NCBI GenBank assembly: GCA_017536445.1
Contig: JAFXHJ010000009.1
Span: 1-39,358 of the forward strand
Direction: 5' to 3'
Length of the DNA: 39,358 nucleotides
DNA from: Clostridia bacterium
GTDB lineage: Bacteria > Bacillota > Clostridia > TANB77 > CAG-465
Below are positions 1 to 39,358 of this stretch, piece after piece. The first letter of the stretch is position 1. Every line of letters starts with the position of its first letter. Made by a program: the position numbers and the translations under genes. A model generated the notes under the pieces. That model was given only the letters and a program-made list of their open reading frames with translations. It ran no database searches and was not told the origin of the DNA.

Positions 1-17
1 GGCCGTATATAAAAAAA

Positions 18-94
18 TGGCGACCTGGATGGGACTCGAACCCACGACCTCCGCCGTGACAGGGCGGCGTTCTAACCAACTGAACTACCAGGCC
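18..94 (-). tRNA. tRNA-Asp (anticodon GTC)
   Basis: Read on the minus strand this is a complete 77-nt cloverleaf. The 7-bp acceptor stem (GGCCTGG with CCAGGTC) contains one G-U pair, the anticodon loop carries GTC, the T-arm GGTTCGAGTCC is canonical, and the CCA end is encoded. It lies 8 nt downstream of the tRNA-Val gene and is probably co-transcribed from the promoter at 198-226. Confidence 0.97.
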
Positions 95-102
95 AAAAAA
101 AG

Positions 103-178
103 TGGTGGGCACAATAGGGCTCGAACCTATGACCCCCTGCTTGTAAGGCAGATGCTCTCCCAACTGAGCTATGCGCCC
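103..178 (-). tRNA. tRNA-Val (anticodon TAC)
   Basis: A complete 76-nt tRNA on the minus strand. The acceptor stem is GGGCGCA with TGTGCCC, the anticodon loop is CTTACAA (TAC, reading GTA codons), the T-arm is GGTTCGAGCCC, and CCA is encoded. It is the first gene of a two-tRNA unit with tRNA-Asp. Confidence 0.96.
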
Positions 179-197
179 ACTCTTGCTGACAACTAGT

Positions 198-226
198 ATT
201 ATAATATTAAAAAGGTGTTTTGTCAA
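198..226 (-). promoter_or_regulatory. Consensus promoter of the tRNA-Val/Asp unit
   Basis: On the minus strand there is a perfect TTGACA (221-226), a 17-nt spacer and a perfect TATAAT (198-203), about 20 nt before the tRNA-Val gene. The -35 hexamer lies in the loop and arm of the terminator of the upstream GGDEF gene. Confidence 0.85.
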
Positions 227-235
227 CACCTTTTT
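209..235 (-). terminator. Terminator after the GGDEF/EAL gene
   Basis: An 11-bp perfect stem (AAAAAGGTGTT with AACACCTTTTT) and a 5-nt loop start about 40 nt after the stop of the gene at 273-1691. The T-tract is part of the stem and continues as TTTTTAAT. It overlaps the tRNA promoter. Confidence 0.75.
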
Positions 236-272
236 TAATATTTTTAATACTTTTTGTAATATTTTTTACATG

Positions 273-1691
273 TTATTTTTTGCTTAACACTTTCACTACT
301 TCTTCTTTTAAGAATGGTACTAATTTATCACTTTCTACCACATTTGCAAGGTAATTTCCTTGTACCATGTCTACTTTTAATTTAAGTACTTTTTGAAGTG
401 TATTCTCATCTTCTATTCTTGTTATTACTACTTGATATCCAAGGTCTTTAGAAAGTGTTACTATGTCTTTTAATACGCTTTCCTTAAATATGCTATTTGA
501 ATCCAAGAAGCTTGCGCTTACTTTTACTTCATCAACATTTAATCTATGGAACATATCTAATACTTCGTGTTTTATTTCTAAGTTAGATACAGAGATTCTT
601 ACTCCGTATTTTCTTAGTTTTTCAAACATTACTTTGTAGTTTTCTATCTTTTCTATTTTTATATTACTTGTAAGTTGAAGCATTATACATTTTGCTTCTT
701 CTTTGTGATTTTCAAACATTGCACAAAGTCTTTCTATAAAGTCATTTCTTTGGAAATGTCTTAAAGATATATTTATTGCCATGTTTACATTAGTAAGTCC
801 TGCTTCTCGTATTTCTTTTAATTTTTGAAGTGTTTGCTCAATCATTATTTCGTCTATTCCAATTATAAGCCCAATTGAATCTGCAAACTTTAAGAAATAC
901 TCTGCTTTTAACTTCCCTACCGTTGGATGGTTCCAAAATAGGAATGTCTCAAGCCAGATTTCTCTTGGATTTTTAAGATTTATTCTCGGTTGGAAATCTA
1001 CTCCAAACTCTTTATTTTGGTAAGCATCTTTAAGTTCTTTTTCCATCCTCTTTTTATTCTCTGTTTGAGCTCTTAAAGCAGGGTTATGGAAATAATAATC
1101 GCTCTTACCGCTCTTTTTAATATAATACATTGCAGAATCTGCAAAGCTTACTAATTGTACACTATCTTTTGAGTCGTCTGGGAACATTGCTACACCTAAG
1201 CTATACTCAAGGTTTACTTTTGTATCTCTTATGTTTATTGGCATTGTAACATTTCTTTTTACTCTTTTTACAACTGTCTCTACTTCTAGTTTTGAATCTG
1301 CTTTTGTTATTATTAAAGCATATTCATCTCCTCCAAGTCTAAACACTCTACCATGTTCTCCAAGGCTATCTACTAATCTTTTTCCAAGTTCAATTAAAAG
1401 TTCATCACCCGCATCATGTCCCATATTATCGTTTATATGTTTGAAATCATCTAAATCTAAAAAACATAATGCAAATTTTTTATCTTCATGCTTTACCATT
1501 TCAGCTATTACTTTATTAAACTTATGTCTGTTTTCAAGGCCTGTAAGAGCATCTATGTATGCTGCTTGTTTAACATCAGCATGCTCTTTCATCTTTCCTT
1601 TTACAGCAAATCTATGTGCTGACATTCCAAGTAGGAATATAGCCAGTCCACTTAAAGTCAGTAGAACAACGGTTAATGCTTCTAACCCCAT
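273..1691 (-). CDS. Membrane-anchored GGDEF protein with a degenerate EAL domain
   Basis: The 472-residue product has one N-terminal membrane helix (about residues 5-25), a GGDEF domain with active-site variant GGDEY (120-124), then an EAL-like domain. GGDEF domains make cyclic di-GMP from two GTP; EAL domains hydrolyse it. The substrate-binding 'DxLTGLxNR' is present (DALTGLENR, about 48-56), so cyclase activity is plausible. There is no RxxD inhibitory site before GGDEY. The EAL domain looks inactive: the signature is ETF (248-250) rather than EAL, and the usual DDFG loop reads VSNLE. It may be a cyclase controlled by a pseudo-EAL sensor or scaffold. SD GAGGAAG precedes the ATG. It lies 48 nt after leuS and may be read from the same transcript. 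Confidence 0.88.
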   Translation of the reverse strand: MGLEALTVVLLTLSGLAIFLLGMSAHRFAVKGKMKEHADVKQAAYIDALTGLENRHKFNKVIAEMVKHEDKKFALCFLDLDDFKHINDNMGHDAGDELLIELGKRLVDSLGEHGRVFRLGGDEYALIITKADSKLEVETVVKRVKRNVTMPINIRDTKVNLEYSLGVAMFPDDSKDSVQLVSFADSAMYYIKKSGKSDYYFHNPALRAQTENKKRMEKELKDAYQNKEFGVDFQPRINLKNPREIWLETFLFWNHPTVGKLKAEYFLKFADSIGLIIGIDEIMIEQTLQKLKEIREAGLTNVNMAINISLRHFQRNDFIERLCAMFENHKEEAKCIMLQLTSNIKIEKIENYKVMFEKLRKYGVRISVSNLEIKHEVLDMFHRLNVDEVKVSASFLDSNSIFKESVLKDIVTLSKDLGYQVVITRIEDENTLQKVLKLKVDMVQGNYLANVVESDKLVPFLKEEVVKVLSKK

Positions 1692-1739
1692 TTAACTTCC
1701 TCTCTTTCATCTTCTGTTTATTTTAATTTCATTCTATCA

Positions 1740-4145
1740 TTAGACAACTATATTTGCAATCCTTCCTGGAACAATTATAGTCTTTTTAATTTCCTTACCA
1801 TCTATGAATGGTTTTAATCTTTCATCTGCTAAAACTTGTTTTGTTAAATCTTCTGCACTAATTCCAACTTCGTGAGCTAATATAAATTTAACCTTACCAC
1901 ATACTTGAACTGCGATTTCAACTGTATTTGTTTTAATCTTAGATTCATCATATGTTGGCCAAGTTGCATCTACTATCATAGAATTAGCATCTATGCATCT
2001 ATTCCATAACTCTTCTGTTACGTGTGGTGCTGTTGGGTTTAATACTATTAAGAATTTCTTAAGATCCTCTTTAGAAATCACACCTTTCTTGTATACCACA
2101 TTTATAAATGTCATCATTTGAGCTATAGCTGTATTGTATTTCATAGCTTCGTAATCTTCTGTAACTTTCTTAATTGTTTTATTTAATTCTCTTTCATATT
2201 CTTCGTCTACAGTTTCATACTTATCTACTAACAATGTATCTAATCTCATAACTCTATCTAGGAATTTTTTAGCGCCTTTAACTCCATTATCATTCCAAGG
2301 AGCTGCAGCATCATATTCACCTATAAATAACATATATGTTCTAAGTGTATCTGCACCATACTCGTTTACTATATCATCCGGATTAATTACATTTCCTCTA
2401 GATTTAGACATCTTTTCTCCGTCAGAACCTAATATTAATCCTTGAGTTGTTCTCTTAGCATATGGTTCTTTAGTTGGAACTACACCAATATCATATAAGA
2501 ATCTATGCCAGAATCTTGAATATATTAAGTGACGTGTTACGTGTTCCATACCACCATTGTACCAGTCTACTGGTAACCAGTATTTTAAGTTTTCCATACT
2601 TGCTAAAGATAAATCATTCTTAGGATCGATATATCTTAAGAAGTACCAGCTTGATCCAGCCCATTGTGGCATTGTATCTGTTTCACGTTTAGCAGCTCCA
2701 CCACAACATGGACAAGTTGTATTAACCCATTCAGTTGCTTCTACAAGTGGTGATTCACCGTCAGTACCAGGTTTAAAGTTTTCAAGTTTTGGTAATGTTA
2801 ATGGTAAATCACTTTCTTTTAATGGAACTAATCCACACTTTTCACACTTAACAATAGGTACTGGTTCTCCCCAATATCTTTGTCTTGCAAAAGCCCAGTC
2901 TTTCATAAAGTAGTTTGTCTTAGCATGTCCAAATCCTTTAGATTCTACATACTCAATCATTGACGCAATGGCTTCTTTTACAGATTTGCCATTTAAGAAT
3001 TCTGAGTTCATCATTGTTCCGTTTGCTATATCTGTATAAGCTTCTTTTTCTATATTTCCGCCTTCAATTACTTGGATTATATCTATTCCAAATTTTTTAG
3101 CAAATTCATAGTCACGAGTATCATGAGCAGGTACTGCCATTATTGCTCCTGTACCGTATCCCATCATAACATAGTCTGATACCCATACTGGTACTTCTTT
3201 GCCGTTCGCAGGATTTATTACAGTTATACCTTTAATTTCTACACCTGTTTTATCCTTTGCAAGTTGTACTCTTTCAAACTCTGTTTTCTTCTTAGCATTT
3301 ACTGCGTACGCTTCTATTTCTTTAAGATTTTCTATTCTATCTGCATATTTTTTAATCATTGGATGTTCTGGTGCTATAACCATAAATGTTACACCAAACA
3401 TTGTATCAGGTCTTGTTGTATATACAGTTAATTTATCGTCTAAGTCTTTTAATTTGAAGTCTACTTCTGCACCTGTAGATTTACCTATCCAGTTTTCTTG
3501 TTGCACTCTAACTCTTTCAGGGAAGTCTACATCGTTTAATCCTTCAAGTAATTTTTCTGCATAGTCTGTTATTTTTAACATCCATACTTCTTTTTCTTTT
3601 TGGATTACTTCGCCATCACATCTATCACATTTTCCACCTTGTGATTCTTCGTTAGAAAGTACTACTTTACAATTTGGACAGTAGTTAACTTCTGTTATAT
3701 CTTTATAAGCTAAGCCTTTTTCGAATAATTTTAAGAATATCCATTGAGTCCATTTGTAATAGTTTTCGTCAGTTGTATCTATTTGTCTATTAAAATCAAA
3801 AGAGAAACCAACTTTCTTTAATTGTTCTGTAAATCTTTCAATGTTGTTATCTGTTACAACTCTTGGATGTATTCCTGTTTTTATAGCATAGTTTTCTGTT
3901 GGAAGACCAAATGCATCCCAACCTATTGGGAATAATACATTATATCCTTCAAGTCTTTTCTTTCTAGCTATAACTTCTAGTCCTATATATGCTTTAACAT
4001 GTCCTATGTGTAGGCCCACACCAGATGGATATGGGAATTCTACTAATCCATAGAATTTCTTTTTATCTTTATCTTCTTTTGCATTAAAACAATCTGTGGC
4101 ATACCATTTATCTTGCCATTTTTTATCAATATTTTTATCGTACAT
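1740..4145 (-). CDS. leuS: Leucyl-tRNA synthetase
   Basis: This cytoplasmic class I synthetase charges tRNA-Leu. The 801-residue length fits bacterial LeuRS. Visible landmarks are HIGH (46-49) in PYPSGVGLHIGH, a zinc-binding CPNC...CDRC pair in the ZN1 region, the CP1 editing domain with the TTRPDT motif, a second Cys cluster (CEKC, CPCC), WYNGGMEH, and KMSKS near residue 577, followed by the anticodon-binding domain. The ATG follows the lipid-kinase gene by 24 nt, so there is no room for the T-box leader that often controls leuS in Firmicutes. Expression probably comes from the promoter at 5077-5105. Confidence 0.98.
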   Translation of the reverse strand: MYDKNIDKKWQDKWYATDCFNAKEDKDKKKFYGLVEFPYPSGVGLHIGHVKAYIGLEVIARKKRLEGYNVLFPIGWDAFGLPTENYAIKTGIHPRVVTDNNIERFTEQLKKVGFSFDFNRQIDTTDENYYKWTQWIFLKLFEKGLAYKDITEVNYCPNCKVVLSNEESQGGKCDRCDGEVIQKEKEVWMLKITDYAEKLLEGLNDVDFPERVRVQQENWIGKSTGAEVDFKLKDLDDKLTVYTTRPDTMFGVTFMVIAPEHPMIKKYADRIENLKEIEAYAVNAKKKTEFERVQLAKDKTGVEIKGITVINPANGKEVPVWVSDYVMMGYGTGAIMAVPAHDTRDYEFAKKFGIDIIQVIEGGNIEKEAYTDIANGTMMNSEFLNGKSVKEAIASMIEYVESKGFGHAKTNYFMKDWAFARQRYWGEPVPIVKCEKCGLVPLKESDLPLTLPKLENFKPGTDGESPLVEATEWVNTTCPCCGGAAKRETDTMPQWAGSSWYFLRYIDPKNDLSLASMENLKYWLPVDWYNGGMEHVTRHLIYSRFWHRFLYDIGVVPTKEPYAKRTTQGLILGSDGEKMSKSRGNVINPDDIVNEYGADTLRTYMLFIGEYDAAAPWNDNGVKGAKKFLDRVMRLDTLLVDKYETVDEEYERELNKTIKKVTEDYEAMKYNTAIAQMMTFINVVYKKGVISKEDLKKFLIVLNPTAPHVTEELWNRCIDANSMIVDATWPTYDESKIKTNTVEIAVQVCGKVKFILAHEVGISAEDLTKQVLADERLKPFIDGKEIKKTIIVPGRIANIVV

Positions 4146-4169
4146 TTTTTAATCCTTCTTTCTTCTTTT

Positions 4170-5051
4170 TTACATAAATATTTCTATACCTTTTTCCACA
4201 CATTCAACATCAAACGGAAGCGTTGGTCCTAAATCTCCATCTGCATCTGTAGTAGAACATTTACCTTCTACTAAAGAAATCTTAAATTTCTTTTCTTTAA
4301 TGTATGCAACATTGTCGTTATTTACAAATTTACCATCCTCAAATTCGCTTAATATCTTTAATGTTTCAGCCATCTTTCCTGCTCTTAACATTACTATATC
4401 TAGCATTCCATCTTGTATACTTGAATTGTCTGAAAACAAGTCTATTCTTCCCACACTGCTTCCGTTAAATATCATAACAACAACTACTGTTTCTTCAACA
4501 ATACCATCTTCTGTTTCTATTTTTATCTTAAATGGTCTTTGTTCGAAAGGCTCTCTTGCTGCAGTTATAAAATACGAAGCATGACCGAGCATCTCCTTGA
4601 GTCGTTTATCTGTCTTATGAGATGTTCCTGAAAACATTCCAGCCGCTAAGATATTTACAAAGTACATACCATTTACTTTTCCAATATCTACGCCTTCTGT
4701 ATTTCCATCTATTATTCTTTGAACTGCTTTATCTACATCACCGTACACTCCAAGATGGAGAGCAAAATCGTTTGATGTTCCTGCAGGTATAATTCCTAAT
4801 GGAACATTTATATTATGTTGCTTCATAAAGTTAACAACTTTATTTATAGTACCATCTCCACCTGCTACAACTATAGCGTATGTATCATCTGGAGAGTTCT
4901 TAATAAAATCTTCACAAGAGTTCTCTTTTGAAGCTCTAAAAGCTGTTACTTCAAACCCATTTTCACTTAATCTGCCAATTACTTCGCTTATTATTTCGCT
5001 ACCCTTATTTTGTCCCGCAGATTTGTTATATATTAGTCTTATTTTTTTCAT
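4170..5051 (-). CDS. Diacylglycerol/lipid kinase family protein (YegS/DgkB/BmrU type)
   Basis: The 293-residue product has the DAGK catalytic fold: an N-terminal 'IYNKSAGQNKG' nucleotide-binding loop, the diagnostic GGDGTINKVV near residues 64-73, 'LGIIPAGTSNDFA' with the GTxNDFA motif, and the C-terminal beta-sandwich with DG(M/L)LD. Family members phosphorylate diacylglycerol or related lipids with ATP at the membrane and recycle lipid from wall-polymer synthesis. Which lipid this one uses cannot be told. The ATG follows TTGGAG, and the gene is the first of a minus-strand run into leuS. Confidence 0.9.
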   Translation of the reverse strand: MKKIRLIYNKSAGQNKGSEIISEVIGRLSENGFEVTAFRASKENSCEDFIKNSPDDTYAIVVAGGDGTINKVVNFMKQHNINVPLGIIPAGTSNDFALHLGVYGDVDKAVQRIIDGNTEGVDIGKVNGMYFVNILAAGMFSGTSHKTDKRLKEMLGHASYFITAAREPFEQRPFKIKIETEDGIVEETVVVVMIFNGSSVGRIDLFSDNSSIQDGMLDIVMLRAGKMAETLKILSEFEDGKFVNNDNVAYIKEKKFKISLVEGKCSTTDADGDLGPTLPFDVECVEKGIEIFM

Positions 5052-5076
5052 ATTAAATCTCCAATTTAACGTTTCT

Positions 5077-5105
5077 ATTATATTACAAAAGCCTTGTTTT
5101 TACAA
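5077..5105 (-). promoter_or_regulatory. Promoter for the lipid kinase-leuS unit
   Basis: On the minus strand TTGTAA (5100-5105), a 17-nt spacer and a perfect TATAAT (5077-5082) lie about 25 nt before the kinase start. The leader is too short to hold a T-box. Confidence 0.75.
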
Positions 5106-5141
5106 GTATATTCTTAATGTTATTTAATAATAACTAAAAGA

Positions 5142-5169
5142 AAAGTAGAGGGATATCTCCCTCTACTTT
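5142..5169 (-). terminator. Terminator of the 134-aa orphan gene
   Basis: A perfect 12-bp stem (AAAGTAGAGGGA with TCCCTCTACTTT) around a 4-nt loop begins directly after the stop codon and is followed on the minus strand by TCTTTTAG. Confidence 0.88.
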
Positions 5170-5170
5170 C

Positions 5171-5575
5171 TTACTTGAAATAATCCGTGTTTTTGCAAAT
5201 TCCCAAGCACTTATGAAGCCAATGAATTTCATCTTTGAGCTTCGCTACTCTCCCTGCATGCCTTTTCTTTTCTTCTTCTGAACGTTCATCCAGCATTTCA
5301 TAGATAGTTATTTGATGACCAGAAGAACCTGTGTCAATTTTTACAAGTTCCGCCTTAAGCTTATTCCGTTCCTTAACGATTCTCTCTTTAAGGCTTGCAA
5401 CAGTTGTATATCTGCTATACGGAGTATGCTTAATCATCTCCAGGAATTTTGCACCATCTACAAGCTGCCGCTTGCTTCTTTCTGTAAGCGGTCTTGCTCT
5501 TAATACATTAAGAGCTTCCCTGATTTCTCTTTCCAGGTAATACACCCGGACGTTGCCTTCACGAATGTTACTCAT
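5171..5575 (-). CDS. Hypothetical 134-aa helical protein
   Basis: I do not recognise a family. The start chosen is the ATG at 5575, because GGAGGT lies 6 nt before it; an upstream ATG in the same frame (5635) has no ribosome binding site. The product (MSNIREGN...) is soluble, highly charged (many R, K, E) and predicted mostly helical, with heptad-like stretches around residues 55-75 and 95-125. It has no signal peptide or membrane segment. Third codon positions are visibly richer in G and C than in leuS or dnaE, which could mean a transferred gene. It stands alone with its own strong terminator. A role in protein-protein contact is only a guess. Confidence 0.7.
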   Translation of the reverse strand: MSNIREGNVRVYYLEREIREALNVLRARPLTERSKRQLVDGAKFLEMIKHTPYSRYTTVASLKERIVKERNKLKAELVKIDTGSSGHQITIYEMLDERSEEEKKRHAGRVAKLKDEIHWLHKCLGICKNTDYFK

Positions 5576-5661
5576 AACGTACCTCCAAAATATTAATTTT
5601 AGACTATTGTCACTTTTGTTTATTCTATCACCCAACTATTTTTTTAGCAAGTAGTTTATAA

Positions 5662-5699
5662 AAAGAAGAGAAAAGTATTATAATATCTTTCTCTTCTTT
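5662..5699 (-). terminator. Terminator after prepilin gene 1
   Basis: A 12-bp perfect stem (AAAGAAGAGAAA with TTTCTCTTCTTT) has an AT-rich loop that can extend the pairing. It is followed on the minus strand by TTTATAAAC. It is an almost exact copy of the hairpin at 6815-6852, showing that the terminator was duplicated with the gene. Confidence 0.75.
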
Positions 5700-5704
5700 G
5701 CATA

Positions 5705-5846
5705 TTATTTTCCTTGTTTTACTAGCATTATTGTACTTGCGTTTACATCTATCGCTGGCGCATCACTACTTACACATACGACAGGTCTAATATGCCTTTC
5801 AAGATAATACCATTGAGTACCTATACCAATCGTATCTCCGTACCTC
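5705..5846 (-). pseudogene. Out-of-frame C-terminal remnant of prepilin 1
   Basis: Read in the next frame, this stretch encodes RYGDTIGIGTQWYYLERHIR followed by PVVCVSSDAPAIDVNASTI and MLVKQGK, ending at a TAA (5705-5707). It aligns with the last residues of prepilin 2 (GIRPVVCISMDAPAISV...KQDK). One extra base in the GGAGAGG region near 5845 would explain the split. It could be a real mutation, a programmed frameshift or a sequence error. Confidence 0.85.
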
Positions 5847-6749
5847 TCCTGCTTTTACTTCCAAATTTAAATTTTGATATGCGTAGTTAGGAGATGCTAT
5901 CCAATAATTCTTTCCCTCTATAAAGTACATTGGTTCCATTGTTAAATTGACATTCCATAATCCATTTATTTGATATCCCCAATCATTTGCTTCCAACACT
6001 AACTCTGGAGTTTTTTGGGCTGCATTCCAACTTGTTGCAAATAATCTTATAGTAGGTCCACCTATAGAACCTTTTATATGTTCTCCATATTCTTCAACAT
6101 TTACATAAGTTTGATAATTCTTAATTAAAGTTGCAACACATTTATTGCTATACATATATGTTCCGTATTGATCATTATCGATTAATACATGGTCTGGCCA
6201 CTCACCTACTTGAAACAATTCATACAAAGCTAAATCATCTTCTGTCAAGCTATTAACGTTTATAGATGTAGATATGCTAGCATTTTCAAGCACATCTTTG
6301 GATATCAAATAAACATATCCCGTTGTTTCATCTTTGTAAAATACTTGCCATTCGCTTACTCCATTGGCTTCATATATTACATATTTCCCAAAATCCGCTG
6401 TAGATGTTACTAATTCTCCTAATTTTACTTCCTCTCCACGTGGTTTTACTGTTACACCTTTATCCGTTACTGCTATATTCCAATCATCTGTTGTTATTTT
6501 ATTTGATTCTAGTATTTCTTCAACTTTTGCTTTTAACTCTGCTCCTCTTAAGCCATCTGCATATGCATCTGCCCATGCTAACGCTGCTAAATGTTCTATT
6601 TGAGATTTGTTTGTTTTATCTACTGCTTCATCTGCTCTATTTATTATTCCATTATTACTTAATGTTATTACTACTGCTGATACTAATATTATCATAACTA
6701 TTATTGTTATTACTAATACTATTAAACTTATTCCTTGTTTATTTTTCAT
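5799..6749 (-). CDS. Prepilin-like surface protein 1, C-terminus frameshifted
   Basis: The start is the ATG at 6749, with GGAG 8 nt upstream (a longer in-frame ATG at 6776 sits before this site). The 316-residue product begins MKNKQG|ISLIVLVITIIV, a type IV prepilin-like leader: short positive leader, Gly before the predicted cleavage, then a hydrophobic helix; the usual Glu at +5 is Val. About the first 100 residues are nearly identical to prepilin 2, and the rest is roughly half identical. The distal part contains 'YWIASPNYAYQN', typical of lectin-like surface modules. The expected 'RPVVC' ending is lost: near 5841-5850 the frame shifts by one base and translation stops at 5799, while the missing end is encoded in another frame down to 5705. 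Confidence 0.8.
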   Translation of the reverse strand: MKNKQGISLIVLVITIIVMIILVSAVVITLSNNGIINRADEAVDKTNKSQIEHLAALAWADAYADGLRGAELKAKVEEILESNKITTDDWNIAVTDKGVTVKPRGEEVKLGELVTSTADFGKYVIYEANGVSEWQVFYKDETTGYVYLISKDVLENASISTSINVNSLTEDDLALYELFQVGEWPDHVLIDNDQYGTYMYSNKCVATLIKNYQTYVNVEEYGEHIKGSIGGPTIRLFATSWNAAQKTPELVLEANDWGYQINGLWNVNLTMEPMYFIEGKNYWIASPNYAYQNLNLEVKAGEVRRYDWYRYSMVLS

Positions 6750-6774
6750 TTGTTTTTCTCCTTTATATACATTC

Positions 6775-6803
6775 ATAATATACTATTCTATATTTTTTAG
6801 CAA
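6775..6803 (-). promoter_or_regulatory. Promoter of prepilin gene 1
   Basis: Minus strand TTGCTA (6798-6803), 17-nt spacer, TATTAT (6775-6780), about 26 nt before the ATG. It lies just after the terminator of prepilin gene 2, so the two copies appear to be separate transcription units. Confidence 0.6.
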
Positions 6804-6814
6804 TAGCTAATAAA

Positions 6815-6852
6815 AAAGAAGAGAAAAGTATTATAATATCTTTCTCTTCTTT
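6815..6852 (-). terminator. Terminator after prepilin gene 2
   Basis: 12-bp stem (AAAGAAGAGAAA with TTTCTCTTCTTT) starting 5 nt after the stop codon, followed on the minus strand by TTTTTTATTAG. The loop is identical to that of the hairpin at 5662-5699. Confidence 0.82.
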
Positions 6853-6857
6853 GTATA

Positions 6858-7883
6858 TTATTTATCTTGTTTTACTAGCATTATTGTATCCGAATCTACA
6901 CTTATAGCCGGCGCATCCATACTTATACAAACGACTGGTCTTATTCCTCTTTCAGCATAATACATAGCACTAGATATATAATAATCTATTGCTATCATTA
7001 TTGTGTTTTGATAACCATAGTTAGTAGATGCTATCCAATATTCTGATTCATCTAAAAAGAATATTGGATACTTTACCAGATTTATATGCCAACTACCATT
7101 CATAGTATAACCCCAATCTGTTGCTCCTAATGTTATTTGTGGTTCATACCCCATTGCATTCCAGCTTGCTGCAAACAATTCTATTGTCGGTCCGCCCAAC
7201 GCACCTTTTACATAAGAACCATAATCTTCTGTATTCATATATTTCTTATATTCTCTTATGAGTCTTGCAACGCCTTGACATCCTGTCATACTCCAATTTC
7301 TTTCTACATCAAGATCTATTAATGTATGACTTACACCATCCACAACTTGAAACAAATCAAACATATCTAACTCTTCTTGTGTTAAATCACTAACCTTAAA
7401 TTTTGTCGATAATGTAGTTCTTTCGGGAACACCTTTTGCTATTAAATAGATATTTCCTTTGGCTTCATCTTCATAAAATAGTTGCCAATCGCTTACTCCA
7501 TTTGCCTCGTACATTACTGTTTTTCCTATATCTTTATTTGAAACTAATAAACCAACTTTAACTTCTTCACCTTTTGGAATAAGTGTTACACCTTTATCCG
7601 TTACTGCTATATTCCAATCATCTGTTGTTATTTTATTTGCTTCTAGTATTTCTTCAACTTTTGCTTTTAACTCTGCGCCTCTTAGTCCATCTGCATACGC
7701 ATCCGCCCATGCTAATGCTGCTAAATGCTCTATTTGAGATTTGCTTGTTTTATCTACTGCTTCATCTGCTCTATTTATTATACCATTATTGCTTAATGTT
7801 ATTACTACAGCTGATGCTAATATTATCATAACTATTATTGTTATTACTAATACTATTAAACTTATACCTTGCTTTCTTTTCAT
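6858..7883 (-). CDS. Prepilin-like surface protein 2
   Basis: The 341-residue product starts at the ATG at 7883, where GGAGG stands 6 nt upstream; the in-frame ATG at 7895 overlaps that site and is unlikely to be used. It has a positive leader MKRKQG, a predicted prepilin-peptidase cut before ISLIVLV, a membrane/assembly helix to about residue 30, a helical segment (INRADEAVDKT...), then a large beta-rich exported region. The C-terminal 'EYWIASTNYGYQN...GIRPVVC' resembles C-type-lectin-like modules (DUF6273/FISUMP-like) of surface proteins. Glu+5, needed by major pilins, is absent, so it may be a minor pilin or a membrane-anchored pseudopilin. It is a tandem paralog of prepilin 1 and related to the gene at 38349. 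No pilus ATPase, platform or peptidase gene is present in the window. Confidence 0.85.
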   Translation of the reverse strand: MKRKQGISLIVLVITIIVMIILASAVVITLSNNGIINRADEAVDKTSKSQIEHLAALAWADAYADGLRGAELKAKVEEILEANKITTDDWNIAVTDKGVTLIPKGEEVKVGLLVSNKDIGKTVMYEANGVSDWQLFYEDEAKGNIYLIAKGVPERTTLSTKFKVSDLTQEELDMFDLFQVVDGVSHTLIDLDVERNWSMTGCQGVARLIREYKKYMNTEDYGSYVKGALGGPTIELFAASWNAMGYEPQITLGATDWGYTMNGSWHINLVKYPIFFLDESEYWIASTNYGYQNTIMIAIDYYISSAMYYAERGIRPVVCISMDAPAISVDSDTIMLVKQDK

Positions 7884-7895
7884 TTGTTCCTCCAT

Positions 7896-7941
7896 AAAAA
7901 TATTCTATATGTATAGTATTACATATAGAATATTTTTGCAA
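7896..7941 (-). promoter_or_regulatory. Perfect 18-bp dyad: dnaE terminator overlapping prepilin 2 promoter
   Basis: Arms AAAAATATTCTATATGTA (7896-7913) and its exact complement (7920-7937) surround the 6-nt loop TAGTAT. On the minus strand the hairpin follows the dnaE stop codon and ends in TTTTT, so it can terminate dnaE. The same bases hold TTGCAA (7936-7941), a 17-nt spacer and TACTAT (7913-7918), a promoter that would start about 20 nt before prepilin 2. Confidence 0.7.
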
Positions 7942-7946
7942 TAAAT

Positions 7947-10900
7947 TTATACAATTTTTACATTACCAAATCCAAAAATGTTTGTAAGCTTTGTAATGAG
8001 GTCATTACTTGGTGTTACCCACCACTGTCTAGCTAGTCCTTTTACCTCTTTAGTTTGTTCAAAATATGTATATACCGGAATGTCTCCAGGATATTCTTTT
8101 AATATTTCAAAAAGTTTAGCTTTTTCTTTTTCATATTCTATTTGGGCTGCGGTTATTTTTATATACACCTTTTCCTCTTTAGATAGTTCTTTTATACTAT
8201 CTACAAGAATTTTAGGTTTCTCATTTTCTTTTAGACTTATCTTTCCTTTTACCTCTACAACCTTATCTGAATTTATTGTATTTGCATATTTTTCATATAC
8301 ATTTGGAAAGAATACTGCTTCTATATCTCCAAATAAATCTTCAAAAACAGAAAATGCCATTTGTCTATTACTCTTTGTATATATTTTCTTTATGTTAGTT
8401 ATAAGTCCACACATAGTAGCTTCTTTACCATCATATTGTTCTAAGCTTACTGTTTCATCTACATCACTTTCTGTTTCTTCTGTGTTTGTTTCTACATTCA
8501 AATCTTTTGATGTAAGCGTTGCTTTTTTTTCTATTATTTCCATATACTCATCTAATGGATGGCCTGAAACATATAGCCCCATCATTTCTCTTTCCATATC
8601 TAAAAGTTCTCTTTTAGTTGGAACTGTTCCTGTTTTTAGTATCTTTCTATTTGTTATTCCTGTTTCTTCTATACCAAATCCTTCAAAGATACATACTTGG
8701 CCTTCACAACCATTTCTCTTTTCACCAGCTACAGAATCCATTATTGTTTCATAACTTGCTAGTAAATCATAACGATTGTATTCTGTTTCAAGTTCATCAA
8801 AGGCTCCTGCTTTTATTAGACTTTCAATACACTTTTTATTTACTCTTTCACCTTGCACTCTTTCTATAAAGTCTATAAAGTTTTCATATTTACCATTTCT
8901 TTTTCTTTCCTCAATAATTTGTTCTATTGCTCCTTCACCAACATTTTTAATTGATGCTAAAGCGAAACGTATATTTCCATTTATTACTGCAAAACGCGCA
9001 TAACCTTCGTTTATATCTGGCCTTAATACATTTATTCCCAATGTTTTGCACTCAGCTATATACTCTGGCACTTTATCTAAGTTTCCTAAGAAACTGTTCA
9101 TTGTTGCAGCCATAAATTCAGCTGGATAATGTACTTTAAGCCATGCTGTTTGGTAAGAGACAACCGCATAAGCTGCTGCATGAGATTTATTAAATGCATA
9201 TTTTGCAAATTCTGCCATTTCATCGAAGATTTTATTTGCGCTAGCTTCATCTATACCTCTATTTACAGCACCGTCTATTTTTCTTACTCCATCTTCTACA
9301 AGTCCGTTAATGAATATTTCTCTTTCTTTATTCATTACATCTATCTTTTTCTTACCCATAGCTCTACGTACAAGGTCAGCTCTACCAAAGCTATATCCTG
9401 CAAGTTCTCTAAATATTTGCATAACTTGTTCTTGGTATACCATACATCCATTTGTAATCTTAAGAATTGGTTCAAGTGCCGGATGTGTATATTCTATATC
9501 TTCAGGATTATTTTTAGCCTTAATATATCTTGGTATTTGATCCATTGGTCCTGGTCTATATAACGATAACATAACCGCTATATCTTCAATTGATGTTGGT
9601 TTTAATTCCTTCATCATTTGTTTGAATCCACCACTCTCTAATTGGAATACTCCATTAGTTTTTCCCTCAGATAGTAGTTTGTACACACCAGGATCATCGT
9701 ATGTATCCCCAAAATCCACGTTTACACCATGTATTTTCTTTACTAAATACTTAGCATCTGCAATAACTGTTAATGTTCTTAGTCCCAAAAAGTCCATCTT
9801 AAGAAGTCCTAATTCTTCTAGTGTAGTCATCGTATATTGTGTAGATATTTGTTCTTGGTTTAAGTAAAGCGGTACATATGTATCTACTGGGTCTTTTGTA
9901 ATAACGACACCTGCTGCATGAGTTGATGCATGTCTTGGCAGTCCTTCTACCTTTTTAGAAATATCTATTATTTGTTTTGCTTCTTCATCATTTTCATAAA
10001 GAAGTTTTAATTCTTGGTTCATTTCAAGAGCTTTATCTATAGTTATCTTGAAATCGTTTGGTATCATTTTAGCGATTAAATCTGCTTTTGCATATGGAAT
10101 GTCTAATGCTCTTGCAACATCACGAATAGCAAGTTTTGCTTTCATTGTTCCAAATGTTATTATTTGTGCGACATGGTCACGTCCATATTTTCTTGCAACA
10201 TATTCTATAACTTCTGGTCTTCTTTCAAAGCAAAAGTCTACATCAAAATCCGGCATGCTTATTCTTTCTGGATTTAAGAATCTTTCAAAGATAAGGTCAA
10301 ATTTAAGCGGATCTATATCTGTTATTCCACTACAGTATGCTGCAACAGAACCAGCACCAGAACCTCTACCTGGCCCTACTGGTATATTTTGTTCTTTTGC
10401 ATATCTAATGAAATCTGATACTATTAAAAAGTAGTCTATAAATCCCATCTTTTCTATTACACTAAGTTCATATTCTAATCTCTCAGATACTTTTTCATGC
10501 ATTTCTTCTTTGTATCTTTTTTTCATTCCTTCATAACAGAAGTTTCTAAAGAAATCATAGTGTGAGATGCCATCTGGTATATCAAAGTTTGGAAGAATTG
10601 TATGGCCAAACTCAAACTCTACATTACATCTTTCTGCTATTTTCACAGTATTTTCAATGGCTTCAGGCACATTTCTAAACGAGCTCATCATTTCTTCTGG
10701 AGATTTTACATAGAACTCATTTGTTTCAAATGTCATCCTATCTTCATCTGTCATCTTCTTTTTAGTTTGTACACAAAGCAGTACTTCATGGAAGTAATAA
10801 TCTTCTTTAGTTAGATAGTGACAGTCGTTTGTTGCAACTAGTGGTATATCTAGTTCTTTTGACATAGCCATTAGATTTTGGTTTATTACCATTTGTTCTC

Positions 10901-11435
10901 TATATTTATTATCTTGAATTTCTAAGTAATATCTATCACCAAATATTTCTTTGTATTTTAATGCAGTTGCTTTTGCGCCCTCAATATCTCCTTCAGTTAT
11001 TTTTCTTGCAACAGCACCTGCCATACATCCACTTAAAGCAATTATATCTTCTGAATATTCCTTTAATATTTCTAAATCTATTCTTGGTTTGTAATAAAAC
11101 CCCTCTGTATATGCAATAGATACTAATTTAATTAAATTTTTGTATCCTTTATTACTCATTGCAAGAAGCACTAAATGGTTAGGTTCTGCGTCTACTTTAC
11201 CTTCTTTTTCAAATCTACTTCTAGGAGCAACATACATTTCGCATCCAATTATTGCTTTTATTCCTTGCTTTTTGCATTCTTTATATAGTTCAACCGCGCC
11301 AAACATATTGCCATGATCTGTTATTGCTACTGAGTCCATACCTAGTTCCTTTGTTTTAGCTACAAGTTCACTAATCTTATTTGCGCCATCTAAAAGGCTG
11401 TATTCTGTATGCATATGTAAATGTACAAAACCCAT
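7947..11435 (-). CDS. dnaE: DNA polymerase III subunit alpha (DnaE)
   Basis: The 1162-residue product is a full-length DnaE-type replicative polymerase. It starts with the PHP domain (HLHMHTEYSLLDGANKI, residues 5-21), then the palm with the GPGRGSGAGS motif and the catalytic PDFDVDF, fingers/thumb ('FGTMKAKLAIRDVAR'), a helix-hairpin-helix region and a C-terminal OB fold ('ATMCGLITNIKKIYTKSNRQM'). It elongates DNA at the replication fork; Firmicutes usually also have PolC, not seen here. AGGAGG lies 8 nt before the ATG. A hairpin separates it from the upstream acidic-protein gene, so it may be partly read through from that unit. Confidence 0.97.
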   Translation of the reverse strand: MGFVHLHMHTEYSLLDGANKISELVAKTKELGMDSVAITDHGNMFGAVELYKECKKQGIKAIIGCEMYVAPRSRFEKEGKVDAEPNHLVLLAMSNKGYKNLIKLVSIAYTEGFYYKPRIDLEILKEYSEDIIALSGCMAGAVARKITEGDIEGAKATALKYKEIFGDRYYLEIQDNKYREQMVINQNLMAMSKELDIPLVATNDCHYLTKEDYYFHEVLLCVQTKKKMTDEDRMTFETNEFYVKSPEEMMSSFRNVPEAIENTVKIAERCNVEFEFGHTILPNFDIPDGISHYDFFRNFCYEGMKKRYKEEMHEKVSERLEYELSVIEKMGFIDYFLIVSDFIRYAKEQNIPVGPGRGSGAGSVAAYCSGITDIDPLKFDLIFERFLNPERISMPDFDVDFCFERRPEVIEYVARKYGRDHVAQIITFGTMKAKLAIRDVARALDIPYAKADLIAKMIPNDFKITIDKALEMNQELKLLYENDEEAKQIIDISKKVEGLPRHASTHAAGVVITKDPVDTYVPLYLNQEQISTQYTMTTLEELGLLKMDFLGLRTLTVIADAKYLVKKIHGVNVDFGDTYDDPGVYKLLSEGKTNGVFQLESGGFKQMMKELKPTSIEDIAVMLSLYRPGPMDQIPRYIKAKNNPEDIEYTHPALEPILKITNGCMVYQEQVMQIFRELAGYSFGRADLVRRAMGKKKIDVMNKEREIFINGLVEDGVRKIDGAVNRGIDEASANKIFDEMAEFAKYAFNKSHAAAYAVVSYQTAWLKVHYPAEFMAATMNSFLGNLDKVPEYIAECKTLGINVLRPDINEGYARFAVINGNIRFALASIKNVGEGAIEQIIEERKRNGKYENFIDFIERVQGERVNKKCIESLIKAGAFDELETEYNRYDLLASYETIMDSVAGEKRNGCEGQVCIFEGFGIEETGITNRKILKTGTVPTKRELLDMEREMMGLYVSGHPLDEYMEIIEKKATLTSKDLNVETNTEETESDVDETVSLEQYDGKEATMCGLITNIKKIYTKSNRQMAFSVFEDLFGDIEAVFFPNVYEKYANTINSDKVVEVKGKISLKENEKPKILVDSIKELSKEEKVYIKITAAQIEYEKEKAKLFEILKEYPGDIPVYTYFEQTKEVKGLARQWWVTPSNDLITKLTNIFGFGNVKIV

Positions 11436-11456
11436 ATATTTTTCCTCCTATGCAAA

Positions 11457-11490
11457 AGTACTTCAAATGCAATACTGCAATTGAAGTACT
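11457..11490 (-). terminator. Hairpin between the acidic-protein gene and dnaE
   Basis: 10-bp perfect stem AGTACTTCAA with TTGAAGTACT, plus inner TGCA pairing, followed on the minus strand by TTTTGCATAGGAGG. The short T-tract suggests a partial terminator just before the dnaE ribosome binding site. Confidence 0.6.
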
Positions 11491-11515
11491 CATATTATTT
11501 TCATTGTTTTATATA

Positions 11516-12814
11516 TTATACAGCTTCTGCATCTGTATCTGTTTTTATTTCAGTTTCATCAAATAAATCTTCAATACCATCTAGTTCAAAATGTTCTTCA
11601 ACTATTTCTACTGCAGGAGTTGCTACTTCTTCAGTAGTACCATCAGCATTAACAATCACATCTGTTTCTTCTGTTATAACTGAAACTGATTTTGTTTCTG
11701 TCGTTTCTTCAATTTCTTCATCCACAGTATCTGTTACCATTATAGGTTCTTCTGTATCTGAATCTATTTCTTCAATTACTTCCTCTTCTACTTTAAAGCG
11801 TTCTAATTCTTCTTCAATTTTCGCTTTAACTTTTTCTGAAAATGTTGTTGATAATGCTTGATTTAGCATAAATTCTGCTATTCCATCATCTTCGTGAAGT
11901 TGTCTAGAATATTCCAAATATTCATCTTCTATTTTGATTGTTCTATGCACATCATTAACCATTGTTTTAATTTTTGTATCATAGATTTCTTTGTAGAAGT
12001 TTATATAATCTGTCATATCTATATATCCAAGTTCATAAGAATCATCATATATTTTTTGTATTTTCCCAAATACCTTGTCCACTATTTTGAAATATCTATA
12101 TGCATTTTGACATATATTTATTATTAATGAATAATCATAGTTTAATTTATCTATATCTGAATCTAAACCTTTTAATGTAGCTTCTATTACTAATTCAATT
12201 AATTCTTTTTCATCATTAGGCAATTTAGATATATCATAATTATCATTTATATAATTTACATACGCTTTTAGATAATCAAACATTTGAGTATAACAAGTTT
12301 CTGTATATGAGCCTTCTATAATTTTCGTGTCAATTTCTTCAGCACATTTAATTACTTGATTATACCTTTGATTTTTTCCTTCATCTTTTATATCTTGTTT
12401 TACTTTTTGTATAACCGAAGATATTACTAAAAGCATATACTTTACGTCTTCTTTATTTTTAAATCTACTTCTAGAAACTCTATCATATTCCATTTCTAAA
12501 AATTCTTTTTGAAGTTCTAATCTTTCAATTCTATCTATTGAGTTAATATTATCTATTATCTCGTTAGGGTAAGAAAGTCTTAATTCATACATTGTTCTTT
12601 GCATAATATCATATTGATATTTAACATAGACAATTTCTCTTAAGATGTTTTCTTCGTATGCTTTTTGGTCATCCCTTTCTGTGTTTTTTATTACATTAAG
12701 ATGCTCGTCGATTGCTCTGTTCATCTTAGATATATTAACCATTATTACTACGTTTTGAATTATTTTATCCAGTATATTCACTTTTTTAGCTTCGCTAACA
12801 ATAATATCTGACAA
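11516..12814 (-). CDS. Acidic coiled-coil protein of unknown function, TTG start
   Basis: I do not recognise this 432-residue protein. The only start that fits is a TTG at 12814, placed about 8 nt after GGAGGG. The product is cytoplasmic by sequence (no signal peptide or membrane helix). Residues 1-320 are rich in E, K, D, I, Y and look almost entirely helical, with probable coiled coil around residues 30-60 and 85-150. Residues 320-432 form a very acidic tail rich in E, T, V and D. It has its own promoter (12858-12885) and lies between addB and dnaE, which suggests but does not prove a link to chromosome maintenance. Confidence 0.82.
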   Translation of the reverse strand: MSDIIVSEAKKVNILDKIIQNVVIMVNISKMNRAIDEHLNVIKNTERDDQKAYEENILREIVYVKYQYDIMQRTMYELRLSYPNEIIDNINSIDRIERLELQKEFLEMEYDRVSRSRFKNKEDVKYMLLVISSVIQKVKQDIKDEGKNQRYNQVIKCAEEIDTKIIEGSYTETCYTQMFDYLKAYVNYINDNYDISKLPNDEKELIELVIEATLKGLDSDIDKLNYDYSLIINICQNAYRYFKIVDKVFGKIQKIYDDSYELGYIDMTDYINFYKEIYDTKIKTMVNDVHRTIKIEDEYLEYSRQLHEDDGIAEFMLNQALSTTFSEKVKAKIEEELERFKVEEEVIEEIDSDTEEPIMVTDTVDEEIEETTETKSVSVITEETDVIVNADGTTEEVATPAVEIVEEHFELDGIEDLFDETEIKTDTDAEAV

Positions 12815-12857
12815 AAAAATCCCTCCTTGCTACATTTCATTCATAATATATACCCAT

Positions 12858-12885
12858 ATTATACCTTAATTTTGTATTTTTTCAA
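12858..12885 (-). promoter_or_regulatory. Promoter of the acidic coiled-coil gene
   Basis: Minus strand TTGAAA (12880-12885), 16-nt spacer, TATAAT (12858-12863), about 44 nt upstream of the TTG start. Confidence 0.75.
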
Positions 12886-12946
12886 GTGTTTTAAGGCAAA
12901 AAGAAGATATCTTAATGTTTTTGGTTGTTATGTAAATCTATAATTT

Positions 12947-12973
12947 AAGCGAGTATTTTTTCTCTACTCGCTT
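12947..12973 (-). terminator. Hairpin after addB
   Basis: 9-bp perfect stem AAGCGAGTA with TACTCGCTT around a 9-nt loop, 23 nt after the addB stop. The following minus-strand sequence (AAATTATAG) is not a T-tract, so termination strength is uncertain. Confidence 0.55.
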
Positions 12974-12995
12974 TACGTTTTATATTATGTTCATA

Positions 12996-15900
12996 CTAAT
13001 TTAAAATGTTTTTTCTGCATAAAGTTCCAAATTTACAATAATCACAAACACCTCTAACTTTTGAATTTGGACATATGCTTACATTGCCTTTTACCATATC
13101 TGTAGATATTTCTTCTAAAATTTTTCTCATATTGTTACACTCCTCTACAAATACTTCTTCTGGTAATGTTTTATTGTTATCTTGGAGAGCCTTTTTGCTT
13201 AATTCCAAATACGATTCATTATTATCATTTACAGCATTATCTAGCTTTTCTAACACCTCTATATCTCTTATGTATATTCCTCTAAGTTTAAGCGCTTTCT
13301 TAAGTCCTTTGGATATTTTTTCTTCATCCGCCTCATAATTAGATATATTTAGAAGGTTTCTAGAAATTGTAAAATAACTAACTGCTGCAGGTATTACTTT
13401 GCCCTCTTTATTAACTTTTTCTTTATTTTCTAGCATTGCCCACATATATGACATAAGCTGAAGCATAATTCCATCTTTTACATCATTTAAAGTTAAATTC
13501 TTGTTTGAAGATTTATAGTCAACAATTCTTAAGTATGTAGCACCGTTGATAACTGCACTGTCCACTCGATCTATCTTGCCTCTTAAGAATAAAACTTTAC
13601 CACTAGATAGTTCTATTTTAATTGGTGCAAATAGCGCTCCATCTTCAAAAGCAATTTCATATCCCAAAGGCCTAAAGCTACTATGATTAAAACTATCTGC
13701 TATAGCATAAATAGTCTTTTTCATACTTTGTTTTATTTTATTCTTGAGCACTACATACTTAGGACTTACTAAGAATTTAGAATAGCTTTCTTCAAATATT
13801 TTTTCTACTATTTTATCCAATTCTTTATTACAACTATTTCTTATCTTTTCGTTTAAAACGATCTCTTGCCATTGGATGTTCTTAGAAATTATATATTTAG
13901 AAAACTCTTCTAATGCTTCATGCATTAGAGACCCTGTATCAATATTAGTAACTTGATATTCTTTGCTTTCTTTAAGGTTTAATATGTAATTTGTATAATA
14001 TGCAAACGGACACCTCTTAAATTGTTCTAATCTAGAAACGCTCGAATTTATTTCGTTTTTATATATTAAATCTAGTGTTTCTGGTTCTAAGTTTTTATCT
14101 TTTCTTGAATACTCTAATATTTTTTTATATTTCTCTTCCTCTATATACACTAGGAATTCGTTATATAACATCTCCAACTCATCTTTAGGAGTATCCTCTT
14201 TTATATTAGAAATCCTCTTAATTAGGTCCATAAAATTTGAATGTAAACTTAAATCTGTTCTAGTTTCAATACTTTCAAGTTTAATATCTAATATGTTTTT
14301 TATTGTTTGTATTAATGTGCTTGGTCTTAAACTTCCACCCGTCATACCACTAGAAGGTACTGTTATTATTAGTTTTTCTCTTATTTTATTTATTGCCTGA
14401 TAGATATTAAATAACTGCATATTATTTCTATCTATTCTACTCTGTTTTAAATCTATACCTCTATCTTTTAGTTTTTTAAGTTCAACGTCCGAAAAAATAT
14501 TATCTTCATTTTGGACTATAGGCAGTCCTCCATCATATGCTCCAATTATATAGCCAATCTTTTTTGCATTTCCTCTGTTTTTATTTATATCTGCTATATA
14601 CACTTGATCTATTTTTTCAGGAATTGTATCTGTTATTTGTTCTTTAGCCCCATACTCTAACAACTCAAGATATTCTTTTACATCTATATCGCTATATGCT
14701 AAAACAATATTGTCCATTATTTCATAAAACTTAGCTACTATCTGTATTTGTTTGTTATATTCATTCGCGCTTTCTTCTTTAATAATCGTTAAATGTTCTT
14801 CATATTTTTCTAAGATGCTACTTTCTTTAATATATTCATAAATACTATTTGTTATATCTTTGGCATTGTTTGCTCTTGAAAGTTTGTTCTTAAGATTTAA
14901 TATATTTTCTAATACTTTTTCACGCATAGCATTTAAAACGTCTAAATCATATATATGATTTGTTTCTTTTTTATTATTGTATGTAAACTTAGATTCTAAC
15001 ATATATCCTGCAACACCAAACTCGCGAACATAGTTTTCAAACTCATTTATATTTTCTATATCTATTAGTCCTGTTTTTACTAAAGATATTATTGGTGTTA
15101 TATCTTTCTTCAATCCTTCAGTAATTATCTTTAACAAAATAGTAATATAAATTACAAATGGATTCGAATTAATGCTCTGCTCTACATTAAAATACACAGG
15201 AATATTATACATAGCAAATATTCTATGCATATTTATATTATATCCTAAAATATCGTTTGTATATACAACAAAATCTTTATATTTATATCCTTCTTTGACC
15301 TTAGATAAAATGTCCACCGCTACATATTCTATTTCGTTATATGTATTTTCTTTAAGCACAAGTTGTATATTCTTTACTTCTTTTTTGTACTCGTTTTTAG
15401 AAAGATTAAATATATTTTCCGCAAGATATGCTAAGTCTTCAGGGCGGTTATCTTTTGTGGTTTTTAAATTAATTTCATTAACGTTTACCCCAACTTCTTT
15501 AGCAATAAATCTCAAATTTTCTAACGCCTCGTATGACGCTGTAAATATCTCCGTCGTTCCATCTATATGTTTTTCTAAGTCTATTTCTAGTGTTATATAT
15601 ACATTTGCACCAGTTGAAAGCAAAGCTTTTATATATTCAAACTCTACTTTACTAAAGTTATTATATCCATCAAAGAAGAATTCCATACTTTTAATTTCGT
15701 CTTTACTTGTAATATCTTTAATAAAATACTCTATAGCGTCTATACTAGATACAAATCTGTCTTTAAGCTCTTCTTCTACCTTTTTATATATATTGCCAAA
15801 TTCGATTAACTTCTTACCCAAAAAATCTTCTTCTGTATATTTATTCAATATTTCTTCAGAACATAAATTTTGTTTTTTAGCACTATCTATATACGAACAT

Positions 15901-16256
15901 ATTCTATCTATAAAATTAGTGTTGTTTTTTACTTTTCTAAAGATTTCAAAAAGCTCATCATTTTCAAGTATTACTTTCCTTACTAATAATTTCTTAGCAA
16001 GTTCAGGTAAGAATTCTTTAGATTTATATAATTCCCCTTTATTTACATTTCTATCTACAAATCTTTCTATACTCGTTATTGTTACATCAACAATACCTTT
16101 TTTCTTAGTATATTCTAAATACTCTTGTTCTGAAGTAACTCTCATAGAAGAAGGTACAAAAAGTATGGCCTGTTTGTCCTCACACGCCATAATTCTATTC
16201 ATTAAATATTCACTTTTTCCACTATTACTTTTTCCAAGAATTATATTAAGTGACAT
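12996..16256 (-). CDS. addB: ATP-dependent helicase/nuclease subunit AddB
   Basis: The 1086-residue product is the AddB half of the AddAB helicase-nuclease, which resects double-strand breaks for RecA loading. It starts with a UvrD-like N-terminal domain holding a Walker A loop (ILGKSNSGKS). The C-terminal RecB-type nuclease domain has GKIDRVD and IVDYKSS. The iron-sulfur staple is visible as one Cys in RFEQ-like 'QFKRCPFAYYTNY' and a C-terminal C-x2-C-x5-C (VCDYCKFGTLC), matching the spacing known for AddB. AGGAGG precedes the ATG; the gene begins 16 nt after scpB, so the two form an operon. The partner addA, usually next to addB, is not in this window. Confidence 0.95.
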   Translation of the reverse strand: MSLNIILGKSNSGKSEYLMNRIMACEDKQAILFVPSSMRVTSEQEYLEYTKKKGIVDVTITSIERFVDRNVNKGELYKSKEFLPELAKKLLVRKVILENDELFEIFRKVKNNTNFIDRICSYIDSAKKQNLCSEEILNKYTEEDFLGKKLIEFGNIYKKVEEELKDRFVSSIDAIEYFIKDITSKDEIKSMEFFFDGYNNFSKVEFEYIKALLSTGANVYITLEIDLEKHIDGTTEIFTASYEALENLRFIAKEVGVNVNEINLKTTKDNRPEDLAYLAENIFNLSKNEYKKEVKNIQLVLKENTYNEIEYVAVDILSKVKEGYKYKDFVVYTNDILGYNINMHRIFAMYNIPVYFNVEQSINSNPFVIYITILLKIITEGLKKDITPIISLVKTGLIDIENINEFENYVREFGVAGYMLESKFTYNNKKETNHIYDLDVLNAMREKVLENILNLKNKLSRANNAKDITNSIYEYIKESSILEKYEEHLTIIKEESANEYNKQIQIVAKFYEIMDNIVLAYSDIDVKEYLELLEYGAKEQITDTIPEKIDQVYIADINKNRGNAKKIGYIIGAYDGGLPIVQNEDNIFSDVELKKLKDRGIDLKQSRIDRNNMQLFNIYQAINKIREKLIITVPSSGMTGGSLRPSTLIQTIKNILDIKLESIETRTDLSLHSNFMDLIKRISNIKEDTPKDELEMLYNEFLVYIEEEKYKKILEYSRKDKNLEPETLDLIYKNEINSSVSRLEQFKRCPFAYYTNYILNLKESKEYQVTNIDTGSLMHEALEEFSKYIISKNIQWQEIVLNEKIRNSCNKELDKIVEKIFEESYSKFLVSPKYVVLKNKIKQSMKKTIYAIADSFNHSSFRPLGYEIAFEDGALFAPIKIELSSGKVLFLRGKIDRVDSAVINGATYLRIVDYKSSNKNLTLNDVKDGIMLQLMSYMWAMLENKEKVNKEGKVIPAAVSYFTISRNLLNISNYEADEEKISKGLKKALKLRGIYIRDIEVLEKLDNAVNDNNESYLELSKKALQDNNKTLPEEVFVEECNNMRKILEEISTDMVKGNVSICPNSKVRGVCDYCKFGTLCRKNILN

Positions 16257-16272
16257 ATTTCCTCCTTAATTA

Positions 16273-16875
16273 TTATTCTTCAGTAGCATTTTCTGCTTCG
16301 TTTAACTCTTCTTTTTTAGTTTCAGATGCTTCATCCATTTCTTTAAACATAGATAATTCCTCATCTTCTGTTTTTACCACATCATAATCTGGAAGATCTT
16401 CTACTTTGTTTATTCCCATACATTTTAAGAATTCGTTTGTTACACTGAACATCGCTGGGCGACCTGGCGCATTCATCCTTCCGACTTCTTCTATAAGACC
16501 ATATTCTAAAAGTTTAGACACTTGCGAGTCACTGTTTACTCCACGAATACTTTCTATTTCGCCTTTAGTCACCTTTGGGTTATATGCTATTATACTTAAA
16601 ACTTCTAAACATGTTGTAGAAAGATTCGCTTTTTTAGAGTTTTCTACAAATTTACTTACTTGTTCAAAATATGCTTTGTTTGAAACTAATTGGTATTCAT
16701 CATTAAATTTTACTAATGATACTCCACTAGCTCCTTTATATTTTTCTTCTAGTTCATTTAATGCACCTTCTATTTCAGTGACATTTACTCCTAGTACTTC
16801 TTTAAATTCTTTTATACCAACACTTCGACCCACTGCAAAAAGTATTGCTTCTACTACACAAGTTATATTTTCCAT
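16273..16875 (-). CDS. scpB: Segregation and condensation protein B
   Basis: The 200-residue product matches ScpB, the winged-helix kleisin-interacting subunit of the SMC-ScpAB condensin that compacts and separates chromosomes. Landmarks are the N-terminal 'VEAILFAVGRSV', 'STTCLEVLSIIAYNPKVTKGEIESIRGVNSD' (first recognition helix region) and 'GLIEEVGRMNAPGRPAMFSVTNEFLKCMGI', followed by an acidic C-terminal tail. The ATG follows GGGAG. scpA, often just upstream, is absent; the next gene upstream is a small orphan with its own terminator. Confidence 0.95.
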   Translation of the reverse strand: MENITCVVEAILFAVGRSVGIKEFKEVLGVNVTEIEGALNELEEKYKGASGVSLVKFNDEYQLVSNKAYFEQVSKFVENSKKANLSTTCLEVLSIIAYNPKVTKGEIESIRGVNSDSQVSKLLEYGLIEEVGRMNAPGRPAMFSVTNEFLKCMGINKVEDLPDYDVVKTEDEELSMFKEMDEASETKKEELNEAENATEE

Positions 16876-16898
16876 ATTATTCTCCCTTATTTTTTATG

Positions 16899-16927
16899 AT
16901 TATATCAAAGAAATAAGAATATTGCTA
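16899..16927 (-). promoter_or_regulatory. Promoter of scpB-addB
   Basis: Minus strand TAGCAA (16922-16927), 17-nt spacer, TATAAT (16899-16904) with an extended -10 (TGATATAAT), about 24 nt before the scpB ATG. Confidence 0.65.
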
Positions 16928-16965
16928 GTAGTTTATATAATAAATATTTATATGTGGTTTTACAC

Positions 16966-16996
16966 AGAAAAAGAGGTCCGTAATTACACGAACCTC
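16966..16996 (-). terminator. Terminator of the 88-aa orphan gene
   Basis: 9-bp stem GAGGTTCGT with ACGGACCTC (one G-U pair) followed on the minus strand by TTTTTCTG. Confidence 0.88.
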
Positions 16997-17011
16997 AATA
17001 TCAAGATACTT

Positions 17012-17278
17012 TTAGTATCTGTACTGAATTGCTTTTATGAGCTCACCGATACCTTCAGCATAGGTGTCGAAGTTTTCCTCCAGACATTCTGCCTTAAGCG
17101 ACTCCAGTTTCTCAAGAAGCGCCTTCTTGGTGAGCATGTTGAAGTTGTAATCCTTAAGGATAGCCCTTAAGTCATCAAGTTTCGGAAAAAACCGAACCTC
17201 TACTTCCTCCATTGCCATCATTTCTGCCATTGCCTTGATTCCAACCGGAACCTTAATGCTAAGAGTTTTCTGCTGCAT
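17012..17278 (-). CDS. Hypothetical 88-aa protein
   Basis: Not recognised. The start is supported by GGAGG 10 nt before the ATG. The product (MQQKTLSIKVPVGIK...) is soluble and mostly helical, with a short N-terminal strand, 'LRAILKDYNFNMLTKKALLEKLESL' and a C-terminal helix ending IQYRY. Its third codon positions are richer in G/C than in scpB or clpE. It has a consensus promoter (17325-17353) and a terminator of its own. It could be a small DNA- or protein-binding accessory protein, but nothing fixes that. Confidence 0.72.
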   Translation of the reverse strand: MQQKTLSIKVPVGIKAMAEMMAMEEVEVRFFPKLDDLRAILKDYNFNMLTKKALLEKLESLKAECLEENFDTYAEGIGELIKAIQYRY

Positions 17279-17324
17279 AAAATTATGCCTCCTAAAAAAT
17301 ATTTGTATTGCTACAGGAACTATA

Positions 17325-17353
17325 TTTTACTACTTTTCATACCGATTGTCAAG
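17325..17353 (-). promoter_or_regulatory. Promoter of the 88-aa orphan gene
   Basis: Minus strand perfect TTGACA (17348-17353), 17-nt spacer, TAAAAT (17325-17330). A second TTTGACAT lies 12 nt further upstream. Confidence 0.8.
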
Positions 17354-17401
17354 TTTTATGTCAAACAAAATATTTAGATTTTGTTAAATGTACCATATTT
17401 A

Positions 17402-17430
17402 TTGAACTTAGACCTTTCCTATGATATAAT
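17402..17430 (+). promoter_or_regulatory. Promoter of clpE
   Basis: TTGAAC (17402-17407), 17-nt spacer, TATAAT (17425-17430) with extended TG motif (ATGATATAAT), 39 nt before the start codon. No convincing CtsR operator was found. Confidence 0.8.
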
Positions 17431-17469
17431 TTAGTTCAGTCTTTTAGATGAGACTAATAGGAGGAACAC

Positions 17470-19806
17470 ATGATGTTATGTTCAGACTGTAAAAAGAACG
17501 TTGCAGTAATATACATAAATAAAATGGAAGATAACGGTCCTGATGGAAAGAAAAACGAAATGATTGGCCTTTGTGCAGAATGTGCAAAGAAACGCGGTAT
17601 CAAGACATTTGACCCTACTGCTAATCCTTTCGAAAACATATCTCCTGAAGAAATGGCCGGACTTTCTAAACAATTTGAAAAATTGTTTTCTAATATAGAT
17701 ATGGATAAGCTTTCTAATATGTTTAATGGATTTGGCCCTGACGGAATGCCCGGTATGGACCCTGATTCTATGCCAAACGTATTACCATTTACTCAAGACG
17801 AATCTGAAGATGATGAAGATAGAGAACCAGCTAAATCTAAAGTTAAAACTAAAGAAAAGAAAGCCCATAAAAAACTTAAATATCTAGATACATATGGTAC
17901 TAACCTAACTAGACTGGCTAGAGAGCAAAAACTAGATAAGGTTATTGGTCGTGAAAAAGAATTAGAAAGATTAATACAAATACTAAATAGACGTAGCAAA
18001 AATAACCCCGCTTTAATAGGTGAACCGGGTGTCGGTAAAACTGCAGTGTTAAACGCGCTTGCATTACAAATTGCATCTGGTGACGTACCACAAAAACTAG
18101 CAAATAAAGAAGTATATCTATTAGATATGACTGCTATGGTTGCTGGAACACAATTTAGAGGCCAATTTGAAGCTAGAATGAAAGGTGTAATCGATGAATG
18201 CGCTGCATACTCTAACATAATTCTAGCAATAGACGAGCTTCACAATATTGTTGGTGGTATGGAGCATGATAATTCAATGAATGCAGGTAATATGTTAAAG
18301 CCAGCATTATCTAACGGAAGCATACAAGTAATTGGTGCTACAACACTTAAAGAATACAGAAAATATATTGAAAAAGATTCTGCTCTAGAAAGACGTTTCC
18401 AACCAGTTATGGTTGATGAGCCAAGTATAGACGATACAATAGAAATTCTTAAAGGTATTAAGAAATACTACGAGTCACATCATAAAGTAACAATACCAGA
18501 TCAAGCGATTAAAGATACTGTTTATCTTGCAGAAAAATATATACATGATAGATTTTTCCCAGATAAAGCAATAGATTTACTAGATGAAGCTTGTTCTAGA
18601 GTATATCTAGATAACAAAATATTAGCTCAAGTTGAAAGTATTGAAGAAAAGCTTAAAGAAATCTCTGAAGAACTTGAAGCTACTGAATTAGAAATGGCTG
18701 AAAGTGATGTTAAAGATTATGAAAAAACAGCTAATCTTAAAGCTACAGAATGTTCTTTAAAATCTAAACTAGATGAACTTAAAAAGAATGTTAAGAAGTC
18801 TACACTAACTTTTGAAAACTTGGCAAGAGTAGTTGAACTTTGGACTAAGATACCAGTTGCTAGACTTACTACAGCTGAAAGTGAAAAACTACTTAATCTT
18901 GAAGCTAATCTAAATAAAAAGATAATTGGTCAAACGGATGCAGTTCATTCTTTAACTAATGCTATTTTAAGAAAAAGAAGCAATTTAACAACTACTGTTA
19001 GACCACCTTCATTTATATTTGTTGGTCCTACTGGTGTTGGTAAAACTGCTTTAGTTAAAGCATTAGCATACGAACTATTTGATAGAGAAGATGCAATTAT
19101 ACGTTTAGATATGTCTGAGTATATGGAATCTCATAGTGTATCTAAATTAATAGGCTCTCCTCCAGGATATGTAGGTTTTGACGATGCTGGATATCTAACA
19201 GAAAAAGTTAGAAGAAATCCATATAGTATTATACTATTTGATGAAATAGAAAAAGCTCATCCAAGTATATACAATATACTTCTTCAAATTCTTGAAGATG
19301 GAAGACTTACAGATTCTCAAGGAAAAACTGTATCTTTCAAAAATACAATTGTTGTTCTTACTTCGAACCTAGGAACAAACTTCAAAAACGATGGATTTGG
19401 ATTTGCTAACGAGAAGATAGAATCAGATATGCTAGCTCTTAAAGTAGAAAGCGCTCTTAAAGATTACTTCTCACCAGAATTCTTAAATAGAATAGATGAT
19501 ACTATTGTATTTAATAAGCTAACAAAAGAAAATGCATTAGAAATAACTAAACTTCTTGTTGATGAATATGTAAAAGATATTAAGAAAAAACGTATTAATA
19601 TATCTTATACGCCAGAACTGATTAAATTTATTACAGATAAAGGATTTAATGATAAGTTTGGCGCAAGACCTTTAAGAAGAGCAATTACTAAACACATTGA
19701 GGATGCTATTGCCTTAAAATATATTAAAGGTGAACTTATAGAAAACAAAAAATATGTTGTTGATGTTAAAGATAATATAGTAATTATCGAGCCATTGACA
19801 GAATAA
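17470..19806 (+). CDS. clpE: ClpE-type Clp ATPase with N-terminal zinc finger
   Basis: The 778-residue product is a class I Clp/HSP100 unfoldase that feeds substrates to ClpP. Instead of the double Clp_N repeat of ClpC it has an N-terminal four-cysteine zinc finger (CSDC near residue 4, CAEC near 36), the hallmark of ClpE; a linker with acidic and basic blocks follows. AAA1 has Walker A GEPGVGKT near 184; a short coiled-coil middle region spans about 395-450; AAA2 has Walker A GPTGVGKT near 518 and 'LTSNLGTN'. The following 'NDGFGFANE' is where ClpC/ClpE carry the ClpP-docking loop. AGGAGG lies 6 nt before the first ATG; the adjacent second ATG is an alternative. ClpC is possible as a name, but the zinc finger favours ClpE. 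Confidence 0.88.
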   Translation: MMLCSDCKKNVAVIYINKMEDNGPDGKKNEMIGLCAECAKKRGIKTFDPTANPFENISPEEMAGLSKQFEKLFSNIDMDKLSNMFNGFGPDGMPGMDPDSMPNVLPFTQDESEDDEDREPAKSKVKTKEKKAHKKLKYLDTYGTNLTRLAREQKLDKVIGREKELERLIQILNRRSKNNPALIGEPGVGKTAVLNALALQIASGDVPQKLANKEVYLLDMTAMVAGTQFRGQFEARMKGVIDECAAYSNIILAIDELHNIVGGMEHDNSMNAGNMLKPALSNGSIQVIGATTLKEYRKYIEKDSALERRFQPVMVDEPSIDDTIEILKGIKKYYESHHKVTIPDQAIKDTVYLAEKYIHDRFFPDKAIDLLDEACSRVYLDNKILAQVESIEEKLKEISEELEATELEMAESDVKDYEKTANLKATECSLKSKLDELKKNVKKSTLTFENLARVVELWTKIPVARLTTAESEKLLNLEANLNKKIIGQTDAVHSLTNAILRKRSNLTTTVRPPSFIFVGPTGVGKTALVKALAYELFDREDAIIRLDMSEYMESHSVSKLIGSPPGYVGFDDAGYLTEKVRRNPYSIILFDEIEKAHPSIYNILLQILEDGRLTDSQGKTVSFKNTIVVLTSNLGTNFKNDGFGFANEKIESDMLALKVESALKDYFSPEFLNRIDDTIVFNKLTKENALEITKLLVDEYVKDIKKKRINISYTPELIKFITDKGFNDKFGARPLRRAITKHIEDAIALKYIKGELIENKKYVVDVKDNIVIIEPLTE

Positions 19807-19822
19807 TATGTATATTATAGCT

Positions 19823-19860
19823 TTTTGCCCACAAGTATGATATAATACTTGTGGGCAAAA
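19823..19860. promoter_or_regulatory. Perfect 16-bp inverted repeat centred on a -10 box
   Basis: Arms TTTTGCCCACAAGTAT (19823-19838) and its exact complement (19845-19860) flank GATATA. TATAAT (19841-19846), with extended TG (ATGATATAAT), lies across the loop and right arm, about 50 nt before the gene at 19896. Because the arms begin with T and end with A, neither strand has a T-tract after the stem, so this is not a standard terminator. It could be an operator. Confidence 0.7.
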
Positions 19861-19895
19861 CTTTACTCTAAAAATAATTTAAAGGAGATACTACT

Positions 19896-20333
19896 ATGAA
19901 AGATAAACACGTATTCATTTTGATGGTTCCCGTATTCGCTGTAATCACAATTTTTGCATTGTTTATGGCTATAACCGCTACTTATGGTCCGGTTAAGCTC
20001 AGCGATGAAGAGATTACTTTCTATGAAAGTGCAGCAATAAGCTATCTAAACCATGAATCGGTTCCGTATACATCTAACTCTAACGAATCAATAAGGTATG
20101 TTCAAGGCAAAAACAAGGTAACTGTTATGTCTCACAACATTTTCAAAGAGACTGTCACTACTTCACTTGAAAATGGTGAAACTTTTACACAAGTAAATGC
20201 GCCAAACGTTAATTTTACAGGTTGCATAATATTTCATACTCTTTTAGGAACTGCAACACTCGGTACCACCATATTATTTATGATTATGGCAATTGATGAA
20301 TTTAGGTTATCTAAAAAAGTCAAAGCACGGTAA
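19896..20333 (+). CDS. Small two-TM membrane protein (TM-ectodomain-TM)
   Basis: Not recognised. The 145-residue product has an N-terminal membrane helix (about residues 6-29), an extracytoplasmic region of about 75 residues starting after 'TYGPVKLSDEE', a second helix (about 108-133) and a short basic tail (RLSKKVKAR). AAGGAG lies 9 nt before the ATG. 'YLNHESVPYTSNSN...IRYV' resembles 'YLTENNVSYEINNS...IEYV' in the larger proteins at 29225 and 30058, with the same topology, so it may be a short third member of that family. The stop codon sits in the loop of the terminator at 20322. Confidence 0.75.
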   Translation: MKDKHVFILMVPVFAVITIFALFMAITATYGPVKLSDEEITFYESAAISYLNHESVPYTSNSNESIRYVQGKNKVTVMSHNIFKETVTTSLENGETFTQVNAPNVNFTGCIIFHTLLGTATLGTTILFMIMAIDEFRLSKKVKAR

Positions 20334-20352
20334 AAACCGTGCTTTTTCTTTT
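20322..20352. terminator. Bidirectional terminator between convergent genes
   Basis: 9-bp perfect stem AAAGCACGG with CCGTGCTTT, 6-nt loop containing the upstream gene's stop codon, followed by TTCTTTTT on plus. It can also serve the convergent gene ending at 20362. Confidence 0.85.
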
Positions 20353-20361
20353 TACTATATA

Positions 20362-20940
20362 TCAGCTTTCTATATCTTCTATGAGCAATAACAACTCTTC
20401 TACCTCATCTACCATTATTCCTTTTTCTAACTGTTCTCTTATTCCCTCCCTCAACATTTCGGTTGTTATTTCGGTATCTTGATAAAATTCAAATTCTCCT
20501 GACATATTTATTCTATAAATTTTTACTGTATTTTCTTCTAAAATTACTTTATAATGATTTAAACATTTGCCATTATGTACTTTTTGATAAATTAAAAGTC
20601 CATCCTCTTGTCCGATTAATCTATATCCCAAATCTTTACTTTCAATTTCTTCCTTCATATCCATTAGCGTCGTTTTCTCATATTGTTCATGGCTCTCAAT
20701 TGTATGACCACAATCTGGGTAAACATCTGTGTATTTTACCGATACATCTATTAGTTCTTCTACTTCATCTACAGTTTCCTCATATGGTTCTACTTCTATC
20801 TTTACATCTTTGCTTGTAGAAGCTATTACATTATTTTGTTCTTCTTTGTTACTTATTTCTGCTCCTATATATACTCCTACCATAAATAATAAAATTAATG
20901 TTACTCCGAATAATATTTTATATATTGTTTCTGTTCTCAT
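20362..20940 (-). CDS. Membrane-anchored protein with BofC-like C-terminal region
   Basis: The start at 20940 is chosen because AGGTG lies just before it; the upstream in-frame ATG (20973) lacks a site. The 192-residue product has a single N-terminal membrane helix (about residues 9-29) and an extracytoplasmic remainder. 'YPDCGHTIES', 'DLGYRLIGQEDGLLIYQKVHNGKCLNHY' and 'VKIYRI' fit the BofC C-terminal domain, where a CGH and a CxxHY motif recur. BofC in Bacillus tunes the SpoIVB signal in the forespore; here it may be a general envelope protein. It lies between a convergent orphan and comEC. Confidence 0.68.
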   Translation of the reverse strand: MRTETIYKILFGVTLILLFMVGVYIGAEISNKEEQNNVIASTSKDVKIEVEPYEETVDEVEELIDVSVKYTDVYPDCGHTIESHEQYEKTTLMDMKEEIESKDLGYRLIGQEDGLLIYQKVHNGKCLNHYKVILEENTVKIYRINMSGEFEFYQDTEITTEMLREGIREQLEKGIMVDEVEELLLLIEDIES

Positions 20941-20977
20941 ATTTTCACCTATCTTTAAAAATATTTTGAACAATAAT

Positions 20978-23236
20978 TTACAAATTATACAAATTAAATT
21001 TAATTGCGCCTAAATTTTCTGTTATATATATTTGAACATTATATTTATTTAATGTTTCTATAACACTTTCATGTGGATGATTATAATATTTCTTTTTAGC
21101 AGATATTACTGCATACTTTGGTTTTATTCTTTCTATATATTCTTCACAACTAGATGTTTTGGAACCATGATAAGCTACTTTAAGTATTTCTATATCTTTA
21201 AAAATTTCATTATTACCTTTGTATTTTTCTAACAATCTTTCTTCTGTTTTTGTTGTCGCGTCTCCCATATACAAAACATCTTTATCTTTTATACTAATTT
21301 TACATACTACTGAGTTTGTATTAAGATTATTCTCATCTTCTTTATCTTTTAATTCTTTTATGTCCGGCAAGAGTATTTCTATATGTATATCTCCATATTT
21401 CACTTTTTCTCCACTTCTAACTACTTGTGTATTCAACTTATATTTTTCTATAATTTTTAAAAAATTAATATATTCTTCATTTTCATAAAAAGGTTCTGCA
21501 TATATTATTTTACCTACTTTATATTCTTTAACGAAATTCTCAAGGCCATTTATATGATCACTATGCATATGTGAAAGTATTATAGCATCTACTTTTGCTA
21601 CATTTTTCATTTTAAAATATCCATTTAGCGCGTTATATGCCTGTGTTACTTTTAAAGAACCAATATCCACAATTACCATATTTTCTTTAGATTTAATCAA
21701 TGACAATTCACCTTGTCCCACATTAAAGAAATATACAAAGCTATCTATACATTTAAAATATATATTTGAAAATATTGTTATTAGTATAAAAAATGTAGCT
21801 ACTATAATTTGAGTAATTGTATATTTTTTAAAAGCTAGTCTTCTACCATAAAATATCCTCTTTAAATATATCTTTATATACAAAAGAAATACTGAAATAT
21901 ACCATAAAATTATTGAAAAAATACTTAAGTCCATTATTTTTAATTCTATTGCAATACTTTTAAATATGCTTATACCAAACATTAAGCAACTAATACATAT
22001 ATTAAGAATAAATATTAATATATTAGACAATACTGGTATATATGAAAAAAGTAGATATATTGATCCAAATACAGTAATTTCGCTTGAAATCAAAGAGCAA
22101 AAAACATTAGATAAAATACTAGTTAAAGATATTATATTAAATGAATTTATTTGAACAGGCAATATTAATATTTGAACAGATAATGATAAAAACATATTTG
22201 TTAAAAAAACATCTAATATCTTCTTTGCAACTTTGTTAGATACTTTACTTAAAATTTTGCATTTTATACTAGCACAATATGGATTAAATAGAATAATACC
22301 TATCGTTGCTAAACAAGATAGAATAAATCCCACGTTATATATGCTAAATGGCACATAAAATAATATTATTCCTATTGTTATTAACAACTTTTTTAATGAA
22401 CTATTTTTCTTTCTTCTTTCACTAATTAATATTTCTTCATAAGTACAAATTATACACATTATCCCCGCTCTTAATGTAGAAAGAGAAGTTCCTACTAATA
22501 TTACATATATAATTACAACAGTTCCACTTAATATCTTCCCAAACTTTTTATTTATTTTGCAAAGCTTAAATAGTGCTAGCAATACCGTTGTTAATCCTAT
22601 GATATTCGAGCCTGAAATTGCCATCATATGGCTTACTCCAGCTTTCTTAAAAGAATCATTTGTGTTTTCATCTATATCTAATGAATCTCCATATATTATA
22701 CTTTTAGCAACGCTAGAGTATTTTTCATCCATATTTTCATCTAACTTATTTCCTAGATATTCTTTATATCTATATATATAATTTAATAGTTTTTCTTTAA
22801 TATTTAGCTTATATTCTACTTTTTCTATTGTCTTGCTAACAACAATTTCTCCATAAATATTATTAGAATAAAGATAGTGCTTATAATTAAATTCTCCTGG
22901 ATTATTCATATATTCTGGTATTTGGATTTTCCCGTTTATCTTAATAACATCACCATTTGTGTAACTTGTGTACTCATTCCACTCTTCTAAAGTTGTTTCT
23001 TCATTTAAATATATCTTTAGAATAAACTTATCCTTAAAATTATACTTGTTCCCCCCTACATTTAGTCTTACATTGTACCTAACCGCCCCTTCTGAAATAC
23101 TCTTTAGCGATTCAATGTACACAAGTGTATTCGAAATGTATTTATCTTCTGGATATTTCTTAGAAAAAAAGAATGCTTTAAAAATAACTAATAGAACGAA
23201 TATTATTATGATTAAAATTTTATTTTGTTTTTTCAT
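20978..23236 (-). CDS. comEC: ComEC/Rec2-type DNA internalization channel protein
   Basis: The 752-residue product is the inner-membrane DNA channel of competence. It has an N-terminal membrane helix and OB-like DUF4131 domain, the polytopic Competence domain ('GVSHMMAISGSNI...LRAGIMCIICTYEE', then multiple helices) and a C-terminal metallo-beta-lactamase domain with ILSHMHSDHINGL (HxHxDH) and 'VAYHGSKTSS', the proposed nuclease that degrades the non-transported strand. The natural start is the ATG at 23236 (a TTG two codons earlier also fits the frame). No ribosome binding site is visible because the -10 box ends 6 nt before the ATG, suggesting a leaderless transcript. No comEA or comEB is adjacent. 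Confidence 0.95.
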   Translation of the reverse strand: MKKQNKILIIIIFVLLVIFKAFFFSKKYPEDKYISNTLVYIESLKSISEGAVRYNVRLNVGGNKYNFKDKFILKIYLNEETTLEEWNEYTSYTNGDVIKINGKIQIPEYMNNPGEFNYKHYLYSNNIYGEIVVSKTIEKVEYKLNIKEKLLNYIYRYKEYLGNKLDENMDEKYSSVAKSIIYGDSLDIDENTNDSFKKAGVSHMMAISGSNIIGLTTVLLALFKLCKINKKFGKILSGTVVIIYVILVGTSLSTLRAGIMCIICTYEEILISERRKKNSSLKKLLITIGIILFYVPFSIYNVGFILSCLATIGIILFNPYCASIKCKILSKVSNKVAKKILDVFLTNMFLSLSVQILILPVQINSFNIISLTSILSNVFCSLISSEITVFGSIYLLFSYIPVLSNILIFILNICISCLMFGISIFKSIAIELKIMDLSIFSIILWYISVFLLYIKIYLKRIFYGRRLAFKKYTITQIIVATFFILITIFSNIYFKCIDSFVYFFNVGQGELSLIKSKENMVIVDIGSLKVTQAYNALNGYFKMKNVAKVDAIILSHMHSDHINGLENFVKEYKVGKIIYAEPFYENEEYINFLKIIEKYKLNTQVVRSGEKVKYGDIHIEILLPDIKELKDKEDENNLNTNSVVCKISIKDKDVLYMGDATTKTEERLLEKYKGNNEIFKDIEILKVAYHGSKTSSCEEYIERIKPKYAVISAKKKYYNHPHESVIETLNKYNVQIYITENLGAIKFNLYNL

Positions 23237-23242
23237 ACACAA

Positions 23243-23271
23243 ATTATACTAGATGACTTTATTTTTTGCAA
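23243..23271 (-). promoter_or_regulatory. Promoter of comEC, likely leaderless
   Basis: Minus strand TTGCAA (23266-23271), 17-nt spacer, perfect TATAAT (23243-23248). The expected start of transcription, 7 nt after the -10 box, falls on the A of the comEC ATG. Confidence 0.7.
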
Positions 23272-23312
23272 AAAACATTTGCTGTCGAAATATGTAATTT
23301 TACTGTATTTTC

Positions 23313-23342
23313 TTGACTATTTAGCCTTTCATAATATATACT
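23313..23342 (+). promoter_or_regulatory. Promoter of the por operon
   Basis: TTGACT (23313-23318) with -10 candidates TATATA (16-nt spacer) or TATACT (18-nt spacer), about 40 nt before porC. Confidence 0.6.
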
Positions 23343-23379
23343 AATGGTAGTTTATATAATATATACTAGGAGGAATTTT

Positions 23380-23949
23380 ATGATAGAAATTAGATGGCAT
23401 GGTCGTGGCGGTCAAGGTGCTAAAACTGCATCTTTGTTACTTGCCGACGTTGCTTTTAATACAGGAAAATATATTCAAGGGTTCCCAGAGTATGGTCCTG
23501 AAAGAATGGGTGCACCGCTTACTGCATACAACAGAATAGACGATGAACCTATAAGAATACATTCTAACATATATAAGCCAGACTATGTTGTAGTTGTTGA
23601 TGATACACTAGTTGGTCCTGTAGATGTTGCAAAAGGGCTTTCACCTAACGGAGCAATCCTTATTAACACTTCTTTAGATGGAAGTGAATTGAAGAAAAAA
23701 TTAAATGGTGTATCTAACAAGGTATATACAATTGATGCATCAAAAATAGCTTTAGAAACAATAGGAGCTAACTTTCCTAATACCGCACTACTTGCTGCAA
23801 TTATTAAAGTTACTGGTTTAATGTCTAAAGAAGATTTAGAAAAAAATATGCTAGATTCATTTAAACATAAATTTGCTAAAAAACCGGAAGTTATTGAACC
23901 AAATATGGAAGCGGTAAGACGTGCATATGACGAAGTTAAGGAGGTATAA
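23380..23949 (+). CDS. porC: Pyruvate:ferredoxin oxidoreductase, gamma subunit
   Basis: The start is the ATG at 23380, with AGGAGG 7 nt upstream; the in-frame ATG at 23344 would add 12 residues outside the family. The 189-residue product begins MIEIRWHGRGGQGAKTA, the typical gamma-subunit opening, and includes 'GFPEYGPERMGAP'. The gamma subunit is part of the cytoplasmic four-subunit enzyme that oxidises pyruvate with CoA to acetyl-CoA and CO2, reducing ferredoxin. It is the first gene of a tight gamma-delta-alpha-beta operon, the order known from four-subunit PORs. Confidence 0.93.
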   Translation: MIEIRWHGRGGQGAKTASLLLADVAFNTGKYIQGFPEYGPERMGAPLTAYNRIDDEPIRIHSNIYKPDYVVVVDDTLVGPVDVAKGLSPNGAILINTSLDGSELKKKLNGVSNKVYTIDASKIALETIGANFPNTALLAAIIKVTGLMSKEDLEKNMLDSFKHKFAKKPEVIEPNMEAVRRAYDEVKEV

Positions 23950-23951
23950 CT

Positions 23952-24242
23952 ATGGTAAACGATAAAATGGGTGCAAGTGAACTTCCACTAGCTGGTATTA
24001 TCACTGAATCTGGTAACTCAGAACATTTTGATACTGGTGAATGGAGAAACAAAAAGCCTGTTCATGACATAGAAAAATGTAAACATTGTATGATGTGTAT
24101 CTTACCTTGTCCAGACAATGCAACTTGTCACAAAGATGGTAAGATGACAGGTATAGATTATTCTAAATGTAAGGGCTGTGGAATATGCGCAGAAGTATGT
24201 CCATTTAAAGCAATACATATGGTAGACGAAGGAGGTAATTAA
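23952..24242 (+). CDS. porD: Pyruvate:ferredoxin oxidoreductase, delta (ferredoxin-like) subunit
   Basis: This 96-residue subunit carries two [4Fe-4S] ferredoxin motifs: CKHCMMCILPCPDNATC and CKGCGICAEVCPFKA. It relays electrons from the TPP site to external ferredoxin. AAGGAGG overlaps the end of porC. The first cluster motif is slightly irregular (CP followed by DNATC), as common in POR delta subunits. Confidence 0.93.
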   Translation: MVNDKMGASELPLAGIITESGNSEHFDTGEWRNKKPVHDIEKCKHCMMCILPCPDNATCHKDGKMTGIDYSKCKGCGICAEVCPFKAIHMVDEGGN

Positions 24243-24243
24243 A

Positions 24244-25419
24244 ATGGCAATTCGCGAAAGATTAAGCGGAAACGAAGCTGTTTCATACGCAATGAAACAA
24301 ATTAATCCTGATGTTGTTCCAGTTTATCCAATTACTCCTTCAACAGAAATACCACAATATTTTTCATCATTTGTTGCTAATGGTACTGTAAATACAGAAT
24401 TCGTTCCTGTTGAAAGTGAACACAGCGCTATGTCTGCAGCAATTGGTGCTTCAGCAGCTGGTGCAAGAGTAATGTCTGCTACATCATCTCAAGGTTTAGC
24501 TTTGATGTATGAAATGTTATATATTGCAAGTGGTATGAGACTACCAATAATTTTAACTTGTGTAAATAGAGCTATATCTGCTCCAATTAACATACACAAC
24601 GACCATTCAGATTCTATGGGTGCAAGAGACTGCGGTTTTATACAACTATATTGCGAGACTAGCCAAGAAGCTTATGATAACATCATAATGGCAGTAAGAA
24701 TAGCAGAAGAATGCAAGCTACCTGTTATGGTTTGTTATGATGGATTCATTACTTCTCACTCAGTAGAAAACATTGAACTTTTAGAAGATGATATTGTTAA
24801 AAAATTTGTAGGTGAATATACACCTGAACATTATTTATTAAATCCAGAAGAATATGTTTCTATGGGGCCACTAGACCTTCAAAATTATTTCTTTGAACAT
24901 AGAAAACAATTAGCAGATGCTATGACTAATGCTAAAGAAGTTATTGCTAAGGTTTCCAAAGAATTTGGAGATATATCTGGAAGATACTATGATTCTTTTG
25001 AATCATATAAATTAGATGACGCCGAGCTAGGAATTGTTGTTCTAAATTCAACAGCTGGTACTGCAAAAACTGTAGTAGATAAATTAAGAAGCGAAGGACT
25101 AAAAGTTGGTCTTCTTAAACCTAGAATGTTTAGGCCAATGCCACATAATGAACTTGCTAATGCATTAAAAAATCTAAAAACATTTGCAGTTTTAGATAAA
25201 GCAGATAGCGTAAATGGAATGTCTGGACCTATGTATGCAGAAATAATTACTGCTCTACATAAGGAAAATGTTCATATTCCTGCATCTAACTTTATATATG
25301 GTTTAGGTGGTAGAGATGTTAAAGCTACAGATATAGAGCTTGTATTTAACAAGTTACTTCTAGCCCTTAATGGTAAAGAAGATATAAATGGTACTTACTA
25401 CCTTGGTGTAAGAGATTAG
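24244..25419 (+). CDS. porA: Pyruvate:ferredoxin oxidoreductase, alpha subunit
   Basis: The 391-residue product has the alpha-subunit opening 'LSGNEAVSYAMKQINPDVVPVYPITPSTEI', the 'VESEHSAMSAAIGASAAGARVMSATSSQGLALM' segment of the TPP pyrimidine domain and the C-terminal transketolase-like domain ('KVGLLKPRMFRPMP'). It starts right after porD. The close homologs acting on branched-chain 2-oxoacids (VOR) cannot be ruled out from motifs alone; pyruvate is favoured by operon form. Confidence 0.93.
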   Translation: MAIRERLSGNEAVSYAMKQINPDVVPVYPITPSTEIPQYFSSFVANGTVNTEFVPVESEHSAMSAAIGASAAGARVMSATSSQGLALMYEMLYIASGMRLPIILTCVNRAISAPINIHNDHSDSMGARDCGFIQLYCETSQEAYDNIIMAVRIAEECKLPVMVCYDGFITSHSVENIELLEDDIVKKFVGEYTPEHYLLNPEEYVSMGPLDLQNYFFEHRKQLADAMTNAKEVIAKVSKEFGDISGRYYDSFESYKLDDAELGIVVLNSTAGTAKTVVDKLRSEGLKVGLLKPRMFRPMPHNELANALKNLKTFAVLDKADSVNGMSGPMYAEIITALHKENVHIPASNFIYGLGGRDVKATDIELVFNKLLLALNGKEDINGTYYLGVRD

Positions 25420-25431
25420 GAGGTTAAACAA

Positions 25432-26382
25432 ATGGCATATAACTTAAAAGATGTTGTAAACAAAAAAGTAAGATTTACTAGCGGTCATAGAATGTGTGCT
25501 GGCTGTGGTGCACCTCCAGTTGTACGTACAGTTTTACGTGCAGTTAAAGAAGATGACGAAGTTGTTGTAACTAGTGCAACAGGATGCTTAGAAGTATCTA
25601 GTTGTATTTATCCATACACTTCATGGAAAGATTCTTCTTTCATACATAGTGCATTTGAAAATGCTGCTGCTACTTGTTCTGGAGTTGAAGCTGCATACAA
25701 TGCTATGAAAAGAAAAGGTAAAATAAACAAAACTACAAAATTCATTGCCTTTGGCGGTGATGGTGGTACTTATGATATAGGATTACAAAGCTTATCTGGT
25801 GCTATGGAAAGAGGACACGATATGGTTTATGTATGTTACGATAATGGTGCATATATGAACACAGGAACTCAACGTTCTTCTGCTACTCCACACTATGCAG
25901 ATACAACAACAGCTCCTGCAGGAAAAGTAGTAGCTGGTAAAGTCCAACAAAGAAAAGACTTAACTGAAATAATGGTTAAACATAATATTCCTTATGTTGC
26001 CCAAACTGCTATGTATGGAAATTATAAAGATATTTACGAAAAAGCTGAAAAAGCAATTTATACAGAAGGGCCTGCATTCTTAAATACGCTTGCACCTTGC
26101 CCTAGAGGTTGGGGTTACGATCCTAAAGATTTGATTCTTATTGAAAAACTTGCGGTAGAAAGTTGTTTCTGGCCACTTTATGAAGTTGTTAATGGTGTGT
26201 ATAAAATAAACTACAAACCTGTTAACAAACGTCCAGTAGAAGAATTTTTAAAACCACAAAAAAGATTCAAACACCTATTTAAAGAAGGTAATGAATGGAT
26301 GATAGAAGAAATCCAAAAGGAAGTAGACAAGAAATGGGAATACTTACTTTCTATGGAAGAATTAACAAATAAAGAAGTATAA
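25432..26382 (+). CDS. porB: Pyruvate:ferredoxin oxidoreductase, beta subunit
   Basis: This 316-residue subunit binds TPP and the proximal [4Fe-4S] cluster. Visible are 'HRMCAGCGAP' with the first cluster cysteines, 'ATGCLEVSS', the TPP signature 'GDGGTYDIGLQSLSGAMERG...CYDNGAYMNTGTQRS', and the late Cys in 'APCPRGWGYDP'. AGGAGG lies just before the ATG. A terminator follows at 26406, closing the operon. Confidence 0.94.
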   Translation: MAYNLKDVVNKKVRFTSGHRMCAGCGAPPVVRTVLRAVKEDDEVVVTSATGCLEVSSCIYPYTSWKDSSFIHSAFENAAATCSGVEAAYNAMKRKGKINKTTKFIAFGGDGGTYDIGLQSLSGAMERGHDMVYVCYDNGAYMNTGTQRSSATPHYADTTTAPAGKVVAGKVQQRKDLTEIMVKHNIPYVAQTAMYGNYKDIYEKAEKAIYTEGPAFLNTLAPCPRGWGYDPKDLILIEKLAVESCFWPLYEVVNGVYKINYKPVNKRPVEEFLKPQKRFKHLFKEGNEWMIEEIQKEVDKKWEYLLSMEELTNKEV

Positions 26383-26405
26383 TTTTTAGCAAGTTAATAT
26401 GAATT

Positions 26406-26434
26406 AAAGAACGGTTAAAGCGCCGTTCTTTTTT
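26406..26434 (+). terminator. Terminator of the por operon
   Basis: 9-bp stem AAAGAACGG with CCGTTCTTT followed by TTT, 23 nt after the porB stop. Confidence 0.88.
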
Positions 26435-26447
26435 GATAACAATAACT

Positions 26448-26476
26448 TTGACTTTTATGTTAACCTATGATATAAT
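26448..26476 (+). promoter_or_regulatory. Promoter of the tandem AbrB-like gene
   Basis: TTGACT (26448-26453), 17-nt spacer, TATAAT (26471-26476) preceded by an extended TG (ATGATATAAT), 53 nt before the ATG. Confidence 0.82.
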
Positions 26477-26529
26477 TATACTTGTGTTAAAACATAGCCT
26501 AAAAAATAATTATTACAGGAGATAAATTA

Positions 26530-26817
26530 ATGGACGCTCAAAACAGAATAGGTATACCTGAAAGCATTCGCAACATTTTACGATTAGATTTCACTAAAGA
26601 AATACGGTTGTATATCAGACACAAACAAGGAACTCCGTTTATCATTCTTTCAAATGAACTAGATTTAGAACTCCCTTGTTTTGGTGTTATTCACATCGAT
26701 CCTAAGTTCAGGTTCTTTCTTCCTAAAGAAGTAAGAAGCTATATGGAAATTACTCCTCAGAGTAAATTGCTAATTTATTCTTTTCAAGGAGAACTTACCA
26801 TCAAAAAGCTTTACTAA
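26530..26817 (+). CDS. Tandem AbrB/SpoVT-like swapped-hairpin protein
   Basis: The 95-residue product contains two copies of the AbrB-type motif. Copy 1 (about residues 2-32) reads DAQNRIGIPESIRNILRLDFT...LYI; copy 2 (about 55-95) reads IDPKFRFFLPKEVRSYMEI...KLLIYS..GELTIKKL. Both fit the pattern 'D..(N/G)R...P..(I/V)R'. AbrB proteins are DNA-binding transition-state regulators that act as dimers; MraZ has two such motifs in one chain. This protein is shorter than MraZ and stands alone, so it could be a new regulator. AGGAG lies 8 nt before the ATG. Identification rests on the motif pattern. Confidence 0.7.
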   Translation: MDAQNRIGIPESIRNILRLDFTKEIRLYIRHKQGTPFIILSNELDLELPCFGVIHIDPKFRFFLPKEVRSYMEITPQSKLLIYSFQGELTIKKLY

Positions 26818-26824
26818 CCCAGCA

Positions 26825-26854
26825 AACAAGCCCGTACTACTGTACGGGCTTGTT
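26825..26854. terminator. Bidirectional hairpin between the AbrB-like gene and tex
   Basis: A 13-bp perfect stem (AACAAGCCCGTAC with GTACGGGCTTGTT) with a 4-nt loop, 8 nt after the stop. The T-tract afterwards is short on plus (TTCATTTATTT). Confidence 0.78.
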
Positions 26855-26904
26855 CATTTATTTGATGTATTTTATTTTGTTTATTTAATATATTTACTAT
26901 TTTA

Positions 26905-29058
26905 TTAAAACTTCGGTTCAAGTAAACTTAATGCTACTTTCTTTTTATCTAACTTTATTTCTTCTACATAGCAGTCTACTATATCTCCTACACTTACTAC
27001 TTCTAGTGGATGTTTAATATACTTATCTGTTAATTTAGATATATGTGCTAAACCATCGTTTTTAAGACCAATATCTATAAATACTCCAAAGTCTACAACA
27101 TTTCTTACTGTTCCTTGTAGTTTCATTCCTACTTTTAAATCTTCTAATTTTAATATATCGCTTTTTAGAAGTGGTTTCTCAAAATCATCACGTGGATCTC
27201 TTGCAGGTGCTTTTAATGCCTTTATTACGTCCTCTAGCGTGTATTCGTCAGTTTTTAATTCTTCTGCAACTTCTTCTACATCCAACTTATTAAGTTCCTC
27301 AATTAGCTTGTTAGAGCCCAATTCTTTGATGTTCATATTTACTTTATTTAATACTTCTTCTGCTAATTTATAGCTTTCTGGGTGAATTCCTGTTCTATCT
27401 AATGGATTTGTTCCACCTTCTATTCTCATGAAACCTATGGCTTGTTCATAGACTTTATCACTAAATACTTTAGATTTCTTCAAGTCTGCTCTAGATAATA
27501 TCTTACCTTTTTCATCTCTATATGCTAAGAATTTATCTATTGTTTTCTTAGTCATACCAGAAACATATTTAAGTAACTCTTGGCTTGCTGTATTTAAGTT
27601 TACGCCAACCATATTTACCGCTTTACTTACTACAAAATCTAATGATTCATCTAATCTCTTTTCTGGTACATCATGTTGATATTGTCCAACACCAATACTC
27701 TTTGAATCTATCTTTACAAGTTCAGATAATGGATCTTGAAGTCTTCTTGCAATGCTTATTGCACTTCTTTCTTCTACATGTAAATCTGGAAATTCTGCTA
27801 TTGCAAGTTTAGATGCAGAATATACAGAAGCTCCTGCTTCATTTACTATTATATATTCTACCTTTCTTTTTGCGTCTTTAATTACATCTACTATAAAAGC
27901 TTCACTTTCTCTTGATGCTGTTCCATTTCCTATAGCTATTATATCTATGTTATATTTATCTATTAGATTTAACACATGAAGTTTTGCTTTAAGTGTTTCA
28001 TTCTTTGGTTCGTGAGGATATATTACAGATATGTTTAAGTATTTACCTGTGCTATCTATTACCGCTAACTTACAACCTGTTCTAAACGCAGGGTCTAAAC
28101 CTAGTACCATTTTATCTTTCATCGGTGGTTGAAGAAGTAACTTCTCTAGGTTTTTAGCAAATACAGATATGGCAGCTTCACTACTTTTTTCTGTTAAATC
28201 TGCACGTATCTCTCTTTCAATACTTGGGCTTATTAATCTATTGTATGCATCCTTTATTGCCTCTTTAACAACTGGTGCTACAAATGAATTTTTGTTCTTT
28301 ATTGTGAATTTTTCTATATGTTCAAGTATAGCCGCATCATCTACTACTATACTAACGTTTAATACGCCTTCTTTTTCTCCTCTATTTAATGCAAGTACTC
28401 TGTGATGCTTAACTTGTTTTACTGGTTCTGTATATTCATAATACATATCATAAACTTTGTTTTCATCTTCAGCATTTTTCTTCATTTTAGAAGTAAGCAT
28501 ACCAGTATTATATGTATACTTTCTAATCCATGATCTAAAGCGGCTGTTATCACTTACAGTTTCTGCTATGATATAGCTTGCGCCTTTTATAGCATCTTCA
28601 GTAGTTTTAACTTTGTCTGTTATATAATCTTTAGCAATAGTTTCTAATGTTCCATCTTTAGGGAATGTCATTATTAAATCTGCTAATGGTTGCAAACCTA
28701 AAGCTATAGCTTCCGTTGCTTTAGTCTTTTTCTTTTCTTTAAATGGTCTATATAAATCTTCTACATCTACAAGTTTTTCTGCTTTTAGTATATCTTGTTT
28801 AAGTTCTTCCGTAAGCATACCCTTTTCATCTATTAAACGAATAACATCTTCTTTTCTTTTTAAAAGATTTACTTGGTATTCATATACTTCGTTTATACTT
28901 CTAATTTGTTCTTCATCTAGAGCTCCTGTTGCCTCTTTACGATAACGAGCTATGAATGGAATTGTATTTCCTTCTTCTAAAAGCTCTAATGTCTTTTCTA
29001 CTTGTGTAGTTTTTACACTTAATGTTTTTGCTATTTCTAATATAATTTCTTTGTTCAT
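26905..29058 (-). CDS. tex: Tex-type S1 RNA-binding transcription accessory protein
   Basis: The start is the ATG at 29058, preceded by GAGG; an upstream ATG (29094) has no such site and is unlikely. The 717-residue product carries all Tex domains in order: N-terminal helical HTH-like 'RYRKEATGALDEEQIR', a YqgF/RuvC-like domain ('MVLGLDPAFRTGCKLAVIDSTG'), helix-hairpin-helix ('VGVNLNTASQELLKYVSGMTKKTIDKFLAYR') and a C-terminal S1 domain ('GMKLQGTVRNVVDFGVFIDIG...GLAHIS'). Tex binds nucleic acid and affects transcription; the precise role in Clostridia is not settled. Confidence 0.96.
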   Translation of the reverse strand: MNKEIILEIAKTLSVKTTQVEKTLELLEEGNTIPFIARYRKEATGALDEEQIRSINEVYEYQVNLLKRKEDVIRLIDEKGMLTEELKQDILKAEKLVDVEDLYRPFKEKKKTKATEAIALGLQPLADLIMTFPKDGTLETIAKDYITDKVKTTEDAIKGASYIIAETVSDNSRFRSWIRKYTYNTGMLTSKMKKNAEDENKVYDMYYEYTEPVKQVKHHRVLALNRGEKEGVLNVSIVVDDAAILEHIEKFTIKNKNSFVAPVVKEAIKDAYNRLISPSIEREIRADLTEKSSEAAISVFAKNLEKLLLQPPMKDKMVLGLDPAFRTGCKLAVIDSTGKYLNISVIYPHEPKNETLKAKLHVLNLIDKYNIDIIAIGNGTASRESEAFIVDVIKDAKRKVEYIIVNEAGASVYSASKLAIAEFPDLHVEERSAISIARRLQDPLSELVKIDSKSIGVGQYQHDVPEKRLDESLDFVVSKAVNMVGVNLNTASQELLKYVSGMTKKTIDKFLAYRDEKGKILSRADLKKSKVFSDKVYEQAIGFMRIEGGTNPLDRTGIHPESYKLAEEVLNKVNMNIKELGSNKLIEELNKLDVEEVAEELKTDEYTLEDVIKALKAPARDPRDDFEKPLLKSDILKLEDLKVGMKLQGTVRNVVDFGVFIDIGLKNDGLAHISKLTDKYIKHPLEVVSVGDIVDCYVEEIKLDKKKVALSLLEPKF

Positions 29059-29082
29059 AATAACCTCTTTTCTGCAAAACAA

Positions 29083-29111
29083 ATTATATATCACTTGAAA
29101 TGGTTTGTCAA
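29083..29111 (-). promoter_or_regulatory. Promoter of tex
   Basis: Minus strand TTGACA (29106-29111), 17-nt spacer, TATAAT (29083-29088), about 25 nt before the ATG. Confidence 0.85.
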
Positions 29112-29139
29112 ATTATTATGTAAAGTGCGTCTCTATGTA

Positions 29140-29168
29140 TTGCACTCCTTAAATAATTATGTTATAAT
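29140..29168 (+). promoter_or_regulatory. Promoter of the first two-TM paralog
   Basis: TTGCAC (29140-29145), 17-nt spacer, TATAAT (29163-29168), leaving a leader of about 50 nt before the start at 29225. It diverges from the tex promoter. Confidence 0.78.
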
Positions 29169-29224
29169 ATCTTCGTTGTTTGGGTTTAAGATAAATTTTA
29201 ATAAATTTACTGGAGGTTAAAACC

Positions 29225-29854
29225 ATGAAAAAATTTAATTTCAAGCGATTATGTACGCTTTTATTAGGCCTTTGTTCACTAATTCTTTTTATATCTTTTA
29301 CCGCGACCGTAGATGGTCCAGGTGTGGATTATACAAAAGAATTCGGCATGTATCTAGATATTAAAGAAATGACCTCTCTAGAAGAAGTCGAAACCTATCT
29401 AGACAATCTAAATGTCTCTTATGATATAAATGAGAGCAAGTTAACTTTACCAGATTACGGTAATATAGAATATGTAATAAACACAGATAACTCATCTGGT
29501 TATTTACTACATTCTACTCTAATGCATAACCTTAATCGGTTAGATGAACGTGATTTAGATATCGTAACGGTAAAAAAAGAAACTATAGATAACGAAATAA
29601 TAGAATTAATTTATTTAGAAGATAACGGTTTAACTTATACTAAGATAGCAAATAAGTATTATATAGAACCCACTATTATATATCTCATCTTGATTCCTAT
29701 TTCTTTCTTCTCATTTATAATCTTACTGACTACTTCCATCACAGAATACATTGGTGTTTTCTTTGATTGGCTTAAGAAAAAAAGAGATGAAAAGAAAAAC
29801 AATACTGCTAAAGATGCAGAAACTAAAACAGAAAACGAAACTACAGAAGCTTAA
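29225..29854 (+). CDS. Two-TM membrane protein, paralog A
   Basis: Not recognised. The 209-residue product has an N-terminal membrane helix (about residues 9-29), an extracytoplasmic domain (about 32-145) beginning 'DGPGVDYTKEF', a second helix (about 148-172), then a charged cytoplasmic tail (KKKRDEKKNNTAKDAETKT...). The ectodomain includes 'YLDNLNVSYDINESKLTLPD' and 'NIEYVINTDNSSGYLL', closely matching the gene at 30058. TGGAGG precedes the ATG. Codons are AT-rich, like the chromosomal neighbours. It is a single gene with its own promoter. The tail could reach a cytoplasmic partner, but no enzyme or sensor domain is visible. Confidence 0.8.
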   Translation: MKKFNFKRLCTLLLGLCSLILFISFTATVDGPGVDYTKEFGMYLDIKEMTSLEEVETYLDNLNVSYDINESKLTLPDYGNIEYVINTDNSSGYLLHSTLMHNLNRLDERDLDIVTVKKETIDNEIIELIYLEDNGLTYTKIANKYYIEPTIIYLILIPISFFSFIILLTTSITEYIGVFFDWLKKKRDEKKNNTAKDAETKTENETTEA

Positions 29855-29914
29855 GTTTCTTTTCTTTAAATATATAAGATAACTAAAAGAGAATACAAGG
29901 CCAAACAACACTTT

Positions 29915-29944
29915 ATGCACTCCGGAGTAATATCCGGAGTGCAT
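29915..29944. repeat. Perfect 12-bp inverted repeat between paralogs
   Basis: Arms ATGCACTCCGGA and TCCGGAGTGCAT flank GTAATA. No T-tract follows on either strand, so it is a weak terminator at best. It lies 60 nt after paralog A and 26 nt before the -35 box of paralog B. Confidence 0.75.
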
Positions 29945-29969
29945 CCTCGTATTATGCAAACACATCGTG

Positions 29970-29998
29970 TTGAAAATAACTTAAAAATATGGTATAAT
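29970..29998 (+). promoter_or_regulatory. Promoter of the second two-TM paralog
   Basis: TTGAAA (29970-29975), 17-nt spacer, TATAAT (29993-29998), about 60 nt before the start codon. Confidence 0.8.
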
Positions 29999-30057
29999 GT
30001 ATATAGTGTTTGGCGTATAAAAATATATTTAATTAAAGTATTTGGAGGTTTAGACCA

Positions 30058-30657
30058 ATGTCAAAAGAAAACAAAAAGCGGATAGTGCTCTTAAGCACTG
30101 GCGTAGCAATGCTCATCATTTTCATCATTTTTTCCTGTATCTTATCCAACCCCGGCAAAGACTACACAAAAGAATACAACATTCATCTCGCTCTTTTAGA
30201 GCTCGAAAACATCGATGATGTAGAAGCTTATCTTACGGAGAACAACGTCTCATACGAAATCAACAATAGCACCCTTACGCTTAACGACTATGATAATATC
30301 GAGTACGTTATTCGTACCGATAATAGCACCGGTTATCTCATTCCGTCAGACAAGTTTGTATATCTTTCGAAACTCGATGCAAAAGATTATGAGATTGTAA
30401 CTGTTGAAAAGGAAGCAACCGAAAATGGTTTCAATGAACATATTTTCCTTAAGCACAAGGGTATTACATACTCTAAGTATAACGGAGAATATTTCATTCA
30501 AACCACTTGGATTCTTCAGCTTATAAAAACAGTTTCAAACATAGGATTTATTGCAATTAGCGTTTATCTTGTTTTAGATTATCTTGATCTTTATTTCAAA
30601 ATGAGAGCTAGAGAAAAATCTAAAAAAGATGACAGTGCCAAAGCTTATAAGCAATAA
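30058..30657 (+). CDS. Two-TM membrane protein, paralog B
   Basis: The 199-residue product shares topology and sequence with paralog A: N-terminal helix (about residues 8-29), 'NPGKDYTKEYNIHLALLELEN', 'YLTENNVSYEINNSTLTLND', 'NIEYVIRTDNSTGYLI', second helix (about 153-175) and a basic cytoplasmic tail. No known family was recognised. Both genes have TGGAGGTT just before the start (TTGGAGGTTTAGACCAATG here). Its codons are clearly richer in C and G than in paralog A although the proteins are alike, so the two copies did not arise by recent simple duplication in place. A strong terminator follows. Confidence 0.8.
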   Translation: MSKENKKRIVLLSTGVAMLIIFIIFSCILSNPGKDYTKEYNIHLALLELENIDDVEAYLTENNVSYEINNSTLTLNDYDNIEYVIRTDNSTGYLIPSDKFVYLSKLDAKDYEIVTVEKEATENGFNEHIFLKHKGITYSKYNGEYFIQTTWILQLIKTVSNIGFIAISVYLVLDYLDLYFKMRAREKSKKDDSAKAYKQ

Positions 30658-30704
30658 GCAAAACGTATAAACATTGTTTCGTCAAACACTACCGCAAACC
30701 AAAC

Positions 30705-30740
30705 AAAACACTTCAGAGTAATCTCTGAAGTGTTTTTCTT
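30705..30740. terminator. Bidirectional terminator between paralog B and rplL
   Basis: 14-bp perfect stem AAAACACTTCAGAG with CTCTGAAGTGTTTT, 4-nt loop TAAT, followed by TCTTTG. It serves the plus gene and can end the rplJL transcript from the other side. Confidence 0.9.
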
Positions 30741-30761
30741 TGTATTTTTAATAATTAAACA

Positions 30762-31136
30762 TTAAGCAAGTTCAACAACTGCTCCAGCTTCTGTTAAAGC
30801 TGCTTTCATTTTTTCAGCTTCTTCTTTAGCTACGTTTTCTTTTATTGTTGCTGGTGCTCCATCAACTAAGTCTTTAGCTTCTTTTAATCCTAAACCAGTT
30901 GCTTCTCTAACTGCTTTTATAACTTGGATTTTGTTAGCTCCTGCTTCTTTAAGAACTACGTTAAATTCTGATTTTTCTTCAGCAGCTGCTGCTCCTGCTG
31001 CTGCTCCACCTGCTACTGCTACAACTGCTGCAGCTGCAGATACTCCAAATTTTTCTTCAATTGCTTTTACTAAGTCTGCTAATTCGATAACTGTTAAAGT
31101 TTCGATATCAGCTAATATTTTTTCGATTTTTTCCAT
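30762..31136 (-). CDS. rplL: 50S ribosomal protein L7/L12
   Basis: The 124-residue product has the N-terminal dimerisation helix pair, the Ala/Gly-rich hinge ('[21 protein letters not shown]') and the conserved C-terminal domain ('[39 protein letters not shown]'). It forms the ribosomal stalk that recruits translation GTPases. GGAGG precedes the ATG and it follows rplJ by 33 nt. rpoB, usually next, is not here. Confidence 0.98.
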
Positions 31137-31169
31137 TTTAAATTCCTCCTTAAATCTTTCTAGTTAGTC

Positions 31170-31679
31170 TTAGGCACTAACTGACTCCTCATTTTTCTTT
31201 GCTACTTGATCAAGCACAACTGCTAAGTTTCTGATATTTCCAATAAGAGCAGATGCAAGTTGAGTAAGTAGAACTTCTTTTGATGGTAGTTTTGCAAGTT
31301 TCTTGACTTCGTCTACAGATACTGCTTTACCATCCATGATTCCAGCTTTGAATTGATAGAATTCATGAGTTTTAGCAAAGTCGTGTGCAATCTTTGGTCC
31401 AGTTGTGTATTCTTCTGTTCCTATAACTACTGCTGTAGGTCCTTCTAATACGCTGTCTAGTCCTTCGATATTAGCTTCTTTGCATGCTAATTTTATTAAA
31501 GAATTCTTTACAACCATACATTCATTTCCAGATTCTCTGTATGCTTTTCTGATTTCTTTGTCTTCGTCAACTGTTATACCTTTGTAGTCTACAAAGAATA
31601 CCATTTTTGCTGATTGTATTTTTTCTGCTAATTCTTTAACTTGTGCTTTTTTAGCTTCTAATACTTTTGCGCTTGGCAT
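31170..31679 (-). CDS. rplJ: 50S ribosomal protein L10
   Basis: The 169-residue product matches L10, the stalk base that binds 23S rRNA and carries L7/L12 dimers. It shows the start 'AKKAQVKELAEKIQSAKMVFFVDYKGITVDE', 'VVKNSLIKLA', 'LEGPTAVVIG' and the C-terminal stalk-binding helix. It is preceded by an L10 leader RNA, so expression is expected to be feedback-controlled by the L10-L12 complex. rplK and rplA, usually upstream, are absent; nrtR is the upstream neighbour. Confidence 0.98.
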   Translation of the reverse strand: MPSAKVLEAKKAQVKELAEKIQSAKMVFFVDYKGITVDEDKEIRKAYRESGNECMVVKNSLIKLACKEANIEGLDSVLEGPTAVVIGTEEYTTGPKIAHDFAKTHEFYQFKAGIMDGKAVSVDEVKKLAKLPSKEVLLTQLASALIGNIRNLAVVLDQVAKKNEESVSA

Positions 31680-31703
31680 GTTAATTCTCCTTCCTTTTTG
31701 TTT

Positions 31704-31843
31704 AAATTAAAAATACTGTTACCCATAAAGGTAACAGTATCATCTATATCAATCTTAAAATATATATTAAGAAATAATCTTGACTACTTATCACCTCGGT
31801 AGGATTTACTTTGCACCTACTGTCTTGGGTAAATTTTATTTAC
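31704..31843 (-). ncRNA. L10 leader RNA of rplJL
   Basis: The minus-strand leader contains the signature 'CAAGACAGTAGGTGCAAAG' followed by 'TCCTACCGAGGTGA', the kink-turn region that L10-(L12) binds in known L10 leaders; the pairing GTAGG/CCTAC is intact. It lies between a consensus promoter and the attenuator. The exact 5' boundary is set only by the promoter. Confidence 0.88.
31713..31740 (-). terminator. Attenuator at the end of the L10 leader
   Basis: 11-bp perfect stem ATACTGTTACC with GGTAACAGTAT, 6-nt loop, followed on the minus strand by TTTTTAATT, just before the rplJ ribosome binding site. Confidence 0.88.
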
Positions 31844-31850
31844 GTGTATT

Positions 31851-31879
31851 ATTATAACACTCAAGAGGTATAATGTCAA
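31851..31879 (-). promoter_or_regulatory. Promoter of rplJL
   Basis: Minus strand perfect TTGACA (31874-31879), 17-nt spacer, perfect TATAAT (31851-31856). Confidence 0.92.
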
Positions 31880-31914
31880 CACTTTTTCTTAATTTATGTA
31901 AATTTATTCTTTTC

Positions 31915-32745
31915 TTAATTCTTTTTATATCTAAACATTACACTTGGTCTATGGCCTCCACCTGTTTTCATTATATCTGTCTTCTCAACTTTATTTGAAA
32001 TTATTCTTCTAAATGCAGGATCTAAAAGTTTCTTACCAAGTATTGCTTCATATACTTTTTGAAGTTCACCTAATGTAAATAATTCTGGCATCATATTAAA
32101 TACGATATCTGTATACTCTATCTTGTTTCTTAATCTTTCAAGACCTGTAAGTATTACTTGTTCGTGGTCGAAAGCTAAAGAATTGTTATCTAGTATTTCC
32201 ATATCATATTTATCTGTTACTTGTGGCTTTACATATTTAGCTATAGCAAATTTAATTACATCAGTTCCATTATCTAACATTACATTTACTACGCCGTCTT
32301 TTTCTTCATATGAGATTATATCAAACCAAGAAGCTGTTGGAGTTAATATATTTTCTATTTTAGTCTTATCTACTAATGCCATATATGAAACAGATATTAT
32401 TCTCATTCTAGGATCACGTTTCACTCCGCCGAATGTATATAGTTGTTCTAGATATATATCGTCTAGATTTGTTTCTCTCTTTAATATTCTATTTGGAGCA
32501 TAATCTAGTTCTTCACCAACACCAACAAATCCACCTGGTAAACACCATTTGTCTTTGTATGGATAATCTGTTCTTTTAACTAAAAGAATGCTCATTTTCT
32601 TTTCATCAGTTTTACGATAATTTTCTGTATTCTCACTGGATACACTAAATAATAGTATATCTGCTGTTACAGATAATCTATCGTAATCTTCTGGATTATA
32701 TGCTTTTAAGAATTCTTCTTCTGAGTTATATGTTATCTTTTCCAT
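31915..32745 (-). CDS. nrtR: NrtR-type Nudix transcriptional regulator of NAD metabolism
   Basis: The 276-residue product has an N-terminal Nudix fold and a C-terminal winged helix ('LDPAFRRIISNKVEKTDIMKTGGGHRPSVMFRYKK'), the NrtR architecture. In that family the Nudix domain binds ADP-ribose and the protein represses NAD genes. The Nudix box (72-94) reads G-x5-E-x7-R-I-L-K-R-E-T-N-L: the first Glu of REUXEE is Ile (87), the next is Arg (90) and the Gly is Asn (93), so catalysis is unlikely, as expected for a regulator. 'LYTFGGVKRDPRMRIISVSYMALV' is family-typical. GGAGGGG lies 6 nt before the ATG. It follows nadD by 34 nt on the same strand, downstream of the genes it probably controls. Confidence 0.88.
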   Translation of the reverse strand: MEKITYNSEEEFLKAYNPEDYDRLSVTADILLFSVSSENTENYRKTDEKKMSILLVKRTDYPYKDKWCLPGGFVGVGEELDYAPNRILKRETNLDDIYLEQLYTFGGVKRDPRMRIISVSYMALVDKTKIENILTPTASWFDIISYEEKDGVVNVMLDNGTDVIKFAIAKYVKPQVTDKYDMEILDNNSLAFDHEQVILTGLERLRNKIEYTDIVFNMMPELFTLGELQKVYEAILGKKLLDPAFRRIISNKVEKTDIMKTGGGHRPSVMFRYKKN

Positions 32746-32779
32746 ATCGCCCCTCCAATAAAAATATTATATATCATTT

Positions 32780-33364
32780 TTAAGATTTATACAATCCTTT
32801 TATTCTTATATATTCTAGTACTTTTTTGTCTATTAATCCTTCTAGTTTTTCTTCAGCATTTCCTTTTATATGTTCTCTTACTATTGTAGAAGATAATACT
32901 CGTGGATTTATTGTTGCAAATTCTATACTAGTTTCATATCCTTTGTAGTTTTCCATTATTTTAGGAATGTTGTCATCATTTCTAGATACTACAAGTAGTT
33001 TATAATTATCAAGCATATATTCGTAGTTTCTCCATTCCTTAAACCAATCTAGATTATCTGTTCCACATATGAAATATATTTCTGCTTCAGGATATTCATT
33101 TTTGTAATAATCTAATACTTGGTAAGTGTACGGATATTCGCCATTTTTACATATATCCGATACCAACATATCCACTTTATCCACCATAATATTTAACATT
33201 TCTACTCTATCCTTATGTGATGCAAGATCTTTTTTATCATAATTATCTCCTGTTGGAACAAATATAACTTTATCTAAATAACCTTGTTCTAATATGCTAT
33301 TTGCTACACCATAATGCATTACGTGCGGTGGATTAAAGCATCCTCCAAATATACCTATTTTCAT
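32780..33364 (-). CDS. nadD: Nicotinate-nucleotide adenylyltransferase
   Basis: NadD converts nicotinate mononucleotide and ATP to nicotinate adenine dinucleotide. The start is the ATG at 33364, preceded by AAGGAG; an upstream in-frame ATG at 33421 lies inside a terminator stem and is not used. The 194-residue product opens MKIGIFGGCFNPPHVMHYGV, with the (H/T)xGH-like nucleotidyltransferase motif in the variant NPPHxxH, and has 'FICGTDNLDWFKEWRNYEYM' and the C-terminal ISST-like motif in the form 'RVLSSTIVREHIKGN'. The gene is AT-rich like the core chromosome and lies just after the nadE terminator. Confidence 0.93.
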   Translation of the reverse strand: MKIGIFGGCFNPPHVMHYGVANSILEQGYLDKVIFVPTGDNYDKKDLASHKDRVEMLNIMVDKVDMLVSDICKNGEYPYTYQVLDYYKNEYPEAEIYFICGTDNLDWFKEWRNYEYMLDNYKLLVVSRNDDNIPKIMENYKGYETSIEFATINPRVLSSTIVREHIKGNAEEKLEGLIDKKVLEYIRIKGLYKS

Positions 33365-33410
33365 ATTATTTCTCCTTATATATTTTAATTTTATCATATT
33401 ATTTAATGTT

Positions 33411-33448
33411 AAAAAACGCACCCCAAATGTTTTAACATTCAGGGTGCT
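33411..33448 (-). terminator. Terminator of pncA-pncB-nudix-nadE
   Basis: A long stem (GCACCC with GGGTGC, extended by TGAATGTT with AACATTTG) follows the nadE stop by 6 nt and is followed on the minus strand by TTTTTTAAC. It separates nadE from nadD-nrtR. Confidence 0.88.
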
Positions 33449-33453
33449 TAAGT

Positions 33454-34215
33454 TTAACTGTTGCTTTTTCTGTACGTTGGAATATTGAACTTGTGCAGAT
33501 TTCTTCTGTGCATAGCATCAATCTTTGCTGCTACATCTTCTGGAAGTTCTTCACCGTTCATGCGTTTTGCAATTTGTCTATACGTTACTCCAAGCTTATC
33601 TTCATCAGATTTGTTAGACAAACCGTCATCCGGAGTTTTGTATAAAACTTTAGCAGGTACTCCAATGTACTCGCCGATTGCAATAACTTCATCTACAGTA
33701 AAGTCTGCTATTGGAGCAATATCGTGAACAGAATCGCCACCCTTAGTAAAGTAACCAACATGAAGTTCACATTTGTTACTTGTACCAATTACCAAGTATG
33801 CGCCACTCTTAAGTTCGCTGTATAGCGCTGCAAGGTAATACAGCGTTGCCATTCTAAGCCTTGGTTTGATGTTGATGTCGCTGTTTAGCGTTATAGTCTC
33901 ATCAAATGTACCAATTGGAGCAAGATTAGCTTTGAATGTGTCGTAGACACTTGTCAAATCATAATCTATAAGCTCAAATCCAAAGTGGTCACTTACAAGC
34001 CTAGCATCCGCTTTGTCCTCTTCTTTTGAATGACAAGGCATCCAAACTCCAAGAACATTTTCTTTGCCTAAGGCTCTTACCATAAGGCCGGCTACGACAC
34101 CTGAATCTTTACCGCCGCTTATTCCAAGGATTGCTCCTTTAAGATTGTTCTTTTTGTAGTAGTCACGTATGAACTCTACAACTCTTTCTGTTTCTTTTTT
34201 TGCATTAAAACTCAT
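33454..34215 (-). CDS. nadE: Ammonia-dependent NAD+ synthase
   Basis: The 253-residue product performs the last NAD step, amidating nicotinate adenine dinucleotide with ATP and ammonia. It has the ATP-pyrophosphatase loop 'GISGGKDSGVVAGL' and 'GTSNKCELHVGYFTKGGDSVHDIAPIADF', diagnostic for NadE. There is no N-terminal glutaminase domain, so free ammonia is the nitrogen source. It lies 4 nt after the Nudix gene, within the GC-richer part of the operon. Confidence 0.95.
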   Translation of the reverse strand: MSFNAKKETERVVEFIRDYYKKNNLKGAILGISGGKDSGVVAGLMVRALGKENVLGVWMPCHSKEEDKADARLVSDHFGFELIDYDLTSVYDTFKANLAPIGTFDETITLNSDINIKPRLRMATLYYLAALYSELKSGAYLVIGTSNKCELHVGYFTKGGDSVHDIAPIADFTVDEVIAIGEYIGVPAKVLYKTPDDGLSNKSDEDKLGVTYRQIAKRMNGEELPEDVAAKIDAMHRRNLHKFNIPTYRKSNS

Positions 34216-34219
34216 ATAA

Positions 34220-34810
34220 TCACTTCCTTAAATACTTCTCTATTTTGTGAAGCGCGAGTTTTGAATTTCCTCCCATGATATATCCCATTTTTTCAAGCTC
34301 TAAAAGCTCGTCATATGTGAATGTCATGCACTCAACGAATTCATCTTTATCCAGATGTTGCTCATGTGTTTTTTTACATCCAAGAGCAAGATAAATTACG
34401 TTTAGAGCAGCGCTGCAACCTTCATCTTGATAGAAAGAGTCAAGTTCAATAAGTTCAGAAACTTCCAAACCAGATTCTTCTTCAAGCTCACGTATTGCAG
34501 CATCTTTAGGATCTTCTCCCTCCTCGACATACCCTGCAGGGAATCCTACACCTACCGTAAGCTTTGTGAAAACTCTTGGTTCGATAGATGTAAGGATTTC
34601 ATCCCCGCATACAGGTACTACGATTACCGCACTTCCTGCTTTTCCGTTCTTAAGGATTTCTTCGCGACGAACTGTCATGCCACCGCTTAAGATATATTCC
34701 TTAGGAACACTTGTGATAAATTTCTTACCACTGCCTTCTACCTCTCTTATTTCTTTTACACTAAACTTTCTTACGATTTTGTTTAATGCATCTAACTTTT
34801 CTTGTCTCAT
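34220..34810 (-). CDS. Nudix hydrolase, ADP-ribose pyrophosphatase type
   Basis: The 196-residue product carries an intact Nudix box (93-115): G-x5-E-x7-REL-EE-ESGL. ADP-ribose pyrophosphatases split ADP-ribose, a product of NAD cleavage, to AMP and ribose phosphate. Its position between pncB and nadE, and the preceding 'PRVFTKLTVGVGFPAGYVEEGE', support that substrate, but others in the family use different nucleotide sugars. GGAGAG lies before the ATG. Confidence 0.85.
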   Translation of the reverse strand: MRQEKLDALNKIVRKFSVKEIREVEGSGKKFITSVPKEYILSGGMTVRREEILKNGKAGSAVIVVPVCGDEILTSIEPRVFTKLTVGVGFPAGYVEEGEDPKDAAIRELEEESGLEVSELIELDSFYQDEGCSAALNVIYLALGCKKTHEQHLDKDEFVECMTFTYDELLELEKMGYIMGGNSKLALHKIEKYLRK

Positions 34811-34831
34811 AATACTCTCCTTGGTGTAGAT

Positions 34832-36268
34832 TTAGAAGGTTTTCTTACCTCTTGCCTCGAAAATCATTTTCTTCTTAAGAGCAAGGAGTTCATCGCTCAG
34901 GTCAACATAGTAGCCATGAGGATTTGCAGCTCTCTTGATCTCAGGATAGATTTTCGCAAATTCTTGTTTGCAGTATTCCTTTCTTTCTCTTACACTAGGT
35001 ACATTATATACCAATTCGCCGTTTAAGAAAATAGGTACCTGCAATTCTTTTACAGTATAATTTTCAAGGTGGGTTGTTTTCCATTCCTCAGTAGGAGATA
35101 CAAGCGTGTATCCATCCGTAGGAATAATCTCATCTGCCAGTGCGATTACATCGCCCAACGCATATCCCGTAGCGTTATCGAAAAATCTGTAGACTTTCTT
35201 ATACGCAGGAGTAATTGTTTTGGCAGCATCTTCGCTGACCTTGATACGAGGAACCAAAGTTCCGTCTTTCTCGATTGCAACAAGCTTGTATACGCCGTTT
35301 ACTCTTTCCTTAGAAGCTGCGATATTGTCGCCGGCGCCGATGCTGTTGATGCATGCACCCTGGTCCAAAATAGACTTGATGGTGTTTTCGTTAAGGCCGT
35401 TAGATAAGCAAATGCCAGTATCCGTGAAGCCTTCGCTATCCAGCATCGCTCTTGCTTTCTTAGAAAGATATGCAAGGTCGCCGCTGTCGATTCTGATGCC
35501 CTTGAACTTATATCCGTTCGGTACAAGGTATTCCTTTGCAACTCTGATTGCATTCGGAACGCCGCTACGAAGTGTATCGTAGGTATCTACAAGGAATACG
35601 CAGTTGTTAGGATTGCTCTTTGCATAATCAAGGAAAGCTTCATACTCAGAGTCTGCAGCAGATACAAGGCTGTGCGCCATTGTTCCCATAACAGGGATAT
35701 CGTTTTCTTTTGCAGACTGAGTGTTACTTGTTCCTGCGCAGCCGCCGACAAATGCATACTTACTTGCTTCGATTGCAGAATCATCGCCTCTTGCTCTTCT
35801 TGCGCCAAATTCCATAACAGGAATGTCGCCTGCAGCATGAGTAATTCTCTTGGCAGCCGTTGCAACAAGGGTGCCGTGGTTGAAACTTGTAAGCAAAGAT
35901 GTTTCGATAAGCTGAGCTTCGATGATGTTTGCTACAACCGTAACAACCGGTTCGTTCGGGAATACGGGTGTGCCTTCAGGAATTGCGTAAATGTCGCCGG
36001 TGAACTTCAGATTCTTAAGGTAATCAAGGAACTCTTCCGAGAAGCTTCCTACTTCACGAAGATACGCGATGTCATCTTCAGAAATCTTGAAGTTCTTGAT
36101 ATACTCGACGATGTTGTCAAGGCCTTCAGCTATTGCGTAGCCCCCGCCGAATGGATTGGTTCTGAAGAAAAGATCAAAGCAAGCTTTGCGGTCTTTCTCG
36201 CCGTTATCGAAATAGGTTTTTGCCATCGTGAATTCGTAGTAATCGATCATCATAGTTTTGTTTTTCAT
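34832..36268 (-). CDS. pncB: Nicotinate phosphoribosyltransferase
   Basis: The 478-residue product joins nicotinate and PRPP (ATP-stimulated) to give nicotinate mononucleotide. It starts with the substrate-binding 'MIDYYEFTMAKTYFDNGEKDR', then 'FFRTNPFGGGYAIAEGL', 'EFGARRARGDDSAIEASKYAFVGGCAGTSN' and 'GIRIDSGDLAYLSKKAR', all typical of NAPRTase. AGGAGG precedes the ATG and it follows pncA by 13 nt. Codon third positions are much richer in G/C than in nadD or leuS, which suggests acquisition from another lineage. Confidence 0.96.
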   Translation of the reverse strand: MKNKTMMIDYYEFTMAKTYFDNGEKDRKACFDLFFRTNPFGGGYAIAEGLDNIVEYIKNFKISEDDIAYLREVGSFSEEFLDYLKNLKFTGDIYAIPEGTPVFPNEPVVTVVANIIEAQLIETSLLTSFNHGTLVATAAKRITHAAGDIPVMEFGARRARGDDSAIEASKYAFVGGCAGTSNTQSAKENDIPVMGTMAHSLVSAADSEYEAFLDYAKSNPNNCVFLVDTYDTLRSGVPNAIRVAKEYLVPNGYKFKGIRIDSGDLAYLSKKARAMLDSEGFTDTGICLSNGLNENTIKSILDQGACINSIGAGDNIAASKERVNGVYKLVAIEKDGTLVPRIKVSEDAAKTITPAYKKVYRFFDNATGYALGDVIALADEIIPTDGYTLVSPTEEWKTTHLENYTVKELQVPIFLNGELVYNVPSVRERKEYCKQEFAKIYPEIKRAANPHGYYVDLSDELLALKKKMIFEARGKKTF

Positions 36269-36281
36269 AGTAGTATCCTCC

Positions 36282-36863
36282 TTAATATCTTTCTACAATA
36301 TTGATTCCGGTTTGCTTCATGAATTTGAATGCCATTTCGTTGTATTCATCCTTCGGATGATACGGTGCGTCATAGGTTTCAACTGCGTTTACAGGTACTG
36401 TAATCTTTACCAGTCTATCTCCTTCGTCAAAATAATTTGCAAGCGGGATAGCAAGGTTTTGTACACAGATATCTGTGCAGCAGCCGATAATGACAACTTC
36501 TTCAAGGTCTGTCATCTGATTTATGATATCCATAAATCCAGGTGCAAACATTGCGCTGGTAGAGTTCTTTTTGATAACAATGACTTTATCCTCATACTTC
36601 TTAAGAGCATCCACCATTTCTGCTTCGTCTGTGCCTTCTACACAGTGTACGGGGAATTTGAAAAACTCGTTGCAGTTTTCCTTGTGGCAGTCGGTGATGT
36701 ATACCACCTGATAACCTTTTTCAAGGAATTCTTTTACAAGCCTTTCGCATTCAGGAGTGATATGGTCGATTTTAGGATCAGCCATATTTCCTTTCTTTAC
36801 GAAACCGTTTACCATGTCTACGACAATGAGTAGTTTCTTCGCCTTCAAGTTGATGATTTTCAT
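36282..36863 (-). CDS. pncA: Nicotinamidase (isochorismatase-like cysteine hydrolase)
   Basis: The 193-residue product deamidates nicotinamide to nicotinate. It has the isochorismatase-fold residues expected of PncA: Asp16 (LLIVVDMVNGF), Lys98 or 99 (VIKKNSTSAMF) and the nucleophile Cys133 in GCCTDICV; metal ligands may include Asp58 and His60 (TDCHKE). The position directly before pncB makes nicotinamide the likely substrate. It is the first gene of the operon, with AAGGAG 8 nt upstream and a leader of about 125 nt. Confidence 0.92.
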   Translation of the reverse strand: MKIINLKAKKLLIVVDMVNGFVKKGNMADPKIDHITPECERLVKEFLEKGYQVVYITDCHKENCNEFFKFPVHCVEGTDEAEMVDALKKYEDKVIVIKKNSTSAMFAPGFMDIINQMTDLEEVVIIGCCTDICVQNLAIPLANYFDEGDRLVKITVPVNAVETYDAPYHPKDEYNEMAFKFMKQTGINIVERY

Positions 36864-36932
36864 AACAATTCTCCTTTATATATTATTTATTTTATTCTTT
36901 TTAACATTTCGTTAATAACATAGGACGTAAAA

Positions 36933-36972
36933 ATAATTGCTTCCCAATTATGTGCTTTTATTGAAAAGCAAT
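36933..36972 (-). promoter_or_regulatory. pncA leader with alternative RNA folds / possible NrtR operator
   Basis: Hairpin A pairs TGCTTTT (36964-36970 read on minus) with AAAAGCA around CAAT. Hairpin B pairs ATAATTG with CAATTAT (36933-36951) around 5 nt and is followed by TTTTT. An alternative 10-bp helix pairs ATTGCTTTTC (36963-36972) with GGGAAGCAAT (36936-36945), excluding both. As DNA, B is a 19-bp dyad that could be the NrtR operator. Confidence 0.5.
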
Positions 36973-36994
36973 CTTAATCTAATCTGATATTAAC

Positions 36995-37023
36995 ATTATA
37001 TTAAAAAGATAATTGTTTGTCAA
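36995..37023 (-). promoter_or_regulatory. Promoter of the pncA operon
   Basis: Minus strand perfect TTGACA (37018-37023), 17-nt spacer, perfect TATAAT (36995-37000), about 130 nt before pncA. Confidence 0.9.
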
Positions 37024-37085
37024 GTGTTTTTAACAAAAAATTAAAAAGATTTTCAATTTTCTTTAGCATAATGTCTTAAAAGCTT

Positions 37086-37115
37086 AAAACTGTGCGGTTT
37101 TCACCACACAGTTTT
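37086..37115 (-). terminator. Terminator of dinD
   Basis: A stem of AAAACTGTG and CACAGTTTT, continued by GG/CC after one mismatch, starts about 20 nt after the dinD stop. On the minus strand the T-tract is the end of the stem (TTTT). Confidence 0.78.
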
Positions 37116-37133
37116 ATATCTATTATTTATAAA

Positions 37134-37967
37134 TTATTGGTTTGTTAAAGTCTTTTTATTTTCATTTTCTAATTCTTTTAAGCTCTTCTTTGGTGTTGGA
37201 AGTTCCTCTGGCATAGGTCCTCCATTCTTTTCTATTACCTCACGTATATTCTTTCCAACAATATAATGAGTATCATTTGCTACATCTTCCGTTTGTACAT
37301 TATCTCTTTTTAATTTAAGCTCAGTTTGAGATATTCTAAATGGATTTGCTATTAGTTCATCACTTCCCATATTGTCCAATATATCTTCCCTATATCTTAA
37401 ACCCTTTCTTTTAGCTATGTCATCTGCAGTTTCACCGTTATATAACCCTTTATATCCAGCATTATGGAATTTAGCAAAATTCTTAACTCCCGCTTTCTTA
37501 GCAGTTTGATTAAGTGAATAATTACCCTTTCTAGTTAAATCTCTTTGGTAAAATCTCTTTTCATCTTCTGTAAGTAAGCTATATTCTTTTTCGCTTAATT
37601 CTTGTTTTCTAGTTTGAACCGCAAAATATGTTTGTGCTAATGCTATTACTTCTTTTCTAGGATCTCCATTTTGTGCTATTAAGTAACAAGCATAACGTGT
37701 TAGTTTATAGTCTGCTAATATTTGCTTTCTGCCATTAGCTCCAACGAACACTTTGCCAACGTTGGCAAAGTGTTCTAAACCATTGAAACCACTAAGTTTA
37801 CATGCACTAACAGCCCTTTCAATAGTATCATTAAACCTTCTCCATTGGGAATATTCCATAGCCTTTTGTAGTTCCCTGGCTAACCAATATTCATTTCCAT
37901 ATTCATCTACATGCTTTATACTTTCAAATATACTTTATCCAATTTTCTCTATTTCATTTTCACTCAT
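37134..37967 (-). pseudogene. dinD: DNA-damage-inducible protein D (DinD) with an in-frame stop at codon 11
   Basis: Across its length the product matches DinD: 'MEYSQWRRFNDTIERA', 'LTRYACYLIAQNGDPRKEVIALAQTYFAVQTRKQEL', 'GYKGLYNGETADDIAKRKGL', 'NMGSDELIANPFRISQTELKLKRD' and 'PEELPTPKKSLKELE'. DinD inhibits RecA activity in E. coli. The expected start is the ATG at 37967, with GGAG 8 nt upstream, giving MSENEIEKIG, then TAA (37935-37937), then SIFESIKHVDEYGNEYWLAR in the same frame up to the usual body. The only later ATG (37859) would lose about 36 residues of the conserved N-terminus. Without readthrough the gene is probably broken; a single base change would repair it. No LexA box was found. 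Confidence 0.82.
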
Positions 37968-38092
37968 TTGTTTTTTCTCCTCATATATCTACTTTTATTC
38001 TTTATTTATATCTATATATTTTTATATAATCCCCCAAAAAAACAATTTTACCTTTTTATCCTCACGCCTTTCTTTTTTCCCCCCATACAAAT

Positions 38093-38121
38093 ATTTTAAT
38101 TACCTGTTGTGTATATGTCAA
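38093..38121 (-). promoter_or_regulatory. Promoter of dinD
   Basis: Minus strand TTGACA (38116-38121), 17-nt spacer, TAAAAT (38093-38098). The leader of about 120 nt contains two G-tracts (about 38035 and 38080). The rest of 37968-38208 shows no gene. Confidence 0.75.
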
Positions 38122-38201
38122 CGATTTGAGTGTTAATATTCCCACTTTTCATCGACAAAATCCGACACAACAAAAGCATCGTTTTATGCATATATAAGCA
38201 T

Positions 38202-38245
38202 AAAAAAGTAGAAGTAATAATGTTTATTTAACATTATTACTTCTA
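38202..38245 (-). terminator. Terminator after prepilin gene 3
   Basis: A perfect 16-bp stem (TAGAAGTAATAATGTT and its complement, 38209-38224 and 38230-38245) with 5-nt loop, followed on the minus strand by CTTTTTTATGC. A second smaller inverted repeat (TTTTATGC with GCATAAAA, 38182-38205) overlaps the T-tract. Confidence 0.83.
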
Positions 38246-38291
38246 TTCTTAATTTAAATATTTTATGTATTCTATATAGCTTGTGAAATTC

Positions 38292-38330
38292 GTGCGCTTA
38301 CGCAGGTGGATTCTCCCACCACTTGCGCAC
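38292..38330 (-). repeat. GC-rich nested inverted repeat after prepilin gene 3
   Basis: GTGCGC (38292-38297) with GCGCAC (38325-38330) encloses GGTGG (38305-38309) with CCACC (38316-38320). CGCA (38301-38304) can instead pair with TGCG (38324-38327). It starts 19 nt after the gene's stop codon, has no T-tract and is GC-rich against AT-rich surroundings. Function unknown. Confidence 0.65.
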
Positions 38331-38348
38331 TTTAATTTTGTACCTTCG

Positions 38349-39358
38349 TTATTTTGTTAAACTAAAATCGTAATCCCCTGTTCCCACTGTGGCAGGGATA
38401 CTAGATTTTAGACAAACTACGGGACGCACGCCGATAATAGAGTTGCAGGTGCTATCGCCCACAAGGTCATATCCCGCACTCATAACATCGTCATAGTGGT
38501 CATAAGACGGAGACGCCAACCAGTACCAGTAATCTGACGATACATATAATCCATCACCTGTTACTTCTACATATGCATCGTTATTTATCCTGTATCCATA
38601 TGTGTCTGTTGTTAGTGCCATTGTTGGCGTATAGCCTTTTGCATTCCATCCTGCTGCTAATAACTCTAATGTTGGTCCTCCTATTGCTCCTACTACATTT
38701 GTTCCATATGTTGTTATATTTGCAAAATTTGCATAATCTTTTATTAATTGCGCTACTGCTTGGCAGTTATACATTGTGAAATTATTTCCAGCTGTTTCAT
38801 CTGTAAATGTATCTACCAATGTACATTTATTTGCTGTTCCTACTCTAAACTTTTCATATAGTGCTAGCTCGTTTGATGTTAAGCTTGCCACCGTTGTTCC
38901 TTTATCTAATGAAACTTTTTCAACACGACTTTCAGATATTAAATATACATAGTCGTTATTATGATAATATATTTGCCAATCATCATATGTAGTTCCATTT
39001 ACTGTTACAGTATAGTCTACTCTATCTCCATAATTATCTGCTGTTATTAATGAGCCTAGTCCAGTTCCTGATTGTGTGTTGCCTCCACCACCATTATTTT
39101 TATTTTCTACTGTAACTCCTGTATCTGTTATTGTTATATCCCATTTGTCTGTTGTTACTCCTTGTTTTCCTAATTCTTCTGTTACTTTATCTATTAGGTC
39201 TTGTCCTCTTAGCTTGTCCATATAGGCATCTGCCCACACCAATGCAGCTAAGTCTTGCACTTGTGATTCATTTGTTAAATCTACTGCTTCATTTGCTCTG
39301 TTTATTACACCAGTATTATTTAGTGTTATTACTACGCTTGCTGCTAAGATTATCATTA
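38349..39358 (-). CDS. Prepilin-like surface protein 3 (partial, N-terminus cut by window end)
   Basis: The visible 335 residues begin inside the hydrophobic prepilin helix ('MIILAASVVITLNNTG'); the leader lies beyond the window. The helix is followed by 'VINRANEAVDLTNESQVQDLAALVWADAYMDKLRG', as in prepilins 1 and 2, then a Gly/Asn-rich linker (NNGGGGNTQSG), and a beta-rich region ending 'DYWYWLASPSYDHYDD...GVRPVVCLKSS'. The WLAS...RPVVC ending is the same lectin-like module. About the last 200 nt are richer in G/C than the first part, so the gene may be mosaic. It sits about 30 kb from the tandem pair. Confidence 0.85.
   Translation of the reverse strand, partial: MIILAASVVITLNNTGVINRANEAVDLTNESQVQDLAALVWADAYMDKLRGQDLIDKVTEELGKQGVTTDKWDITITDTGVTVENKNNGGGGNTQSGTGLGSLITADNYGDRVDYTVTVNGTTYDDWQIYYHNNDYVYLISESRVEKVSLDKGTTVASLTSNELALYEKFRVGTANKCTLVDTFTDETAGNNFTMYNCQAVAQLIKDYANFANITTYGTNVVGAIGGPTLELLAAGWNAKGYTPTMALTTDTYGYRINNDAYVEVTGDGLYVSSDYWYWLASPSYDHYDDVMSAGYDLVGDSTCNSIIGVRPVVCLKSSIPATVGTGDYDFSLTK

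Follow-up and report, generated by a model that had tools for sequence, protein, structure and literature searches.

A prepilin-like protein family with DGR-like variable loops and a probably recombining tandem gene pair in a Clostridia bacterium

The window analysed here, a 39,358 nt stretch of DNA from a Clostridia bacterium, contains a tandem pair of related genes (A and B) and, close to its far end, a third member of the same family. The evidence points to what is probably a family of type IV pilin-like adhesins diversified by a diversity-generating retroelement (DGR), the element itself having been lost from this genome or left unassembled, with the matching ends of genes A and B homogenised by local recombination. 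For the pair itself, ordinary recombination between tandem copies is the best explanation. The family is of greater interest than the pair, in that it combines a large prepilin-like repertoire and DGR-like loops with an assembly in which no DGR is found. The features of the window to which the text refers are as follows.

5660-5699, minus strand: hairpin 3' of gene A.
5708-5824, minus strand: out-of-frame remainder of gene A, homologous to the final 39 codons of gene B (67% amino acid identity, a separate match).
5799-6749, minus strand: gene A, prepilin-like N-module followed by a DUF6273-like C-terminal domain, with a frame change near the 3' end.
6444-6749, minus strand: N-module of gene A, 102 codons, class-III-like signal plus hydrophobic helix, 93% identical in nucleotides to gene B.
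6812-6852, minus strand: hairpin 3' of gene B, almost identical to the hairpin 3' of gene A.
6858-7883, minus strand: gene B, an intact paralogue of gene A (345 residues if the upstream ATG at 7895 is used).
7578-7883, minus strand: N-module of gene B, 102 codons, from the alignment with gene A.
38349-39356, minus strand: third family gene, truncated 5' by the end of the contig, with 41% identity to gene B.
38417-38429 and 38505-38518, minus strand: constant flanks of the variable region of the third gene.
38430-38504, minus strand: variable region of the third gene, 25 codons, with a DGR-like codon-position footprint.

A search of the 1.307 Mb genome with gene B gave 60 matched pieces, and a profile built from the 55 N-terminal residues yielded 46 N-module matches in the same genome (E ≤ 0.01). 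The module was matched in 23 of the 29 genomes of the relatives set, own genome included, with 36 matches in the same-genus genome. The third related gene that the original prediction had placed at 38349 is real, albeit truncated. C-terminal domains were scanned for 40 of 43 members, with Big_2 present in 7, DUF6273 in 4 and fn3 in 3, and single members carrying beta helix, FGE-sulfatase or Hint-type C-terminal domains. When motif and alignment are used, the DUF6273-type members number 14. Family genes are located within 450 nt of 15 of the 42 contig ends of this 21-contig assembly, and repeats of this kind may explain the fragmentation of the genome.

A type IV pilus locus is present on contig C4 of the genome. 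It encodes homologues of PilB, PilT and PilC together with a protein bearing an A24 N-terminal domain, and includes a short gene that carries the family N-module. The assembly genes are present with matches to T2SSE (E = 2.8e-94 and 1.1e-29), T2SSF (E = 3.9e-27) and A24_N_bact (E = 7.8e-28); the peptidase of the locus matches the A24 N-terminal domain alone. Inspection by eye of 16 family N-termini revealed the class III signal form, with G6, S8, L9 and I10 invariant and basic residues preceding the glycine. Classical type IV pilins have a glutamate at +5 of the mature protein. The family N-termini lack this glutamate, V11 being invariant in all 16 aligned rows, and the short N-module gene inside the pilus locus likewise has a valine at +5. 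No curated pilin or N-methylation model from Pfam or NCBIfam scored above cut-off for the window proteins. Judged by its sequence, the N-module is best described as prepilin-like, rather than as a proven pilin.

In the DUF6273-type members, a loop is located near the C-terminus, between the constant WLASPS and VRPVVCLKSS motifs. In seven genes, the third window gene and six dispersed paralogues, this is a DGR-like loop of 25-28 codons; the seven are close to each other in the loop region, six sharing the exact pattern and one (C4start) differing slightly. For the third gene and the paralogues C11:57953 and C4:98765, a 28-codon loop window contains 22-24 NNY codons at a GC content of 50-55%, compared with 34-39% NNY and a GC content of 34-35% outside that window. 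The signal is milder, or occurs without a GC shift, in other DUF6273-type members. Five of the loops are of equal length (25 codons), and mismatches between these occur at codon positions 1, 2 and 3 in 128, 107 and 24 of 250 codon pairs, respectively, while the tail 3' of the loop in the five genes has 4, 12 and 41 of 210. Four of these genes have upstream sequence; their corresponding mismatch counts are 79, 68 and 17 out of 150 codon pairs for the loop, compared with 199, 150 and 281 out of 1419 for the part upstream (Fisher p = 1e-17, which is overstated, the pairwise counts being non-independent). Across the five loops, 20 columns vary at positions 1/2; the third base is kept in 17 of these and is a pyrimidine in 16. 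Upstream, in the four genes, the third base is kept in 39 of 78 such columns and is a pyrimidine in 8. These codon-position counts cover five of the seven loops, all of which are closely related.

Promiscuity at template adenines is described as a known rule for DGR reverse transcriptases (RTs) in the accessible text of PMC8144416. The loop pattern fits template rewriting because AAC and AAT template codons leave positions 1 and 2 free and keep the third pyrimidine. Positive selection alone is insufficient, as this would free positions 1 and 2 without protecting the third base.

Structure models were obtained for gene B (pLDDT 69) and the third gene (pLDDT 58.9). The best match of the gene B model in Foldseek had an E-value of 1.1. 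Alignment of this model using VIA-align suggests a possible resemblance to part of the Thomasclavelia IgA peptidase 9qa6 (Z 10.3, RMSD 3.3, 172 residues aligned) and a weak one to NKp80 (Z 4.1, RMSD 3.4, 98 residues aligned), to be read with the observation that a best Z of 7-8 is common for VIA-align even without a clear Foldseek match. NKp80 is a C-type-lectin-like receptor. No DGR target protein is named in the Foldseek and VIA-align lists for gene B.

DGRs with prepilin-type targets are present in relatives. The first 15 RT stretches from relatives include four with an RT matching RVT_1 and a pair of template and variable repeats (TR/VR), and all four targets start with a prepilin-like module. 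In L106 (TR 4574-4699, VR 2060-2185), 15 mismatches fall at template A and 6 elsewhere; the respective numbers are 13 and 3 for both L107 and L108, and 31 and 6 for L114, with the TR/VR scan itself picking A-rich mismatches. The target of L114 carries a loop of the kind found in the own genome (YWLSSS...GLRPVV). In L107, the TR and the RT are 1160 nt apart and on opposite strands. Avd was assessed in L106 only, where bAvd was above cut-off (E = 2.6e-18) and the NCBIfam Avd model just below (E = 2.9e-20, 72.5 bits, cut-off 80). Repeats in L112, L115, L117 and L119 were set aside by eye as tandem or AT-rich repeats, the ten in L117 having been held back by a GC filter.

An RT matching the DGR-RT profile at E ≤ 1e-20 was found in 213 of 385 genomes of the order, and the weak ones may be other RT types. 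A further 40 RT loci were taken as the first-listed stop-free RT from each of 40 genomes, strongest first and not chosen by target; as this set is ranked by likeness to the four RTs with prepilin-type targets, rates derived from it are biased. A TR/VR pair was found beside the RT in 31 of the loci and none in 9. The targets comprise 17 of prepilin type, 5 that are cut before the module region and 9 others, and 17/31 is not an unbiased rate given both the RT-likeness ranking and the near-identical elements in the set. Such elements recur across genomes (e.g., L132, L133, L134 and L135). Assignment of the 17 was by motif in 15 cases and by profile for L144 and L142, the latter being weak and cut by a contig end. 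The module and the loop region share one open frame in 14 of the 17, and lie in different frames in L140, L150 and L153. Another common N-terminus is present in 5 of the 9 non-prepilin targets (L160 and L162-L165). Taking one uncurated candidate pair per locus, mismatches occur at 732 of 1558 template A and at 179 of 2836 other bases; these figures are a description and not a test, the pairs having been selected by A-mismatches. Among the listings obtained from the open-licence PMC literature, and in passages of PMC6642488, PMC12632263, PMC8144416, PMC4891356 and PMC10221324, we found no report of prepilin-type DGR targets in Clostridia.

The original prediction had also pointed to an RT with a template repeat as something to be sought in this genome, and the assembly yields neither. 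Searches of the 21 contigs gave 0 matches for RVT_1, 0 matches for a 4-sequence DGR-RT profile at E ≤ 1e-20, and no template, the close loop matches being coding copies. The same-genus genome similarly gave 0 matches for both RVT_1 and the DGR-RT profile, and the sheep-rectum MAG record RGIG6332 (L122) 0 matches for RVT_1. RGIG6332, the only second assembly found, is identical to the same-genus genome over 2349 nt and is therefore uninformative on loop turnover. Template searches led to 2 loci in genome_contigs, both coding copies, and to 0 matches in viral_contigs (both collections may omit the window's own records). When template-like stretches were sought by composition, just 8 of 25 known templates were picked up and 48 windows were marked in four own-genome loci, which makes the scan uninformative. 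The best reading is that the RT and template have been lost here or are located in unassembled sequence.

The first of these options corresponds to a sub-case of the preferred explanation, whereby the lineage has lost its DGR, leaving the loops behind as relics in targets that no longer change. We consider this a real possibility, but on balance lean away from it. The failure to find an RT and template in the own or the same-genus genome agrees with such a loss, as do Treponema denticola isolates that keep target genes without the RT and TR, likely as leftovers according to the accessible part of PMC4891356. However, the footprint looks fresh, with third-base differences in 17/150 codon pairs of the loop versus 281/1419 upstream in the same four genes, and the loop GC content has not drifted to the gene average. 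Furthermore, family genes coincide with breaks in the assembly, and several of the RT contigs from relatives are only 3.7-6.4 kb long, so that a short DGR contig could be missing.

The divergence between genes A and B is non-uniform, as had been proposed. A DNA alignment reveals 93, 94 and 96 identities per 100 columns in the first three blocks from the start codon, an abrupt fall after the N-module to 53-68 in the middle, and 86 in the block covering the final codons and the hairpin. In the codon alignment, the 102 codons of the N-module are 94% identical in amino acids and 93% in nucleotides, and the 195 aligned codons of the middle 50% and 64%, respectively, in keeping with the near-identical N-terminal ~100 codons and half-identical middle of the original prediction. 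The constant 3' end it described applies to the almost identical hairpin, but less so to the last 27 codons and stop, which are less uniform than claimed (67/84 nucleotides, 80%). The hairpins after A and B were not scored by a simple terminator scan. Gene A switches frame just before its 3' end, the homologous last codons (5824..5708) being located in a different frame, a feature absent from the original prediction; this reflects either a broken gene or an assembly error.

We propose that the constant ends of A and B are probably a product of recombination between the tandem copies and not due to constraint on the protein alone, as purifying selection at the protein level should not reduce synonymous divergence. 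The alternative is that these are ordinary tandem paralogues, with selection holding the N-terminal assembly part while the binding part diverges and no special mechanism at work, which we regard as unlikely. It is the case that the N-module is generally somewhat more conserved at synonymous sites too, with a median pS of 0.48 versus 0.59 across 78 pairs (those with enough aligned codons, of 91 possible among the 14 DUF6273-type paralogues of the own genome). However, the A/B synonymous rate is itself threefold lower in the N-module, at a pS of about 0.19-0.20 versus 0.55-0.57 in the middle, and this is the largest N-to-middle jump among the 78 pairs (Fisher p = 3.4e-7, uncorrected for the 78 tests; the second largest has p = 0.00075). 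In addition, a 20-nt hairpin core is confined to the sequence downstream of A and B (2 of the 38 family genes with downstream sequence, i.e. 43 gene starts minus 5 running off a contig end), and ordinary paralogy cannot explain the kept third bases with free positions 1/2 in the loops of other members. In the middle section, A and B are mutual best matches at 50%, with the next best at 34-44% among paralogues in the own and same-genus genomes. The pS jump, the pair-only hairpin core and the mutual best-match middles together support the earlier suggestion of gene conversion, or other local recombination, at the constant ends. The simplest course is an old tandem duplication with the ends homogenised later, in either direction.

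For C11:57953 paired with the third window gene, the N-module pS is 0.18, as low as that of A/B, and this pair falls outside the eight largest jumps; A/B is therefore not the only case of N-modules that were recently exchanged or share a common descent. A 257-residue C-terminal piece of DnaE gave 0 matches in the same-genus genome, indicating that the syntenic place of A/B is absent from that assembly. In the same-genus genome, the best matches to the middles of A and B reach 34-41%, which places them no nearer than the own-genome paralogues (34-44%). DGR activity was rejected as the cause of the A/B pattern itself, given divergence over ~200 codons, many synonymous changes and a loop region in gene B that is without a GC shift. 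This region has 15/28 NNY codons versus 98/276 elsewhere in the gene, a mild NNY excess, at a GC content of 26%. The DGR hinted at in the original prediction fits the wider family, with seven genes having strongly DGR-like loops, but not the A/B pair, the middles of which have no clear DGR footprint.

Variation of Neisseria pilE arises from the silent pilS cassettes by gene conversion, and although recombination is likely in the A/B pair and the many family copies, found near 15/42 contig ends, are repeats able to recombine, antigenic variation of this kind is very improbable here: the cassette-like variation originally envisaged finds no silent cassette among the internal partial matches inspected, which are genes with their own N-terminal hydrophobic module (many copies being cut by contig ends), and copying between paralogues alone gives no codon-position-specific loop footprint.

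According to the explanation we favour, that of a DGR-diversified family with the element lost or unassembled, the pilus machinery would be able to process and assemble the family proteins by means of their constant module of class-III-like signal and helix, such that many different C-terminal domains fused to the shared module could be displayed at the surface, presumably on pili. In the DUF6273-like subfamily, DGR mutagenesis would rewrite the loop near the C-terminus, with template adenines in AAC/AAT codons converted to other bases and the third pyrimidine retained. The resulting cDNA would replace the loop in several dispersed genes, with one DGR possibly acting in trans in this species, and the loop may bind ligands. 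A and B would represent a neighbouring branch that was not recently diversified by a DGR. A broader version extends to the whole order of small-genome gut Clostridia, in which the shared N-module would dock dozens of exchangeable C-terminal domains on the pilus machinery and DGRs would rewrite the binding loops of several members of this large pilin-like repertoire in trans while local recombination keeps the module uniform, amounting to a hypermutable library of pilus-borne adhesins; we put this forward tentatively, as an idea for which the case is nearly balanced. If true, type IV pilus-like surface proteins in uncultured gut Clostridia are subject to targeted hypermutation, and gut bacteria with reduced genomes could vary their attachment to host, food or other microbes.

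Among known systems, the type IV pilin pilE of Neisseria resembles the family in its constant N-terminal helix and variable C-terminal part. In contrast to pilE/pilS, the loop changes described here are codon-position-specific, and no cassettes were seen among the matches inspected. DGR targets with putative pilin structures have been mentioned earlier, tied to DUF1566 domains (PMC6642488); the accessible text of that source describes no type IV prepilin family, unlike what is found here. The Treponema denticola DGR is reported to serve up to seven dispersed targets from one template, with domains of the FGE-sulfatase/C-type-lectin type (accessible part of PMC4891356), and so provides a precedent both for dispersed targets and for targets that outlive their DGR. 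The likeness lies in dispersed target genes with variable repeats and in targets without RT and TR. However, the T. denticola text, as far as accessible, mentions no prepilin-type N-module, whereas the family described here has a DUF6273-like domain and a type IV pilus locus in the same genome. In Bacteroides, DGRs are reported to diversify the tip pilins of type V pili (Macadangdang et al., as cited in the accessible part of PMC12632263), which similarly involves a gut bacterium and a pilus component, with the DGR acting on the tip protein in that case. The type V pilins start as lipoproteins according to the same text (PMC12632263), whereas the proteins described here have a class-III-like N-terminus and belong to Clostridia.

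The assembly of the source genome (G000) breaks at the prepilin-like repeat family, since a family gene lies within 450 nt of 15 of its 42 contig ends. The contigs with such ends are C2, C3, C4, C6, C7, C8, C9, C10, C11, C14, C16, C18 and C20. Apparent frame breaks were seen in two members, gene A of the window and L011 (contig C17, 4286-5375), with the homologous remainder of each lying in another frame. A domain scan of 40 G000 family members found one prepilin-like protein that matched intein/pretoxin Hint domains; judging from its C-terminus, we guess that this is probably the member at C21:16503 (L037, 867-2504).

Two genes outside the window are listed below.

L121, 1221-2333: prepilin-like gene, judged by eye, in a rabbit Clostridia MAG.
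L034, 6814-7641: prepilin-peptidase-like protein of the G000 pilus locus on C4, matching the A24 N-terminal domain.

The loop flanks of the rabbit MAG gene are the same as those of the third gene of the window. The genome of this MAG contains two RVT_1 matches, both away from L121, and a search of the loci surrounding them for four short template patterns found none. Another type of DGR target occurs within the order, at L160, L162, L163, L164 and L165, with an N-terminus like MKRYEKFVLEAEKGITFEVSEGT; no prepilin-like module was found in these five targets.

In the peptidase-like protein of the pilus locus, no other A24 model matched, the N-terminal domain being the sole A24 part detected, and a further hydrophobic segment lies beyond it.
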